Origin: Methyloprofundus sedimenti
GTDB taxonomy: Bacteria; Pseudomonadota; Gammaproteobacteria; Methylococcales; Methylomonadaceae
Direction: 5' to 3'
Assembly (NCBI RefSeq): GCF_002072955.1
Contig: NZ_LPUF01000001.1
Span: forward strand, 1,324,896-1,388,895
DNA: 64,000 bases
Part shown: piece after piece, positions 1-64,000 of the stretch
Position numbering within the stretch: position 1 is the first letter of the stretch
Layout: each line of letters opens with the position of its first letter
Translations under genes and position numbers: made by a program
The notes under the pieces: model-generated
The model's database searches: none
The model's input: only the letters and a program-made list of their open reading frames with translations
Told to the model about the DNA's origin: nothing

Positions 1-1
1 C

Positions 2-376
2 CACCACACACGTTGTGGTATGTTAGCTTTTACCGACGACCTGCTTAAAGCTGGATTGGAAGGTGACCCAGCGGCTGAGGCGCTACTTGGGCAAGCTACA
101 GGACGCAAATTTACAAGCTGCCACGACAGCTCTTCAACACCTGCCCAGTTTCATGCCTTTCGTGGTCCACTCGAAGCGCTTGATTCACCACGTAATGAGC
201 AGCAAACTGAGCGTCTGACCTGGGATGTAAGGCGATCAATATCCAGAGTTATGAATCATCCATGGATACCTACAGAAGGGCCTGATGCTTCGACTGTGCG
301 AGGATTTATCTATGATGTTGATACAGGAAAACTTGAGGAAGTGAGCTACCCAGGGCCGATGGGTACGTTCGGCTAG
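2..376 (+). CDS. beta-class carbonic anhydrase, C-terminal part
   Basis: The reading frame is already open at the window edge and starts with HHTRCGM, which matches the H-x2-C zinc-ligand motif of beta-carbonic anhydrases (HHTDCGM in many members). It continues with a family-like FTDDLL segment and ends with [16 protein letters not shown], the usual closing strand. The enzyme interconverts CO2 and bicarbonate in the cytoplasm. The N-terminal part with the first zinc cysteine lies outside the window, so completeness cannot be judged. A SulP transporter and the tail of a second, broken carbonic anhydrase occur 21-23.7 kb further on. An ATG exists at position 20 but lies inside the motif and is not the start. 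Confidence 0.8.
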
Positions 377-925
377 ACTCTGATGATAACCCCAGGTCAG
401 TAAACGAAGAAGCGTTAAGATGTCATGGAGTCAACTATTTGATTTGTAAAGGAATCTATGCCAAATATTTCCTTATTTTTACGATATTGAAAGGCAATGG
501 CAAGACCTATTGGACTCGAATTTCCTGGTGAACTCTAACATTTAACTCCCCGTGACAATCGCAGGGAAGATAGATAAGAGCAAGACACTGATAGAAAAAC
601 TTTTTAATTGTCATGTTCAATATTCATCTTGATCGTTGAGTTGAAAAAAGGTATTTTTGAAATATTGAATTTGTAAGCGGAGACTTGATCGACTAGAATT
701 TTGTATTAGATAAGCTTTTTTTTCAGGATTAACTGTATTATAGGAAACACAGTTATATCCAGTATGCAGTTAAAGCTTAACTATAAATTTCTTATTATTC
801 GATCATATGAGTCGCACTGGTAGCCGAATTATTCCCTGTTCCCTTCATTTTTGATTCTACTTGAATTAGGTTGGATACATATCAACAATGGTTTAATACT
901 TTCATTTCAGTTTGAGGCAAATCAC
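377..925. other. intergenic, no gene seen
   Basis: This AT-rich stretch of about 550 bases has no open frame with a ribosome site and no recognisable RNA. It contains a run of eight T near 717-725 and short A/T tracts only. It separates the carbonic anhydrase from the secreted protein gene. Confidence 0.5.
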
Positions 926-1570
926 ATGAGAAATTTACTTTATTTATTTGCTCTATTTACCCTGTCCTTAAATATACCACTTGCTGCCGACAACATAATA
1001 AAAAATGCATCGGACATCCGCTTTACTGGACGATTGACAAGTGGACTGGCCTGTACCCAGGATTGCAGCAATTGTTGTACGGGTAATATGGTTGAAGATT
1101 ACAGTAAGACATTAAATATTAATATAGGAAGTTCGGCAATTGACCTGTCAGAAATCTATAACGATGGCCTAGATCACGCCATCAATGGCTACTTTTATCA
1201 AATCACCGATTCCTGCGAAGTGGGAAATTGCTCCTTATTTCATATTACTTCGATCGATCAACCGGATTTGCCCTTATACAATTCCCAGGCAGATTATTTA
1301 ACAATACCTTCTGTTCTTGTCGATGACAATAAACTTTATCAGGTAGATCTAAGCGGCCCTTTTATAATAACAAGTGCAGTGGAAATTGCAGGTGTGGGTG
1401 AGGACTGCAGTAAAGAACAACAGTGCGCAGAAGGTTATTCGTGCATCAGTTATTTTGGAATTGCAGGCAATGAATTAAAGAGCTGCGAAATATCCTGCGA
1501 AAATACTCATTGTCCAATAGGCCAGAGTTGTATCAGTATTGCAGATGGACCGCAGAATATCTGCCAATGA
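926..1570 (+). CDS. secreted cysteine-rich hypothetical protein
   Basis: The start at 926 is chosen because GAGG sits 8 bases upstream and the product then begins with a clean signal peptide (MRNLLYLFALFTLSL...PLAA); the frame is open further upstream from a TTG at 851 but without these signs. The mature protein of about 195 residues has many cysteines, including ACTQDCSNCC near the N-terminus and a C-terminal block of closely spaced cysteines (CSKEQQCAEGYSC, CENTHCPIGQSC) resembling small disulphide-rich repeats. It is probably exported and disulphide bonded. I do not recognise the family. An IS5-type relic begins about 30 bases after the stop. Confidence 0.6.
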   Translation: MRNLLYLFALFTLSLNIPLAADNIIKNASDIRFTGRLTSGLACTQDCSNCCTGNMVEDYSKTLNINIGSSAIDLSEIYNDGLDHAINGYFYQITDSCEVGNCSLFHITSIDQPDLPLYNSQADYLTIPSVLVDDNKLYQVDLSGPFIITSAVEIAGVGEDCSKEQQCAEGYSCISYFGIAGNELKSCEISCENTHCPIGQSCISIADGPQNICQ

Positions 1571-1598
1571 AAATACTGAAAGTAGGGACGTTGTTTAG

Positions 1599-2107
1599 TC
1601 TGATTTGGAATGCGAGTTTATTGATGGAGGTAATGTAAAAGCGCATCAGCATAGCATTGGTGCTGCATTTGGACAAGAAAGTACTATTGGGAAAGCTATC
1701 GCAGGAAATGCAAGCAAAATTCATATGGTTGCTGATTCCTGTGGCCTTCCAATCCATTTCTTAGTAACAGGCGGTGAAGTTCATGTCTGCAAGCACGCTC
1801 CAACATTAGCCGCAGAATGACCAAGGCTGATTATATTATTGCAGACAGAGGGTATCACCGCGAGGACTTACGTCCTCCACTTAATGATAAAATCACAATT
1901 TTTGTCATCTCCGAAAAAAATTCAATAAAGGGAAATGAAAATATAGATAGGTATTTGTATAAATATCTTCATCTGTTTGAAAATGTTTTTGTACGGCCTG
2001 TGCATTTTAGAGCTATTGCTACACGGTATGACAAATTGAAACGCAATTTTAAAGGTACGGTGGCTCTCGCATGTGTTTTTATGGTTACCTATGTGAAACG
2101 GCATTAG
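1599..2107 (+). pseudogene. IS5-type transposase remnant, frameshifted
   Basis: Two overlapping frames (to 1820 and from about 1817) give consecutive parts of a DDE transposase. The first has FIDGGNVKAHQHSIGAAF and NASKIHMVADSCGLPIHF, matching the IS5/IS1031-type catalytic region. The second has ADYIIADRGYHREDLR and, near the end, ATRYDKLKRNFKGTVALAC. The N-terminal third is missing because a stop lies at 1596-1598, and a frameshift near 1817 breaks the rest. This is a dead fragment. I could not find its terminal repeats. Confidence 0.8.
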
Positions 2108-2176
2108 CCCTGATTTTGTGTTTTTGTTCATAATGCTTATAATTAACAACTAATAATAATAAAAAAGGATCGGGCT

Positions 2177-2584
2177 ATGAAAAAATCTATTTTGATATCA
2201 ACCCTAAGTACAGTTTTATGTTTAATTTCTGCTAACGTGATTGCTGCGGGTGGGCATGGTGATCATGGCAGTAGCGTTAATAAAAGTGGAAAAAGTGCTT
2301 GTAAAAACACCAAAATCAAGCATGTAAGACCTGAGCATTTAGCTAGCGTAAGCCCGAAATCAGAAATTTCCTTTCAAGTGGAAGGTATAGAAGATCCGAA
2401 GTATGTTGAAGTTACTGCAAAAAAAATTCCAGTTGAGATGTCAGTTGAAAGCAAAGGTGGGCTTTTATGGTTTAAAGGAAATTTACCTGATTCTTTAGTA
2501 GATACAGCAGCACGGATTCGTGTAGAGGTAAATTACAAAAAATGCCCTGCAGAAAAGGGCTGGTTGTTAAAAATTACGGACTAA
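2177..2584 (+). CDS. small exported hypothetical protein
   Basis: A 135-residue protein with an N-terminal signal peptide ending near NVIAA. The mature start is rich in glycine and histidine (GGHGDHGSS), which could bind metal, and only two cysteines follow. The rest resembles a small beta-sandwich with alternating hydrophobic strands. The start at 2177 is preceded by AAAAAGGATC, a good ribosome site. It lies between an IS5 relic and an IS1182 element, so its original neighbours are lost. I do not recognise the family. Confidence 0.6.
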   Translation: MKKSILISTLSTVLCLISANVIAAGGHGDHGSSVNKSGKSACKNTKIKHVRPEHLASVSPKSEISFQVEGIEDPKYVEVTAKKIPVEMSVESKGGLLWFKGNLPDSLVDTAARIRVEVNYKKCPAEKGWLLKITD

Positions 2585-2640
2585 AGAAACTGCGCCTTTT
2601 GAAATTGTTTAGGAACATGCACGAAATAATATGAGCAACT

Positions 2641-2680
2641 TGTAGGATGGGCACGCTATTGAGACTGTGAAAGTATTCAC
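2641..2680 (+). repeat. left inner inverted repeat of the IS1182 element
   Basis: It begins TGTAGGATGGGCA and ends TGAAAGTATTCAC. It pairs with the complement of 4338-4379. A TATAAT box at 2695-2700, just inside, could serve as the transposase promoter. Confidence 0.7.
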
Positions 2681-2734
2681 TTACTTTAATGCGATATAAT
2701 ATTAGAATCATTAAATAGATCTAAAACTGAAATA

Positions 2735-4230
2735 ATGACTACTCGTCGCTACCAATCCAGCCTCAATCGTCAGCAAGAAATGTTACTGCCTTCGCGTGTT
2801 GAGGATTATGTCAGTCAAAATAATACTGTGCGTGCGATTGACGCTTATGTCAATACATTAGATGTTAAGGAACTAGGATTTCAGCACACCGAAACTATTA
2901 TCACTTCAGGACAACCGCCTTTTAATCCTGCTGCTTTATTAAAACTCTATTTATATGGTTATTTGCAGGGGATTCGCAGCAGTCGCAAATTGGAAAGTGA
3001 GACTCGACGTAATTTGGAGGTGATGTGGCTAGTTGAAGGATTGTTACCCACATACAAAACGATTGCCAATTTTCGCAAAAGCAATAGTACGGCATTGAAA
3101 GCGGCTAATCGTGACTTTTTGTTGCTATGTAAAGAACTGTCCTTATTTGGTGGAGAGACAGTCGCGGTGGATGGGAGTTTTTTTAAAGGCGACGTCAGTA
3201 AGCAAGGTATTTACACCGAGGATAAGCTTAAAAAACAGCTTGAGGCATTGGAAAAGAAAATCACCCAATATCAAGATGAACTAGATAAACAGGATACTGC
3301 CGATAATAAATTAGATCAAGACTCGTTAAATGAAGATAACAACTTGGTTGAAAAGCTGGCGATAATCAAACAGAAAAAGGCAGAAAAAGAAGCGTTGCAG
3401 CAACAGTTAAAAGACCGTGGTGAAAAGCAAATTTCTACAGTTGATGAAGATGCGCGGCTTTTGACCAAACGCGGAGAAACGGTGGCGGGCTATAACGTTC
3501 AAATCGCTGTTGATAACAAACACCGTTTGATTGTTGCCGAGGACGTGGTGCAAGACGGTAATGACATGCAGCAGCTTGCGCCGATGCTGGAAAAGGCTCA
3601 GAGCATTTTGCAATCAGAAAATCTTGATGGCCTGGGGGACTCAGGTTATTTCAATGGAAGCCAAATAAAAGCCTGTGAAGATCAAAATATCACGGTTTAT
3701 GTCCCTGTCCCTGATAAGTCATGGCTGAAAAAGGACGATTAACCCGTGAACAATTTGAATATGATACTGAGCAAGATTGCTATGTTTGCCCTCAAGATGA
3801 AAAACTGACTCGACGAGGCAAGCCTTTGCAAAAAGGTGGCAAAAACTATATTCGTTACAAAAGCGATGCCGCTGTTTGTGCGGAATGTCCTTTGCAAAAA
3901 AAATGTCTGAGTGAAAAAGCAAAATCAAAACAAATAGAGCGTTGGGAGCATGAAGAAGTCGTTGACCACCACAAGCAACGTATGGCAAAAAATCCCAATA
4001 AAATGCGTCAGCGAGCGGCATTAGCTGAACACCCTTTTGGTACATTAAAACACCGAGCAGGCATAAATCACTTTTTGATGCGTGGATTAGAAAAATGCGG
4101 TGGTGAATTTGGTTTAATGGTCTTAGGTTATAACTTTGTCCGCGTAATAAACCTGCTCGGCGTCGATTTTCTAAGGGATTATTGCGTCCAACGACAAAAA
4201 AATAAATTAAAAAACAGCCAATATGCTTAA
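2735..4230 (+). pseudogene. IS1182-family transposase, frameshifted
   Basis: The first frame (2735-3742) begins MTTRRYQSSLNRQQEMLLP and carries the family's DUF772-like N-terminus, the VAVDGSFFKGD catalytic region and a coiled-coil insert of glutamine and lysine. It then runs into a stop at 3740. The second frame (open from 3715, reading to 4230) continues with AEKGRLTREQFEYD, the C-x2-C pair CAECPLQKKC and the closing EHPFGTLKHRAG. The change is equivalent to a -1 shift between 3715 and 3739. A G-AAA-AAG sequence sits in that interval, so a programmed shift is possible, but a simple one-base deletion is equally likely. Confidence 0.85.
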
Positions 4231-4337
4231 AAATAGTGGGAAAAAGGACTTTTTTCTAAGAAAAAACGTCATTTTTAGAAATATATACTTTAAAAGCTTG
4301 CAAAACAGGCCCTGTTTTAAAAAAATGGGGATTTAGT

Positions 4338-4379
4338 GATGAATACTTTCATAGCCTCTATTGCTTTGCCCATCCTACA
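4338..4379 (-). repeat. right inner inverted repeat of the IS1182 element
   Basis: The complement begins TGTAGGATGGGCA and ends TGAAAGTATTCATC, matching the left repeat at 2641-2680 with a few mismatches. The match continues outward to about 4417. Confidence 0.7.
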
Positions 4380-4551
4380 GATTTTTAACTTGTCTAAGTT
4401 ATTTCATGCTCGTTCCTTAGTAAAGCTAGAGTTTTCGTTTTAGCATTATCTCAATGACAAACTGCCGGGAGAAAACAACATACCACCTTTATCCGGTTTA
4501 ATTCGGACAGCGGTTATCTTTAGGTCATGATATTTTATATAGATTGATATT

Positions 4552-4578
4552 AAGCCTCTGTTTTAGAGGCTTTTTTAT
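4552..4578. terminator. intrinsic terminator
   Basis: AAGCCTCT and AGAGGCTT pair around a GTTTT loop. Six T follow on the plus strand. The hairpin lies about 30 bases beyond the ppnN stop, so it can end ppnN transcription on the minus strand, although the T-run is better placed for plus-strand transcripts leaving the IS element. Confidence 0.65.
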
Positions 4579-4606
4579 TTTCATCTTAATAAACACACTG
4601 CGTCTC

Positions 4607-5977
4607 TTATGACACAATCTTATAACAAGGCACGTACGCAGTACCCGGTAGTTTCATGCGTTGCTGACTGACAAAAGCTGCAAGTAAATTATCGACCGGC
4701 TGCATGATTTCCTTATCTCCACTGATTTCAAAATGTCCGTATTTTTCAATAGCGCGTATTCCTTCATCTTTGACATTACCCGCGACTATGCCAGAAAATA
4801 CTTTGCGTAAATTGGCTGCTAACTGGTGCTTTTCCTGATTTTTATGTAACTCCAGTCCCGCCATATTTTCATGCGTGGGCGTAAACGTTTGCTGGAATTC
4901 GGAAGCGATTTTCAAGCCCCAGTTAAAATAATATGCGTCGGCTTTGCTTCTACGGAATTCACGTACCTGACGTATGCCAAGCTTCATTTCCCGTGCTACT
5001 CTAGCTGTATCATTGATAATAATCTTGTAACGTTGCTGAGCCTCGAAACCTAAAGTACTTCCTACAAATTCATTGATTTGCCGAAAGTAATCAGTTGCTG
5101 ATTCAGGTCCGGTAAAAATCAGTGGAAAGGGTATTTCTGCGTTATCCGGATGCAACAAAATGCCAAGCACATAAAGAATTTCTTCGGCTGTACCTGCGCC
5201 ACCAGGAAACACGACGATGCCATGTCCAGTACGTACGAATGCTTCCAGGCGTTTTTCAATATCCGGTAAAATAACCAGATCATTAACGATGGGGTTGGGT
5301 GACTCTGCGGCGATAATGCCCGGTTCGGTGATGCCGATATAATGTCCATGATTGATGCGTTGCTTGGCGTGGCCGATAGTGGCACCTTTCATTGGCCCCT
5401 TCATTGCACCAGGCCCGCAACCGGTACAGATATTCATTCTGCGTAAGCCAATTTCGTAGCCTACTTGCTTGGTATACAGATATTCTTCGCGTGAAATGGA
5501 ATGTCCGCCCCAGCACACAACTAACTTCGGTTCAGTGCTCTGATGAATGATGTTCGCATTACGTAATATATGAAATACTGAATTGGTAACACCTTCCGAA
5601 CTTTGCATATCGAATTTTGGGTTATCATTTATCTCATTGCTGACGTAGACAATATCACGCAATACGGCAAACAAATGTTCACGGATACCTTTAATCATTT
5701 CGCCATCGACAAAAGCGATAGCCGGCGCACCTTTCAGATCCAGTTTAATGCCGCGCTCTTCCTGAATAACCTTAATCGAAAAGTCACTGTATCGCTCCAG
5801 TAATTCCTTGCCATCATCAGAGTCACAGCCACAGTTCAGCACTGCCAGTGCACAATTATGTAGTAGTTGATATAAACCGCCCTGACTGGTGTCTAGTAAT
5901 TTATTGACTTCAGCCCGTGATAAAACGGTTAAATGCACTTCGGGTGAAATTCGTGTATCTATAGTATGTTCTTGCAT
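4607..5977 (-). CDS. ppnN: nucleotide 5'-monophosphate nucleosidase (LOG family)
   Basis: A 456-residue protein, the length of E. coli PpnN (YgdH). It has the N-terminal domain typical of the long LOG proteins, then GGHSISREEYLYTKQVGYEI, the nucleotide-binding GCGPGAMKGPMKGA segment and the LOG motif FPGGAGTAEE. The enzyme cleaves nucleoside monophosphates to a base and ribose 5-phosphate, and E. coli PpnN is controlled by (p)ppGpp. The start ATG at 5977 has AGGA six bases before it. It stands alone, between an IS element and a divergent beta-lactamase-like gene. Confidence 0.92.
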   Translation of the reverse strand: MQEHTIDTRISPEVHLTVLSRAEVNKLLDTSQGGLYQLLHNCALAVLNCGCDSDDGKELLERYSDFSIKVIQEERGIKLDLKGAPAIAFVDGEMIKGIREHLFAVLRDIVYVSNEINDNPKFDMQSSEGVTNSVFHILRNANIIHQSTEPKLVVCWGGHSISREEYLYTKQVGYEIGLRRMNICTGCGPGAMKGPMKGATIGHAKQRINHGHYIGITEPGIIAAESPNPIVNDLVILPDIEKRLEAFVRTGHGIVVFPGGAGTAEEILYVLGILLHPDNAEIPFPLIFTGPESATDYFRQINEFVGSTLGFEAQQRYKIIINDTARVAREMKLGIRQVREFRRSKADAYYFNWGLKIASEFQQTFTPTHENMAGLELHKNQEKHQLAANLRKVFSGIVAGNVKDEGIRAIEKYGHFEISGDKEIMQPVDNLLAAFVSQQRMKLPGTAYVPCYKIVS

Positions 5978-6383
5978 TTTATCCTGTTTATGTCTTGTAA
6001 TTATGCTTCGCGCTTTTGTATCTGCAATAATAAGTCGTTAGAAAACAGCCTGCTTAGCATGAGAAGAGTAGGTACATTATAGGATAGTCTACACCCATTT
6101 ATTAAGTTGGTGTTCTGCTTAATGCAGGAGTATGTATTGCATAGGTCTAACTAAATAGAGGCAGGCAGTTGTCATTAACAGTATAAAATGTATAACGTCA
6201 ATTGATTATCTACAACTCAGTCAGACTAAGTTAACATCAAGCTTTCAATTACGCGTCATCTCTGTTGGTATGAGGTTGATGATAATACGGCTGAGCGTTA
6301 TTCGTATTCAGCTAACATCATGCTAATGAGGTTATGTTTTTGCGTAACCTCAAAGTGCAGTTTTATGAACCGAGCCTTTAAAA
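5978..6383. other. divergent intergenic region
   Basis: About 400 bases separate ppnN (minus) from the beta-lactamase-like gene (plus). Promoters for both must lie here, but I see no convincing operator or hairpin. Short repeats such as GTTAACATCA and GCTAACATCATG occur near 6230 and 6310. Confidence 0.4.
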
Positions 6384-7481
6384 ATGATAAAAAAATATCT
6401 GTTAAATAAGCAAAGTAATACCTATAGATTCCTGAAGTTAATCTCCCTGTTTTGGCTAGGAGTCTCTATTTTGAGCTGTTCTGTTTTTCCCAGGCAGATT
6501 TATGATTCCCCAAAATCCTGGCAGGCATTTGATCAAAAATTCATGACCTTGGCTGAAAAAAGCTCCTTTCTCGCAAGCGAAATTATCGAACAGGACTGCA
6601 CGACGATACACGCAATTGATGCTGAACAATCATTAGCGGTAGGCTCAAGTTTTAAACTGTATATATTGGCTGAACTTGCACATCAAATAGCGACTCAAAA
6701 TATCCTTGTAGAGAACGCTTCTAGCGATGGAGAAACCTATCTTTCCTGGGATACTTTGTTAGCTATTCAACCTGCATATAAATCAATTCCTGGCGGTGCT
6801 TTACTTTTTGTTCCTGATAATACGCAATTTACAGTTCGTTACTATGCCGAACAAATGATTCAGCGTAGTGATAATACCGCTACGGATCATCTGTTATATC
6901 TGCTCGGACGTGAAAATATTGAACAACGCATGCAACTTACGGGACATCATAATCCGGCACTGAATATTCCGTTATTGGCAACTCGGGAGTTTGTCGCTTT
7001 GAAATTTCTTTATAGTGATGCTGAGCTAGCGGATTATCTGGGAAAATCCACAGCAAATAAACGGCTGGTTTTGGATCATGAGCAGCGGGGTTATCAAGAG
7101 CTTGAACACTACTTTGCACAAAACGGCGAACAATCCGCACCGCTTCGTATCAACACTATAGAATGGTTTGCTAATCGTTTTGATATGTGTCATGTGCTGA
7201 TGTCATTGTACAACACAGCGAAGACAAAAAATATGCGGCCGGTTACTGAGATAATGAGCCTCGACGACAAACTTGATATTGATAGAGAGGAATGGATTTA
7301 TGTCGGATTCAAGGGCGGATCAGAATTCGGCGTTCTGGCAGGTAACTGGTTGTTGCAACGTAAAGATGGACGCATGTTTGTTATAAGTTTCGCGTTAAAT
7401 AATGAACACGCCGCCATTGATATGCAGTCAGTCTTGCCGGTATTTAAATCAGCAGTGGAACTTCTTAGTCAGACACCCTGA
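6384..7481 (+). CDS. class A beta-lactamase-like serine hydrolase lipoprotein
   Basis: A 365-residue protein with a signal segment ending in a lipobox-like SILSC (Cys32), so probably a periplasm-facing lipoprotein. The penicillin-binding motifs are present in order: SSFK at residues 88-91 (catalytic Ser and Lys), SDN in QRSDNTATDH, and KGG in GFKGGSEFG replacing the usual KTG. Class A enzymes are about 290 residues, so this has extra sequence between SDN and KGG. It belongs to the beta-lactamase2 superfamily. It may be a genuine beta-lactamase or a related peptidase or esterase; the KGG triad and lipid anchor favour caution. It stands as a single gene. Confidence 0.75.
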   Translation: MIKKYLLNKQSNTYRFLKLISLFWLGVSILSCSVFPRQIYDSPKSWQAFDQKFMTLAEKSSFLASEIIEQDCTTIHAIDAEQSLAVGSSFKLYILAELAHQIATQNILVENASSDGETYLSWDTLLAIQPAYKSIPGGALLFVPDNTQFTVRYYAEQMIQRSDNTATDHLLYLLGRENIEQRMQLTGHHNPALNIPLLATREFVALKFLYSDAELADYLGKSTANKRLVLDHEQRGYQELEHYFAQNGEQSAPLRINTIEWFANRFDMCHVLMSLYNTAKTKNMRPVTEIMSLDDKLDIDREEWIYVGFKGGSEFGVLAGNWLLQRKDGRMFVISFALNNEHAAIDMQSVLPVFKSAVELLSQTP

Positions 7482-7672
7482 GTTTAAAGCGGGTTAGAGT
7501 AAATCGAATTAGTGGTCATGGTTTAATTTCGCAGAATAATTAGCGCGTGCACTACCATTTTATAAAATCTTATGTTAAAAAAGGGCAAAAGCTGATATCG
7601 GCGAGTAAGAGTAATATATAATCTTTTCGATTGGCTCTTCACATTTTTATCGTCTTAAAAAAGGTTATTAGT

Positions 7673-10600
7673 ATGATACGTCTTTTGATTCCGGTTTTAT
7701 TTATCTATTTTCAAATGGCAAATGCCGCTATTGATAATGTCGAACTTTTTTTCAACTCTCAAGATGGCGCCGTAAGCTGTATTAGCGGCGATAACAAGGC
7801 CGTATCAGGTTCAGGACAAGGACACTTTGTCTGTGATTTTAAAAATGGTTCAAATGACATTGTTATAAGCAGAGTGAATTGGGATGGAGATGCCACACTC
7901 TCAAAAGGCGACGACAAGATCACAATTACAGGTAAATGCGCTAAATCTTTTACCCTGGACGATAACTCGCCAAGTGGTAACTGGTTTCAAGTGAAACAAT
8001 CTTGTGATAATGGCGGTGTCATAATCCATTTTACAGAACAAGAATATGTAAACAACCCTGTATTGTGTAGCGATCCTGACGCTATTCTTAATAAGCAATC
8101 TATTCAATGCCAATATGACAAGTCCGGGGAACTCTTGCTAAGCAGGGAGCGATGGAATGGCAAAAGCGCTCTTCTTGTCAAAGGTAAATCTATTGCCGGG
8201 CAATGTGCAGGATCATTTCTACCCAGCACACATACGCCTCCCCAGTATAATGTGAATGAGGACTGTACATCGCTCTATGTTAAACCCATACCAGCAACAG
8301 GAGATGAGCTTGTTAGTGAGTGGTATGCAGATTTACCCTGGCACCAGAAGCTCAGCACCAAAGACAGTAATCTGATTGACACGCCTTTTGTATTGCCCTA
8401 TGCAGCACTACAACCTGGCCTATGTAAAATTAAAACAAACAATGAAATAGATGAGCCGCGTTGCATGTTACGCTATGGTGTGCTTAATATTATGGCAATG
8501 CATCGCACAGACACCCTTTACCAGCAAGGTGAAGCGCCTACAGACCAGAGTTGTGAGGACTGTGTACAAGTAAAAGTCAGAATTCAACGACTTAACACAC
8601 AAACTGATAATCCTGATGGATTCCAGGCGGATGTAATGCGTAACCTTCCTTACGAAGATACAGATACCAAAACTAATGTACCAAGTCTTGCTTATGTCAT
8701 AAACGAAGCGACCGTCTTTGCACCTTGGCGGCCTTGGTATACTGGACACTTTTGTGCACAAAAAGCAGACTTCGTAGCAGATTCTGTTTGCTATGAAGAT
8801 TATTTTACAACTCAATTGATTGCAACCAGCACAGGGGGGTGGTTATGGGATGCACCGGCAGTATTTGACCCTAAAAATGAAGATTCAATAGACAATCTCA
8901 AAAAATTCTGTGCTAGTGATAATGATTATTGCGATATGTATCTGGGTAAAGTCGACTGGATAACAGACAAGCCTAAAATTACCGTTACGGATTGTGGATC
9001 AGATCCAATAGATGACTGTACCAAAGAAGTGGAAGCGAAAACTGCTAGCCTTGATAGTCAATTTAATACGTCAATAAAATCCTATGTTGATGATGGCCGG
9101 TATCCCTGGCCATTAGTCAAATCAGATATCGATCTGACCAAAGACATAGACACCAATCCCTTTATTGGCTTTTACGATTTGGAAAGATTCCAACAGGCAT
9201 TTATAGATAAAGATGGTAATCCACTGGGATCATTGTTTAAAGGAACACATTATGTGTTACCCAAAAAATGCACTAAAGAAATTTATCTGGGGGCACGACA
9301 GGGAAATAAGGATGATATTGAACGATTAGAAGACTGTGTGTTAAATTTTGAAATTCATACTAATGGTTATTACCGGCAGTGGAGATATCTCTATGGCGAA
9401 ACGGAAGCGGAAAAGAACTCGTTGAGTCGTGAACAAATCATCGCTGCTATCGAAGACATTACTAAAGCGCTGCCTGGCATAAATGCCAATCAATATGGCA
9501 GAACTTTATTTCTGTATGCGGGTGTGCCGGAACAACACCTTCCAGTCCCATTTAAAAATTTTAATGATGGCATGTCTTTGTATGACAAAGTGTATAACGC
9601 CAGCATTTATACCCAATATTTACCTATGGTAAATCCAGCAGATCAGACGCTTAAAACTAAGAGCTATACAGATGATTTCTGGCACGCTTTTTTTATGAGT
9701 AATCACATGAACCAAACGCCGGATCATTTTATACGCGGTATACGGGGAAGAACATTGTGGCATAACGAATACCGCTCCAATATCTTGTATAATTCAGCAG
9801 TAAAAGTCCAAGAGGATGGAACAAAATCTATAGATGGTACGAGTTTCGCCGGTAATTTAGAGCATATCGATTTTCCTGCGGGATTTCAAACGGCGAACGC
9901 AACGGCTCCTTTTCACGGCAACACCTGTGATGCTTGCCATATCAGAAATGGAAGTGGTGTCCCGCTGATGCCAAATGGAAAATTGCCTCAGATTCATGTA
10001 GATAATGGCATGCAAGACAAGGCGTTCGAAATCCATCATGACTATACCTATTCAAACAAAGAGCTACCGTCGATGAAAATGGTATTGTTTGATCTGGGAA
10101 CCGATCGTTCCGATGGCTATCATACTAATAAGGTCATGAACTTTTATGGTGACAGTTTTCATGTTAACCAGAAAAACAAACTGCCGACCTATTCAATGAA
10201 ATATGTCGACATTAAGAAAGGAGATGGCTATGAAGTCGTGGTTAATGATGTTGACCGTGATAAATACCAACCCCAAAGAGTTGAGATTAGTAGTATTAAT
10301 ATAGGCACCGACATAGTGTGCATGCAAGAAGATGGAATTGTTACTAAACCAGATAATATTCCAGGCGATATCTGGCCCAATAATTGTACAGATGTTTCTG
10401 GACCAGCTATTTTAAAAGCTATGAGCGATGATGAACCTGAAGTTGGATTTATGCATTTATTAGGCCGCCGTCTGGGTAACACACCGATGATAGAAATGAT
10501 CCCGGATCAGGTAATTTTGGATACACAAATAGATCAAAAAGACCGGACGGGTTTTCCCGGTAAATACAGCCTGGTATCAGGAACACGGGGCGGAGGAAAA

Positions 10601-11674
10601 GTTAATTTTCGTGATTGTAGTTTGAGTAATGTAGAAACTCCAAACAAGGATTGTTACCTTAGCCGATGGGGCTGGATAGGAGACCGTGCTTCTCTGGAAG
10701 ATCAGATTGCCAATGCAGCTCATGTTGAAATGAATATGACTTCTACGGAAAGTTATAATGAATTACATAGTTCTCCACCTGCTAATCCCAAACATTTGGT
10801 ACGCTATAACAAAAATATTTGTGGGCCTGCTGATGCGCAATGCATAAAACAGGCAGCCAACTCTGACATTACAGAGCAGGAGATTAAAGATATGGCAACC
10901 TATCAACGCTGGATAGGTATTCCAAATCGCTCTGAATATCTGGTTTCCAGTATAGAAGTTCAAGAAGGTGAAGAGATTTTTAAAGATCTTGAATGCAATA
11001 GCTGTCATGTCATTGATAAAATCGCGTTTGTAAAAGATGACAATATGTTACCCGATGAAGAAAGAGAGCATCTGGAAAGATTAAGAATACAATCAGGCGG
11101 TCAAACTGATTATCCTTTTATTTCTTATCTGGGTACCGATTTGCTGCTACACGATATGGGATACTTATCTCAAGTGGCCAGGGCTCCAAAGGAAGAGCGC
11201 GAGAGTTATGGGCCGGTTATGGGATATTTGACCCAACTGGGCAATGCGCTAGAAAAGGAGAATATTCGTTATGATGATGATATGGTTGAAGCTTATGGAC
11301 AGCTTACGGAATATTTGTCTCAAGTGCTCAAGGCACCAGAAAAGGTAAAAATTCGAGATGATAATGGTAAGGTCAAAGATGAATACAAGGCTTATGTACA
11401 ATATATTAGAACACCCGCTTTAAAAGGACTGAGATTCAATCGTTTTGTGACAGACTCCAATCACAATAGTAAAGCTCCGCTTGATATACCTAAGCCTGAA
11501 GACGTCATTTCAGGCTGTGATTTTTTATTACACGATGGCAGGGCGTGTGATGTTATTGAGGCTGCGTATCTGCATGATGGGCCTGCGATAAAAGAATTGC
11601 ATACCATTGAGAAGCTGAATAGTTTAGATGCTAATGATCTAATAAAATTGCGCGCATTTTTGTATTCGCTATAG
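7673..11674 (+). CDS. giant exported di-haem c-type oxidoreductase (DHOR-like C-terminus)
   Basis: The start at 7673 has AAGG just upstream and gives a signal peptide (MIRLLIPVLFIYFQMANA); the product is about 1333 residues. The N-terminus holds two related segments of about 85 residues, each with paired cysteines and an (S)R-x2-W-(D/N)G motif (SRVNWDG and SRERWNG). Haem motifs are CDACH near residue 752 and CNSCH near residue 1108. The C-terminus (RTPALKGLRFNRF, FLLHDGRA, a closing LIKLRAFLYSL) matches the DHOR di-haem oxidoreductase family related to MauG and cytochrome c peroxidase. Those proteins are usually about 450-600 residues, so more than half of this one is unexplained. It is predicted to be periplasmic or secreted. 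Confidence 0.75.
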   Translation: MIRLLIPVLFIYFQMANAAIDNVELFFNSQDGAVSCISGDNKAVSGSGQGHFVCDFKNGSNDIVISRVNWDGDATLSKGDDKITITGKCAKSFTLDDNSPSGNWFQVKQSCDNGGVIIHFTEQEYVNNPVLCSDPDAILNKQSIQCQYDKSGELLLSRERWNGKSALLVKGKSIAGQCAGSFLPSTHTPPQYNVNEDCTSLYVKPIPATGDELVSEWYADLPWHQKLSTKDSNLIDTPFVLPYAALQPGLCKIKTNNEIDEPRCMLRYGVLNIMAMHRTDTLYQQGEAPTDQSCEDCVQVKVRIQRLNTQTDNPDGFQADVMRNLPYEDTDTKTNVPSLAYVINEATVFAPWRPWYTGHFCAQKADFVADSVCYEDYFTTQLIATSTGGWLWDAPAVFDPKNEDSIDNLKKFCASDNDYCDMYLGKVDWITDKPKITVTDCGSDPIDDCTKEVEAKTASLDSQFNTSIKSYVDDGRYPWPLVKSDIDLTKDIDTNPFIGFYDLERFQQAFIDKDGNPLGSLFKGTHYVLPKKCTKEIYLGARQGNKDDIERLEDCVLNFEIHTNGYYRQWRYLYGETEAEKNSLSREQIIAAIEDITKALPGINANQYGRTLFLYAGVPEQHLPVPFKNFNDGMSLYDKVYNASIYTQYLPMVNPADQTLKTKSYTDDFWHAFFMSNHMNQTPDHFIRGIRGRTLWHNEYRSNILYNSAVKVQEDGTKSIDGTSFAGNLEHIDFPAGFQTANATAPFHGNTCDACHIRNGSGVPLMPNGKLPQIHVDNGMQDKAFEIHHDYTYSNKELPSMKMVLFDLGTDRSDGYHTNKVMNFYGDSFHVNQKNKLPTYSMKYVDIKKGDGYEVVVNDVDRDKYQPQRVEISSINIGTDIVCMQEDGIVTKPDNIPGDIWPNNCTDVSGPAILKAMSDDEPEVGFMHLLGRRLGNTPMIEMIPDQVILDTQIDQKDRTGFPGKYSLVSGTRGGGKVNFRDCSLSNVETPNKDCYLSRWGWIGDRASLEDQIANAAHVEMNMTSTESYNELHSSPPANPKHLVRYNKNICGPADAQCIKQAANSDITEQEIKDMATYQRWIGIPNRSEYLVSSIEVQEGEEIFKDLECNSCHVIDKIAFVKDDNMLPDEEREHLERLRIQSGGQTDYPFISYLGTDLLLHDMGYLSQVARAPKEERESYGPVMGYLTQLGNALEKENIRYDDDMVEAYGQLTEYLSQVLKAPEKVKIRDDNGKVKDEYKAYVQYIRTPALKGLRFNRFVTDSNHNSKAPLDIPKPEDVISGCDFLLHDGRACDVIEAAYLHDGPAIKELHTIEKLNSLDANDLIKLRAFLYSL

Positions 11675-11888
11675 TCAATATTAAAAAAGGCGCTTTAACG
11701 GGGTTAATTAATCGAGTATGGTTCTTGGCAGAGTTGATTAAGGTATTGCAATGGAATAAATAATGGCACCACTTTTGTTTACCGTGATGGCTATCGGTTT
11801 GAAGGGGGGCGGTAATTGTTTATAAGAGTGCACAGTTTTATTTTAAAATGCTTGTAACTATCTATTGAATACTGAGTCATCAAAAAAC
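11675..11888. other. intergenic with a possible coding scrap
   Basis: No gene is called here. A short open stretch near 11762-11810 reads NGTTFVYRDGYRFEGG, which resembles a fragment of an LptF-type protein, but it is too short to call. Confidence 0.25.
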
Positions 11889-12614
11889 ATGTTAAAAAGC
11901 CTATTACAAATACTTAAAACATCGTTAGTTTTAACTGTCGTCGTTTTTATAGTATGGGTAACATGGTCATTTCAAAGTGGCTCGTTTTCCATTTTTAACC
12001 GTACCGAAATGACTAATAGCTTCAGTCAGTTTGTTTCACTTGAGGGTGCAGACGAATATGTAATCGCAAAACTAATCACGGACGAGACTTTAAACCGCCA
12101 TGAATACCAACACTTATTTGGTTTTCCGGTAGGCGATACACTAGTGTCTCTATCGTTGCTCGCTAATTATAAATATTATGTAAAATTAGCAGAACTTACT
12201 CAAAGGTTAGACGGTGAGACTTTGTATATTCAAGTGCCAGAGCTCTATTTATCTAAACCGGTAGCTTTTGAGCTATCTACTGTAAGATTAAATGAGCAAG
12301 TGCTGGCATTCGGTCCTGATCAATAAGAGCTGACTTATTCAATATATCAGGATGCTCCTGCTGAACTGGCTTATAAAGGCAGGTTACATACTGATGCCGT
12401 GTATGATAAAGCCGCCAAAGCATTAGCAGATAACTTTAATAACTACTTTAAAAACAATAATATGCATACTTATTATAAAGATATCGTTATTATTTTTAGT
12501 AGTGAAAGTAAGCAAACAATCAGGCGCTTTATGTTTAATAAGGGTTTATGCGGTTCCATGCCTTGCTTAGTGCAATTTGATTTGGGCGGCGGGAATGTCT
12601 TTATAGCCAGATAA
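11889..12614 (+). pseudogene. membrane-anchored hypothetical protein split by an in-frame TAA
   Basis: The frame opens at ATG 11889 with a membrane anchor (LKTSLVLTVVVFIVWVTW) and runs to TAA at 12324-12326. Reading straight on in the same frame gives another 95 codons without a stop, from ELTYSIYQDAPAEL to the TAG at 12612-12614. The join reads LAFGPDQ-stop-ELTYS. A single nonsense mutation is the simplest explanation; a sequencing error or a genuinely short protein are alternatives. The whole product would be about 240 residues with a cytoplasmic N-terminus and an external domain. I do not recognise the family. Confidence 0.55.
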
Positions 12615-12762
12615 CAGTGTTTGCGGCTAAGCTATTTTTATCCTGAAACAGTTTTTCTAAACTCTCGTATTTCGAGTATTTAGGTGTGTTTTGTTTCTTT
12701 CGTGCTTAGAATGCAGTTTCACTGTTTTTATAATTATTTCTATACTGTCAAGTTATGGTGCC

Positions 12763-13155
12763 ATGACTTTAAAATATCTCTTTCTTTTCTCTGTTATTGT
12801 TATTTCTATTATGAGTTGTGCGATTCCTTTGCAAGAAGGGGCGGAAATTGTGCAGTTAATTTATATTCAGCCTAAAAAGGAAAACTGTCGATTTATTGGT
12901 CAGACTTCTGCCTCAGATGGCGGAATGGTTTCGGGTGATTTTATGTCTGATGCCAAAATTTATAGGAGCACGGCCAACTTGATGAAGAATAAGGCATATG
13001 CAATGGGCGGAAATGTAGTGTATATACAACAGCAATTTAATAAAAATAAAGATTTAACCAAAACGCTGACTAATCAAACAATGCTGGGTTTTGTTTACCA
13101 ATGCCAGGGGCTTAAACAGCTGAGCTTAAAGTTAAACAGCAGTAGTGCTGATTAG
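12763..13155 (+). CDS. DUF4156-family lipoprotein
   Basis: The start at ATG 12763 gives a lipoprotein signal, MTLKYLFLFSVIVISIMSC. The frame is open further upstream, but that would put extra residues before the signal. The mature part has the family pattern NCRFIGQTSASDGG, GDFMSD and NLMKNKAYAMGGNVVYI, as in DUF4156 outer-membrane lipoproteins of enteric bacteria. Function unknown. It follows the broken anchor protein by about 150 bases. Confidence 0.75.
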   Translation: MTLKYLFLFSVIVISIMSCAIPLQEGAEIVQLIYIQPKKENCRFIGQTSASDGGMVSGDFMSDAKIYRSTANLMKNKAYAMGGNVVYIQQQFNKNKDLTKTLTNQTMLGFVYQCQGLKQLSLKLNSSSAD

Positions 13156-13309
13156 AAAAATAATTATCTCTCCATATGACTTGAAGGTATGGCTGTACTT
13201 GATGCGTTTATTTTAATAACGCATCTCACAAAATTTTAATCTTATTTCCTGTTCTTCAAGCTGCCAATATTTATAAAACACACGGGAGCTGTAACTGTGT
13301 GGTTAGCCT

Positions 13310-14596
13310 CTAAATAAGTTCAGTGAACAAAGTGCCATTGGAAATCTCTTTAGATATAGCGGAACTAATTTTATTTTCTAATGATGCGCTATTGTCAATA
13401 ATTGCTGCCACGCGTATATAGTTGGGTGTGTAACCAAACACCTTATGCTTTGTGGTATCAACATCTTCCTTTTGTCCTTCCCATAAGATATCTAAAGATA
13501 CACCCAGATTTTGTTTCAGGAAATCTTGCTTCATTTGTTCGGCTAACTGGTGTAACTGCTGACTGCGTTGTTTTTTGAGAGCATTCTGTACCTGGTCTGG
13601 CAATGTGGCGGCTTTTGTTCCGCTACGAGTTGAATAGGTAAAAATATGAATATGTCCAAAGCCAGTTTGTTTAATGAATTCAAAGCTTTCTTGCCATTCT
13701 TGCTCTGTTTCACCGGGAAAACCGACGATAATATCTGTTGTGATATTAATATTGGGCACCTTTAGGCGTGCCCGCAGTACAATCTGGCTAAATTCATCAG
13801 TTTTACAACGCCTGGCCATACGTTTTAAAACACTGTCTGAACCACTTTGTAAAGGCAGATGCAGGTGAGGCATTAAGCGAGGATTACTAAATAAGTCAAA
13901 GAAGTTCTCAGGTAAATCCCAGGGCTCTAGGGAGCCTAAGCGTAAGCGGGGAACTGTAGTTTGTTGCAGAATTGCCTGAATCAAATCAGCCAGATTATGA
14001 TTTATGTCCGATCCATAGCCACCTAAATGGACGCCGGTCAAGATTACCTCTTTAACACCTTGTTGAACAAAGGTATTAATGTCATTGATAATCTGTTCAA
14101 TGGGCGTGCTTTTTTCTTCACCGCGTGCAACGGTAACGATACAAAAAGTACATCGATAACGGCATCCATCTTGTACTTTAATAAATGCACGTTGTCTGCC
14201 ACGACTAAATAAAGATATTTCTGCTGGTTCAGTTGATAAAGATGGCATACTGGGTATCTCCAGTTCGGCGATAGCAAGTTCCACCAAACGGTCTTTATCC
14301 TGATTACTGACAATTAAATCAACACCTAGTAATTCAGCTGCTTCATCTGCCTGTAAGGTGACGTAACAACCACTGGCAACAATCTTGGCGCCTGGATTAT
14401 CCCTATGAATGCGCCGAATGAGCTGACGAGATTTACGCACAGCATCTTGGGTAACTGCGCAAGAGTTGACAATAATCAGCTGTGCTTCGTTCTGCTCGCG
14501 AGTAATTTTATGTCCCGCATTTTGAAAGGATTGTGCCCAGCTTTCCAGCTCGGCCTCGTTAAGACGACAACCTAAAGTCCTAAGATGTACTAACAT
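13310..14596 (-). CDS. mtaB: tRNA t6A37 methylthiotransferase
   Basis: A 428-residue MiaB/MtaB-type radical SAM enzyme. The N-terminal UPF0004 domain begins LRTLGCRLNEAE and has the cysteines for the auxiliary iron-sulphur cluster (NSCAVTQ, ASGCYV). The radical SAM motif is CRYRCTFC, and the C-terminal TRAM-like region follows. LGCRLNEAE and the CRYRCTFCIV-TVARG segment point to MtaB (2-methylthio on t6A at position 37 of ANN-decoding tRNAs) rather than MiaB or RimO. Single gene with ATG at 14596. Confidence 0.9.
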   Translation of the reverse strand: MLVHLRTLGCRLNEAELESWAQSFQNAGHKITREQNEAQLIIVNSCAVTQDAVRKSRQLIRRIHRDNPGAKIVASGCYVTLQADEAAELLGVDLIVSNQDKDRLVELAIAELEIPSMPSLSTEPAEISLFSRGRQRAFIKVQDGCRYRCTFCIVTVARGEEKSTPIEQIINDINTFVQQGVKEVILTGVHLGGYGSDINHNLADLIQAILQQTTVPRLRLGSLEPWDLPENFFDLFSNPRLMPHLHLPLQSGSDSVLKRMARRCKTDEFSQIVLRARLKVPNINITTDIIVGFPGETEQEWQESFEFIKQTGFGHIHIFTYSTRSGTKAATLPDQVQNALKKQRSQQLHQLAEQMKQDFLKQNLGVSLDILWEGQKEDVDTTKHKVFGYTPNYIRVAAIIDNSASLENKISSAISKEISNGTLFTELI

Positions 14597-14722
14597 GATG
14601 TAAAAAACCAGTAAACGAAGTATAGTTTAACAATAATACCCGCAAAGCGAGCATTATCCCACAAGTAAGCGGTAGACGAATATTATTAGTTAATTTATTC
14701 TAAAGGTAGAGTGTGGGTAACT

Positions 14723-15094
14723 TTAAGGATTGGTATGACCGGGATTTACAGGGGTATTAAGTGACCAGATATAATCGACCACTAGATCCAGTTCTTCAGG
14801 GCTTAGAATGTTATTTTTTCCGAAAGGAGGCATGCTGGAATTTGTATTAAATTGTGTAGCATCCCAGATAACGGCCTTGAGTTGGTCTTTTGTCTTATAT
14901 TTTGTCTGTATATCAATTAGGGGAGGGCCTATATTCCCTGGATCTTCTCCATCTTCAATAATATGACAAGCAAGACAATTGCCTTTGCTGCGTTGAAAAC
15001 TTAAATCTTTTCCTGTTGCCAGGCGCTGTTTCATGCCCGAGCACGCGCAAGCGCTCAGGAATAGACTTAAGAACAGAAATATTAGTACTTTCAT
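14723..15094 (-). CDS. SoxX-like monohaem cytochrome c lipoprotein
   Basis: A 123-residue protein with a lipobox (LFLSLFLSAC) followed by one haem motif, CLACH, and the distal methionine in SMPPFGKNNILS. GNCLACH, PGNIGPPL and the closing ELDLVVDYIWSL match the SoxX subunit of sulphur-oxidising SoxAX and close relatives. No soxA or other sox gene is visible. Its ATG overlaps the thiE stop by four bases (ATGA), so it is translated from the thiamine operon. It may be an electron carrier unrelated to thiosulphate. Confidence 0.75.
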   Translation of the reverse strand: MKVLIFLFLSLFLSACACSGMKQRLATGKDLSFQRSKGNCLACHIIEDGEDPGNIGPPLIDIQTKYKTKDQLKAVIWDATQFNTNSSMPPFGKNNILSPEELDLVVDYIWSLNTPVNPGHTNP

Positions 15095-15705
15095 TTGAAT
15101 AATCCCTGATACGCCAGGGCCGACTGATAAGGTGTTGTATTAAATATTCCGCCGATAACCGCTAATAGATCAGCACCTGCATTGAGTAGTTCAGCACCAT
15201 TATCCGGTAAAATGCCCCCAATTGCGACAATAGGCACATTTATACAGCTTTTAGCTTGCCGTAAGCTGGATAAATGTGCAGCAGCAGCGAGAGGTTTGGA
15301 GTTAGATGGGAAAAAACGACCGAAGGCGACATAATCGGCTGAGTGTTGTTGAGCGTGTAATGCCAGTTCGACACTGTCATAACAGGAAACGCCTATAATT
15401 GCTGTACGACCTAATACCTCGCGTGCATGACTCAGCAAGCCATCTTCCTTGCCAATATGTACACCATGCGCACCTATATGTTTTGCCAAAGCGATATTAT
15501 CATTGATAATTAGCGGAATATTTTGTACATGGCAAAGTTCTTTTAACGCGCCAGCCAAATAGCTTGCATCAACAGGGTGTTTATCCCTGTATTGCAAAAT
15601 TTGTATGCCCCCCCTCATTGCTTCGGTGACATCAGCAATAATCTGATCTGCTGTCTTGTTTTCAGTTTTAGTGATAGCGTATAAGCCCGATGCAGGAAAA
15701 TTCAT
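15091..15705 (-). CDS. thiE: thiamine phosphate synthase
   Basis: A 204-residue TIM-barrel protein of normal ThiE length. It has LQYRDK for pyrophosphate binding, INDNIALAKHIGAHGVHIGKED, GVSCYDSVELA, DYVAFGRFFPSNSK and the closing AIGGILPDN-AGADLLAVIGGIF. It joins HMP pyrophosphate and thiazole phosphate to make thiamine phosphate. It lies 26 bases after thiD and overlaps the following cytochrome gene. Confidence 0.95.
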   Translation of the reverse strand: MNFPASGLYAITKTENKTADQIIADVTEAMRGGIQILQYRDKHPVDASYLAGALKELCHVQNIPLIINDNIALAKHIGAHGVHIGKEDGLLSHAREVLGRTAIIGVSCYDSVELALHAQQHSADYVAFGRFFPSNSKPLAAAAHLSSLRQAKSCINVPIVAIGGILPDNGAELLNAGADLLAVIGGIFNTTPYQSALAYQGLFK

Positions 15706-15731
15706 TCAGGCAGGCTCACTTAGAAAGAAAC

Positions 15732-16526
15732 TCAGGCATAGTCTTGCATCCAGAATAAACGATTAGGAATATGCTGCCCTTTTCCAGGTTGATAAGCATG
15801 ATTTAAACTATTCCAGGTATATTCCTGTGCTTCTTGTATACAGGTTTCAACTTTCAAATCATGGGCCATTAATGCGGCAATGCTTGATGCCAGAGTACAC
15901 CCCGAGCCATGATAACTATGCGGTAATCTATCCCAGGTATATGTTTCTATGCATTCTCCTTTATGGAAAAGCTGATTACTGACTACGGCGCTTTGTTCAT
16001 GCGATCCGGTTATCAACACATATTCACATCCCAGTTCTAATAATCGGATGCCAGATAACTGCAGATCATCCGACTTGGCAAGCTGGCGCGCTTCAAGGCT
16101 GTTGGGTGTAAGTATTGTCGTACAGGGGAGTAAGAGCTCTTTTACAGATTCAATAAGAGCATCATTTGATAATACTGTCCCTCCACCTGCTGCAAGTACT
16201 GGGTCCAAAATGACGGGCAGATTTGAATGTTCGCTTAAAATTGTATGTATGGCCGCAACAGTTTCTAAACAGCCAATTAGACCAATTTTAATGGCTTTTA
16301 CAGGTAAATCCTCTAAAATGGTTCTTGCTTGTGACATAATTGCCGAAGCTGACTGGGGCAATATTTTTTTTACATTTTTGGTGTCTTGCTCAGTTATCGT
16401 GGTGATAATACTGGCGGCATGGCATTGATGACTCACGATGGTTTCAATATCAGCTTGTATACCCGCGCCGCCGCTAGGGTCATGGCCTGAAAAACAAAGT
16501 ACAACGGGTTTAGTTGTTTGAGTCAT
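15732..16526 (-). CDS. thiD: hydroxymethylpyrimidine/phosphomethylpyrimidine kinase
   Basis: A 264-residue ribokinase-fold enzyme. Motifs are SGHDPSGGAGIQADIET near the start, DPVLAAGGGTVL and the C-terminal anion hole SYHGSGCTLASSIAA. It phosphorylates HMP and HMP phosphate for thiamine synthesis. It is first of the three-gene run thiD-thiE-cytochrome. A lipoprotein gene starts 30 bases away on the other strand, so both share a very short promoter region. I see no TPP riboswitch there. Confidence 0.95.
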   Translation of the reverse strand: MTQTTKPVVLCFSGHDPSGGAGIQADIETIVSHQCHAASIITTITEQDTKNVKKILPQSASAIMSQARTILEDLPVKAIKIGLIGCLETVAAIHTILSEHSNLPVILDPVLAAGGGTVLSNDALIESVKELLLPCTTILTPNSLEARQLAKSDDLQLSGIRLLELGCEYVLITGSHEQSAVVSNQLFHKGECIETYTWDRLPHSYHGSGCTLASSIAALMAHDLKVETCIQEAQEYTWNSLNHAYQPGKGQHIPNRLFWMQDYA

Positions 16527-16555
16527 AATATTTTAGTTTTTATCATAAAGAAAAT

Positions 16556-16939
16556 ATGCTGCTATTTAACCAGAAAGTTATTAACAAATCCGTATTAATT
16601 ATAAGCTGTATGCTATTTTCTGGTTGTGCAACTGTAAAAGACCCCATAGGGATATATAAAATTACCCAACTCAGGCTCGATGCTGAAGCGATATTCAGGC
16701 GAGAAAATAATGTAGTGAGTGAGGTAATGATACTGACGATGGATGAAGAGAACAGCACTTTGTCCAAGGCTGAACAGGAAATGCAGGATGCCTGTGCTGA
16801 ATTGAATTCTTATGCTATCCATATTCGTGATAACTCAGGTAATGATCTAATAGCTAAGCAACGTGTGTTAAGTTCATTAGATGAATGTGAGGCAGCGATT
16901 AGTAAATTGGAAGATCTGGTGCGAACTGGGGAATATTAG
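16556..16939 (+). CDS. small lipoprotein, unknown function
   Basis: A 127-residue protein with a lipoprotein signal (VLIISCMLFSGC). The mature part is charged and probably helical, with several acidic heptads (EENSTLSKAEQEMQDAC and a closing EAAISKLEDLVRTGEY). It is divergent from thiD with a 30-base gap. I do not recognise a family. Confidence 0.6.
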   Translation: MLLFNQKVINKSVLIISCMLFSGCATVKDPIGIYKITQLRLDAEAIFRRENNVVSEVMILTMDEENSTLSKAEQEMQDACAELNSYAIHIRDNSGNDLIAKQRVLSSLDECEAAISKLEDLVRTGEY

Positions 16940-17170
16940 CGATCATGGTATTTGATCCTTTTCCTCACTGTTAACCTCTCTCAAAGAGGAAAGGGGGGAA
17001 CATCAGTATTCCCATATTTGTGTCTACCCTGAAACTCATCAAGCCATAAGATCAACCAGAGTTTTTTCAGTAACTATCGCAATATGAAACGGCTCGAATG
17101 GTATATATGCTGTAGCCTTCAATTTGAAGACCATAAGAATGCTCATGGAAAATAATTTAACTTGCTGGCA

Positions 17171-17650
17171 ATGTGCATTTTTGACTCACTTATATTATTG
17201 ATTATAGCGAATGGTATGCCGATATTATCACGTGATATTTTTGGCTCATACTGCTCATGGCGAGTAGATTTCGGTTGTACATTTTTCGATAAAAAACCCT
17301 TGTTTGGTTATAGCAAAACATGGCGTGGCATATTGATGTCGGTATTAGCAACATCACTTATAGCGTCAATATTTACTTTGAACTACCTCAACGGAGCACT
17401 ATTTGGTCTCTTAGCTATGTTCGGTGATTTAATCGCTAGCTTTATCAAACGCCGCCTCGGTTACGTTGAAAGTAGTTGCTTTAGAGTTCTGGATCTACTG
17501 CCAGAATCAGTATTACCGCTTATTATTTTACGCGAGGCCTTGGCTTTAGGTTTTATTGAGATAATGCTCACGGTGATTTTGTTTTTTGCCTTTGAGGTAT
17601 TGCTCTCACCGCTTTTATTTCGCTTACATATCCGCAAAAGACCTTATTAA
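17171..17650 (+). CDS. CDP-archaeol synthase-like membrane protein (CarS/DUF46 family)
   Basis: About 159 residues with four or five membrane segments. FDKKPLFGYSKTWRG matches the substrate-binding loop of the CarS/CDP-diglyceride synthase family, and GDLIASFIKRRLG matches its second signature. The family transfers CTP to a lipid phosphate. In bacteria its substrate is unknown. The ATG at 17171 is preferred over TTG 17162 because the first membrane helix starts directly after it, but neither has a strong ribosome site. An EEP-family gene follows after 24 bases, so the two are probably cotranscribed. Confidence 0.7.
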   Translation: MCIFDSLILLIIANGMPILSRDIFGSYCSWRVDFGCTFFDKKPLFGYSKTWRGILMSVLATSLIASIFTLNYLNGALFGLLAMFGDLIASFIKRRLGYVESSCFRVLDLLPESVLPLIILREALALGFIEIMLTVILFFAFEVLLSPLLFRLHIRKRPY

Positions 17651-17674
17651 TACTGACAGAGGAGTAAACCGGCT

Positions 17675-18427
17675 ATGCCAGAAAATAAATTGCGCATTCT
17701 TAGCTATAACATTCACAAAGGTTTCAGTGCGAGTAATCGACATTTTATTCTGCATCAAATTAAAGAAGCACTATTAGAAACCAATGCTGATATTTTATTT
17801 CTTCAGGAAATGCAGGGCCAGCATACGGAACATGAAAAAAAACACCCAACCTGGCCGACGATTTCCCCTACAGAATTCTTAGCACAAGATACCTGGCCTT
17901 TCTTTGCTTACGCTAAAAATGCCGTTTATCGCATAGGTGATCATGGCAATGCCATTCTCAGCAAATATCCACTAAAAAGCTGGGAAAACATCAATGTTTC
18001 GCCCTTTGTCTGGGCGAGCCGCAGTTTACTCCATGCGGAACTTAAATTACCCTGGCTGGCGCATGATTTACATATCATCTGCATTCATTTAGGTTTAACT
18101 GGCACTGAGCGCAGACGCCAATTTGCAACTTTGTGTCAACGTATTGATGAACATATACCGCATGACGCGCCACTGATTCTTGCCGGCGACTTTAATGACT
18201 GGGCGGGGCAGGCTGAAAAACATTTTTATCAGCATCTGGAATTAAAAGAAGCCTTCAGAACGCTGCATCATCGTTATGCTAAAACCTTCCCATCCTGGTT
18301 GCCGGTATTGCGAATGGATCGTATTTATTACCGTGGGCTACACCCTGCATTTTGTGAACGACTGACGCATACCCCATGGAATCGTTTATCTGATCACGCG
18401 CCTCTGTTAGCTACTTTTGAGCGTTAA
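17675..18427 (+). CDS. endonuclease/exonuclease/phosphatase (EEP) family hydrolase
   Basis: A 250-residue protein with the metal-dependent EEP fold: LRILSYNIHKGF, DILFLQEMQG (metal Glu), HIICIHLGL, LAGDFNDW and the closing SDHAPL (catalytic His). The family hydrolyses phosphodiester bonds in DNA, lipids or coenzymes. Its pairing with a CDP-lipid synthase-like gene suggests a phospholipid substrate, which is inference. The ATG at 17675 has GAGGAG upstream. Confidence 0.85.
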   Translation: MPENKLRILSYNIHKGFSASNRHFILHQIKEALLETNADILFLQEMQGQHTEHEKKHPTWPTISPTEFLAQDTWPFFAYAKNAVYRIGDHGNAILSKYPLKSWENINVSPFVWASRSLLHAELKLPWLAHDLHIICIHLGLTGTERRRQFATLCQRIDEHIPHDAPLILAGDFNDWAGQAEKHFYQHLELKEAFRTLHHRYAKTFPSWLPVLRMDRIYYRGLHPAFCERLTHTPWNRLSDHAPLLATFER

Positions 18428-18486
18428 ACATGCCAGTACAAATTTTACAAAAACACTTTTTGGGTGAATTATTAAGCTTGCTGAAG

Positions 18487-18558
18487 AAATGGGTGTTTCA
18501 GTTTAAAAAGGCTCCCATTGTTATTTGTAAGCGGCCATCCGAAATTAACATCTGTCTG
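18487..18558 (+). repeat. 72-bp repeat, unoccupied copy
   Basis: This stretch begins AAATGGGTGTTTCAG and ends TCTGTCTG. The same sequence flanks the IS1595 element at 25115-25153 and 26210-26250, with ATTGTTATTTG here uninterrupted. It is thus an empty-site copy of the IS target. A 70-codon frame from 18430 runs through it, but I regard that frame as chance. Confidence 0.75.
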
Positions 18559-18774
18559 TTTAGTTGGCTCGACCCAAAGCTGACTGTGGGAAAGCTAATA
18601 ATATTGCCTCCTGCGCCCTTTGGTCTCTCAAAAAACGAGTAATAAATTTTTTTTAGCCTCTTAATAAACTATATGTTTATTGCCTATAAACTGAATCAGA
18701 TATATGAATCATAATATAATCCCTCATTATAGACTTATTAATACCTAATTAAGTACGAGTGTAGGAGAATAGTT

Positions 18775-18987
18775 ATGTCTGAATTCAGGAAATACAGGTG
18801 TAGTGTGTGCACACATATTTATGATGAAGCTAAAGGCGATCCTGAAACGGGTATTGCGCCAGGTACACGCTGGGAAGATGTTCCTGAGAACTGGGTTTGT
18901 CCAGAATGTGGTGTCACAAAAAAAGCTTTTAAATTAATGGAAGCAGACGAACCAGGATGGCTGGACTATCAAAAAAACAAGCCATAG
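18775..18987 (+). CDS. rubredoxin
   Basis: A 70-residue electron carrier. Iron ligands are Cys9, Cys12, Cys42 and Cys45 (YRCSVC and CPECG), with the conserved Tyr-Asp, the Gly-Asp-Pro loop and Trp40 between them. A short C-terminal tail extends beyond the usual 54 residues. A good ribosome site (GTAGGAG) precedes the ATG. It is followed by a small membrane protein gene. The partner is not in the window; rubredoxins commonly serve oxygenases or oxidoreductases. Confidence 0.92.
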   Translation: MSEFRKYRCSVCTHIYDEAKGDPETGIAPGTRWEDVPENWVCPECGVTKKAFKLMEADEPGWLDYQKNKP

Positions 18988-19045
18988 TTTAGCGGGTAAA
19001 ACAGGAACCACATTATTAGTATTATAAAATTCAGGAGCAGCGAAT

Positions 19046-19174
19046 ATGGAATGGTTACTTATTTTCAAAACGCTTTTTTTCTTAACCTGGCCTTTCTTAT
19101 TAATTGGAGCGATAATTTTCACAAAAAAACATCGTAGAAAAAAAGGTAAGGGCAGGAGCTTATGGAACCACTGA
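19046..19174 (+). CDS. 42-residue single-pass membrane protein
   Basis: A short frame begins at ATG 19046 with AGGAG at 19033-19037. The product starts MEWLLIFKTLFFLTWPFLLI, a strong membrane helix, and ends in a basic tail (KKHRRKKGKGRSLWNH). It starts about 60 bases after the rubredoxin stop in the same orientation, so cotranscription is likely. The basic tail suggests the C-terminus is cytoplasmic. Function unknown. It could be chance, but the ribosome site and helix make a real small protein plausible. Confidence 0.5.
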   Translation: MEWLLIFKTLFFLTWPFLLIGAIIFTKKHRRKKGKGRSLWNH

Positions 19175-19256
19175 ATTATATTAGTCGCAATTTGAACAAA
19201 CAGACGCTGTAAGACTTGCTCCCATTCGTTTGGCGCCTATTTTTTTCGATAGACAT

Positions 19257-19292
19257 AAAAAAACCGGCCACCCCTTTTGGGATTAGCCGGTT
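19257..19292 (-). terminator. intrinsic terminator of the cold-shock gene
   Basis: AACCGGC and GCCGGTT pair, with an inner CCCC/GGGG-like stem. On the minus strand the stem is followed by seven T. It lies about 57 bases past the csp stop. Confidence 0.75.
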
Positions 19293-19348
19293 CTTTAAAT
19301 TTAGCGCTAGCAGAACTAACGCCGCAAATCAGTTACTTAAAAAGTAAT

Positions 19349-19561
19349 TTAGATAACGTTTACGTTTTCAGCTTGCGGGCCTTTTTGGCCTTGCGCAACT
19401 GTAAACTCAACTTGTTGGCCTTCGTCTAAAGACTTGTAGCCGCCTGCGTTATTGATTTGTTGAAAATGTACGAAAACATCGGGGCCTGATTGTTGTTCAA
19501 TAAAGCCATAGCCTTTATCAGAATTAAACCATTTTACGGTGCCAGTAGTTGTAGTAGACAT
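19349..19561 (-). CDS. CspA-family cold-shock protein
   Basis: A 70-residue OB-fold protein. RNP motifs are present: [17 protein letters not shown] and DVFVHFQQI. Such proteins bind single-stranded RNA and DNA and melt RNA secondary structure. The gene has its own terminator, and a leader of about 150 bases lies upstream, which in this family often controls temperature response. Confidence 0.93.
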
Positions 19562-19871
19562 AATGAGTCCTATAATATTTTTTATATAAAACCTTAGAAT
19601 AAGGCAGGTAAAGCTGATAATGAGGAAATTACTTAATGAAGAACAGGACGAGCGACTACAGAAAAAACGGAAGAGACATCGAATTGGTAAAACAAAGGTA
19701 AATCAAATTTTCTAGCTAGAACCTATTATAAGCGGATTATTGTGCTTGTCAAATATTATTTATTTCTTATATTGCATACCCTGCTTGAACTGAAGCACCG
19801 CTCGGCTATCGCCCAACAGTTTTTATTCTCATTTCATTCATGGTATTTGCGGTAAGCATCAACATGAAGGG

Positions 19872-19911
19872 TGTCAAATATTGCAATAACGGATTATTGC
19901 AATATTTGACA
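19872..19911. repeat. perfect 18-bp inverted repeat with a CGGA loop
   Basis: TGTCAAATATTGCAATAA is followed by CGGA and then its exact complement. It lies between csp and the DUF2490 gene, 88 bases past the DUF2490 stop on the minus strand. There is no T-run immediately after either arm. It may be a relic of a mobile repeat or an unusual transcript end. Confidence 0.75.
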
Positions 19912-19998
19912 TCTTCGTTTTACTTGCTTAGATTCTGCTTAGTCAATCCGTAACGAAAATTATACAAGCCTACGATTTTAATTAATTAGTATGTGTTT

Positions 19999-20712
19999 TT
20001 AATAGTTTAGAAACAAATTAACCGAAAGAATATGATTCATTGCATCCGTTGTAGAGGTATTTCTGATGTATTGATTGATATAACCCACTTCAGATCGAAT
20101 GTTTTGGTTAAATTGGTAACCTAATCCGACAAAGACACGGTTTTGATCAAAACCGTTATCGGGATTCCAATCGGTTTTATTAATCACAACAAAGACTTCA
20201 TCCCATATGACTCCGCTTAATTTGGGTGCAACACTGAAAGGATGCTGATATTTGAAAAACTGGCGAAAACGCCAGCCGACATCGTCTCCCCGATCGTCAA
20301 AACGCTGTTCTAACCGGGTACGTGACATAAATATGCCATCGCTGAATTTTTCTGTCCATAACAGCTGCTGCCAAATTCGTTGTTCATCAAAATTGCTGCG
20401 AGGTGCTGGTGGGTTATTGGGAATCCAGGCATAACCCTGCCATAAACTGATGTTATCTCGAAAATAATAACCGAGCCCGGTTCTTAAAATACCTTGTGAA
20501 AATTGTGAGCTATCCTGCCCGAAACGGCCTTGACCTTCCAACCAAAGTTTTATGTTATCCGAATCAGAATTAAACTTGCCTAATGATAATATCGTTGTGA
20601 TATTTCCCCAGGTCTGAAAGTCCTGGTTTAACTGTTGAGCATTGGATGTAACAGAATTCAGGCCTAAAATAAACAAAGCTCCTGACCTGAATGTAGATGT
20701 TTTTTTTATCAT
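19999..20712 (-). CDS. DUF2490 outer-membrane beta-barrel-like protein
   Basis: A 237-residue protein with an N-terminal signal peptide ending near SNAQ. The body alternates aromatic strands (LWLEGQGRFGQDSS, GLGYYFRDNISLWQGYAW, RTRLEQRF, WRFRQFFKYQ) and ends in NLFLNY with a terminal aromatic residue, as outer-membrane barrels do. These features match DUF2490. Function unknown. No close neighbour on the same strand. Confidence 0.75.
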   Translation of the reverse strand: MIKKTSTFRSGALFILGLNSVTSNAQQLNQDFQTWGNITTILSLGKFNSDSDNIKLWLEGQGRFGQDSSQFSQGILRTGLGYYFRDNISLWQGYAWIPNNPPAPRSNFDEQRIWQQLLWTEKFSDGIFMSRTRLEQRFDDRGDDVGWRFRQFFKYQHPFSVAPKLSGVIWDEVFVVINKTDWNPDNGFDQNRVFVGLGYQFNQNIRSEVGYINQYIRNTSTTDAMNHILSVNLFLNY

Positions 20713-21301
20713 CTGATTTTACTAATCCTGAACAAGCAGCTAAAAATATAAACTATATCGTAAATACATTAACAAACTATTCACTGTTTGAAAATCAGTT
20801 CTGAATAGTCTGTTTAAATAATCGGTAGATACTATAATTTTCCGCAATTTTAATTTAATTTCCTATAAGCGGCTACCAACTTACCCAATATTGATATTCT
20901 CTGAAATTGTACATAAACCACAATATCAATCTAGTGGATCATCATAAAAAAATAATAGAGAGATAGATAGAAATGATTCAACAAACACTGACTTAACTCA
21001 AAGACCTACGACTATCAGCTATAGTCAACGCATTCGTACAACAGTCAGATTTCTGTCGAGAAGTATATGAGCTGGAGGATAAATTTATAATTCCTGAATT
21101 ATTTCCTCCATGAGGAAATCATCCGTGCTACCGGATGAATCCAAGGGTATGGGTAAAGAGCTACCCTGACAATGTAACAAAGAAGGCCTTCGCTTCTGGA
21201 GAGTCAATCGTGAAAAATATTGTATCGTAATAACAACAACCTGGGTAAGTACTAGAGAAACGTTGGACTTTAAGCTTCAGGAATTGCGAAAAATTAGAAC
21301 T
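20713..21301. other. intergenic with a possible IstB scrap
   Basis: Apart from a small IstB-like fragment at 20973-21080, no gene is visible. The region has a TGAGGAAATC and a TTTCCTCCATGAGGAAA inverted repeat near 21101-21117. Confidence 0.4.
20973..21080 (+). pseudogene. possible IS21 helper (IstB) N-terminal remnant
   Basis: From ATG 20973 the frame reads MIQQTLT, a stop, then LKDLRLSAIVNAFVQQ. This matches the start of IstB-type ATPases (TLxxLxxLRLxxMxxAF). Nothing further of istB or istA is seen. The match is short, so this is tentative. Confidence 0.35.
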
Positions 21302-21368
21302 ATGATATCGATTCGATATCATATACAATAAAAACTCTTCTTTAGTTATGATATCGATTCGATATCAT
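21302..21368 (+). promoter_or_regulatory. tandem 21-bp palindromes upstream of sulP
   Basis: Two identical palindromes occupy 21302-21322 and 21348-21368. Each has arms ATGATATCGA and TCGATATCAT around a single T. Their centres are 46 bases apart, slightly more than four helical turns, and the second ends 35 bases before the sulP start. Flanking bases are also repeated (ATxCAATAA). They look like operator sites for a dimeric regulator. Confidence 0.65.
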
Positions 21369-21403
21369 ATGCAATAACAAACTTCTTCTTTGGGCTATTG
21401 GAC

Positions 21404-22999
21404 ATGATACATAAACATAAACAATATTATTTTCGCCATCTAAAAGACGATATTCCAGCGGGAATAGTAGTGTTTTTAGTAGCATTACCTTTATGCCTCG
21501 GAATAGCTCTGGCATCAGGGGCACCTTTATTTTCTGGTTTAATTGGTGGACTGATAGGTGGGCTCGTTCTTTCCTGGCTCAGTGGCTCTCAACTTGCTGT
21601 TTCGGGCCCTGCCGCCGGTTTAACCGTTATCGTTTTTAATGCCATTGAAACCCTTGGCGGTTTTCAGGGCTTGCTGGTTGCCTGTGTGTTAGCAGGAATT
21701 ATACAACTGGTATTGGGGTGTCTGAGAGCCGGAATAATAGGGGCATTTTTTCCCGCTGCCGTTATTGAAGGCATGCTGGCCGCAATTGGTTTAATTTTGA
21801 TTATCAAACAGATTCCTCATGCCACGGGACACGATAGCAGTTTTGAAGGGGATGAAAGCTATATGGAGGAAACTGCCAGATCCAGTTTTACTGAGTTATT
21901 TGATGCCTTAGGAGGTATTTCTCCAGGTTCGTTGATTATCAGTATTGTGGCATTGTTACTGTTAATGCTCTGGAGCACACCCTGGTTTAAAAATCAAAAC
22001 TGGTTAAAACTGATTCCTGGACCTTTGGTAGCAGTCATTTGGGGCGTTGCCTATAACGGGTTCACTCGTCAGTTTGCGCCCAACTGGGCAGTTAGAAGCG
22101 AACATTTGGTCAACTTGCCGGTCTCAAAAAATGCCACAGATTTTTTTAATAATTTTGTACTGCCAGACGCCAGTTATCTTAGCCATCTTGGCAACCCGCA
22201 TGTTTATACCGTTGCCGTAACGATTGCGATAATCGCCAGCCTGGAAACGCTGTTAAGCCTTGAAGCGACTGATAAACTGGACCCTATGAAACGTCTCGCA
22301 CCCACCAATCGAGAGCTGAAGGCGCAAGGTGTTGGTAATATTATCAGTGGCTTACTAGGCGGTTTGCCTGTCACCGCCGTTATAGTGCGCAGTGCAGCCA
22401 GCATCAACGCAGGGGGAACAACCCGTGTAGCCTGTTTTACTCATGGCGTGTTATTGTTGCTCAGCGTCATGTTTTTGTCACAATACCTCAACTATATCCC
22501 ACTTGCTTGTTTAGCGGCAATTTTGTTGTATACAGGTTATAAGTTGGCCAATCCGGCTTTATTCAAGTCGTTTTACCAAAAAGGCATGAGTCAATTTCTT
22601 CCTTTTATTATTACTGTGATTGCAATTCTGGTTACTGATTTATTAAAAGGAATGGCCATAGGAATGGTTATTGGCCTGTTTTTTGTTATCAAAGCCAATT
22701 ATCATGCAGCCATTACACTTACTCAAGATGTTTCACACTACCTGCTGACACTGAACAAAGATGTTTCTTTTCTGAATAAAGCCTTATTAAGAAAATTTAT
22801 TTTAAGCATCCCGGGAGATAGTTCAGTCACCATCGATGCGAGCAAAGCCCGGTTTATTGATCATGATATTTTGGAAACGATTGAAGATTTCCTGACGACT
22901 GCACCTGACGACAATATCACGGTTGAAATCATTGATCTGTATGGGAAAGAAAAGACCAGAAAACACGAGTCTCTGGTGGTTTTAAATGGTCGGACGTGA
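21404..22999 (+). CDS. SulP-family anion (probably bicarbonate) transporter
   Basis: About 531 residues. The N-terminus (FRHLKDDIPAGIVVFLVALPLCLGIALASGAP) begins a bundle of ten or more membrane segments; LAVSGPAAGLTVIV is the SulP signature region. A STAS domain ends the protein (SVTIDASKARFIDHDILETI). The ATG at 21404 is two codons inside a TTG and is preferred. Bacterial SulP proteins carry sulphate, bicarbonate or dicarboxylates. Bicarbonate is favoured by the adjacent relic of another SulP joined to carbonic anhydrase sequence. Two palindromic operators precede it. Confidence 0.85.
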   Translation: MIHKHKQYYFRHLKDDIPAGIVVFLVALPLCLGIALASGAPLFSGLIGGLIGGLVLSWLSGSQLAVSGPAAGLTVIVFNAIETLGGFQGLLVACVLAGIIQLVLGCLRAGIIGAFFPAAVIEGMLAAIGLILIIKQIPHATGHDSSFEGDESYMEETARSSFTELFDALGGISPGSLIISIVALLLLMLWSTPWFKNQNWLKLIPGPLVAVIWGVAYNGFTRQFAPNWAVRSEHLVNLPVSKNATDFFNNFVLPDASYLSHLGNPHVYTVAVTIAIIASLETLLSLEATDKLDPMKRLAPTNRELKAQGVGNIISGLLGGLPVTAVIVRSAASINAGGTTRVACFTHGVLLLLSVMFLSQYLNYIPLACLAAILLYTGYKLANPALFKSFYQKGMSQFLPFIITVIAILVTDLLKGMAIGMVIGLFFVIKANYHAAITLTQDVSHYLLTLNKDVSFLNKALLRKFILSIPGDSSVTIDASKARFIDHDILETIEDFLTTAPDDNITVEIIDLYGKEKTRKHESLVVLNGRT

Positions 23000-23137
23000 A
23001 TCGTATGCGCTCGGTAAGCGTTGGCTTTATATGCTAACGACGGCAATATCTACCCGGGTAAAGTCAGGTTTATGAAAACATAAGCTATAAAAATATAGAT
23101 TAATGGACGCTCTATCGCTAAAAGCAATAGACTATTC

Positions 23138-23519
23138 GCAAACTTGAAATACAATGTGCCGGCGGGTGTAGCAGTTTTTTTAATATCCATCCCGTTATCC
23201 ATAGGAATCGCACTGGCTTCCAGCGCTTCCTGTTCTCTAGCTTGATTGCCGGTATTATCGGCGGAATAATAATTGCTCCATTAAGTGGTTCATCATTGGG
23301 CGTCAGCGGTTCGACAGCGGGCCTCGCGATTATTGTCTTGTCGGCCTTGTAGCAACACTGGGCTTCAATGCTTTTCTGCTGGCCCTGGTTGATGGCAGGC
23401 ATTATTCAGGTCAGCATGGATCTGGAAAAACTGGGGATTATTACTTTCCATCTTCAGTCATTAACGGCATGCTGTCCGGAATAGGCTTTATTTTGTTGCT
23501 GAAGCAAATCCCCCATGCG
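23138..23519 (+). pseudogene. decayed second SulP transporter, N-terminal part
   Basis: With two or more frame changes the stretch reads [63 protein letters not shown] and INGMLSGIGFILLLKQIPHA. Every piece aligns with the intact SulP gene just upstream or with family signatures. Frameshifts occur near 23230 and 23345-23390. The rest of the transporter is deleted and the sequence passes straight into a carbonic anhydrase tail. It is not expressed as a whole protein. Confidence 0.8.
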
Positions 23520-23521
23520 AT

Positions 23522-23719
23522 GTGCGCGTGGGGGCTGGTAATGTTATTAATGACGGCCTTGTACGAAAGGTGGCCGATAAAACTGCGCAATTGACCGTTG
23601 AGCAAATTCGCAGCAAAAGTCCTTTATTAAACGTCCTGGGGCAAAGCTTTGAGATTCGCAAAGTCGGTACAATGTACGACATTGAAACCGGAAAAGTTAA
23701 ATTCTATTCAGATGTTTAA
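23522..23719 (+). pseudogene. carbonic anhydrase C-terminal remnant
   Basis: The frame reads VEQIRSKSPLLNVL then IRKVGTMYDIETGKVKFY. This is the typical final helix and strand of beta-carbonic anhydrases (xVEQIRxxSPxL, KIVGAMYDxxTGKV). No zinc motif remains. The junction with the SulP relic suggests a deletion between neighbouring transporter and enzyme genes. Confidence 0.7.
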
Positions 23720-24178
23720 TAACAGAGTGCGCTGAGCCACACATGATGATCTATGTAATCGAATGTACTAATCAGATTCATTCTGATTGACCTAGTCATC
23801 ACTCTGTATGATCTGATGCTGGACGCATTATTTTCAGTCCTGCATATCGCCATTTACTCTTGAGGAACTTATTGAACTTGTTTTTCATGCCACCCGCAAA
23901 CAAAGCCAAATTGTTGTTTTTTATCTACTGTAGCTTATTTTTATGTACGGACTTTTTCGGCTTAGGCGTGTGCTGCCCTATTTTTTAAAGCAACTTAAAG
24001 AACAACTACTTTGTCACTAGCATGCAGTATAAATCACTCATAACAAGTTATTGGAGACAGCCATCTTTACTCAAAAATAAAATAAGTCTTAGTTTGGTTG
24101 CTATTCAATTGCTTAGCCTTCTGAGTTGTCAATTTTAAGGTTCGAAAAGAATTGCTATAGAAAGATGAATCTGCTACT
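23720..24178. other. intergenic
   Basis: No gene seen. A hairpin with arms AATCAGA and TCTGATT lies at 23770-23788, 50 bases past the carbonic anhydrase relic. Confidence 0.4.
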
Positions 24179-24199
24179 ATAATAGCGAATCGATATTAT
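24179..24199 (+). promoter_or_regulatory. third copy of the 21-bp palindrome (degenerate)
   Basis: Arms ATAATAGCGA and TCGATATTAT surround a single A. It keeps the spacing and most bases of the two palindromes upstream of sulP (8 and 9 of 10 per arm). It lies 30 bases before the next start codon. Confidence 0.5.
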
Positions 24200-24228
24200 T
24201 ATAATAATTAAACGATGAGGTAGTGAGT

Positions 24229-24804
24229 ATGAAAACAATCCAAATTTGTCCTGGGCTCTTGGCGCTAGGTCTTTTTATCACCACAATAACAACGCTTCAT
24301 GCGGCGCCTATTCCTGGTTATTTAGTGCTCAAAGAAACAGAAGTCGAGGTGGAAAGTGAGGGTAGCAATAAAGTGCTCAAACTAGAAATCAAGACCCAGG
24401 CGCCTATCCCGGTTGATGGTAAATCCGGTGCTTTCGGTTATGCGGCTTTAACCGACGGAGGTAATAACCTCTTAGTTTTAGTGACCCATCTACCGATAGA
24501 CGACAGCTCTTATGAACATCCAGAAAGTGGCTTCCACACGCATGTGCTCGATTTGAAAGCGCCGGGAGAGGCGTGTGCCGGCGCTGATTTTGAAGTTGAC
24601 CTTGCTAATTCTGGAAAAAACAAGGCATTCGACGCTGACTATCGATGGAAAACAAAAGGAAATAAAATTAGTGTAAAAAAAGTTCCTGTAGCTGACTTAG
24701 GTGATGCCGGTGTTGAATCGATTGTGTCTTTTACCTTGAAACCGATTCTAGATGCTAATAATAAACCCACTCATCTTTGCGTGAAGGTGATGGATCAAAA
24801 TTAA
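24229..24804 (+). CDS. exported hypothetical protein
   Basis: The start at ATG 24229 has GAGG eight bases upstream; a GTG at 24223 is less likely. The product of about 191 residues has a signal peptide ending at TLHA. The mature part is a soluble beta-rich domain with HLPIDDSSYEHPESGFHTHVLDL, rich in His and acidic residues and so perhaps metal-binding, and two cysteines. I do not recognise the family. A palindrome like those before sulP lies just upstream, so it may share regulation with the transporter. Confidence 0.6.
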   Translation: MKTIQICPGLLALGLFITTITTLHAAPIPGYLVLKETEVEVESEGSNKVLKLEIKTQAPIPVDGKSGAFGYAALTDGGNNLLVLVTHLPIDDSSYEHPESGFHTHVLDLKAPGEACAGADFEVDLANSGKNKAFDADYRWKTKGNKISVKKVPVADLGDAGVESIVSFTLKPILDANNKPTHLCVKVMDQN

Positions 24805-25114
24805 ACTGTTACAAACTTTGGCCCGTAGCACAGGGATGTGCTGCACAAAATAATAACGGGTGCAAGGTTCTGACAGTATCTATGCAAATACTTGAATATA
24901 AAGTGTTTTCGGAGTGTTTTCGGAGTACTTTCGTGTACACTCGATACCGACAATCCCTGTCGGAATGTCGGTGTCTTGAGGACCGATAAAATTAGCTGAA
25001 CGTGGTACGTATTCAGTTTTCAATTTGGAAAAACAACCTGTTTTTTCATTTCTGACCAGGGCTTGTATTTTTGCATAACCAAAAGCGAACAGGCCACCAG
25101 AGCTATCAGGTTCA
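24805..25114. other. intergenic with small repeats
   Basis: A short direct repeat (GTGTTTTCGGAGT, then GTTTTCGGAGT) lies near 24903-24927. A hairpin (CCGACA/TGTCGG) is at 24947-24962. No gene is supported; a GTG-started frame across 24777-24989 looks spurious. Confidence 0.4.
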
Positions 25115-25145
25115 AAATGGGTGTTTCAGTTTAACGCGTCTCCCA

Positions 25146-25153
25146 TTGTTATT
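25146..25153 (+). repeat. IS1595 target-site duplication, left
   Basis: TTGTTATT precedes the left IS tip. The same eight bases follow the right tip at 26210-26217. Eight bases is the expected duplication length for the IS1595 family. Confidence 0.85.
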
Positions 25154-26209
25154 GGCTATGTCACCGTAAAGTATGGAATTTCATATAACAAGAGCGTATA
25201 AGTAAATAAAGCCCATGTAAATTAAGGAGATAGTTATGAAAGCCCCAGAGTTTTTAGAGTTCATTTCCGAAATAAATCAACTTGACCACCATCAACGCAC
25301 TGTTCTAACGAAAGCACTGGATCAACTAGAGGACGAACCTAAGGTTTTTGATTTAATTGAAACAATATTTGATAGCAAAGGTAAATGCCCTCATTGCTCC
25401 CATACCGAAAGCCACAGGCATGGAATAAAAGATGGCCTTCAGCGCTACCGCTGTAAAGCCTGCAAAAAGACATTTAATGCTTTGACAGGAACGCCTCTTG
25501 CTCATCTACGCCTCAAGTCAAAGTGGCTTGATTACTTAGGAGCTATCGCAGAATCATTGACTGTCCGGCAGGCAGCTAAAGAAATTAATGTGCATCGAAC
25601 TACAACCTTTCGATGGCGGCACCGTTTTTTAAGCTGGATTCAGCAGGATCGTCCCAGTGCTCTTCATGGCATTACAGAAGCTGATGAAACCTACTTACTT
25701 GAGTCACATAAAGGAGAACGCCATCTCAATCGTCAACCAAGGAAACGAGGGGGCTGTGCGACTAAGCGAGGGATTTCTGATGAGCAAATGTGCATTTTAA
25801 TTGCTCGTGATCGCTCAAAACAAACCGTAGATTTTGTGACAGGTAATGGCCCAATAAGCAAAATTGTTCTTGATACGCATTTAAAGCCAATACTAGACCA
25901 GGATGCCCTCCTTGTGAGTGATGGCAATCCAACTTATGGTGCATTTTGTAAAGCTGAAAAAGTATCTCATGAAATCGTTAACATGAGTCAAGGGCAGCGG
26001 GTGACTAAAGGGGCCTATCATATACAAAATGTCAATGCATACCACCACCGTTTTAAATCATGGCTAGACCGCTTTCATGGTGTAGCCACCAAGTATTTAC
26101 CTAATTATTTGGCTTGGTGCAGAATTATGGATCGGAACCACAATCTAACCCCTGAGCAATTGTTACATTCTGCTCTGGGTGATTTTCAATACTTAACGGT
26201 GACATAGCC
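25154..26209 (+). mobile_element. IS1595-family insertion sequence, complete
   Basis: The element is 1056 bp. Its tips are inverted repeats: GGCTATGTCACCGT at the left and the complement of CGGTGACATAGCC at the right, with further matching AAGTAT inside. It carries one full transposase gene whose stop codon lies in the right repeat. The intact gene, tips and duplication show a recent insertion. The empty target is seen at 18487-18558. Confidence 0.9.
25236..26207 (+). CDS. IS1595-family transposase (ISXO2-like)
   Basis: 323 residues. An N-terminal zinc ribbon (CPHCSHTESHRHG, CKACKKTF) is followed by a helix-turn-helix region (VRQAAKEINVHRTTTFRW) and the ISXO2-like DDE domain: TEADETYL, VSDGNPTYGAF and a C-terminal HIQNVNAYHHRFKSW. 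AAGGAGA precedes the ATG. No frame damage is seen, so it is probably active. Confidence 0.92.
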   Translation: MKAPEFLEFISEINQLDHHQRTVLTKALDQLEDEPKVFDLIETIFDSKGKCPHCSHTESHRHGIKDGLQRYRCKACKKTFNALTGTPLAHLRLKSKWLDYLGAIAESLTVRQAAKEINVHRTTTFRWRHRFLSWIQQDRPSALHGITEADETYLLESHKGERHLNRQPRKRGGCATKRGISDEQMCILIARDRSKQTVDFVTGNGPISKIVLDTHLKPILDQDALLVSDGNPTYGAFCKAEKVSHEIVNMSQGQRVTKGAYHIQNVNAYHHRFKSWLDRFHGVATKYLPNYLAWCRIMDRNHNLTPEQLLHSALGDFQYLTVT

Positions 26210-26385
26210 TTGTTATTTGCAAACAGCCATCCGAAATTATTAAGTGTCTGTCTCGTCGAATGACTGAAGCCTATGAAAAAATAATGTATTCTGCCTAGCA
26301 CTCTAAAGCAACTTTGTAATATAGAATGAAACAATAATCCATTTCAATTTAAAAAAGCCGAGTTTTCATTGGTAAAAAGGAATAT

Positions 26386-27084
26386 ATGACAATCCTGAAT
26401 CGTTTCGTTGTATCACTGCTTATGGTTTTGAACTCTGAAACATTCAGTATGTCTATCAATGAGCTACATCTAGCCAACAATGTTGATTCAACAAAAATAA
26501 TTTATCTGGTCAGCCATGGTTGGCATGCGGGGATTGTATTAAATCAGGCAGACATACCCGATACCGTATGGCGGGAAAGTCAGGATTTCCCTAATGCAAA
26601 ATATCTTGAAATTGGATGGGGCGACAAAGATTATTATCAGACACCTAACCCTCACTTAGGTATAGCAATTAAAGCGATACTTTGGCCTACGCCCAGTGTT
26701 CTGCACATTGTTGGTTTTAATAAAGCCGTTACTTCCTATTTTCCCTCAAGTGAAATTATCGAAGTTCGCCTGTCTAATGAGGGTTTTGAACGCATGATAC
26801 GTTATATTGCAGCAAGCCATTACCAAGACCCGGATGGCATCTCAAAGCCTATTGCTAAAGGTCTTTACGGTAACAGTCAGTTTTATTTATCTGGAGAAAC
26901 ATACCACTTGTTCAAAACCTGCAATGCCTGGACTGCTGAAGCACTGTTGACTGCCGGCTGTCCAATCAGGCCCGCCTTTACCATTACTGTGGAAGGGTTG
27001 ATGTCTCAAATCAGGTCTTTTGGAGCGGTTATTCAAAAGCAAGCCAAAGGACCTGAACGCCTTGATCTATCTCTTTTTGAGTGA
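26386..27084 (+). CDS. DUF2459-family exported protein
   Basis: 232 residues with a weak N-terminal signal or anchor. The family hallmarks are IIYLVSHGWHAGIVL, EIGWGDKDYYQTP and CNAWTAEALLTAGCPI; the His, Cys and Asn residues suggest a papain-like hydrolase fold, but no activity is known to me. A broken partial copy of its 3' end lies at 32922-33090. The next gene, a lipase, begins about 100 bases on. Confidence 0.8.
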   Translation: MTILNRFVVSLLMVLNSETFSMSINELHLANNVDSTKIIYLVSHGWHAGIVLNQADIPDTVWRESQDFPNAKYLEIGWGDKDYYQTPNPHLGIAIKAILWPTPSVLHIVGFNKAVTSYFPSSEIIEVRLSNEGFERMIRYIAASHYQDPDGISKPIAKGLYGNSQFYLSGETYHLFKTCNAWTAEALLTAGCPIRPAFTITVEGLMSQIRSFGAVIQKQAKGPERLDLSLFE

Positions 27085-27188
27085 ATAATTCGCAACTCTG
27101 GACCCGGCCCTTAGATTCCCTGCTTACGCAAAGTAAGAATTGGATTATAATGAATTCTATTACTTAACCATCACTGTAGGCACTTTGT

Positions 27189-28442
27189 ATGCATATAGAT
27201 TACACCCCTATTATTAAACATTTAAAAGCATGGCTTTTGCACGGCATGATCCTATCTGGCTTTTTAGCTTACACTCACTTAGCTGCAGCCCATCCGAGTG
27301 AATGTCTGGATGAGACAGCACCTGCAGTCTACTTGCCTGCGGCCGAAATCGTCTGCTTACAGCAGATAAAAGTTAGCAATGGTGATGACATACAATTTTA
27401 TAAAGCATCATTGCAATGGATGGGTGCTGAGAACCCTAATAAATTTGCACTGATCAGCGCGGATATAGACCAATCTATCAAAGATAGTCAGCACTCTTAT
27501 TCTATAGAAACAGGCAAATTATCCTTACCCACTGTTGATATTCCAGCTACCTATGGCACGGAACGTTATGCAGCGACTCTTGTTTTCAAGCAAGAAAATG
27601 GCATGAGTCTGTTTGAATTATCATCAATTAACACTTATATAAACCCTGATTATATTCCCAATCAAACCTGGAAGCCTTACGGCATGCTCAATCAAATGGA
27701 ACGTCGATCTGTCAACTTGCTTGGCGAATCACTGCCTTACGCACAATTGGCTGATGCCATTTATGATTTTGGTAATATCTCCGTGGGTGACTGGGAGCTG
27801 GTATATCAGGAAAGTAAAGTTTCAGGCATGCAAGCAGGCATATATAGCAACCCGAAAACAGGTGATTTGGTATTAGCCTTTCGTGGCACTGAAACCTGTG
27901 CTTTCCCATGCTCAATTAATGAAACTAAAGAGTCAGCGCTAGATCTGGCGGCTGATGCGCTATTGTCTTTTGGTGAAAGTAGCCCACAATTCCAACATGC
28001 GTTTAATTTAGCCCAAACTTTAGTTGATTCATTTTCCGACCATCATATTATCGTCACAGGTCATTCTTTGGGTGGTGGCTTAGCACAAGCGGTTGGAGCA
28101 GTGTTTAAACTGACAACCTATGCATTTAATTCTGCCCCGGTACCTGATGATTTTTTTGCTGAACATCCAACAGAATTAACTGCCGAAGAACTGAATGAGA
28201 CAATTCATGTGATCAGTGATGTGCATGATCCGGTCTCACATGCCGATAACATAGGCCTGACATACCAAAAGGCAGCTCATGTATCTCCACTGATTCAATT
28301 TGATTTTGAGGCTAAGGAAATACAACCGGATATAAAAGATTCCTTAGCAGAATTATATGAACTTAGGTTTAACCGACATAGCATTACCGAGCTAATCGGA
28401 AATGCCTCAAACTTACTGAGCATTTACCAGCAAGGCTGGTAG
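27189..28442 (+). CDS. class 3 lipase, exported
   Basis: 417 residues with a signal peptide (MILSGFLAYTHLAAAHP). The alpha/beta hydrolase core has LVLAFRGTE, the nucleophile elbow GHSLGGGLAQA, and a later Asp and His (DVHDPVSHADN, HVSPL). It should hydrolyse acyl glycerides or related esters outside the cytoplasm. The region before residue 200 is not recognised and may be a separate domain. It follows DUF2459 in the same orientation. Confidence 0.85.
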   Translation: MHIDYTPIIKHLKAWLLHGMILSGFLAYTHLAAAHPSECLDETAPAVYLPAAEIVCLQQIKVSNGDDIQFYKASLQWMGAENPNKFALISADIDQSIKDSQHSYSIETGKLSLPTVDIPATYGTERYAATLVFKQENGMSLFELSSINTYINPDYIPNQTWKPYGMLNQMERRSVNLLGESLPYAQLADAIYDFGNISVGDWELVYQESKVSGMQAGIYSNPKTGDLVLAFRGTETCAFPCSINETKESALDLAADALLSFGESSPQFQHAFNLAQTLVDSFSDHHIIVTGHSLGGGLAQAVGAVFKLTTYAFNSAPVPDDFFAEHPTELTAEELNETIHVISDVHDPVSHADNIGLTYQKAAHVSPLIQFDFEAKEIQPDIKDSLAELYELRFNRHSITELIGNASNLLSIYQQGW

Positions 28443-28518
28443 TAAGGACGTTATCTTAAATAATACCCTAAAGAGTAGTAGCCCGCATGGAGCTGGAAAA
28501 ATGCGGGGATCAGCAATG

Positions 28519-28541
28519 AATGGGATCAATTTGACCCCATT
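28519..28541. repeat. short inverted repeat
   Basis: AATGGGATCAA and TTGACCCCATT form a near-perfect stem. It lies between the lipase stop and the converging OFA gene stop, where a bidirectional transcript end would be expected, but no T-run follows. Confidence 0.45.
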
Positions 28542-28693
28542 CGTTTCTCAATAATTAAATAAGGCGAATGCTTTTTGCAAGGTTGACCAGATCCCCCATG
28601 CTAAGGGCAGACTGACGTAAAGCCAAAAGAGCAATAATAAGACATTGTTTCTAGAAGAAGATTTTGAATTATGCATAATAAGTGATCGTTGTA

Positions 28694-30109
28694 TTAATTA
28701 TCTGTTGTCTGTTCAAGTCCAGCGTTATCAGGATAGGGAAAAATGCCATCCACTTCATCCAATTCGTCATGTTTTATATGGTGTTTTTCATGCACCGGAC
28801 GAATTAACAAATTACAGACAAAACCTAAACTTAACAACCCTGCCATAATATACATAGTTACGCTGTAAGCATCCGCCTTAGCAACGCCTTGGTCAATTTG
28901 AAATTGACGAATATAGTTCACTAAAACAGGCCCTAAAACGCCGGCGGTAGCCCAGGCGGTCAATAACCGTCCATGTATGCCTCCGACATATTTTGTGCCA
29001 AAAATATCTGCCAAATAAGCGGGGATTGTTGAAAAACCACCGCCATACATGCTTAATATTAAGGCATAGAAGATAATAAACAATCTCATATTACCTGATG
29101 CGCCAATAGATGGAACTGAGGCATAAAGCGCAATACCTAAAACAAAGAAAATAAAATAGGTGTTTTTTCGGCCGATATAATCCGATGCCGATGACCAAAA
29201 GAATCGGCCACCCATATTAAATAAACTCAGTAAGCCAACAAATCCAGCGGCGGCAGCCGCTGTGATCGTGCCTTTAAAGATTTCTTGAATCATGACTGAA
29301 GCCTGACCAAGTACCCCGATACCCGCCGTGACATTTAAACAAAGTACTAACCAAAGCAAATAAAATTGCGGTGTCTTGAGTGCTTGATCAATATGAACAT
29401 GGTGCTTCGTGATCATGTTATTTTCCACCACAGGTGGTACCCAGCCCTCTGGTTGCCAGTTTTTAGGTGGCGTACGGATAGTTAAAGAACCAATCAACAT
29501 CGAAACGAAATACAGGCAACCCATCACCACAAATGCTTCCATAACCCCGACTGAAGTAGCTGATTTATAATGGTCCATCAAAGCAATAGATAAGGGTGCG
29601 CCAATCATAGCGCCACCGCCAAAGCCCATAATTGCCATGCCCGTAGCCATACCGCGTCGATCAGGAAACCATTTAATTAAAGTCGATACCGGAGAAACAT
29701 AACCTAAGCCCAGACCAATTCCACCGATCACGCCATAGCCTAAATAAAGCAGCCAAATTTGATGCCAATATACACCCAGCGCAGACACTAAGAAACCACC
29801 ACCGAAACAGCACGCAGCAACAAACATAGTCAATCTAGGCCCTACTTTTTCCAGCCATTTTCCACCAAAAGCAGCAGATAAACCTAAAAAAACAATCGCT
29901 AAACTAAAAATCCAGCCTATTGTTGTTAATTGCCAATCTTCTGAAGTAGATTCAGTAATACCAATCACTCGAGTGAGTGGATTATTAAAAACACTAAAGG
30001 CGTATGCTTGACCGATACATAAATGTACCGCTAATGCAGCTGGTGGAACCATCCAGCGATTATAATCAGGTTGGGCAACAATACGTTGCCTGGAAAAAAA
30101 GTCTAACAT
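28694..30109 (-). CDS. OFA-family MFS transporter
   Basis: About 471 residues with twelve membrane segments. AYAFSVFNNPLTRVIG, GYGVIGGIGLGLGYVSPVSTLIKWFPDRRGMATG and FGGGAMIGAPL are characteristic of the oxalate/formate antiporter (OFA) family. The ATG at 30109 is preferred over TTG 30130 because AGGAA lies just before it. The substrate is probably a small carboxylate, which is inference. It is a single gene. Confidence 0.88.
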   Translation of the reverse strand: MLDFFSRQRIVAQPDYNRWMVPPAALAVHLCIGQAYAFSVFNNPLTRVIGITESTSEDWQLTTIGWIFSLAIVFLGLSAAFGGKWLEKVGPRLTMFVAACCFGGGFLVSALGVYWHQIWLLYLGYGVIGGIGLGLGYVSPVSTLIKWFPDRRGMATGMAIMGFGGGAMIGAPLSIALMDHYKSATSVGVMEAFVVMGCLYFVSMLIGSLTIRTPPKNWQPEGWVPPVVENNMITKHHVHIDQALKTPQFYLLWLVLCLNVTAGIGVLGQASVMIQEIFKGTITAAAAAGFVGLLSLFNMGGRFFWSSASDYIGRKNTYFIFFVLGIALYASVPSIGASGNMRLFIIFYALILSMYGGGFSTIPAYLADIFGTKYVGGIHGRLLTAWATAGVLGPVLVNYIRQFQIDQGVAKADAYSVTMYIMAGLLSLGFVCNLLIRPVHEKHHIKHDELDEVDGIFPYPDNAGLEQTTDN

Positions 30110-30382
30110 CTTGTTTCCTGGTTTATTCAATAAGAGCTGATGTTACGCATATTGATTATGAGAGCATCAGGTTTAAATTCTGAGTGATTTGCGTAATGTG
30201 TTATTTTAATCGGGTTTTGGCACTCGAAAGCGAATTTTTTTCTTTTGCGTTGCTAAAATAAAGGTAACTCAGCATTTGGTGTGATTATCATCTCTTGTTA
30301 AACCTGGAAACCTCAGTTAAAGTAGATGCGCAAGGCCTGCAGTGACCTTTACCGCTTTTGCGCCTAAAAAACCTTAAGCAAA

Positions 30383-30529
30383 ATGCAGGGAAATGATGTT
30401 GTACGTATGATTGCTACTGATCCAGCCGCACACTTGGTTATCGGGATGTATATCGATCAAAGTGGCCATGAAATGATGGAATATTTTAAACAAGAAAGCA
30501 GGCATATTTTTGACAATCGTGAAAAATAG
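30383..30529 (+). CDS. short open frame, possibly a gene fragment
   Basis: A 48-residue frame reads VRMIATDPAAHLVIGMYIDQ and ends EYFKQESRHIFDNREK. Composition looks coding, yet no ribosome site precedes ATG 30383. It may be the tail of a lost gene. No family recognised. Confidence 0.25.
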   Translation: MQGNDVVRMIATDPAAHLVIGMYIDQSGHEMMEYFKQESRHIFDNREK

Positions 30530-30606
30530 CTATGACTTTTAATCAAGACTGCCCCTGGGGTATTCCGATGACTCCTCGAACATGTTAACGGTTGGTTGGT
30601 GCTATA

Positions 30607-30849
30607 ATCCTAGAAACCGCAGTTGAGTACGGATTTTGTGGGAAATCTGAGTATGAAAGACAAGGCACAGTTCGCAGGCAATGGCCGTAGCCCTTGGCAA
30701 GAGCTGTAACACGGTATTTCGTGCTCAGATTTATCCACAAAACCGTGAAGCGGAATAGAGTCACCCAACAGGTGACAAGCATTTACGATCATTATATTTT
30801 ATATTCTGTCGCATACTATTTTATAGCGGTCAACTGCGGCTTCTAGGAT
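30607..30849. mobile_element. MITE-like element with long inverted ends
   Basis: The ends ATCCTAGAAACCGCAGTTGA (30607-30626) and the complement of 30830-30849 differ by one base. Inside, ACGGATTTTGTGGG and the complement of 30724-30746 form a second inverted pair. No transposase frame exists between them. It looks like a non-autonomous transposon or the joined tips of an IS. A GTCACC/GGTGAC hairpin lies at about 30761-30777. Confidence 0.6.
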
Positions 30850-31097
30850 AATGCTAAATAACCAAAAAAGGAGAGTTGGGGGAGGGCTTATTAGAAATTA
30901 GGCTGCTTTAATATTACCGTGCGGGTAATGGAAAATTCAAAATAGCAACGTTGAGCAATATCGCTTTAACAACGCCTTATCAAAAAAAACATATCAACCA
31001 GGTATTTTCCCGCCGAAAGTAAATCTTATTAATTAGAATTTAATAATATGCTAAACTTATTTACAATCTACCTATTTATTCATAGCAGGGATTAATA

Positions 31098-32495
31098 ATG
31101 AAAATAATACGTTTTATATTGGTTTTAGTTTTAACAGGTTTTTTACTTTTTTCAATATCCAACTTGCTGGGCGTTAATGGTGAAAATAATCCTATTGCTG
31201 TCCAATCTGGAACCTCCAGGGACTATGTAAAAGTTTCCAGAATATTGCAGAATAAATGCGTCGATTGTCATTCCCCAGGAATGACTAGAATGCCAATATA
31301 TTCTGAATTACCTATTGCTCGTCAACTTATCGAAAATGATATTCAGCAGGGGAGCGAAAGATTTATCTTAAGTCCCGGGATATATAGTGGCAAAGAGCCT
31401 TTCACACCTCTTATGCTGGCTAGGTTGGAACATGTTATTATCAATAATAACATGCCACCCGCTCTATACCTTACTATGCATTGGAATGGCAGTTTAAGTG
31501 CAGATGAAAAGCAAACGGTTCTTACATGGATAGCCAAGGAACGAGGTAGACATCCATGGAGTAATGAATCTGCGGAAGGCTATAAAGGCGAACCGGTTCA
31601 GCCACTTCCTTTAAGTGTTGAATTGAATCCTGAAAAAGTTGCTCTGGGTAATCAGCTGTTTCACGATACACTGCTTTCGGGAGACAACACTTTATCTTGC
31701 GCATCTTGTCATGCTTTAAATAAAGGGGGAACGGATCAAGCTCAAGTGGCTACTGGAATTCGAGGACAACAAGGCCCCATTAACTCACCTACAGTGTATA
31801 ACGCCATGTACAATTTGGCTCAATTTTGGGATGGACGCGCTAAAGACCTTCAAGCACAAGCCGCTGGTCCTGTCGCTAATCCGGTTGAAATGGGTGCAGA
31901 TTGGGATAAAGTCATCACTAAATTAAATCAAGACAGTGATTACACCAGTGCTTTTAGCAAACTTTATCCTGAGCAAGGTTTAACCAAAGCAAATGTGACG
32001 GATGCGATTGCTGTTTTTGAAGAGTCATTAGTAACACCTAACTCACGTTTTGACCAGTATCTACGTGGTCATGAGGCAGCGTTGAATCCCGATGAAAAAG
32101 CGGGTTATGAATTATTTAAAAATAACTGTACTTCCTGTCATTTTGGGCCTGCACTAGGCGGCTTATCTTATGAAAAAATGGGTGTTAAACAAGATTATTT
32201 TGCAATGCGCGGTGGTGATTTAACAGAGGATGATAATGGCCGCTATAATGTGACCAAAAATGAAATTGATCGCTATGCTTTTAAGGTTCCCGTACTGCGT
32301 AACGTTGAATTAACTTATCCCTACTTTCACGATGGGTCTGTCAATGAGTTACCAGAGGCTGTTCGTATCATGGGAATCACTCAGCTGGGGAAAAATTTCA
32401 GTGCAGATGAAATTGATAAAATGGTGGCTTTTCTGAAAACCTTAACGGGTGAATACCAGGGTGCCTCATTATCGAGTTTAAAAGACCCTCAGTAG
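31098..32495 (+). CDS. tri-haem cytochrome c peroxidase-family protein
   Basis: 465 residues with an N-terminal signal or anchor. A haem-binding domain carries CVDCH at residue 54; the peroxidase core follows with CASCH at residue 201 and CTSCH at residue 344. RGQQGPINSPTVYNA and FWDGRAKDLQ, plus PVLRNVELTYPYFHDGS, match the MauG/CCP family. It probably reduces peroxide in the periplasm with electrons from a cytochrome. Bacterial CcpA has two haems, so the extra domain is noteworthy. No operon partner. Confidence 0.88.
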   Translation: MKIIRFILVLVLTGFLLFSISNLLGVNGENNPIAVQSGTSRDYVKVSRILQNKCVDCHSPGMTRMPIYSELPIARQLIENDIQQGSERFILSPGIYSGKEPFTPLMLARLEHVIINNNMPPALYLTMHWNGSLSADEKQTVLTWIAKERGRHPWSNESAEGYKGEPVQPLPLSVELNPEKVALGNQLFHDTLLSGDNTLSCASCHALNKGGTDQAQVATGIRGQQGPINSPTVYNAMYNLAQFWDGRAKDLQAQAAGPVANPVEMGADWDKVITKLNQDSDYTSAFSKLYPEQGLTKANVTDAIAVFEESLVTPNSRFDQYLRGHEAALNPDEKAGYELFKNNCTSCHFGPALGGLSYEKMGVKQDYFAMRGGDLTEDDNGRYNVTKNEIDRYAFKVPVLRNVELTYPYFHDGSVNELPEAVRIMGITQLGKNFSADEIDKMVAFLKTLTGEYQGASLSSLKDPQ

Positions 32496-32521
32496 GGTGG
32501 ATACTTCCAGCAATTATCAAC

Positions 32522-32780
32522 TTATATCCAAAAAAAGGCAGTGTGTAGTGGTCGAAAAATGTGAGTGAATAGTTTAGGCTTCTCACTTAAGCCGGTGCAG
32601 CCAGTAATTTCAAGGGAGTTAAGTGTGGCCTTGTCTCGAATTTTTCCAGGCAATAGTAGTTCACTCATTTGCTCTAATAGCCAAGAAAATAAATTGGGAA
32701 ACTCGATTGCAAATAATCGTTCAGCAGCTGTTGTGCCATCACTTCGCTTTAAACCGTAATTATGGATTAAAGCGAAGTGC
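32522..32780 (-). pseudogene. transposase C-terminal relic
   Basis: On the minus strand the frame reads NYGLKRSDGTTAAERLFAIE, then FPNLFSWLLEQM. The DGTTAAERLF motif is a hallmark of the C-terminus of a transposase group (DUF6399-like). The rest of the gene is absent. A palindrome (CACTTCGCTTTAA and TTAAAGCGAAGTG) sits at its start. Confidence 0.5.
32740..32779. repeat. perfect 13-bp inverted repeat
   Basis: CACTTCGCTTTAA at 32740-32752 and TTAAAGCGAAGTG at 32767-32779 are exact complements with a 14-base loop. It lies at the broken edge of a transposase relic and may result from a rearrangement. Confidence 0.7.
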
Positions 32781-32921
32781 TCTTAAGCAAACTTGGGGTT
32801 AGTTCTAATATTACAACATTTATTATGCTGCTATCAAACGCATGGCCAGACCTTTAAAGCACAGGGTAAAGTCTAATATTCCAACAAAAATGTATGATTG
32901 TTAGAACTGATCCTAAGTTCG

Positions 32922-33090
32922 AAAGGTCTTTACGGTAACGATCAGTTTTATTTATCTGGAGAAATATACCATTTTTTCAAAACCTGCAATGTCTGGACTG
33001 CTGAAGCACTGTGGGCTGTCCAATCCGGCCCGCTTTGATCTATCTTTTTTTGAATGAATAATTCGCAATTCGGGGCCTGACCCTTATATT
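32922..33090 (+). pseudogene. partial copy of the DUF2459 gene 3' end
   Basis: AAAGGTCTTTACGGTAAC, TTTTATTTATCTGGAGAAA and AAAACCTGCAATG match positions 26862 onward of the intact gene. Internal blocks are missing: the copy jumps from the CCAATC(C/A)GG region to GATCTATC and continues past the stop into shared downstream sequence (TGAATAATTCGCAA). The duplication therefore includes flanking DNA. Not functional. Confidence 0.85.
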
Positions 33091-33115
33091 TTCTTAGATT
33101 TTTGCTTCAGTAGAA

Positions 33116-33957
33116 CTATATTTCATTGTTTAGAACAGCTTTAGCAATTGGTGACTCTACAAGCCTTTCCAGTGCTACATCACCGACTCGTTTAGAAATT
33201 ACCGATGCCTGCTTATCTGATATTTTTTGACGGCTTTCCGTAAGAGTTCTTGCCCCACTTCTCATTCGGTTTAGAACATAATCCGGCAGCTCATGGTCTT
33301 TAACAGACAAAACTCCCTTACTAAGTGAAATTCTTCCTGTTCTCCACCCCTTGTTGCTGGATAGTTTGATTGGGCAGAGATGAAGAAAATTTAAATACTT
33401 TACATATATAAATGAATCAGTATCCGTTGTAAGAATGTCGTGCTCAATAGCCCGAACCAGATACATATTAAAGTCACTATCTGAGGAGTTGACTGGTTTA
33501 TCTAGAAGATATAGAAGCTGACGCTGCTCACCTGGATTCGGAGATTCCCCCAGTAGATATTTCCTAAGTCGATTAATTGCTACAGGAACATGGCGCAACA
33601 TGTTTTCGTCAAAGTGACCAAGTTCATTTTTATAGTATGCATAAGCTAGAACTCTAAATGAAACAGAGGCCAAATATTTAGTTAGCCAAGTGTCATATGA
33701 AAACTTACTCTCAGATCTTTCTTGATATTTAAAGAATATCTCGTTAGCAAATTTCGTTTCCCAAGGGCTGAATAAATCTTCGCAGTCACCACATAAGAAA
33801 GGTAACTTCACACCGTCTTGTGTTGACTTATTTGGGTTATCTGTTGATCGCATATTCCCGGTTGGTGATGTCTTTTGAGGTAACGAAAAACAAATTTTGG
33901 AATTATATGGCTTATTTCCAATCCTTTCTCTTCTTCACACAATTTGCAATTACTCAT
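33116..33957 (-). pseudogene. zinc-finger-type hypothetical protein, frameshifted
   Basis: From ATG 33957 (AGGAG upstream) the frame gives MSNCKLCEEEKGLEISHIIP and KFVFRYLK, then goes out of phase. The main frame downstream carries SPTGNMRSTDNPNKSTQDG, LPFLCGDCEDLFSPWE and about 200 more residues. The join falls in a run of four A (minus strand) near 33873-33876, where one more A would restore the frame. The paired CxxC motifs and SHIIPKF suggest a zinc-stabilised HNH-like fold, which is inference. Repaired length about 280 residues. Stops at 33116. Confidence 0.7.
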
Positions 33958-34401
33958 CAATGGTGCTCCTGCATATAACATTGTAAATATATGTAAAAAA
34001 ATCCATGTATCGTCATATTAAACCCTATAAAGTGGATATTTTTACTTTGTTTTTCCACTTTCAGAAAATAGCCAGCAATATAATGGAAAGCAAGACAGTC
34101 CTAATGATGATAGAGGGGAAACATTGTTACTCGACCTGTTTATGTGCATTTTGTAATAAGTCGTATGCAATCAGCGAAAATACAGCCCCTATAATTGGTT
34201 ATAAAGTATTTTTATCAGGAATAAAGACTTTACTCAGAGAGTGGGGAGTCACCATTATAATTTAATTTCCATCTATTGATTATATATCCTTAAAAGATGG
34301 AAAACATATCTAGATTTCTCCATTGTTTCTTAGAACGATCAAGAGGGGTAGCCAGCTTGATTTCTATAATTTTGACCTTTCACGTCTCCCATCCTATTAG
34401 A
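33958..34401. other. intergenic
   Basis: An ATG frame at 34005-34265 (86 codons) has no ribosome site and no recognisable content. An inverted repeat TTTCCATCT/AGATGGAAA spans about 34266-34304. Nothing else is supported. Confidence 0.4.
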
Positions 34402-35322
34402 TTATATTTCAGGAATAAACATCGTTCCTTCTGCGACCTTAACGGCCTCACCACCCACCCGTATGGTGAGCGTATCTTCTCCTTTATGATCCATTTCCAG
34501 GTTCAGTACACTACGGCGCATTTTTTCATTGCCTCTTTGAACGGCAAACGTGTAGGTGCCTTTTTGCATATGTTCGAAAGAACATAAAAAAGCGGCCAAT
34601 GAAGGTATGGCAGTCCCTATGGGCGGGTCATCATGAATACCAATATTCGGACCTACCAGACGAGCGGCAAAATCAGAGTCTTGATACGGTGTTTTAGGCG
34701 AGACTAATAATATTTCTTGTGCGGCTGTTTGGGGTGCGATTGACTGACTCCATGCGGATAAATTAAATACTGCATTGCGTACTGTTTCATAATAATAAAC
34801 CGGCACAATCAAATAGGGCATGCCGCACGAAACCAGCCGGGTACAGTATTTCTTAGCATCAATATGTGCTTCTTCTATACCTAAAAAACTGGCCAGTTCG
34901 CCTTCTGTCGGGGCGAAGAAGTCGACAATTGGAGAGACGGTACGGGTAAACTGGACAAAGCTGGGTTTACCTTCAGTGCTGGTGACATTAGCCTGAACCG
35001 GTCCGGTATTTTGCTCAAATACGACGGGTGTATAAGTGTCCTCAAGTTTCAGTTGCCCGCAGGCGGCTAATACATAGGCGGCTGCAATAATCGGGTGTCC
35101 TGCAAAATCGATCTCCGTTAAAGGGGAAAAAATCTTCATTCGAAAGTGATTCTTTTTACTTTCTGTTCGAGACAGGAAAACGGATTCGGTTAAATTAAGT
35201 TCTCTAGCGATTAAGCTCATCTGTTGCTGGCTTAAGCCTTCTGCTTCTGGGAAAACAGCAACCTGGGCGCCATTGAAAATCTGCTTGGTAAAAACGTCAG
35301 CGATATAATATGTGTATTTCAT
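34402..35322 (-). CDS. PhzF-family isomerase/epimerase
   Basis: 306 residues. YIADVFTKQIFNGAQVAVF, ARELNLTESVFL (with the catalytic Glu) and FAGHPIIAAAYVL are the family motifs. PhzF folds like diaminopimelate epimerase and isomerises small acids. It begins four bases after nirD with a GGGGA ribosome site, so it is the third gene of nirB-nirD-phzF. Its role in nitrite assimilation is not known. Confidence 0.88.
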   Translation of the reverse strand: MKYTYYIADVFTKQIFNGAQVAVFPEAEGLSQQQMSLIARELNLTESVFLSRTESKKNHFRMKIFSPLTEIDFAGHPIIAAAYVLAACGQLKLEDTYTPVVFEQNTGPVQANVTSTEGKPSFVQFTRTVSPIVDFFAPTEGELASFLGIEEAHIDAKKYCTRLVSCGMPYLIVPVYYYETVRNAVFNLSAWSQSIAPQTAAQEILLVSPKTPYQDSDFAARLVGPNIGIHDDPPIGTAIPSLAAFLCSFEHMQKGTYTFAVQRGNEKMRRSVLNLEMDHKGEDTLTIRVGGEAVKVAEGTMFIPEI

Positions 35323-35326
35323 TATG

Positions 35327-35659
35327 CTATTCCCCTAGGCTTACTTCTACGCGATTATTTTTTATGTGAATAGCATAGACATCGACAGCGACACTTGCAT
35401 CTTCAAAACAAACGCCTGTGATCAGGCTGAAATGTTGTTTGTACAAAGGGGACGCCACCATTGGTTCGCCTTTGATATCGCCTAATAAACCACGTGATAA
35501 TACATGAATTTTACCAAAAGGGTCATAATTATTAAGTGCATAGACTGCATTTTCTTTGGGCATATAAAAAATAGCTACTTGCTTATCCTCAACTAAAGCA
35601 CACACTCCTGAATCGGGTTGTAAGTCTTCTACAGAACAAATATCAATCCAGTGACTCAT
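35327..35659 (-). CDS. nirD: nitrite reductase (NAD(P)H) small subunit
   Basis: 110 residues, Rieske-like fold. The order CALVEDKQVAIFYMP, YALNNYDPFGKIHVLSRGL and GEPMVASPLYKQHFSL is typical of NirD, which lacks the iron-sulphur ligands of true Rieske proteins. It pairs with NirB. Its ATG shares one base with the nirB stop (TAATG). Confidence 0.93.
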   Translation of the reverse strand: MSHWIDICSVEDLQPDSGVCALVEDKQVAIFYMPKENAVYALNNYDPFGKIHVLSRGLLGDIKGEPMVASPLYKQHFSLITGVCFEDASVAVDVYAIHIKNNRVEVSLGE

Positions 35660-38196
35660 TACGCTTCCTCCGCTACTGCCAGGTGTAGCCGTTCTTCTTC
35701 GTTTGCAGGCCGTATTTGTCCACGTTCTTCGACAAAAAGTATATTTTCATCAGTTTTATCACTATTAATAAAATGGCGAAAGCGTTTTAACTTGCTCTCA
35801 TCGGCAATGGTGGTTTTCCACTCACATTGATAGGTATCAACAACATGCTGCATTTGTGCTTCCAGGTCCGCACAAAGTCCCAATTTATCCTCGATAATCA
35901 CTGATTTTAAATAATCCAGGCCGCCTTCCATATTTTCCATCCACACTGATGTGCGCTGCAAGCGATCAGCGGTACGTGAGTAAAACGTTAATACACGATC
36001 GATATATTGAATCAGTGTTGCTTTGTCTAAATTAGTAGCAAATAAATCGCCATGTCGTGGTTTCATACCGCCATTACCACAAACATAAAGATTCCAGCCG
36101 CCTTCCGTTGCGATAATACCAATATCTTTACTTTGTGCTTCTGCACATTCACGGGTACAACCGGACACTGCAAATTTAATTTTGTGCGGTGAGCGTAAAC
36201 CCTTATAACGATTTTCCAGTTCTACCGCCAAACCAACACTGTCATCAATGCCAAAGCGGCACCAGGTACTACCGACACAGGACTTTACCGTTCTTAAAGA
36301 TTTACCGTAAGCATGGCCTGATTCAAACCCCGCATCGATCAATTCCTGCCAGATCAGTGGTAATTGATCGACACGCGCACCAAATAAATCGACGCGCTGG
36401 CCACCGGTTACTTTAGTGTACAGTTTATATTTTTTTGCTATCTGGCCAATCGCAATCAAGCCATCAGGTGTTACTTCACCTCCCGTCATACGTGGGACAA
36501 CCGAATAGGTACCATCTTTTTGCATATTTGCTAAAAAGGTGTCGTTGGTATCCTGCAGGCCAAGATGCTCGGTTTTAAGAATATAGTCATTCCAGCACGA
36601 GGCAAGAATCGAACCCACTGCCTGACGGCAAACTTCACAGCCTCGGCCTTTACCATGTTTTTCTAACAGGTCATTAAAGGATTTTATTTCATTAACCATA
36701 ATCAGGTTATATAAATCCTGGCGAGTATAAGCAAAATGTTCACAGATATCGGTATTGACTTCAAATCCTGATTTGGCTAATTCACAATCCAGAACAGATT
36801 TTAATAATGCACTACAGCCGCCACAACCGGTTGCAGCCTTAGTGCATTCTTTTAAAGCCCCCAGTGTATGATTGCCGTCTTCAACGGCCGAGCAGATTTG
36901 TCCTTTGGTGACATCAAAGCAGGAGCAGATTTGTGCTGATGCAGGCAAGGCGTCAGGTCCTAAACCAACCGATTCATCTGAGCGGGCAGGCAAGATTAAA
37001 CTATCCGGATTCTCGGGTAAATCAATGCCATTGAGATAATATTGTGATAAAGTACCGTAGCCTGTAGCATCACCAACCAATACGGCGCCGAGTAATTTCT
37101 TTTTATCTGCACTTACCACCAGGCGTTTATAAATTTCATCTGCACCATTCTGGTAAGTATAAACGAGCGCACCCTGTGAGTTGGCATGAGCATCGCCGAT
37201 ACTGGCAACGTCAACCCCATTGAGCTTTAACTTGGTGCTCATATCGGCACCGGTAAAACTGGCTGCTTGTCCTGCCAGATCGGCGACTACAATACGCCCC
37301 ATATTGTAGCCCGGAGCAACCAGGCCAAAGGTTTGTCCATTCCAGACAGCACATTCACCAATGGCGTAAATGTCCGGATCAGAGGTTTTGCACTGGTTAT
37401 CAATGACAATACCGCCGCGTGAACCGACTTCTATGCCGCTGATGCGAGCAATTTCATCACGAGGACGGATACCTGCTGAAAATAAAATAATATCCGTTTC
37501 CAGTTCAGTGCCATCAGCAAACAGCATTTTGTGTTTGCATTCTGTACCGTCAATAATTTTTTGCGTGTTTTTACTGGCTAATACCGAAATACCCAAAGCT
37601 TCAATTTTATCCGCCAGCATTTGTGCGCCGCCTGCATCAAGCTGAGCCGACATTAAGCGTGGCGAAAACTGGATAACATGGGTTTTAAGTTCCAAGTCCA
37701 TCAGCGCTTTTGCCGCTTCCAGACCCAATAGACCGCCCCCGACTACTGCGCCGACTTTGGCATTTTTAGCCGCAGCTGCCATATTTTCCAGATCTTCTAT
37801 GGTTCGATAAACAAAACAATTTTCACGGTCATGCCCTTCAACAGGGGGCACAAAAGGATAGGAACCCGTCGCTAAAACCAGTTTGTCATAACTAATAGTA
37901 AGCCCTTTTGCTGACGTGATCTGGTTATTTTCTTTATCAATAGTAACGGCCTTATCACCCAGATGAATTTTGATATTGTTATTTTCAAAAAAACCTTCAG
38001 TGACCATGGACAGGTCTTGTGCCGTTTTTCCTGAAAAGTACTCTGACAAATGTACCCGGTCGTATGCCGGGCGTTTTTCCTCACAGAAAGTAACAATGTT
38101 GTAGTTGTTTTTTATATCGCTAGCGACCAGGGTTTCCAGAAAATTATGTCCGACCATGCCGTTACCGATAACAATCAGGGTTTGCTTTTTGCTCAT
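35659..38196 (-). CDS. nirB: assimilatory nitrite reductase (NAD(P)H) large subunit
   Basis: 845 residues from ATG 38196, chosen because GAGGA lies just upstream and the FAD motif (LIVIGNGMVGHNF) follows directly. Domains in order: FAD/NAD(P)H oxidoreductase (second dinucleotide motif GAVVGGGLLGLEAA), [2Fe-2S] BFD-like cysteines (ICSCFDVTKG, CGGCSALL), then the nitrite/sulphite reductase half with SCVGSTWCRFG and SGCTRECAEAQSKD for sirohaem and [4Fe-4S]. It reduces nitrite to ammonium in the cytoplasm. A sigma-54-like promoter lies about 40 bases upstream. Confidence 0.95.
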   Translation of the reverse strand: MSKKQTLIVIGNGMVGHNFLETLVASDIKNNYNIVTFCEEKRPAYDRVHLSEYFSGKTAQDLSMVTEGFFENNNIKIHLGDKAVTIDKENNQITSAKGLTISYDKLVLATGSYPFVPPVEGHDRENCFVYRTIEDLENMAAAAKNAKVGAVVGGGLLGLEAAKALMDLELKTHVIQFSPRLMSAQLDAGGAQMLADKIEALGISVLASKNTQKIIDGTECKHKMLFADGTELETDIILFSAGIRPRDEIARISGIEVGSRGGIVIDNQCKTSDPDIYAIGECAVWNGQTFGLVAPGYNMGRIVVADLAGQAASFTGADMSTKLKLNGVDVASIGDAHANSQGALVYTYQNGADEIYKRLVVSADKKKLLGAVLVGDATGYGTLSQYYLNGIDLPENPDSLILPARSDESVGLGPDALPASAQICSCFDVTKGQICSAVEDGNHTLGALKECTKAATGCGGCSALLKSVLDCELAKSGFEVNTDICEHFAYTRQDLYNLIMVNEIKSFNDLLEKHGKGRGCEVCRQAVGSILASCWNDYILKTEHLGLQDTNDTFLANMQKDGTYSVVPRMTGGEVTPDGLIAIGQIAKKYKLYTKVTGGQRVDLFGARVDQLPLIWQELIDAGFESGHAYGKSLRTVKSCVGSTWCRFGIDDSVGLAVELENRYKGLRSPHKIKFAVSGCTRECAEAQSKDIGIIATEGGWNLYVCGNGGMKPRHGDLFATNLDKATLIQYIDRVLTFYSRTADRLQRTSVWMENMEGGLDYLKSVIIEDKLGLCADLEAQMQHVVDTYQCEWKTTIADESKLKRFRHFINSDKTDENILFVEERGQIRPANEEERLHLAVAEEA

Positions 38197-38236
38197 GCTA
38201 TCCTCTATAGATGCGTAAATCTTATTTAGATTGATA

Positions 38237-38254
38237 TGCATGTTATATGCCATT
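38237..38254 (-). promoter_or_regulatory. sigma-54-like promoter of nirB
   Basis: On the minus strand TGGCATATAACATGCA gives GG-N10-GC, the -24/-12 spacing of sigma-54. The predicted start is about 12 bases downstream, leaving a leader of about 30 bases. The same element precedes nrtA, the ANTAR gene and narK. Confidence 0.6.
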
Positions 38255-38313
38255 CCTTAAGTTATTGTATTTTATTCGGTCTGTATGTCGTTGCTGCAAA
38301 CCATAAAAAGTCA

Positions 38314-38330
38314 TGCTCTGTTGTGGTGCG
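38314..38330 (-). promoter_or_regulatory. NtrC-like dyad upstream of nirB
   Basis: On the minus strand CGCACCACAACAGAGCA fits TGCAC-N7-GTGCA at eight of ten defined bases. It is about 60-75 bases upstream of the -24 element, a normal enhancer distance. Confidence 0.4.
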
Positions 38331-38458
38331 ATGCAGGGCGCTTATTGGTGCGTTAGCAGCGGCATGTGCAAATAATCAAATGAACGAATCGTTCGCTAGC
38401 TATGGTAAATAAACGGGAAGTTGCCTCTTTCTGTACAATAAATTAGGCGTTTAAGCTT

Positions 38459-38487
38459 GTACAAAAATAGAACTTTAATTTTTGTAC
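38459..38487. promoter_or_regulatory. 10-bp palindrome between nirB and the RimK operon
   Basis: GTACAAAAAT and ATTTTTGTAC are exact complements separated by nine bases. It lies in the 500-base divergent region, about 205 bases above the nirB promoter and 205 above the ATG of the RimK gene. It could bind a regulator of either unit. Confidence 0.45.
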
Positions 38488-38693
38488 TTTTTGATTGCAG
38501 TGTTTGCGCTCCATGGAATTATATTTTGCTTAATTTCTGAATAACAACTTTATAAGTGCATGAAAATAAATACTTAAATATATTTTATGCCTGGCATGGA
38601 TTAAAATTTTAAAAAATGCATTAATAACATTTGCACAGGCTAGTTTCGGTACTATCATCCGCGTACGATTTCTCCTAATTTCAAGGAATACTA

Positions 38694-40154
38694 ATGCAAG
38701 ATCTTTATATAGTGGTCGATGCCCCAGAAGACTGGGCACCTTATTACCCCAGTAGTGAACTGATCAGTGTTAAGGATTTTTTATCACTACAGGTTGGCAA
38801 ATCAGCCAAGGCTAAAGTGATTAATTTGTGTCGTGATTATGGTTATCTAGGCACGGGGTATTATTGCTCATTGCTGGCAGAAGCCAGAGGGCAGCGAGTC
38901 ATTCCCTCAATACGCAGTATCACCGATTTGAGTAATCATCACTTTTATCAACTATATGATGAGATGGATGAACCTTTAAATAAGTATTTACAACAGGATA
39001 ATCATGCCTTGATGACCAAAATATTTTTTGGTCAAACGAGCATTCCGGCACTGGAAAAAATTGCCCGGCAATTATTTGAATTATATCCCTGCCCAATTCT
39101 TGAAGTCAGTTTTGCGCATCCTGTCAAATGGCAAATTGAGACTATTATGCCTGGTAGTCTGGTACAGTTAAATGAAGCCGAGCAAAGCGAGTTTGCTTCG
39201 GCAATTGATCAGTACAGCCGTCAAATATGGCGTAAACCCCGGTCAAAAAAACGCTATCGTTTCGAGTTGGCCATATTATGTAATTCTCAGGAAAAATTAC
39301 CGCCGAGTGACAATAAAGCGATTAAAAACTTTATCCGTGCCGGTAATGAATTAGGGATTGATGTTGATTTGATTGATGCCAATGATTATGCGCGTTTACT
39401 GGAATATGATGCTTTATTTATCCGCGAGACCACAGCAATAGATCACCATACATACCGCTTTGCAAAACGTGCCGAAAGCAAAGGTCTGGTAGTATTGGAT
39501 GATCCCGATTCTATTTTAAAATGTACCAATAAAGTCTTTCTCGCGGATTTGCTTAATGCCAATGGTGTACCTACACCAAAAACTGAATTACTGCTCAGAG
39601 ATAGTGAGTTTGATTATGCCTATTTAGAACAGCAAATCAGCTACCCTGGTGTGCTGAAAATTCCTGATGGTTCATTTTCTATCGGGGTGGTTAAAGTAGC
39701 GAGTCGTGAAGAATTACAGCAGCAATGCGCAGAACTATTTAAAAAATCCGCAATTTTACTTTATCAGGAATATGTAAAAACAGATTTTGACTGGCGCATC
39801 GGCTTTTTAAATAACAAGCCAATTTATGCCTGTAAATACTTTATGGCGCGTGATCACTGGCAAATTTATAACCATGGCAATACCGGTACCAGTAAAAGCG
39901 GAGGCTTTGAGTCCATGCCTGTGCACCAGGTACCTAAAGAAGTGATCAAGGTTGCCAGTAAAGCCGTTAAATTGATTGGTGATGGCCTGTATGGCGTTGA
40001 TTTGAAGCAATTACCTGATCGAAATGTGATTATTGAAGTAAATGATAATCCCAGCGTAGATAGCGGTGTTGAGGACCAGTATATGGGCTATGATTTGTAT
40101 TTAACCATTATGGGGGAATTTTTACGTCGACTTGAGCGTCAGCACATAGCGTGA
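38694..40154 (+). CDS. RimK-family ATP-grasp ligase with RLAN domain
   Basis: 486 residues. The N-terminal RimK-like ATP-grasp-associated domain (about 1-190: LYIVVDAPEDW, VINLCRDYGYLGTGYYCSLLAEA) precedes an ATP-grasp ligase (DDPDSILKCTNKVFLADLL, PGVLKIPDGSFSIGV, EYVKTDFDWRIGFL and metal site IIEVNDNPSVDSG). Such enzymes link an amino acid, often glutamate, to a peptide or small-molecule carboxylate. AAGGA precedes the ATG. It is first of four coupled genes. Confidence 0.9.
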   Translation: MQDLYIVVDAPEDWAPYYPSSELISVKDFLSLQVGKSAKAKVINLCRDYGYLGTGYYCSLLAEARGQRVIPSIRSITDLSNHHFYQLYDEMDEPLNKYLQQDNHALMTKIFFGQTSIPALEKIARQLFELYPCPILEVSFAHPVKWQIETIMPGSLVQLNEAEQSEFASAIDQYSRQIWRKPRSKKRYRFELAILCNSQEKLPPSDNKAIKNFIRAGNELGIDVDLIDANDYARLLEYDALFIRETTAIDHHTYRFAKRAESKGLVVLDDPDSILKCTNKVFLADLLNANGVPTPKTELLLRDSEFDYAYLEQQISYPGVLKIPDGSFSIGVVKVASREELQQQCAELFKKSAILLYQEYVKTDFDWRIGFLNNKPIYACKYFMARDHWQIYNHGNTGTSKSGGFESMPVHQVPKEVIKVASKAVKLIGDGLYGVDLKQLPDRNVIIEVNDNPSVDSGVEDQYMGYDLYLTIMGEFLRRLERQHIA

Positions 40155-40160
40155 GGATTT

Positions 40161-41234
40161 ATGTATATTCCAGTTGATTGTTTTGCAAAAAAGTACACAG
40201 AAGCCAGAGACAAGTTTTTAGGCGCGTGTCAGGCAATAAAGGGTGAGTTGTTATCGTATGAAAACAACATTGACGATGTTAACCGCGCCTTGGTGACGGA
40301 TATTTTCTACTTAGGTTCTAAAAAGGCGCGTAATCTATTAGTGCTTATAAGTGGTACGCACGGTGTTGAAGGTTATTGTGGCTCGGCGGCACAAGTTGAT
40401 TTTTTGCGTTATGTACCGAAAATGGACGCTGATAGTGCTGTGCTTTTAATCCATGCCTTGAATCCCTATGGTTTTGCTTTTGACCGTCGCGTTAATGAAG
40501 ATAATATCGATTTAAATCGTAATTGTGTCGATTTTGCAAACAAGCCGATCAATAAAGATTATCAGACTTTAATGCCGGATTTAAATCTGCAGGACTTAGA
40601 TGATGATAGTTTGGCGCATAGCCAGAAAAAATTAGAGCATTATCGTCTGGAATGGGGAGACAGGGTATATGAGCAGGCAGTGAGTGGTGGTCAATATACT
40701 GATGCAACCGGTCTGTTTTATGGTGGCAAAGGCCCTAGCTGGTCCCATCAGCTTACTCAGCAATTGATTGATGAATACACTGTTTCTGAGCGGCAAAAAG
40801 TTATCGTGCTGGATATTCATTCCGGGTTAGGGCCTTATGGCTATGGTGAAGTGATTAGTGATCACCCACCCGAGAGTGAAGGTGCAAAATGGGCACGGCA
40901 TTGTTTTGCTGTTAATATGACCGAGCCGGCTGCAGGGACCTCGAGTTCAGTACCGAAGCACGGGTTGATGGATTATTTATGGCATATGCATTTACCCGAC
41001 AAAGGTTGTTATGTCACGCTGGAGTTTGGTACCTTTGCCGTGGATAAAATGTTTGCATTATTACAACAGGAAAATTATTGCTGGCATAATCCTGTTGCCC
41101 TGGAAAAAAGACTGGTGATACAACAGCAATTACGTGAATATTTCTATCCCGAGTATCAGGATTGGCAGGAAATGGTGTTATTTCGTTGTCAGCAGATTAT
41201 TGCTATGTCCTTGCAAAAATTAGCCCATGAGTAA
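40161..41234 (+). CDS. DUF2817 M14-like zinc carboxypeptidase
   Basis: 357 residues without a signal peptide. LLVLISGTHGVEGYCG carries the zinc His and Glu, DRRVNEDNIDLNRN the substrate-binding arginine and asparagine, VLDIHSGLG the third zinc ligand and VTLEFGTF the catalytic glutamate. It belongs to the DUF2817 group of M14 metallopeptidases, expected to trim C-terminal amino acids in the cytoplasm. It begins six bases after the RimK stop with GAGGA upstream, and overlaps the next gene by eight bases. Confidence 0.85.
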   Translation: MYIPVDCFAKKYTEARDKFLGACQAIKGELLSYENNIDDVNRALVTDIFYLGSKKARNLLVLISGTHGVEGYCGSAAQVDFLRYVPKMDADSAVLLIHALNPYGFAFDRRVNEDNIDLNRNCVDFANKPINKDYQTLMPDLNLQDLDDDSLAHSQKKLEHYRLEWGDRVYEQAVSGGQYTDATGLFYGGKGPSWSHQLTQQLIDEYTVSERQKVIVLDIHSGLGPYGYGEVISDHPPESEGAKWARHCFAVNMTEPAAGTSSSVPKHGLMDYLWHMHLPDKGCYVTLEFGTFAVDKMFALLQQENYCWHNPVALEKRLVIQQQLREYFYPEYQDWQEMVLFRCQQIIAMSLQKLAHE

Positions 41235-42336
41235 CTCTGACGTCAATTTTCGTTTGGCCACTAAAGCCGATATAAGTCAGTTGGTACTGATTGAAAACAG
41301 CTGTTTTACGCAGGATAAAATGACGCAGCGCAATTTTTTATGGATGCTGGATAAAGCACATGCGGATCTTATTCTGCTGGAAGTTGATGGGAAAATAACC
41401 GGCTATGGTTTGCTGTTATACAGGCGCGGTACTTCTCTGGTCAGACTTTATTCACTGGCAATTTTACCTGATCAGCAAAGTAGCGGATTGGGTAAGGCCC
41501 TGATGCTGGCACTGGAAAAAGCGGCACAACAACGCGATTGTGTTTATTTGCGGCTAGAAGTCAGGCGAGATAACGAGCGCGCTATAGCACTCTACCAGCG
41601 TTTGAATTATCGCCAGTTTGACCGTAAGCTGGATTATTATGAAGATCACAGCGAAGCCTTGTGTTTTGAAAAGCGGATTATCTATCCACAGCCGGAAACG
41701 CGCCTGCAAGTCCCTTATTATCCACAAACAACTGAATTTACCTGTGGTCCGGCATCATTGATTATGGCCATGTCGGCCATAGATAGTCGGATTGAACAAT
41801 CTATGGCGCATGAATTGCAATTATGGCGTGAATCGACCACTATTTTTATGACAGCAGGTCATGGTGGTTGCGGTCCGCATGGTCTAGCTCTTGCAGCCTG
41901 GCGACGCGGGTTTCTGGTGGATATGTATCTTAGTCAGCAAGATACATTATTTTTCAATACCGTCAGAAGTAAAGAAAAACAGGCTATTATTTCTCTGGTA
42001 CAACAGGATTTTCTGCGCCAACTGGAGCCAACATCTGTCAGCATACATTATCAAAATATAGAAATGGATGCATTGATCGCACAGCTAGATGCTGGGAATA
42101 TTCCTTTAATTCTTATTAGTACTTATCGGATTAATCGCAACAAAGCGCCGCACTGGGTGGTTTTAACTGCACATGATGAGCACTTTATTTACTTGCATGA
42201 TCCTGATGTCGATGATGAAAAACATGCCAGTGTGACAGACAATTTTTTTGTGCCTGTGCCTAAATCAGATTTTCAAACCATGGCAAAATTTGGCCGTAGC
42301 CAACTACAAGCCGCATTAATAATAGCAAAACCATGA
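41227..42336 (+). CDS. GNAT acetyltransferase fused to a C39-like cysteine peptidase
   Basis: 369 residues. Residues 1-155 form a GNAT domain (RLYSLAILPDQQSSGLGKALM, ERAIALYQRLNY, as in RimI). Residues 160-369 form a C39-like peptidase: VPYYPQTTEFTCGPASLIM with the nucleophile cysteine, and HWVVLTAHDEHFIYLHDPD with histidine and aspartate. It is cytoplasmic with no membrane segment, unlike C39 exporters. It overlaps both neighbours (8 and 4 bases). Confidence 0.85.
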   Translation: MSNSDVNFRLATKADISQLVLIENSCFTQDKMTQRNFLWMLDKAHADLILLEVDGKITGYGLLLYRRGTSLVRLYSLAILPDQQSSGLGKALMLALEKAAQQRDCVYLRLEVRRDNERAIALYQRLNYRQFDRKLDYYEDHSEALCFEKRIIYPQPETRLQVPYYPQTTEFTCGPASLIMAMSAIDSRIEQSMAHELQLWRESTTIFMTAGHGGCGPHGLALAAWRRGFLVDMYLSQQDTLFFNTVRSKEKQAIISLVQQDFLRQLEPTSVSIHYQNIEMDALIAQLDAGNIPLILISTYRINRNKAPHWVVLTAHDEHFIYLHDPDVDDEKHASVTDNFFVPVPKSDFQTMAKFGRSQLQAALIIAKP

Positions 42337-43124
42337 CCGATAAAACGCTCCACTGTATTACGCTTTGCTTGGCTAACTCTTTTGATTTTCCAACCCTTTG
42401 TAAAAATTTTCTTGCTAATAATCGAGCTGTCTTATTAAAGGATGTTTTGCTCATTGAACATAATCAAGCTTATTCGGTGATCTTTCCCTATGGCGTCGTT
42501 GTTCATTGGAACGTTACATTAGATGAACGGCGCAAGTTACACACTCAACTGTGTAGATTTGCAATTGGGATTCATGAGGAAATTCAGGAAGATGATTTTC
42601 GCTACATAACTAATGCCCTGGAGAACCGTATTAAGTTTGACTGTATTGAAATCAAAGCGGGCGATGACACTAATAACCTGATTGCTGTTGCTCATGCTAT
42701 GGCCCAGTCTATTAATCTTTCTTCATTTGAACAACATGCACAGGAAACTATTGAAAAGACCAAACATTTACCTGAATCATTAGCTAAAACGGGGCACATT
42801 AATTTATCTAAAAAAGCACTGGCAAAAATTCGTGGTCAACTATTTCTGACCAATAGCGATATAGTGCTGAAGTTTGATTTACTGGATATTCCAGAGTTTT
42901 TTTGGGAGCATCCAGAGTATCAGGCTTTATATATGCAAATGGCTAATTATCTGGAGTTGCAACAGCGCACAGATATATTATCCAAAAAACTGGACACCAT
43001 TCATGATTTGTTAGGGATGCTGGCTGACGAACAAAAACATCAGCATTCATCTACGCTGGAATGGATCATTATTGTTTTGATTATGGTGGAAATTGTGATT
43101 ACTCTGGTTGAGAAACTGATGTAA
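42333..43124 (+). CDS. RMD1/DUF155-family membrane protein
   Basis: 263 residues. YSVIFPYGVVVHWNV and the helical segment ending LDTIHDLLGMLADEQKH match RMD1/DUF155 proteins, with one C-terminal membrane helix (WIIIVLIMVEIVITLV). The ATG overlaps the previous stop (ATGA). Function is unknown in bacteria; related yeast and plant proteins act in organelles. It closes the four-gene unit. Confidence 0.75.
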   Translation: MTDKTLHCITLCLANSFDFPTLCKNFLANNRAVLLKDVLLIEHNQAYSVIFPYGVVVHWNVTLDERRKLHTQLCRFAIGIHEEIQEDDFRYITNALENRIKFDCIEIKAGDDTNNLIAVAHAMAQSINLSSFEQHAQETIEKTKHLPESLAKTGHINLSKKALAKIRGQLFLTNSDIVLKFDLLDIPEFFWEHPEYQALYMQMANYLELQQRTDILSKKLDTIHDLLGMLADEQKHQHSSTLEWIIIVLIMVEIVITLVEKLM

Positions 43125-43301
43125 CTTTGCTTTCTACTGAAACCGTTGCAAGAGGGATATATGCAAGGGGAATTAAGTGTATTTCCTGTGTTTTTGAATT
43201 GCCGAACGAATAAGGATTGATTGTGTGAGCAAGAAGCAAGGCATCTTGGCAAAGCTCTATTTTGCGCAGAATGGCTAACAAGCTGCTTTCAGTAATATAT
43301 A

Positions 43302-44387
43302 TTATTTATTTGCAGAACCATAGCCCTGTAATTCCATAAAACCCTGACCAGTATGGCTTCCTTCAACATTCACAGCTCCTTCCCAGTAAGTAAGGTAAGT
43401 GGTTAATCTGGCATCAACTTCACTGTCGTTAATAATACTGCTAATATTTAAATCAATTTTTTTGCCGGGTATTTTTAACTTCCAAAATATAGGATAACTG
43501 TTGCCTGTTTTTTTACTGTGCCATTCTCGACCGGGTGTCAGGGTAAATTCTGCTTGATCTAATATTTCTGTGGTTCCATTTTTGGCAACAGTAACAAAAT
43601 AACGTACTGGATTCCCTTGTTTATCACGCATCTGGTAGATCATTAGGTCAACGCCATTATCGAGTTGCAGGCTAAACCAGTCCCAGGATAATTTAGCGGG
43701 TAAAAAATCTCCCCATTGGTGGTCAAACCATGAAATGCCAGTAACATGTTCTTTTATACCAGCAACTTCGAGTGTTCCAGTTACATTCATTCGGGTACGG
43801 GAATAGTAATAGCTGTCTCCAGCAATATCTAAAGAAATAATGCCATCTACGCCATGATTTACAACAGGTTCCAGGTCTTCTAATTGCAGATCAAATGCAA
43901 ACTGATCATTGGCTACTTTGAGTTGGTCATGACCATTTTCACCGTGCATAAACCAGTTCTGATATTTAAACAGGAAGCTATTTTTTACGCCGACCGATGG
44001 ATTGCCGGCGGTTCTACTTTGGTCGGTATAATGCCGCTTTTTCGTGTGATCACCTAAAGAGCTGTGGAATACGGTGTGGGTCATTAAGTTATTAACGAGA
44101 AAGGTTGTAAAATGAAAACTATACTCTTTTCCACTCTCTGTTATTAAGCGGCCATTGTAATACCACCACTCCATTGTATTAGCATGGTAGCCATCGTCTC
44201 TGGGTAATATAATATTTTGCTTGGCCTTTGCCCGGCTATCAAACCATTGTGTTGCCACTTTTGGTTTAGTGAGTTCATAAAACGCCCAGCTACTAACAGC
44301 CAGGGTAAAAATAACCACCACCAAAATCATGATGTAATTTTTACTTTTCTTTTTATATTTTTTTTTTACCCGAACTTTGGTCTTCAT
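43302..44387 (-). CDS. CrtC/AttH lipocalin-like domain protein, membrane anchored
   Basis: 361 residues. A basic start (MKTKVRVKKKYKKKSK) leads into one membrane helix (YIMILVVVIFTLAVSSWAF), so the domain faces outward. The core has NTMEWWYYNGRLI, YSFHFTTFLVNN and GISWFDHQWGDF, as in AttH/CrtC hydratase-like proteins. Members hydrate carotenoids or have unknown substrates, so carotenoid activity cannot be assumed. No related neighbours. Confidence 0.75.
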   Translation of the reverse strand: MKTKVRVKKKYKKKSKNYIMILVVVIFTLAVSSWAFYELTKPKVATQWFDSRAKAKQNIILPRDDGYHANTMEWWYYNGRLITESGKEYSFHFTTFLVNNLMTHTVFHSSLGDHTKKRHYTDQSRTAGNPSVGVKNSFLFKYQNWFMHGENGHDQLKVANDQFAFDLQLEDLEPVVNHGVDGIISLDIAGDSYYYSRTRMNVTGTLEVAGIKEHVTGISWFDHQWGDFLPAKLSWDWFSLQLDNGVDLMIYQMRDKQGNPVRYFVTVAKNGTTEILDQAEFTLTPGREWHSKKTGNSYPIFWKLKIPGKKIDLNISSIINDSEVDARLTTYLTYWEGAVNVEGSHTGQGFMELQGYGSANK

Positions 44388-44742
44388 AATGATTGCTTGT
44401 TACTGTAATCTGAATGTATTGTTTTTTGTCAGTTGAAGGATTTTGCTGTAATGGCGCTCAGACAGTTAACAATATACACAAACAGGCAACAGTAAAAAAG
44501 CTTTAGTTTTTTCTAGTGAAATTAACAGGTAAAGCTATCCGGTTCCTTTATTGTTAAAGGCGGGTTATGAATGAGTATTTATGGCAATATTACCAGGTGA
44601 AATGTAAATTCAGGAGATACTGTGCAGCCGCTGTAATATTGAAACGCATTTTGGGTATCGGTGAGTAGTTTCTTTTCCTGAAACTGCTGTAGTTCTTTAG
44701 CTTATTTACGCGGGTTGTGATGCCTCAGTAAGATAATGCTTG
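44388..44742. other. intergenic
   Basis: No gene seen. It lies upstream of the CrtC-like gene (minus) and holds its promoter region. A structured repeat follows at 44743. Confidence 0.4.
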
Positions 44743-44898
44743 GCGCGGCCACATATGCGGTTTTCTAGCGGCCGATTTTAGCCGATAGCCGCGTGTTGCT
44801 GAAACAGTTGCGTAGCTTGAGCTTGCTATGCGTCTGTTTCAGCGCCTTGCTCTGAACTAAAATCAACTCGCTATACAACCGTATCCGTGACCGTGCGC
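44743..44898. repeat. 156-bp imperfect inverted repeat
   Basis: Outer arms GCGCGGCCAC and GTGACCGTGCGC, then CGGTTTTCTAGCG against CGCTATACAACCG, then GATTTTAG against CTAAAATC, then GCTGAAACAG against CTGTTTCAGC, pair in nested order around 44817-44824. The whole folds as one long cruciform or RNA hairpin. It has no open frame. It lies about 95 bases past the porin stop and may be a palindromic repeat element or a transcript end. Confidence 0.65.
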
Positions 44899-44993
44899 AG
44901 TATAGTATGAAAGAGAGAAATAGGTAGATTAATGGCGCACAGATAATAATCGCAGAGACAAGAAAACTTCTGTCTCTGGAAGATTTAAAGACC

Positions 44994-46289
44994 TTAGAAG
45001 ATGATGCTGCCTTGTAGCCAGAACTTGTTGGTATCTTTAGTTAATGCCGGGTCATATGCCACGTTGCCATTTACATCGGCTGCATCATAAAAAGCATATT
45101 TGGCGAGTAGTTGATAATGTTTGCCAAATTTTTTGGTGATTAAGAAATCATATTCATTACCATAGTTGATACTGTTAGTGACACTCTGGAAATTATGATA
45201 AACAAACGCCATTTTGATGCCCAGAGGTTCGGCACCCAATGTTGTATTAATATCACGTACACCATCTTTAGGCGTGACCAGGAACTTATCTGCCCAGCCC
45301 TGGAATTTATGATTGGTACCAAAAGGCGTCTGGAAAGCACTGATACCATTGGCGCCTAGCTCTTCTACAGCGCCTTTGAGGGTAACCCCCATAAAGCTGG
45401 CTCCTCCCATAATACTGTAACGCCCCAAAGTAAAGCTATTCGGGTTATTGGCTAAATTAGTCTGGAAACTGTATTCAGCCCGGTAATGCAGTTTTATATC
45501 TTTGGTAATTTTGGGTGAGCCAGTTACACTTAGGCCATATGACTGAGCTGATCGGGCAGCTTGTCCCTTATCATAATCTGAAATCCAAAAACCATAACCA
45601 GTCACACTGGCAATGTCTTTAAATTTATAGTTAGCGTTAGCAAACGGGAATTGAACTTTATCTTTTTGAGACCAGATATTTAGTACCTGACCAATATAGC
45701 CAGTTTTCAAGGTCAAATTGTCTATAGATTTATTGGTGACGAAAACTGAGTCATAGGTTTGCTCCATTTGACGCCAACCAACATTACCGATGAAACGTGA
45801 GTCGTCAATAATGATTCGCTGTCTACCACCAATAATTGCTGTATCTGGAATACCTTTATAGCTTACCCATAACTGATTTAATTCACTTGCCTGAGGATCA
45901 GCAACAACTTCACGGTTCGGATCAAAGCTAGGACTTGCAAGGGGGGCAAAGTAATCTTTTTGTAAGGCAAGGTCGCCTTCAAATTCAGCAAAAGCTTGAA
46001 AACTTTTGAATGCAGGCGTCAAATAACCAAGGCGTAAACGTATTGTATTGGCATACGCTGTCTCCCGGCCATTGTCGGCAACATCGGCCAATTCAAAACG
46101 GTAGCGTAAATCAACTTTAAACTGGCCGTATTTTGCATCATCCTGATTAAGTTTTAAGGCACTTTCGACAGATTTATCGAAATCATAAGCAACAGCAGGT
46201 TGTATATCAAGGGCTGCCAGGATGACAGAGGACAAAGCTGTTTGAATTAAACGCTTAGGTTTCAGGGTATTGTTTAGTTGTGCAGGCAT
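44994..46289 (-). CDS. alginate-export-type outer-membrane porin
   Basis: 431 residues with a signal peptide ending near PAVA. DLRYRFELADVADNGRETAYANTIRLRLGYLTP and GGRQRIIIDDSRFIGNVGWRQMEQTYDSV (read in part) are characteristic of the alginate_exp barrel family; the protein ends in IIF. AGGAGA precedes the ATG. It begins 27 bases after the nitrate ATPase gene, so it probably provides outer-membrane entry for nitrate in this operon. Confidence 0.85.
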   Translation of the reverse strand: MPAQLNNTLKPKRLIQTALSSVILAALDIQPAVAYDFDKSVESALKLNQDDAKYGQFKVDLRYRFELADVADNGRETAYANTIRLRLGYLTPAFKSFQAFAEFEGDLALQKDYFAPLASPSFDPNREVVADPQASELNQLWVSYKGIPDTAIIGGRQRIIIDDSRFIGNVGWRQMEQTYDSVFVTNKSIDNLTLKTGYIGQVLNIWSQKDKVQFPFANANYKFKDIASVTGYGFWISDYDKGQAARSAQSYGLSVTGSPKITKDIKLHYRAEYSFQTNLANNPNSFTLGRYSIMGGASFMGVTLKGAVEELGANGISAFQTPFGTNHKFQGWADKFLVTPKDGVRDINTTLGAEPLGIKMAFVYHNFQSVTNSINYGNEYDFLITKKFGKHYQLLAKYAFYDAADVNGNVAYDPALTKDTNKFWLQGSIIF

Positions 46290-46316
46290 AAGAGTACTCT
46301 CCTAAGGTAATTAAAA

Positions 46317-48059
46317 TCAATGTGCTTTATCGCATTCAGCCAGGAAGGTTAATAAACTTTCTCGGTATTTATAATAATCTGGATGCGCTAATAAATTTTT
46401 TCGTGTTCTGGGTCTAGGTAAATCAATTTCTTCGATTTTACCGACTTTGGCATTAGGTCCATTACTCATCATGACCACGCGGTCGGCTAATAAGATAGCT
46501 TCATCGACATCATGAGTGACCATAATCGCAGTCACCCGGGTGCGTTGCCACACTTCCATTAACACTTCCTGTAATTCCCAGCGCGTTAATGAGTCAAGCA
46601 TGCCAAAGGGTTCATCGAGTAATAATAATTTTGGTGACAGGGCAAAGGCACGTGCAATCCCGACGCGTTGACGCATGCCATTAGATAGTTCGCCAGCTTT
46701 TTTAAATAAAGAATCACCTAATCCCACACGGGTAATATAGTATTCGACGATATCATTGCGTTCTGATTTGGTCGCATGGGGATAGACTTTGTCTACACCT
46801 AATAAAACGTTTTCAAAAGCCGTCAGCCAGGGGAACAAACTGGGGGCTTGAAAAACTACACCACGGTCAGGACCTGCGCCAGAGACTTCTTTATTGTCCA
46901 GAATAATCCCGCCCTCGGAGACCTCATTTAAACCTGCTGTCATAGAGAGTACAGTCGATTTTCCACAACCTGAATGGCCAATAATAGAAATAAACTCGCC
47001 TTTTTTTATGCTGAGTTCAAAACCATCGACTACTTTAACGGTGCTGTTGCCATCGGGGGTAGGGTATATTTTCGATAACTGGGAAAATTCCAGGTATTTA
47101 GGCTTGCCGATATCATCTTTTGTAGGTTTTAGTGCTGAATGATCATGCTGCCAGTCATTACTGGTATTGGGACGGACATTAGGCAGAATAATTTTATCAC
47201 CACCTTCCTGACTGGATTTTTCAATCCCGATATCCATCAAGTATTTAGTAATTTCAGCACGTAGACGTTTAAATTCTTCGTTGTGATTCAGTGCCGTTCT
47301 GTCTCTAGGACGTGGAAGATTAATATGGAAATCAGGCCCCAGTGTTGCGTCAGGTCCAGGGTTTAACGGTATAACGCGATCCGCCATATAAATAGCTTCA
47401 TCGACATCATTAGTTATTAAAACAACAGTTTTCTTTTCTTTTTCCCAGATACTGATGATTTCATCTTGCAAATTACCTCGGGTTAAGGCATCCAGGGCAC
47501 TGAGAGGTTCATCTAATAATAAAATATCAGGGTTTGCCGCCAGGGCGCGTGCCACGTTAACTCGTTGACGCATACCACCTGACAGTTCAGCAGGCTTTTT
47601 ATCCATGGCATGGCCTAAGCTGACCATTTCTATGTATTTTTTGCTATGCGTGGCACGTTTTTCAGATGACCAATGTTTAAAAATTTCGTCGACAGCCAGA
47701 GCGACATTTTCAAAAACAGTCAGCCAGGGCATGAGTGAGTAATTTTGAAAAACCACACCTCTGTCAGGGCCTGGAGAGGTGATAGGCTCTCCATGTTTTA
47801 ATAAATCTCCCGTGCTCGGTTGAATGAGTCCGGCAATGGCAGAAATCAATGTGGTTTTGCCGCTACCGGAAAAACCAACAATGGCGATAAATTCTCCGTC
47901 TCTAACATCTAAATTAATGTTTTTTAAGATAGATGTTTTTGCTTTGCCTTCACCATAGGATTTACAAACATTTTTTAATTCTAATAAGGGTTTGACTGCA
48001 TCATTTGATGCAATTAGTTTTGCGTTGTCGCGCATAATATCTTTTTCTAGTGCTGACAT
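46317..48059 (-). CDS. nitrate ABC transporter ATPase, two fused NBDs (NrtC/NrtD-like)
   Basis: 580 residues with two ABC domains. Domain 1 has GFSGSGKTT, LSGGMRQRV and ILLLDEPLSALD; domain 2 has GHSGCGKST, LSNGMRQRV and LLLLDEPFGMLD. The H-loop of domain 1 reads ITNDVDEA, replacing the usual histidine by asparagine, while domain 2 has VTHDVDEA. So only one ATP site is probably fully catalytic. It pairs with nrtB, 12 bases upstream. Cyanobacterial NrtC and NrtD are separate chains, so this is a fusion with no NrtA-like tail. Confidence 0.9.
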   Translation of the reverse strand: MSALEKDIMRDNAKLIASNDAVKPLLELKNVCKSYGEGKAKTSILKNINLDVRDGEFIAIVGFSGSGKTTLISAIAGLIQPSTGDLLKHGEPITSPGPDRGVVFQNYSLMPWLTVFENVALAVDEIFKHWSSEKRATHSKKYIEMVSLGHAMDKKPAELSGGMRQRVNVARALAANPDILLLDEPLSALDALTRGNLQDEIISIWEKEKKTVVLITNDVDEAIYMADRVIPLNPGPDATLGPDFHINLPRPRDRTALNHNEEFKRLRAEITKYLMDIGIEKSSQEGGDKIILPNVRPNTSNDWQHDHSALKPTKDDIGKPKYLEFSQLSKIYPTPDGNSTVKVVDGFELSIKKGEFISIIGHSGCGKSTVLSMTAGLNEVSEGGIILDNKEVSGAGPDRGVVFQAPSLFPWLTAFENVLLGVDKVYPHATKSERNDIVEYYITRVGLGDSLFKKAGELSNGMRQRVGIARAFALSPKLLLLDEPFGMLDSLTRWELQEVLMEVWQRTRVTAIMVTHDVDEAILLADRVVMMSNGPNAKVGKIEEIDLPRPRTRKNLLAHPDYYKYRESLLTFLAECDKAH

Positions 48060-48071
48060 ATTTGACTCCGA

Positions 48072-49091
48072 TTAGAGATTGTTACCATCAAAAGAAAAGA
48101 TATTTTGTAAAGACTGCATAATGCGGTCCAGAATAAAACCGATAATACCGATGGTGAACACAGCCACCATAATTCTACCCAGGGAATGCGAGCTGCCATT
48201 CTGAAATTCATCCCAGACGAATTTACCTAAGCCCGGGTTTTGCGCCAGCATTTCGGCTGCAATTAAAACCATCCAGCCCACACCTAATGACAAGCGCATA
48301 CCAGTGAAAATATAGGGCAGGGCAGAAGGCAAAATGATTTTTCTGATTTGTGTGTACCAGTTAAGGCGTAACACTTTACCAACGTTAACCAGATCCTTAT
48401 CAATGGAAGCAACACCGACCGCAGTATTAATTAAAGTTGGCCATAAAGAGCATAAGGTCACAGTGATTGCCGAGGTTAAAAATGATTTTTCAAACCAGGA
48501 ATCATCGGTGGTGACGTAAAGCGCACTGACAATCAAGGTAACAATAGGCAGCCAGGCTAGCGGGGAAACCGGTTTAAAAATCTGTATTAAAGGGTTAATA
48601 GCAGTATTAAACAGTGGACTCATGCCGCAAATAATACCGACGGGTACAGCAATAATAGTGGCAATAAAAAAACCGGCAAATACAGTATATAAGCTGGTAA
48701 TAATCTGATCCCAGTAAGTTGCTTTTCCTGTATAAGGACGCTTTTTTATTTCAGCGTCAGGGTTTTTGGCTAACTTCTTTGCATTGCGGGCTTCCTGGCG
48801 CTGGTGAAAAGCGACTTCTTTTAGGCGTTCTTCCTTATGATCAGCTACTAAACCGCCTACTTCATGCCAAACAGCGGAGGGGCCAGGGATTGTTCCTAAG
48901 CTGGTATGAATTTGCGTTGCGGAGGCACTCCACAATCCGAGGAATATGATAAAGGCTATAATGGGCACGCCCATGATTAACCAGAGTTGCTTGACTTGCT
49001 GTGTCGGGTTTTCGCCGGCAGCTATTTTAACGAAAGGTACAAACCACGTAAGTCCCGTTATATTAAAGAATTTGATCAGTTGATTGGTCAT
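48072..49091 (-). CDS. nrtB: nitrate ABC transporter permease
   Basis: About 339 residues from ATG 49091, preferred over ATG 49115 because an AGG lies nine bases before it. Six membrane segments; the BPD motif region reads SALPYIFTGMRLSLGVGWMVLIAAE. FKPVSPLAWLPI is the NrtB/SsuC family signature. An unusual charged insert (residues about 80-120, rich in Lys and Glu) separates the first two helices. It works with NrtA and the fused ATPase. Confidence 0.92.
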   Translation of the reverse strand: MTNQLIKFFNITGLTWFVPFVKIAAGENPTQQVKQLWLIMGVPIIAFIIFLGLWSASATQIHTSLGTIPGPSAVWHEVGGLVADHKEERLKEVAFHQRQEARNAKKLAKNPDAEIKKRPYTGKATYWDQIITSLYTVFAGFFIATIIAVPVGIICGMSPLFNTAINPLIQIFKPVSPLAWLPIVTLIVSALYVTTDDSWFEKSFLTSAITVTLCSLWPTLINTAVGVASIDKDLVNVGKVLRLNWYTQIRKIILPSALPYIFTGMRLSLGVGWMVLIAAEMLAQNPGLGKFVWDEFQNGSSHSLGRIMVAVFTIGIIGFILDRIMQSLQNIFSFDGNNL

Positions 49092-49240
49092 TGTTGGATA
49101 CCTGTTTTGCGGCATTGCATAAATAATCGATTGTCTTTATATTTTTTTAACAAGAGAGATACATCCTTGTATCAAAAAACTTCCTTATTAAAAGTAGCTT
49201 ACAACTATCCTACATAGGGGGAAGGAAGGCTTGGCTCAAG

Positions 49241-50641
49241 TTAGTCTATGATTTTTCCACCCACAACTTTTTGATTACCTTTTAGACCAATCGAGAATTT
49301 GGATAAATAGGCATTAGGGTGTGAGCCATCGTAGATAATATTATCGATAAAGTCTTTTTGTGGTGGTTTGAAGCCTGATTCGTTATCAAGCGGGAAATCA
49401 ATTGCATTGGCTTTGCCCTCAGCAATCAATTCTTTAGCTGCTTTCATATAGATGTCTGGACGGTAAACTTTTTTCGCAATTTCCATAAACCAGGCATCTG
49501 ATTTAGGTTCGTTGATTTGTCCCCAGCGACGCATTTGTGTCAAATACCAGATGGCGTCGCTGTAATACGGGTAAGTCGCTTTGTTTCTAAAGAATGTATT
49601 AAAATCAGGCATCGGGCGTTTGTCGCCTTTTTCATACTCAAAAGTACCGGTCATGCTATTCGCGATAACATCGTAGTCAGCGCCTACATATTTACTTTCA
49701 GATAAGATCTTGACTGCTTCCGGACGGTTTTTGTTATTGTCCGCATCGAGCCAGATTGCCGCACGAATAAGCGCTTTAATAACAGCAAGGTGAGTATTTG
49801 GATTTTTATCTGCCCAGGCTTTACTGACACCAAAAACTTTTTCAGGATTATCTTTCCAGATTTCATAATCGGTAATAACGGGAACACCGATCCCCTTAAA
49901 TACAGCTTGTTGATTCCATGGCTCACCTACACAATATCCATAAATAGTATCTGCTTCCATCGTTGCAGGCATTTGTGGTGGAGGCGTAACTGACAACAGG
50001 ACATCTGCATCAATTTTTCCGCTGGTATCTTGTGGTGGTGCATAATAACCAGGGTTAAGACCGCCAGCCGCTAGCCAGTAGCGTAATTCGTAATTATGTG
50101 TAGATACAGGGAATACCATGCCCATATTAAACGGCTTACCTTCACTTTTATATTTTTCGACGACTGGCTTTAATGAACTGGCTTTAATAGGATGGATCGG
50201 TTTACTAGCTTCCATAGGGACATGAGCTTTCATTTGAGCCCAGATGTTATTGGAAACGGTAATTGCATTGCCGTTTAAATCCATGCTGAAAGCCGTGATA
50301 ATATCGGCTTTAGTTCCAAAACCAATGGTCGCTCCCAGCGGCTGACCAGCGAGCATGTGTGCACCATCAAGTTCGCCGTTAATAACGCGGTCTAATAATA
50401 CTTTCCAGTTGGCTTGTGCTTCTACCTGGACAAATAAGCCTTCATCTTCGAAGTAACCCTTTTCGTAGGCAATGGCTAAAGGTGCCATATCGGTTAATTT
50501 AATAAAACCAAATTTAAGGTCTTCTTTTTCAAGGTTTTCAACTGCATTAGCAGCAGAACAAATTGTCAGAGTTGTTGCTGTCAAAGCAACTGATAGTGCT
50601 GAGGTTAATTTTCTTAAAGTAAACATAGTCGTTTCTTTCAT
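49241..50641 (-). CDS. nrtA: nitrate ABC transporter substrate-binding protein
   Basis: About 466 residues from ATG 50641, chosen by GAGGA upstream. The signal peptide ([21 protein letters not shown]) shows it is periplasmic, so it is the transporter's binding protein and not a cytoplasmic NasS sensor. [36 protein letters not shown] and [16 protein letters not shown] are NrtA/CmpA family features. The leader carries ANTAR hairpins, an intrinsic terminator and a sigma-54-like promoter. Confidence 0.93.
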
Positions 50642-50673
50642 GGATATCCTCGGTGAGAACAATAATTTTTTAC

Positions 50674-50739
50674 AAAAAAAAAGCGTCTACAAACTGAATG
50701 CATAACTGGGGGGGGAAATGCATTCCGATTGAAGACGCC
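50674..50739 (-). terminator. leader terminator of nrtA
   Basis: On the minus strand GCGTCT and AGACGC enclose a second stem, AATGCAT with ATGCATT, and nine T follow (50682-50674). It lies between promoter and start codon, about 35 bases before the nrtA ATG, so it must be bypassed for expression. Its upstream arm shares GTCT with hairpin P2. Confidence 0.85.
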
Positions 50740-50766
50740 TTTGTCTGGTTGGCTCAGCTTTGAGCC
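50733..50766 (-). promoter_or_regulatory. ANTAR-type tandem hairpins in the nrtA leader
   Basis: P1 (50751-50766) is GGCTC-AAAGCT-GAGCC. P2 (50733-50746) is AGAC-AAAGGC-GTCT. Both have six-base loops with A at position 1 and G at position 4, the ANTAR consensus, separated by four bases. P2 uses GTCT, part of the terminator's left arm, so forming P2 should prevent the terminator. This matches NasR/NasT/EutV antitermination. The likely binder is the protein at 61651-62232. Confidence 0.8.
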
Positions 50767-50806
50767 CTTATTTAAACCCCGCCGTTGGAGTTATATGTTT
50801 ATGTCT

Positions 50807-50825
50807 ATGCATTTGGCATGCCAAA
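50807..50825 (-). promoter_or_regulatory. sigma-54-like promoter of nrtA
   Basis: On the minus strand TTGGCATGCCAAATGCA has GG-N10-GC spacing. A start about 12 bases downstream would leave about 30 bases before P1. TTTGGCATGCCAAA is itself palindromic, so it could also be a binding site. Confidence 0.6.
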
Positions 50826-50932
50826 ATGTAAGGGTAAAAATATATTACTTAAAAAATCGTTTTAATTCAGTTGTTTATGTTGTTATATTTCAATTAGACA
50901 AGCTGGTGGCAGTTGTTTTAACGAGATCATAT

Positions 50933-50949
50933 TGCACTAAAACAGGGCT
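50933..50949. promoter_or_regulatory. NtrC-like site upstream of nrtA
   Basis: TGCACTAAAACAGGGCT resembles the NtrC dyad (TGCAC-N7-GTGCA). The left half is exact and the right half has three of five bases. It sits about 110 bases above the -24 element. Confidence 0.4.
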
Positions 50950-50992
50950 TTATTTCGTACTTGCGCACAAAAAAGAGAGCGTGGAGCATATT

Positions 50993-51916
50993 TTAAAAAA
51001 GAAAAGTGACGACAGCTGTGAGTGCACCTTTATCAATCACAGGCACTGCAAGCAAAGAGCTAATGGCTGCCGGGTCGGATGTTGCACCATTGATATTGCT
51101 TTTACCAATAACGGGAACCCCGGTAAGCCAGGCTCGACCAACTGAACCTTCGCCTTTAGCGATGGTTTTACTTTCAAAGATACTGGCCAAGGCGTTATTT
51201 TCTTTTCCGTAAGCCGTCTGGCAGAGTAATTTTTTATGTTCTTTATCTGGTAACCATATTTGCATACGCTTGGCTATGGGGGTGGATTTGGCTGATAAGA
51301 AAGTCATGATGTAGACTTGCTCCTGATGGATGGCAACGGGTATGCCGATGCCTTTGGTGATTTCTGCCTTTTTGGCATCCCTGCTTCTAATAAACACAGG
51401 GCTGTTGCCTATATCTTCCATGATAATAGGGCACTCTTTTTCCCAGACAATGCCGGGTAAGCCACTGCCTTTTAGCAATGTGGTTTTACGGGAAATTTTT
51501 TCAAAATAGTCTAAGGTTCCGTAGTACCCATCTATGACATTGAGCTCATTATTGTGCTCAGGAGTGTTGGCCCAGACTTCGATTGCGCCCATATGATTTT
51601 CATCCCCTCCGCATAGAAACACAATGACAGCCATTAAAAACTCGCCTGCCATGACTGGCATACCTATTGCGCAGGTTAGTCCCGCTTTTTGCGCGGCCTC
51701 TGTTCGTTCATAATATGGGCTTTCTAATTCGGTAATAATAATAGGATGTCCTGCTGCCCAGACATTGCCAGGGAGGCCCTGTTGATAGGCAAATTGTTTG
51801 CGCGCACTGATTTCGCCAAATTCCTTGAACTTTCCATAAATACCATCGGCTAATTCAAGATGAGTGCGTTGTTTATTAGGAATCCAGATTTCAGTAATTT
51901 TAATAAATGTTTTCAT
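50993..51916 (-). CDS. protein of three tandem GAF-like domains
   Basis: About 307 residues from ATG 51916; no strong ribosome site. Three repeats of about 100 residues share a pattern: an IW start, a motif LPGNVWAAGHPIII / LPGIVWEKECPIIM / SVGRAWLTGVPVIG, and a closing strand FLMAVIVFLCGG / YIMTFLSA / LTAVVTFLF. There is no effector domain. GAF domains bind small ligands or partners. It lies upstream of nrtA on the same strand, separated by the nrtA promoter, so a role in sensing nitrogen or redox state is possible but unproven. Confidence 0.7.
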   Translation of the reverse strand: MKTFIKITEIWIPNKQRTHLELADGIYGKFKEFGEISARKQFAYQQGLPGNVWAAGHPIIITELESPYYERTEAAQKAGLTCAIGMPVMAGEFLMAVIVFLCGGDENHMGAIEVWANTPEHNNELNVIDGYYGTLDYFEKISRKTTLLKGSGLPGIVWEKECPIIMEDIGNSPVFIRSRDAKKAEITKGIGIPVAIHQEQVYIMTFLSAKSTPIAKRMQIWLPDKEHKKLLCQTAYGKENNALASIFESKTIAKGEGSVGRAWLTGVPVIGKSNINGATSDPAAISSLLAVPVIDKGALTAVVTFLF

Positions 51917-52674
51917 CAAGTTAATTTTGTTTATGGTTCTATGCTCGATATACAACTATAGAAAGCATTAATAGTCATTTCCAGTCTTGCTGACTTTATA
52001 CAGAATATAGGCTTTGTTACTCAATGGAATTCTAGCTAAGTGGGCTGCTATATTCTAGTCTGATGGCTGCATATTATTTCCTGATTACCCATAACCCTCA
52101 GCCATATTCAAGCTCGCTCGTCATTCCTGCATGTTGTTAGCAGGAATCTATAGGCCTAAGCAATAGATTCCCGATAAAAGACTTCAGGAATGACGAAGTC
52201 GGTTTTTTATAAAAAACTGATATTAAGGCTTTTTTCATAATGGTTGAGCCTTGTACGTAATCAAGTATTATTTTATAACGCTTATTTGAGGCATCAAGAT
52301 GCTGTTATATGCATACATTATACCGGTGATAAAACAATACAAAAATAATTGGCATTTGTCGTGCCAAGCTGCTTGAAATCTTTTATTTATTGAGTAATTT
52401 ATCTATATTTCAATAGGATATGTATACCATTCTGGTTTTGTGCAATAAATAATATTTACCATGTTGAGTTACGCGCATTGAGATGGTGCGTATGTGTTGG
52501 CATATGCGCTATTATGGTGATTACGGTGTGTAGTAGGCGAATCCTCTGTCGCTAAGTGATTGATTATCCATTTGCCCGCGCTTAGGATATTTTACTTTTA
52601 GGGTCAGGCTAGATTTTAAAGTGGTATAAAACCTGCTTGATAATATATGACTATTTATATAAGGAAAAAATAAT
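51917..52674. other. intergenic, about 750 bases
   Basis: No gene. It contains a palindromic repeat at 52119-52195 and a TTGGCATTTGTCGTGCCAA dyad at 52349-52367 that also fits GG-N10-GC, but that lies about 310 bases before the next gene and may be chance. Confidence 0.5.
52119..52195. repeat. REP-like palindromic repeat
   Basis: CGTCATTCCTG and CAGGAATGACG close the ends, with GCAGGAATCTAT and ATAGATTCCCG inside. It resembles the widespread GTCATTCCnG repeat family of Proteobacteria. No transposase nearby. Confidence 0.6.
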
Positions 52675-53652
52675 ATGTCCAAAATGAGTCATATCAGTGT
52701 TATTGAAAAGTATGATGAGCACCATAATGAAATTCATAGCATGCTATCTTCTATTTTGACCTGTTTCTCCGATGAAAAAGTGTTTGAACTAAATCAAAAA
52801 GACTTAAAAGAGATGCTTAATTCTTTATGTAGCTATTATCCTTTTATTAGCCTGTTGTACCTACTGGATGAATCTGGCAAGCAAATAAGTATGAATGTTC
52901 CGGGGATGAATTTTAAAAATCAGCCCAAAATCGGGCGTGGTTTAGATAGAAGTAAACGTCCTTATTATTTATTAGCAATGAAGTCTGATTCGGTTGCTGT
53001 CACAGAGCCATATTTATCCAGTATCAAAAGGGAGCTATGCCTTTCAACCAGTATTAAAGTGTGTGATAACAGTGGACAGCTTCTCGGTTTTATCGTCCTG
53101 GATATTGATTTGTCGGCAATCTTGTCCTTTTTAACCGGGGATAGTAAGCGTAAACATTTTGAGCCCTATTTTAAAGCAATGTACTCGTTGATTGTTCTCG
53201 GCCTATTTGCTGTTTCACTGATTTTATTGTATGCGGCACTGAGGGAATGTATGCAAGTGCTACATATTTTAATATATCAACCCGGTGAGATTGTTATGCC
53301 ATTTGGTGTAGTAATTTATTTAACCCTGGCACTGGCCATTTTTGATTTAGCCAAGACCACTCTGGAAGAAGAGGTACTCTTATATAAGGATATATTGCGC
53401 CATAGTTCAACTCGGCGAACGATTACCCGTTTTGTTGCAGCGATTATTATTGCAGTCTCAATTGAAGCATTATTAATGATTTTTAAATCTGCCTTACATG
53501 ATGGCGAGCATATGCTGGATGCAGTCTGGGTAATGTTGGCATCGGCCATGCTACTACTGGCGCTGGGAGTTTATATCTATCTCGGTAGTAAGGCGGAAGT
53601 CATGTTGGTTAAGGGGCGCAATAAAGTAAATACAGGCGACAGAAGTGGATAA
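52675..53652 (+). CDS. membrane sensor protein with PDC/Cache-like domain
   Basis: 325 residues. An N-terminal domain (LLYLLDESGKQIS, GLDRSKRPYYLLAMKSDSVAVTEPYLSSIKRELCLSTS) has the pattern of a PDC ligand-binding domain, and is followed by four or five membrane helices and a basic tail. There is no kinase or output domain, and no obvious signal peptide before the PDC domain, so the domain may be cytoplasmic. The next gene, 70 bases on, encodes an EAL protein, so the two may form one signalling unit. Confidence 0.7.
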   Translation: MSKMSHISVIEKYDEHHNEIHSMLSSILTCFSDEKVFELNQKDLKEMLNSLCSYYPFISLLYLLDESGKQISMNVPGMNFKNQPKIGRGLDRSKRPYYLLAMKSDSVAVTEPYLSSIKRELCLSTSIKVCDNSGQLLGFIVLDIDLSAILSFLTGDSKRKHFEPYFKAMYSLIVLGLFAVSLILLYAALRECMQVLHILIYQPGEIVMPFGVVIYLTLALAIFDLAKTTLEEEVLLYKDILRHSSTRRTITRFVAAIIIAVSIEALLMIFKSALHDGEHMLDAVWVMLASAMLLLALGVYIYLGSKAEVMLVKGRNKVNTGDRSG

Positions 53653-53721
53653 TTGATTTTTATTAGCAGAATAAAGATACAAAATAATAATTAATCTATA
53701 CACAGGATTTTACACAGACAA

Positions 53722-54882
53722 ATGCAAACAGTTTTTCCATATTTTCAACCTATCATCAGCGTCGCAAGCGGGAGAATTGTCGGTTATGAAGTAATAGCAA
53801 GACACATTGATAATCAGCCGCCGCTTGTTTCTGAAGCAGCAATTGCAGTACAAAGCACAGCTTCAGAGGAGCAGGCGAGGGAGCTTGACCGACAGGTACG
53901 TTGGCTGGCGTTGCAAAAATTCTCAGCATTGGAGGATAAAACCAGTTACTTAACACTTAATATATCGGCGACGAACATTGATTGTCTAAATAATGTCAAA
54001 CAATTGCCTACGATTGAGATGCTGGAGAAATTAAAGATAGATAGAAGCCGGGTGATTATAGAGATTACTGATGGCGCGGCTGAAATAGCTAAATTGAAAG
54101 AGGCAGTTAAATTATATCGCCGACAGGGCTTGAGAGTAGCAGTGGATCATTACGGTTCGGGCTATTCACAGCTGGATCGAGTCATTGCGCTTAATCCTGA
54201 TATTATCAAAATTGATATGCGTTTATTCAAGCAGGCGGCAAAAGGAGGGGCTGCTAGTGAGGCCGTGCAACTGCTGACTCGCTTTGGTAAGCGTCAGGGC
54301 TATCAAATTATTTGCGAAGGCGTCGAGAGCATGCATGAATTTTTCTTTGGTCTGAGTTGCGGAGCGCAATATATGCAAGGCCGTTTGTTCTCAGCTGCAG
54401 AGCTGGAGTTTAAATCTCCCGATTATTATCAACAACATATCTCATCCTTGAGAAATAAGTTCTTGATAAGAAATCTGGCGGATGAACAGAAAAAACTTGA
54501 TAGATTCAATAAAGTTGAATGTTTAGCCTACAAATTAAAAGAGGCTTTGCAGGATGATTTTAATTTGAATGAATTATCCAGCTGGGGTTTTGAGGATCTT
54601 GGCGTGCTTAAGTTTTATTTATGCAATTGCAGTGGTGAGCAAATTTCCCCAGACTTTAACTTCAAGAACAAGCACTGGTACAGCGATGCAAAAAAAATAG
54701 GCCACAATTGGTCGTGGCGGTCCTATTGCTATGAAACAATTGCTCTGAATAATTGTGGCATAAATAATCAAGTAGTGATTTCTGACAGTTACCGGGATTA
54801 TGAAAGTGGCGTTTTGTGCCAGACTTTATCTTTGTATCTGGACAGTGAGAGAATGTTAATGATCGATATGAAATTGAGGTAA
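53722..54882 (+). CDS. degenerate EAL-domain protein
   Basis: 386 residues. EAL-domain features run through residues 1-235, but catalytic positions are altered: EVIAR replaces EALLR and VDHYGSGYSQL replaces DDFGTGYSSL, changing the second metal aspartate to histidine. EIT and EGVES remain. It is therefore more likely to bind cyclic di-GMP than hydrolyse it. The C-terminal 150 residues are not recognised; they contain LGVLKFYLCNC and a WSWRSYCYETI segment. The PDC-type gene precedes it. Confidence 0.75.
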   Translation: MQTVFPYFQPIISVASGRIVGYEVIARHIDNQPPLVSEAAIAVQSTASEEQARELDRQVRWLALQKFSALEDKTSYLTLNISATNIDCLNNVKQLPTIEMLEKLKIDRSRVIIEITDGAAEIAKLKEAVKLYRRQGLRVAVDHYGSGYSQLDRVIALNPDIIKIDMRLFKQAAKGGAASEAVQLLTRFGKRQGYQIICEGVESMHEFFFGLSCGAQYMQGRLFSAAELEFKSPDYYQQHISSLRNKFLIRNLADEQKKLDRFNKVECLAYKLKEALQDDFNLNELSSWGFEDLGVLKFYLCNCSGEQISPDFNFKNKHWYSDAKKIGHNWSWRSYCYETIALNNCGINNQVVISDSYRDYESGVLCQTLSLYLDSERMLMIDMKLR

Positions 54883-54929
54883 ATTACATCGACCCCTTAT
54901 TAGTAAATACAATACCCGTCGGAACATAT

Positions 54930-55322
54930 ATGCAAATAAGTATTACCACGCCGGCATTACTGTTTCCAGCTATTTCGGTCTTATTTCTAGCTTATGCAAA
55001 CCGCTATTTAGCTATTTCGAAAAGAACCCGAGAGTTGCATGGCTTATATAATAAAACACAAAGTTTTTATGCAAAGAAACAGGTTGAAAGCTTAAGAAAG
55101 CGCATTCGCCTGATAATTATTATGCAGCTGTTGGCAGTGATGGGTATTATTAGTTGTGTGCTCACCATGGGCCTGATTTTTTTCGGTTTACAAAAAATCG
55201 CCAACTACTGTTTTTTAACGGGGATGATCTTGATTGTTTTTTCTTTATTGGTGTCCATGTGGGAATTATTGATTTCAACCCAGGCATTGAATATTGAACT
55301 ACAGAAAATTGAAGGAGAATGA
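54930..55322 (+). CDS. DUF2721-family membrane protein
   Basis: 130 residues with three membrane helices. TTPALLFPAISVLFLAYANRYLAI and MQLLAVMGIISCVLTMGLIFF match DUF2721, whose function is unknown. It is 47 bases after the EAL gene and immediately before the glucosylglycerate phosphatase gene (TTG start two bases on). Confidence 0.75.
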   Translation: MQISITTPALLFPAISVLFLAYANRYLAISKRTRELHGLYNKTQSFYAKKQVESLRKRIRLIIIMQLLAVMGIISCVLTMGLIFFGLQKIANYCFLTGMILIVFSLLVSMWELLISTQALNIELQKIEGE

Positions 55323-55323
55323 A

Positions 55324-56136
55324 TTGAATAGCTGGATGATCTTTACTGATCTGGATGGAACTTTACTGGATCATGATGATTACAGTTTTACTCAGGCATT
55401 GCCGGCATTAGAAAAAATCAGGCAATTGCAAATTCCTTTGATTATCAACTCCAGCAAAACCTATGCAGAAATAAAAGACATACGTAGAGAACTGGATAAT
55501 CACTGGGCATTTGCTGTAGAAAATGGCGCTGCTGTTTTTTTGCCTCAGGGCAATTTATCAGGCTATGACAATAACATGCAGCAGATCATTTTAGGTTCAC
55601 CTCTTGAAGACATTTTGAAAGTCATCAATAGCCTACGTGAACAATATGGATTTTTATTTAAAGGATTTTCTGATTACAGTGTGCAGGCCTTAATGCTTGA
55701 AACGGGGTTGACTGAAATTCAGGCGCAGCAGGCAAAGCAGCGATTAGCCAGTGAGCCGGTGAAATGGCTGGATACTCAGGAAAATTTAAACCTGTTTAAA
55801 CAGGCTTTGCAAAAGCAGGGCTTACAATTAATTAAGGGTGGACGTTTTCAGCATGTGATAGGACAAAATGACAAAAGCCAGGCGATGGCCTGGATGATAA
55901 ATAAGTTTAGGCTACACCATGTTCATACTATTGCTTTGGGTGATAGTATGAATGATTCCAGAATGTTGGATCTCGCTGATTATGCAGTGGTTATCAGTCA
56001 ATTAGATGGTAAGCATCTGCAATTGAATAAACGTTCACAGCGGGTTATTTATACGCAACATCCTGCCCCGCTAGGATGGCAGGAGGCAATGACTCAATTA
56101 ATTACTAATACAATTTTAGGAGAAAGGAATGAGTGA
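55324..56136 (+). CDS. glucosyl/mannosyl-3-phosphoglycerate phosphatase, HAD family
   Basis: About 270 residues. The start is taken as TTG 55324 because AAGGAGA ends five bases before it; ATG 55336 is the alternative and lies just before the HAD motif FTDLDGTLLD. ALGDSMNDSRML is the fourth HAD motif. The MpgP/YedP family dephosphorylates glycosyl-3-phosphoglycerate. It overlaps the synthase gene by eight bases. Confidence 0.85.
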   Translation: MNSWMIFTDLDGTLLDHDDYSFTQALPALEKIRQLQIPLIINSSKTYAEIKDIRRELDNHWAFAVENGAAVFLPQGNLSGYDNNMQQIILGSPLEDILKVINSLREQYGFLFKGFSDYSVQALMLETGLTEIQAQQAKQRLASEPVKWLDTQENLNLFKQALQKQGLQLIKGGRFQHVIGQNDKSQAMAWMINKFRLHHVHTIALGDSMNDSRMLDLADYAVVISQLDGKHLQLNKRSQRVIYTQHPAPLGWQEAMTQLITNTILGERNE

Positions 56137-57340
56137 TTTTTTTCAGAATGGTACGATTACTACGTTGCATAAATTGAATAAAGATCGGGTAACTGATATG
56201 GAAGCCGAACTACAATCATTTGCTGAGCAAAGGCCAATGGGCCTAGTGTTACCTTCCTTATTCTCAGAACTAGAAGGGCCGGCACTGGAATCAATTATTA
56301 AAGAGATCAGTCAGGTTCCTTATTTGAATGAAATCATTATTGGGCTTGATAATGCCAATGCTAATGAATTTGCTTATGCCCGGGAATTTTTTAGTGCCTT
56401 ACCGCAACGGCATAGAATCTTATGGAATGAAGGACCTAGATTACGCAAACTGAATGTGCAATTGATAGAAAAAGGCATAGCGCCCAAAGAGTTGGGTAAG
56501 GGGCGTAATGTCTGGTACTGCTATGGATATGCAATTGCTTCAGGACGTTCTGAGGCGATAGCAATACATGATTGCGATATCCTGACCTATAACCGGGGTA
56601 TGTTAGCGAGTCTGTTTTACCCGGTTGCTAATCCGGCATTTAATTTTGAATTCTGCAAAGGCTATTATTATCGCATGGCAGACGCCAAAATAAATGGCCG
56701 CGTTTGCCGTTTGCTAGTGACTCCTTTGCTAAGAACGCTTAAAAAAATATTAGGCCCAATGGATTATCTGGATTATCTGGATAGTTTTCGCTATGCACTG
56801 TCGGGTGAATTTGCTACACGCATGGATACTATCAAGGAAATTCGGATTCCCAGTGATTGGGGGCTGGAAATCGGTGTGTTATCCGAAATGTATCGCAATC
56901 AATCACGCAAACATATTTGTCAGGTAGAAATAGCCGATGCCTATGATCATAAGCATCAGGAATTATCCCCTGAATATGTAGATGCCGGACTATCCAAGAT
57001 GAGTATTGATATTGCCAAATCAATTTTTCGCAAGCTGGCAACCGAGGGTGTGGTTTTAAGTAAGGAGGTTTTTAGAACAGTGAAGGCGACATATTATCGT
57101 GAAGCACTGGATACAGTTGAAGCCTATTATAATGATGCCTGTTTTAATGGCTTAACATTTGACCGGCATCAGGAAGAAAAAACTGTGGAATTATTTTCTC
57201 AGAATATTATTCGAGCGGGTGATACTTTTCTGGAACGACCAAGTGAAACGCCTTTTATTCCCAGCTGGAATCGAGTAGTCAGCGCCATACCGGATATTCT
57301 GGATCGGTTGCAGGATGCAGTTGAAGAGGATAATGCGTAG
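56129..57340 (+). CDS. gpgS: glucosyl-3-phosphoglycerate synthase (GT81-like)
   Basis: 403 residues. LVLPSLFSELEGPALESII, GKGRNVWYCYGYAIASGRSEAIAIHDCDILTY (with the D-x-D metal site) and the histidine-rich IADAYDHKHQEL match the GpgS family. It transfers glucose from a nucleotide sugar to 3-phosphoglycerate; the overlapping phosphatase then yields glucosylglycerate, a compatible solute. A mannosyl substrate cannot be excluded by sequence alone. Confidence 0.85.
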   Translation: MSDFFQNGTITTLHKLNKDRVTDMEAELQSFAEQRPMGLVLPSLFSELEGPALESIIKEISQVPYLNEIIIGLDNANANEFAYAREFFSALPQRHRILWNEGPRLRKLNVQLIEKGIAPKELGKGRNVWYCYGYAIASGRSEAIAIHDCDILTYNRGMLASLFYPVANPAFNFEFCKGYYYRMADAKINGRVCRLLVTPLLRTLKKILGPMDYLDYLDSFRYALSGEFATRMDTIKEIRIPSDWGLEIGVLSEMYRNQSRKHICQVEIADAYDHKHQELSPEYVDAGLSKMSIDIAKSIFRKLATEGVVLSKEVFRTVKATYYREALDTVEAYYNDACFNGLTFDRHQEEKTVELFSQNIIRAGDTFLERPSETPFIPSWNRVVSAIPDILDRLQDAVEEDNA

Positions 57341-57550
57341 AGCAGGGACTATATCCGGATAGAGTGCCATGGACGGCATTATTTACATCCATCTGTCTGG
57401 ATTCATGTTGTGCATCCCCCGCACATCCCCTTTCAGGTAAATGCTAATCTACTCCCGGCAGATTAGTCCGGCCTTTCTGCCAAATCGTTAAAAATGTTCT
57501 CATATTGATGAGATATAATGCAAATTGTTGTTAGTTTGTAGGGGAATTTT

Positions 57551-58069
57551 GTGAAAGTTATCTTGATGATCTTGGCCGCTGTTATGAGTACGAGTTGTGC
57601 AACTACAGAATTTTCAAAAACAGTTGATTATGTCGATATAAATCGCTTCATGAAAAAATGGTATGTGATCGCAGGTCGATTAACTTTTATGGAGTCAGGT
57701 GCATACAACGCTGTTGAGGTATACACTTGGAACAATCAAGAAGATCGAATTGATATTGATTTCACTCTGATTAAAGACTCTTTTGAGGGAAAGAAAAAAT
57801 CTATTCCTCAAAAAGGATGGATTGAAAATACTCAAACGAATGCGCACTGGAAGGTAAGTCCCTTTTGGCCTTTGAAGTTTAATTACCTCGTTATTGACTT
57901 GGCAGAGGATTATTCATGGACTGTCATTGGTGTTCCAGGACAAGAGTGGATATGGATCATGTCAGCAGATTGGAAAATGAATGATGAAACATTGAATATG
58001 ATAATTAAGCGGGTCTCTGAGATGGGCTATTCTGTAGAGAATATTAAGCGAGTTCCTCAACAGTGGTAG
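57551..58069 (+). CDS. lipocalin (Blc-like) lipoprotein
   Basis: 172 residues starting at GTG 57551, with GGGGAA upstream. The lipobox is AAVMSTSC. WYVIAGRLTFMESGAYNAVEVYTW matches the lipocalin start signature, and YSWTVIGVPGQEWIWIMS the second. Family members bind lipids at the outer membrane; a stress role is common. Single gene. Confidence 0.88.
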   Translation: MKVILMILAAVMSTSCATTEFSKTVDYVDINRFMKKWYVIAGRLTFMESGAYNAVEVYTWNNQEDRIDIDFTLIKDSFEGKKKSIPQKGWIENTQTNAHWKVSPFWPLKFNYLVIDLAEDYSWTVIGVPGQEWIWIMSADWKMNDETLNMIIKRVSEMGYSVENIKRVPQQW

Positions 58070-58132
58070 ACATAGGGACTCACATACGCTCAACCGGAAT
58101 GCAGTTAAAATACTACTTTATTTTTCAGCTTT

Positions 58133-58194
58133 CCGGCCCACGCCGGTTAGCTCTAGGTTATTCCTGTTACTTTTGACTGACGGCAGTGGGCCGG
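58133..58194. repeat. inverted repeat with 9-bp arms
   Basis: CCGGCCCAC at 58133 and GTGGGCCGG at 58186 are exact complements. GCCG and GGC extend inside. It lies in a 500-base gene-free stretch. Confidence 0.55.
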
Positions 58195-58588
58195 TTACCG
58201 ATCATTGAGCATAGCCCTATAATTAGCTTAAAACTACGAATCTGGATGGGAGCTTGTCAGCCAACTACGGTCATTCAAAAAACAGCTAGAGTTTATATAT
58301 TTAAAGATTATTTTTAGTAGATAAACTTTGCTTAAGAATAACAACTTGTTTGGAAATTCAAACATTGAATGTTATCTATATCTGGTTATCTTGCATAAAA
58401 TACATATTACCTCGTTAAGAGTTACAAGCCTTAAGTATTTTCAATGACGTAGAAATAGCGCTAGAGTGTAAAATAGCCAGACCGAGACAATATAACTTGT
58501 TGAAACGTTCTATTTAGCAGGGAGAAGCAGATGAAAACACTATCAATAGTAAACCAGCGCCAGCCACCATTTTCAGCGTGAGCATCGT
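58195..58588. other. intergenic
   Basis: A tiny frame at 58531 (MKTLSIVNQRQPPFSA) with an AGGGAG site upstream may be the start region of the EAL gene; nothing else is supported. Confidence 0.35.
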
Positions 58589-59348
58589 ATGATAAGTATT
58601 GATGATATGCGAGCGGGCAGCATGGACAAGGGGGAGTTTTTACTGGAGTACCTGCCTACTATTTCCCTGTCTGACGGCCGTTGTATAGGCGCGGAAGCAC
58701 TCATCCGGTGGAGGCCGGGAGGCATGTATCGTTCAGCCCGATGACTTTATCCCAGTGATGGAGAACACCCCGCTTTCCGGTCTGCTCACATACTGGGTGA
58801 TCGAAACGTTGGCGGACGAAATAATAGACTGGTTACGTGCCAACCCAGAGGCCCACATCAGCTTCAATGTACCGCCAGAAATATTGGGTCGCGGCGGTTT
58901 GGAGCATGTGGCAAAAAAGTCCGGTTTATTCGAGCTGGCCTCTCAAATCATTATGGAGGTCACTGAGCGGGGAGTGCCAGACTTACTTGGACTCGAGTCG
59001 ATCAACAACGCCTGGAGGCTGGGCGTCCGGGTCGCTTTAGACGATGTTGCTCTCGTTGGCGGGACCAATCTTGCAATACTGGCACGGTGCAATTTTGACA
59101 TAACTAAACTCGATAAATCCTTGGCGAACCAGATCAGCCCGCAATGCCCCTCTCCGGAATGGCTCGGAGGTATTACAGCGTTGTTAGGATCGTCGCAGCT
59201 GGTGGTAATAGCCGAAGGTGTTGAGACGGAACAGCAGTTAATTGCACTTCGGTCGGCGAACATACAGGCGGCACAAGGTTTCTACTTCTCGCGTCCAATC
59301 CCTGCGGAAGATTTTTTTGTTTATTATAAAAGGACAAGATCCATTTAA
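58589..59348 (+). pseudogene. EAL-domain phosphodiesterase, frameshifted
   Basis: From ATG 58589 the frame reads EFLLEYLPTISLSDGRCIGAEALIRW then goes wrong near 58725. The next frame supplies VQPDDFIPVMENTPLSGLL and continues through ITKLDKSLANQI and VVIAEGVETEQQL to 59348. Catalytic residues are intact (EAL, DD in ALDDVALVGG, EGVE), so it was once an active cyclic di-GMP phosphodiesterase. GC content is visibly higher than in neighbouring genes, a sign of transfer. No GGDEF or sensor domain. Confidence 0.8.
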
Positions 59349-59431
59349 TTTAACCATTGATTATTAAAGCACACAAAACGGCATAGCTGATTTGCGGATA
59401 ATGGCTCAGAGCCCTTTATACTTTGTACAGT

Positions 59432-59504
59432 CATAAAACAAGGCGCTCGTTCGGATGAAAACTACGCTACGCTTCGTTTGCACCGCACAGCTTGGTCGTT
59501 AAAC
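59432..59504 (-). other. attC-like recombination site
   Basis: The stretch begins ATAAAACAAGGCGCTCG and ends GTCGTTAAAC. GTTAAAC fits the GTTRRRY core of integron attC sites, and the two ends are imperfect complements. The left core is degenerate. It follows the EAL gene, where a cassette's attC would lie. No integrase is in the window. Confidence 0.35.
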
Positions 59505-59564
59505 CTTTTGGAGTGAAAACATTTGGTTATTATTTCTTCGATACTTAATTTTAATCTGACCTCT

Positions 59565-59602
59565 GACCCCTGACCCAAAATATTGGGGTCTGTTTTTTTT
59601 TG
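59565..59602 (+). terminator. intrinsic terminator
   Basis: GACCCC and GGGGTC form a stem and ten T follow with one interruption. It lies 217 bases after the EAL stop and before the converging GH13 gene. Confidence 0.6.
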
Positions 59603-59791
59603 TACAATCTGGATAGGAACAAAAAGGGGTCGTAGCCGTTTACAGAAAATAATTTACAGCCTCTTTACTGAGAAAATTCAACGGCAGCTATGGGTCGATA
59701 ACGGCCTATCTAATGATATTAAACAGACTGGTGCCATATAACTTATGTTACTACCCAGGTTCTACGTTACCAGCGTATTGCAACTACCGTA

Positions 59792-61552
59792 TTAATCCAG
59801 TGCCTCCAGCCATGTACATTGGTAAGGGTATAATTTGATCTCTTGAGTACTTTTACTTAGAGCAGTACGCTCAATTAAATCCCGCCAGACACCGGAGTCT
59901 GCAATCGTGGGATGAGCGGGTAGAGGTATTGTTTGTGTCTCGTTACTGATATTACTGATAACCAGAATGCGCTGATGCTGGTCGAGGCTAGTCCGCCAAA
60001 ATGCAAATACTTTATCATTTAATGAAAGTGTTTCCTGATCTGCATTAGGATGAAATGCAGCTTGCTTGCTACGTATATTTAATAGCCGTTTTAATTCATG
60101 AAAAATGTCTGCGTGCGGGAGCTCGGGATTGTTTAGTAACTCGAGTAATTCATCATATTGCCATTTACGACGGTTAATTGAACGGGTACGACCCGATTGT
60201 TCTACGCCATGATGATCATTCATTGTTGCTGTCAGGCTGTGAATATACAATGCCGGAATACCTTGCAGCGCTATCATAATGGCATGCGCACAGATAAATC
60301 TTGATGCCTGATAGTTATCAAGGCCTTGATTGGTGCCTTTGAGTGCATCAAACAGCGCGATATTAATTTCGTAGGGTGATTCCTTGCCGAACTGGTCGGT
60401 ACGCATACTGACATAGCCATTATATTCATGCATGGCATCGACTAATGTTTGTACTTCTTGTTGTGGCAAAATCCCTTCAGCAGGTCGCAAACCGATACCG
60501 TCATGAGATGCCAGAAAATTCAGGTAGGTACAGTTTTTGGGCGAGCGTGGGGTGTCTTTGGTCCACTTGCTTAAATAATGGCTGTTACCATGATGCAGTG
60601 CATGCAGTAATAAAGGTGGCAGGGTAAATTGATAGACCATATGCGCTTCATCACTGTTACCGAAATAACTAATGTTTTCACCATTAGGCACATTGGTTTC
60701 GGTAATCAGTATCGTTCCTGGCGCAATCACATCGACAATATCTCGGAGTAGTTTCACCACTTCATGCGTTTCACGTAAATTGATACAGCGAGTCCCTGAT
60801 TTTTTCCATAAAAAGGCTACTGCGTCAAGGCGTATAAAGCGTGAACCTTTAGAAATATACAATAATAAAATATCAATAAATTCAAATAATACATCAGGAT
60901 TGGCAAAGTTGACATCGATCTGGTCTTCGCCGAATGTTGCCCAGACATGCTTTACACCGTCGAGGGTGCGCACAGGCATTAATACAGGCGTGCTTCGCGG
61001 ACGTACTACCATTGAGGTATCAGTCTCTTCAGGTTTCTCGATAAAGTAATCACTGCCAGGTTGTTGCTTGCTCAGGTATTGAATAAACCAGAGATTGTCG
61101 CGGGACACATGATTAATGACCAGATCAGTCATTAAGCAAAAGTCCTTATCAATGCGCTCTATATCGGACCAGTCTCCAAGAGCCGGATTTACGGTTTTAT
61201 AATCAATAACTGAAAACCCGTCGTCTGAGCTATACGGAAAGTAGGGCAGTATATGTACGCTATTAATGCTGCCTCTTAAATGCAGGGAGAGAAACTCATA
61301 CAGAGTTTGCAATGGCCTTTCATTCGCCTGTTGAATACTATCGCCATAAGTAATAAGGATAATATCCTTCTCACTCCAGAGATTTCCAGTGTGTGTTTCA
61401 GGATTTTTGGCTTGTTCAATTTTCAAACGGCTGATCAGGCGTTCCATTAACTGTTCAACCAGATGTTCACCATAGAGTAAGTGTAAGCGAGATTCTGCCT
61501 TCTGGGTAAACCAGTGGGGCAATTCGTTTTGCTCTGATTTTATTTTAGACAT
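59792..61552 (-). CDS. GH13 sugar phosphorylase, probably glucosylglycerate phosphorylase
   Basis: 586 residues. VHILPYFPYSSDDGFSVIDYKTVNP and LMTDLVINHVSRDN are the GH13_18 start regions; FIRLDAVAFLWKK carries the nucleophile Asp, ILITETNVPNGENIS the acid/base Glu and FLASHDGIGLRPAEG the third Asp. The family includes sucrose phosphorylase and glucosylglycerate phosphorylase. Nearby synthesis genes for glucosylglycerate favour the latter. It would recover glucose 1-phosphate when the osmolyte is no longer needed. Confidence 0.8.
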   Translation of the reverse strand: MSKIKSEQNELPHWFTQKAESRLHLLYGEHLVEQLMERLISRLKIEQAKNPETHTGNLWSEKDIILITYGDSIQQANERPLQTLYEFLSLHLRGSINSVHILPYFPYSSDDGFSVIDYKTVNPALGDWSDIERIDKDFCLMTDLVINHVSRDNLWFIQYLSKQQPGSDYFIEKPEETDTSMVVRPRSTPVLMPVRTLDGVKHVWATFGEDQIDVNFANPDVLFEFIDILLLYISKGSRFIRLDAVAFLWKKSGTRCINLRETHEVVKLLRDIVDVIAPGTILITETNVPNGENISYFGNSDEAHMVYQFTLPPLLLHALHHGNSHYLSKWTKDTPRSPKNCTYLNFLASHDGIGLRPAEGILPQQEVQTLVDAMHEYNGYVSMRTDQFGKESPYEINIALFDALKGTNQGLDNYQASRFICAHAIMIALQGIPALYIHSLTATMNDHHGVEQSGRTRSINRRKWQYDELLELLNNPELPHADIFHELKRLLNIRSKQAAFHPNADQETLSLNDKVFAFWRTSLDQHQRILVISNISNETQTIPLPAHPTIADSGVWRDLIERTALSKSTQEIKLYPYQCTWLEALD

Positions 61553-61650
61553 GAATTATATTCCTGATCATTGGGCACTCAGTCGTTAGAAAATAGGTAT
61601 AAGGTATATCTTCAGCTATATCTGGTCATTTGCTGGTGTTAGCAGCAAAT

Positions 61651-62232
61651 TTAGAGTTCAAGTAATTCAGACATTGCAATAACATTTTTTGCCATTTCTG
61701 CTAATGCGATATTTCTATCCATCGCTAATTTGCGAATTGTGTGGTATGCCTCGTCTTCTGAAAATCCGCGTGTTTTAATTAAAATTCCCTTGGCGCGATC
61801 AACCAGTTTTCGCTCTTCCAGTTTATCCCTGGTTTTTTCCAGTTCAGCTTTCAGTTGTTGCTGTTCTTTAAAGCGTGCTGCAGCAATGTCAATAATGTTT
61901 TTGATACGCTTGCTTTCCAATCCGTTAACGATGTAGGCGCTGATTCCGGCTTGTATTACTTTATTTACCGACTTGCTATCAGAGTCTTCTGAAAAAAGAA
62001 TAGTGGGGCGAGCATAAACCAGATTCAGTTCTTTAATAAACTGGATCATCTTATCAGTGACTTTTTCACTGTTGAATACTATGACTTCAGGCATTATTTC
62101 ATTAGAAATTTTATTGATATCAAGTGATTCAGAAAACAGGGTAATGGCCTGAAAATCTAGTTTATTTAGCATCGTTTCAAGTTCTTTACTTTTAGAAAGA
62201 TACTCAATAACTAAAATTTTGTAAGGGCTCAT
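61651..62232 (-). CDS. ANTAR-domain RNA-binding regulator (NasT-like)
   Basis: 193 residues. Residues 1-125 form a receiver-like domain, but the phosphorylation site is lost: the strand reads PEVIVFNSEKV with no aspartate. A coiled coil (FKEQQQLKAELEKTRDKLEER) leads to the C-terminal ANTAR domain (KLVDRAKGILIKTRGFSEDEAYHTIRKLA). ANTAR proteins bind paired hexaloop hairpins and prevent termination; the nrtA leader has such hairpins. NasT is normally held by the sensor NasS, which is not seen here. A sigma-54-like element lies upstream. Confidence 0.85.
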   Translation of the reverse strand: MSPYKILVIEYLSKSKELETMLNKLDFQAITLFSESLDINKISNEIMPEVIVFNSEKVTDKMIQFIKELNLVYARPTILFSEDSDSKSVNKVIQAGISAYIVNGLESKRIKNIIDIAAARFKEQQQLKAELEKTRDKLEERKLVDRAKGILIKTRGFSEDEAYHTIRKLAMDRNIALAEMAKNVIAMSELLEL

Positions 62233-62294
62233 TATTATGGCTAGGTTGTTTATTCAAAAAGTGTCATTGCAAGTTTATTCGTAATAATAATGAA

Positions 62295-62313
62295 AAGCAT
62301 AAAATATGCCATT
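62295..62313 (-). promoter_or_regulatory. sigma-54-like promoter of the ANTAR gene
   Basis: On the minus strand AATGGCATATTTTATGC has GG-N10-GC spacing. The predicted start leaves about 50 bases of leader. Confidence 0.55.
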
Positions 62314-62488
62314 ATATATATCTATTGATAATTAGTGAACAGCATAAAAACTGCAAGTTAGCTGCAATCTTCGAGGATTACTACGCTGTTAAAACTACAT
62401 TTTGGAAGATCTCATTCCCATGGTCAACGTGGAAATGCGTACGGAAAGCTCATCTTCTCGTGATGCAAAGCGCAGGAGCGATTGGCAA

Positions 62489-62505
62489 TGCACTGTTTTA
62501 GTGCT
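62489..62505. promoter_or_regulatory. NtrC-like enhancer between the ANTAR gene and narK
   Basis: TGCACTGTTTTAGTGCT fits TGCAC-N7-GTGCA with one mismatch. It lies about 125 bases above the narK promoter and 175 above the ANTAR promoter, so it could serve both. Its stem followed by TTTT also resembles a weak terminator. Confidence 0.55.
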
Positions 62506-62629
62506 TTTAAATTTTAAGTAACGCACTGAAAGTGGTCGTTTGGCTGCACATCGTTGTCCAAAATTGTAAATTTGAATATTTAAAAGGAAAATGCAAAAAA
62601 AAATCATATAAATCAATATGATAACTTTA

Positions 62630-62646
62630 TGGCATGTGTTGTGCTA
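62630..62646 (+). promoter_or_regulatory. sigma-54-like promoter of narK
   Basis: TGGCATGTGTTGTGCT has GG-N10-GC spacing and lies about 36 bases before the ATG. The leader is too short for ANTAR hairpins. Confidence 0.6.
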
Positions 62647-62681
62647 TTGCTATAGTCAATATTACTATTTTGGATTTGATT

Positions 62682-64000
62682 ATGAGCGCACAAGCATTAA
62701 ACTTTTTTTCATTTTCGGGCAGGATGAAGATTCTGCATACGACCTGGATTGCATTTTTTATCTCATTTGTCGTCTGGTTTAGTCATGCGCCCTTAATGCT
62801 GGTGATTGCAGATTCATTAGGTATGAGCAAAGCTGAAATCAAGACTATCCTGATTTTAAATGTCGCTCTGACTATTCCTGCAAGAATAATTATTGGGATT
62901 TTAGTTGATAAATTTGGTCCTAAGCGGACGTATTCTATTTTATTGGCTTTGGGTAGTTTGCCTACCTTTATGTTTGCTTTTGCAAATAGCTTTGAGCAAC
63001 TCGCATTAGCACGATTTTTATCGGGTTTTGTAGGCGCAGGGTTTGTGATTGGCATACGCATGGTAGGCGAGTGGTTCCCTGCTAAACAAGTTGGCATTGC
63101 CGAAGGTATCTATGGTGGTTGGGGGAACTTTGGTTCATCTGCAGCAGCGATGACCTTACCCACTTTGGCACTGGTATTTGGTGGACCTGATGGCTGGCGT
63201 TATGCGATTGCCACTACCGGTTTGATTGCTTTGGTTTATTCGCTTATTTATTTTTTCAGTGTTAGCGACACACCGAAAGGATCTACCTATTTTAAACCGA
63301 AAAAAGCAGGTGCAATGGAAGTCACCAGTATAAGGGACTTATTTTTCTATATTCTAATGACCATTCCCTTATATGCAACGCTGACTTTATTAACCTGGAA
63401 ATTATCGCCTGCAGGTGTCAGTTTATTAAGCGATTTTTCTGCCTTATTAATTTATATCGGTATCTGGCTATTATTCATTTATAACGTGTATAAAATTGTT
63501 CATGTGAATGAAGATCACCTTGCCCAACCCATAGACGACATTCATAAATATAAGTTTAAGCAAGTAGCTATTTTAGATTTAGCTTATTTGATTACCTTCG
63601 GTTCGGAATTGGCGATTGTCTCAATGCTACCGATATTCTTTTATGAAACATTTCATGAATCACAAGGGATTACACTGGTGCAAGCGGGTCTTTCTGCATC
63701 GGGATTTGCATTTATGAATTTAATTGCACGTCCTGGCGGCGGCTGGATCAGTGATAAGTTTGGGCGTAAATTATCCTTATCAATTTTTATTATTGGTTTG
63801 ACGTTCGGCTATTATGTCATGTCATTAATTACCCCCGACTGGCCTATATATGCGGTTATTATTTTAACCATGTGTTGTTCATTCTTTGTTCAGGCAGGTG
63901 AGGGTGCTGTGTTTGCCATGGTTCCGTTAATTAAACGTCGTATGACGGGACAGATAGCCGGTATGGTTGGTGCTTATGGTAATGTGGGGGCCGTATTATT
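62682..64000 (+). CDS. NarK/NasA-type nitrate/nitrite transporter (partial, cut by window end)
   Basis: The frame is open to the last base; about 440 residues are visible. Membrane helices begin with [60 protein letters not shown] and [16 protein letters not shown] match the NNP family, as does [15 protein letters not shown] in the second half and GAYGNVGAV at the end. It imports nitrate or exports nitrite. It is divergent from the ANTAR gene. Confidence 0.92.

Follow-up and report, generated by a model that had tools for sequence, protein, structure and literature searches.

How is the nitrate transporter operon of Methyloprofundus sedimenti controlled, and by what route would nitrate reach the regulator? 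The question is raised by the leader upstream of nrtA, at positions 50674-50824 on the minus strand of a 64-kb stretch of DNA from this species (hereafter the window). A preliminary description, made from the letters of the window alone, read this leader as an ANTAR antitermination element with two hexaloop hairpins and an overlapping intrinsic terminator, and named the product of 61651-62232 as the protein that reads it. Dual-hexaloop antitermination is established for EutV (PMC8934654, PMC3369931). In the current structural model (PMC8934654), an ANTAR dimer touches a single hexaloop at any one time, P1 recruits the protein, and P2 prevents termination; why both hexaloops are needed is still asked there.

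Methods

The genome of M. sedimenti comprises 4.29 Mb on six contigs. A search with the ANTAR protein supplied 55 related loci, titled Methylobacter, Methylomonas, Methylovulum, Crenothrix, Methylococcaceae, or Methylococcales; from these and the M. sedimenti genome, the 33 loci holding an nrtA start (that of M. sedimenti included) gave the set of nrtA leaders, which were located by protein similarity and not by RNA. The covariation alignment (A1) comprised 31 distinct leaders, and L041, whose leader is identical to that of L050, was left out. The automatic leader scan took too short a terminator arm in L029 and an inner stem in L046, and misplaced P0 in L019. A shuffle control was performed on the 76 nt upstream of P2, using 1650 dinucleotide shuffles drawn from the 33 leaders.

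Two models were searched. R1, a three-hairpin model, was run against 151 sampled Methylococcales genomes at E <= 0.01, among which f1 denotes the window's own family. R2 is an outside dual model of six leaders from other gammaproteobacterial orders, with one hairpin and P2; four of its 30 loci were without the P2 pattern and were left out (three in family f7, one in f4), and the 26 scannable loci comprise 24 from f4 and one each from f6 and f7. EutV residue numbering was carried over through a structure-sequence alignment. Two proteins (L198 in G092 and L196 in G051) were treated as second, distant ANTAR proteins and excluded as NasT.

Leader anatomy and folding

The minus-strand gene order is triple-GAF gene, leader, nrtA, nrtB, nrtCD, and porin (Table 1). 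Elsewhere in the window, at 21119-21252 on the plus strand, a group II intron D1-D4-7 match was recorded (46.6 bits).

Table 1. Features of the nrt block and of the regulatory genes in the window
Feature	Position	Strand	Details
Alginate-export-type outer-membrane porin, final gene of block	44994..46289	-	PF13372 1.8e-8
nrtCD-like double ATPase	46317..48059	-	TIGR01184 2e-180
nrtB-like permease	48072..49115	-	TIGR01183 2.7e-46, under its cut-off
nrtA, nitrate ABC transporter substrate-binding protein	49241..50641	-	PF13379 4e-99; ATG at 50641
T run	50674..50682	-	nine T, directly after terminator
Intrinsic terminator stem-loop	50683..50738	-	left arm overlaps P2 loop and right arm
P2 hairpin, antiterminator	50733..50746	-	AGAC[AAAGGC]GTCT, A1/G4 hexaloop
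P1 hairpin	50751..50766	-	GGCTC[AAAGCT]GAGCC, A1/G4 hexaloop
P0 hairpin	50775..50792	-	AACTCC[AACGGC]GGGGTT, A1/G4 hexaloop; 5' end at about +6
Sigma54-type -24/-12 element	50807..50824	-	TTGGCATGCCAAATGCAT; predicted +1 at 50797
Stand-alone protein, three GAF-like repeats, candidate signal input	50993..51916	-	PF13185
NasT-like ANTAR protein, degenerate receiver (N54 for Asp), predicted leader reader	61651..62232	-	PF03861 2.5e-20
MFS gene, nitrate-transporter-like, divergent from nasT	62634..64000	+	PF07690; cut by window end (L002:3530-5056)

The loops AAAGCT and AAAGGC of P1 and P2, both A1/G4 and four bases apart (linker AACC), and the overlap of the terminator's left arm with P2 had been noticed previously, and both are confirmed in the sequence. 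P1 and P2 therefore stand, but not the count of two hairpins, for a third A1/G4 hexaloop hairpin, P0, had been overlooked; P0 and P2 are separated by 28 nt with P1 inside. The terminator arms, GCGTCT (50738-50733) and AGACGC (50688-50683), pair with each other, and P2 and the terminator are mutually exclusive by sequence.

The leader as a whole has an MFE of -41.6 kcal/mol (z -4.57; 0/200 shuffles equally good) and the terminator alone of -22.5 kcal/mol (z -7.5), while P1, P0, and P2 alone reach -8.2, -5.6, and -2.3 kcal/mol, respectively. Since P2 is much weaker than the terminator, it needs help to win. When the segment up to P2 (50727-50793) is folded, the MFE structure contains all three hairpins, P1 with a 4-nt loop because an A-U pair within its hexaloop can close. 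Two further A1/G4 hexaloop hairpins arose in none of the 1650 shuffles, and a single one in 2.4%. The exact GACAANGGCGTC occurs once in the window, and the nine sites with up to two mismatches are no more than chance. An Rfam scan at gathering thresholds found no family at the leader, and a general terminator scan did not list the leader terminator, whose loop is presumably longer than that scan permits.

Promoter element

All 33 nrtA leaders, that of M. sedimenti included, contain TGGCA-N7-NGC, a sigma54-type element that the preliminary description had passed over, and in 32 of them the P0 stem begins between +3 and +8, counted from the predicted start. TTGGCA-N7-TGC matches five times in the window against 1.06 expected. 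Two overlapping elements of this form, one per strand, lie at 52349-52367 between the GAF and Cache genes. A sigma70 promoter was rejected, the scan having given chance-level sites only, both on the plus strand.

Conservation and covariation among relatives

The P2 pattern GACAAAGGCGTC, with no more than one substitution, is present in 33/33 leaders, a degree of conservation that answers the doubt raised earlier over a hairpin of four pairs; a near-invariant strand is what would be expected where two alternative pairings hold it. The terminator has a stem of at least seven pairs in 32 of the 33. P0 is an A1/G4 hexaloop in 30, including L047 with only three unbroken pairs, the exceptions being L008 (5-nt loop), L052, and L019 (both with G at position 1). 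Four leaders have a deviating P1: L023 and L027 have 5-nt loops, L008 has G1, and the stem of L047 is broken. A mechanical count over the 70 nt before P2 gave exactly two A1/G4 hexaloop hairpins in 27 leaders, one in four, and none in two, and the P1-P2 linker measures 3-5 nt among the relatives.

Across the 31 distinct leaders, 93.1% of cells pair and eight pairs change on both sides: four in P0, three in P1, and the outermost pair of P2, which is paired in just 17 of the 31. The covariation score is 0.299; shuffles gave 0.185 (0/500 as high), and slid structures did not exceed 0.094. For further pair types, 71 of 500 shuffles reached the observed count. The three inner P2 pairs do not vary in this set, so that P2 is without covariation support of its own. 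The covariation check on P1 and P2 that had been set beforehand, run here on relatives, leaves the ANTAR reading standing: it favors P1, with P0 covarying likewise, and is silent on P2. A larger set of 73 distinct model-aligned leaders gives a like result, to be taken with caution as that alignment was fitted to the structure. In these 73, A1 and G4 are both present in 54 (P0), 59 (P1), and 70 (P2), and G4 in 63, 68, and 71, respectively; P0 and P1 most often depart by a G in place of A1, and both are highly variable at loop positions 3, 5, and 6.

Comparison with two-hexaloop leaders

A covariance search with an ANTAR hairpin model had been suggested at the outset, and R2, whose leaders come from other orders, does find the nrtA leader, its sole match in the M. 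sedimenti genome at E <= 0.05 (E 2.4e-7). The same model matched 20/20 family f4 genomes searched, with best E-values of 9.6e-9 to 0.004. Upstream of P2 in the 26 R2 loci, one A1/G4 hexaloop was counted in 21, none in five, and two in none. A promoter element is present in 18 of the 26, with the predicted start 33-46 nt before P2 in 17 and 16 nt before it in L202; the corresponding distance in the 33 f1-type leaders is 48-59 nt.

R2 aligns the window leader through P0 and P2, leaving P1 as an insertion, and does likewise in five of nine loci (L108, L163, L095, L092, and L128), whereas it picks P1 and P2 in L113 and L109 and makes another kind of match in L160 and L239. P1, originally taken as the partner of P2, looks extra relative to the dual leaders, and most simply it would be a hairpin added between an older P0/P2 pair, as these alignments suggest. 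In the f7 leaders L160, L162, and L163, the middle hairpin loops are ATTTAA, CTTGAA, and GTTTC, none of them an A1/G4 hexaloop, and the P0 loops of L160 and L162 depart as well (AGTATT and AGTAT). These f7 middle hairpins may be a spacer stage or decayed sites. The match in L239 (G143 C3:151179-151262) is weak (E 6.4e-5) and has a longer first hairpin loop; G143 has an ANTAR domain and is without a strong PF13379 match.

Induction of eutP falls strongly when its two hairpins are set 3 or 14 nt apart (PMC3369931). With P0 and P2 28 nt apart and P1 and P2 4 nt apart, neither pair in the window alone has eutP geometry, and P1 should therefore have a part to play, whether the protein binds it or it serves as a folded spacer.

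Distribution and regulon

R1 matched 58 of the 151 genomes, 55 in f1 and three in f7, and its single match in M. sedimenti is at nrtA (E 3.3e-11). An ANTAR domain is present in 57 f1 genomes, among them all 55 leader genomes; G098 and G143 have the domain without a leader. A leader was found in none of the 20 f1 genomes for which no ANTAR is listed, three of which (G124, G141, and G147) match PF13379 strongly.

The R1 matches number 74 and precede nrtA (58, by BLAST), nirB-like (7), chemotaxis-receptor (4), EAL (2), and MFS (1) genes, with two unresolved; gene names other than nrtA rest on Pfam scans of homologues or one member and on likeness of protein starts. Ahead of these matches, the looser promoter form GGCA-N8-GC was found in 55/58 for nrtA, 7/7 for nirB, 4/4 for chemotaxis, 2/2 for EAL, 1/1 for MFS, and 2/2 of the unresolved, and the stricter TGGCA-N7-TGC in 54, 1, 4, 2, 0, and 2, respectively. 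ANTAR elements before nitrate/nitrite transporters, a nitrite reductase, and a chemotaxis gene had been predicted by Ramesh 2012 (PMC3369931). The plus-strand Cache-domain, EAL+YkuI_C, and DUF2721 genes at 52675-55322 of the window resemble genes of the nas cluster in a Methylobacter-type genome (L165), where the EAL and chemotaxis-receptor genes each have their own three-hexaloop leader; the M. sedimenti genome, unlike L165, has the nrtA leader only.

A class-wide R1 search of 369 genomes returned 16 genomes at E <= 0.05, about the chance number for that cut-off, of which two belong to f1, one (G006) to the same order, and 13 to other orders. Outside the order, six dual-hexaloop leaders, recognized by eye from the motif and the start of the protein, lie before nrtA- or nasA-like genes (L170, L171, L174, L175, L176, and L182). 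L177, whose downstream gene is nrtA-like, and L179, which precedes a porin-like gene, also from other orders, seemingly have three A1/G4 hexaloops by eye. Matches L172, L173, L178, L180, and L183, and L181 in G006, look like chance and were rejected.

The ANTAR protein

The reader named in the preliminary description holds up as a prediction: the 61651-62232 product is the sole ANTAR protein of the genome, and seven of its predicted RNA-contact residues are conserved. EutV residues R142, K143, K149, E160, Y164, R168, and M172 are reported at the RNA in PMC8934654, and the counterparts of all seven are identical in 55/55 family proteins (the window's and 54 relatives). The counterpart of EutV K147 is Arg in 52 of the 55, and N173, R175, and R177, which make RNA backbone or sugar contacts, are not kept, the residues here being D, N/K, and T/A.

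The ANTAR domain covers residues 132-185 of 193. The N-terminal part matches no receiver family at threshold and aligns with the EutV receiver, and the nearest solved structures by sequence are EutV, Rv1626, NasR, and AmiR. A Pfam search at E <= 0.001 found no NIT sensor domain in this protein. The phospho-acceptor position, 54, is Asn in 53/55 family proteins, the window's among them, and Gln in 2/55; in NasT beside a NasS-like gene it is Asp in 6/6, three of these from one genus. The window protein is 35-39% identical to NasS-linked NasT.

Absence of NasS and candidate signal inputs

The preliminary description did not see that NasS, the cytoplasmic NrtA-like nitrate sensor, was missing: a PF13379 search of the M. 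sedimenti genome did not find it, returning NrtA alone above the cut-off plus one match below. A single PF13379 match (E <= 1e-25), of NrtA/NasS type, was likewise found in 49 of the 55 f1 leader genomes. In G051, a second PF13379 gene adjoins an ANTAR gene and was read as NasS-NasT, and in G040, G074, G128, G129, and G136 a second, weaker match is remote from any ANTAR match. Five family f4 loci inspected (L184, L186, L209, L212, and L227) have a NasS-like gene beside nasT, named by its position and 42-44% identical to NrtA. In the leader family, nasT is accompanied not by NasS but by a triple-GAF protein or a neighboring MFS gene.

The triple-GAF gene lies near nasT and nrtA in relatives and closely follows nasT in many related loci. 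The protein was found in 30 of the 151 genomes, all 30 of which carry the leader, and it has no match at E <= 1e-20 in 25 of the 55 leader genomes; it therefore cannot be the general sensor. Mean column identity is 76% over 25 proteins, in an alignment that left out 16 of 40 relatives (two named rows with an internal stop, the others unchecked). Its AF2 model has a pLDDT of 86 and a GAF fold. A fold search with this model scored many GAF proteins alike, with NreA at rank 43 and NitrOFF1, which we take to be an NreA-based sensor, at rank 32, and a comparison of the sequence with solved structures gave only matches at E 0.06. NreA-type nitrate sensing was not adopted, as many GAF proteins score similarly, and to say that the triple-GAF protein may bind nitrate is a guess from its modeled fold.

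Among the 25 leader genomes without the triple-GAF protein, 13 were examined, and in 12 of these nasT directly follows a nitrate-transporter-like MFS gene, overlapping it or separated by a few bases; the thirteenth, G051, has NasS-NasT instead. The loci of GAF-less relatives with this MFS-then-nasT arrangement, often overlapping, are L011, L015, and L058 (by eye) and L187-L195, L199, L200, and L168. In the window genome the two genes are divergent, unlike in the GAF-less relatives, and the true start of the MFS gene is possibly slightly downstream of 62634. The signal input thus appears not to be NasS, and the triple-GAF protein is the best candidate for it in the window genome.

Discussion

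We consider it highly probable that the nrtA leader works as an ANTAR antitermination switch responding to nitrate, predicted to carry three recognition hairpins. The observed basis of this reading is the anatomy of the leader, its conservation, the covariation of P0 and P1, the co-occurrence of leader and ANTAR gene, the RNA-contact residues, and the absence of NasS; from these we infer that the protein would bind the leader, that nitrate would be the signal, and that the third hairpin may be a second loading or relay site. Several observations weigh against it: P2 has just 3-4 pairs, of which the inner ones are invariant; A1/G4 is incomplete in P0 and P1 over the 73 aligned leaders; three EutV contacts are not kept; G098 and G143 have an ANTAR domain and no leader; and P1-P2 linkers of 3-5 nt occur in relatives, when shortening to 3 nt greatly reduced eutP induction. 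Judged by sequence, this would be ANTAR antitermination in a new variant that has three hexaloops and is NasS-less, family f4 having two hexaloops and apparently never three.

As we envisage the mechanism, sigma54 RNA polymerase would start at about 50797 under nitrogen limitation, and P0, P1, and P2 would emerge one after another. With no active ANTAR protein, the terminator would take the right arm of the weak P2 and the transcript would end at the T run. Were the NasT-like product of 61651-62232 active, its dimers would bind P0 and P1, pass to or cooperate at P2, and hold P2 closed, with the result that nrtABCD would be transcribed.

That the three hairpins act as a relay is hypothetical, and the main rival to it has P0 and P2 working together as a dual hexaloop of the kind present in f4 and the other orders, with P1 merely a spacer helix that keeps both close. 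The R2 alignments that skip P1 speak for this, as do f4, where one hairpin and no middle hairpin is seen before P2, and the three f7 leaders whose middle hairpin lacks an A1/G4 hexaloop; two of those three depart from A1/G4 in P0 too, however, and are weak witnesses. We nevertheless think a spacer unlikely, for P1 retains its G4, and in most leaders its A1 as well, while its other loop positions vary, which is unlike a mere spacer, and in L113 and L109 it is P1 that R2 takes. Still less probable is an ANTAR site made of P1 and P2 alone, with P0 a 5'-end hairpin shielding the message from decay. The 5'-most end of a transcript is the usual place for a protective hairpin, and P0 lies there in nearly all leaders, but P0 keeps A1/G4 amid much variation at loop positions 3, 5, and 6, and dual leaders elsewhere have a P0-type hairpin near the promoter. 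Attenuation by some other signal unrelated to ANTAR, such as a leader peptide, a riboswitch, or a plain terminator, would be permitted by the terminator alone and by the lack of an Rfam family at gathering score; it is scarcely credible in view of three A1/G4 hexaloops, ANTAR genes in 55/55 leader genomes, and the independent R2 match.

There is a substantial chance, somewhat short of even, that the ANTAR protein is controlled not by the triple-GAF protein but by NrtA, by the MFS transporter, or by ligand binding to the degenerate receiver, as the GAF-less leader genomes and their MFS-linked nasT would suggest; on the other side stand the confinement of the GAF protein to leader genomes (30/30), its place beside nasT in many relatives, and its conservation. 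More tentatively, and with the odds in our view against it, Methylomonadaceae-type methanotrophs might have lost NasS and the receiver Asp and, together with these losses, acquired a third hexaloop, with the ANTAR protein now gated by a triple-GAF nitrate sensor or an MFS transceptor and the extra hairpin affording earlier loading or cooperativity. A natural three-hexaloop family beside two-hexaloop relatives of the same order makes the hairpin requirement testable, and a NasT-type regulator without NasS implies that nitrate must enter by another route, here in methane-consuming bacteria.

Among the literature matches listed, neither a triple-hexaloop ANTAR leader nor a study of ANTAR proteins in methanotrophs, on nitrate control or otherwise, was found. 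The ANTAR regulons of Ramesh 2012 are defined as dual hairpin, and no third hairpin was seen in the text covered (PMC3369931).

Comparison with known systems

The NasS-NasT systems of Paracoccus denitrificans, Bradyrhizobium, and Azotobacter (PMC3795266, PMC5424462, PMC6759348) have in common with the present locus a REC-like and ANTAR protein, nitrate assimilation genes, leader hairpins, and a terminator, and in P. denitrificans NasT binds the nasA leader (PMC3795266). They differ in that NasS is absent here and the receiver Asp is replaced by Asn, and the P. denitrificans nas leader has two hairpins (HI and HII) against three hexaloops. The NasR-controlled nasF leader of Klebsiella shares antitermination of nitrate assimilation genes via a dual A1/G4 element (PMC3369931, PMC7496416), but NasR has its own NIT sensor domain (PMC5424462), of which Pfam shows none in the 61651-62232 protein. 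The eutP leader of Enterococcus faecalis and its reader EutV share the hexaloop pair, the overlap of P2 with the terminator, and most RNA-contact residues (PMC8934654, PMC3369931); EutV works with a phospho-acceptor Asp54 and two hexaloops, whereas the M. sedimenti locus has Asn at position 54 and three.
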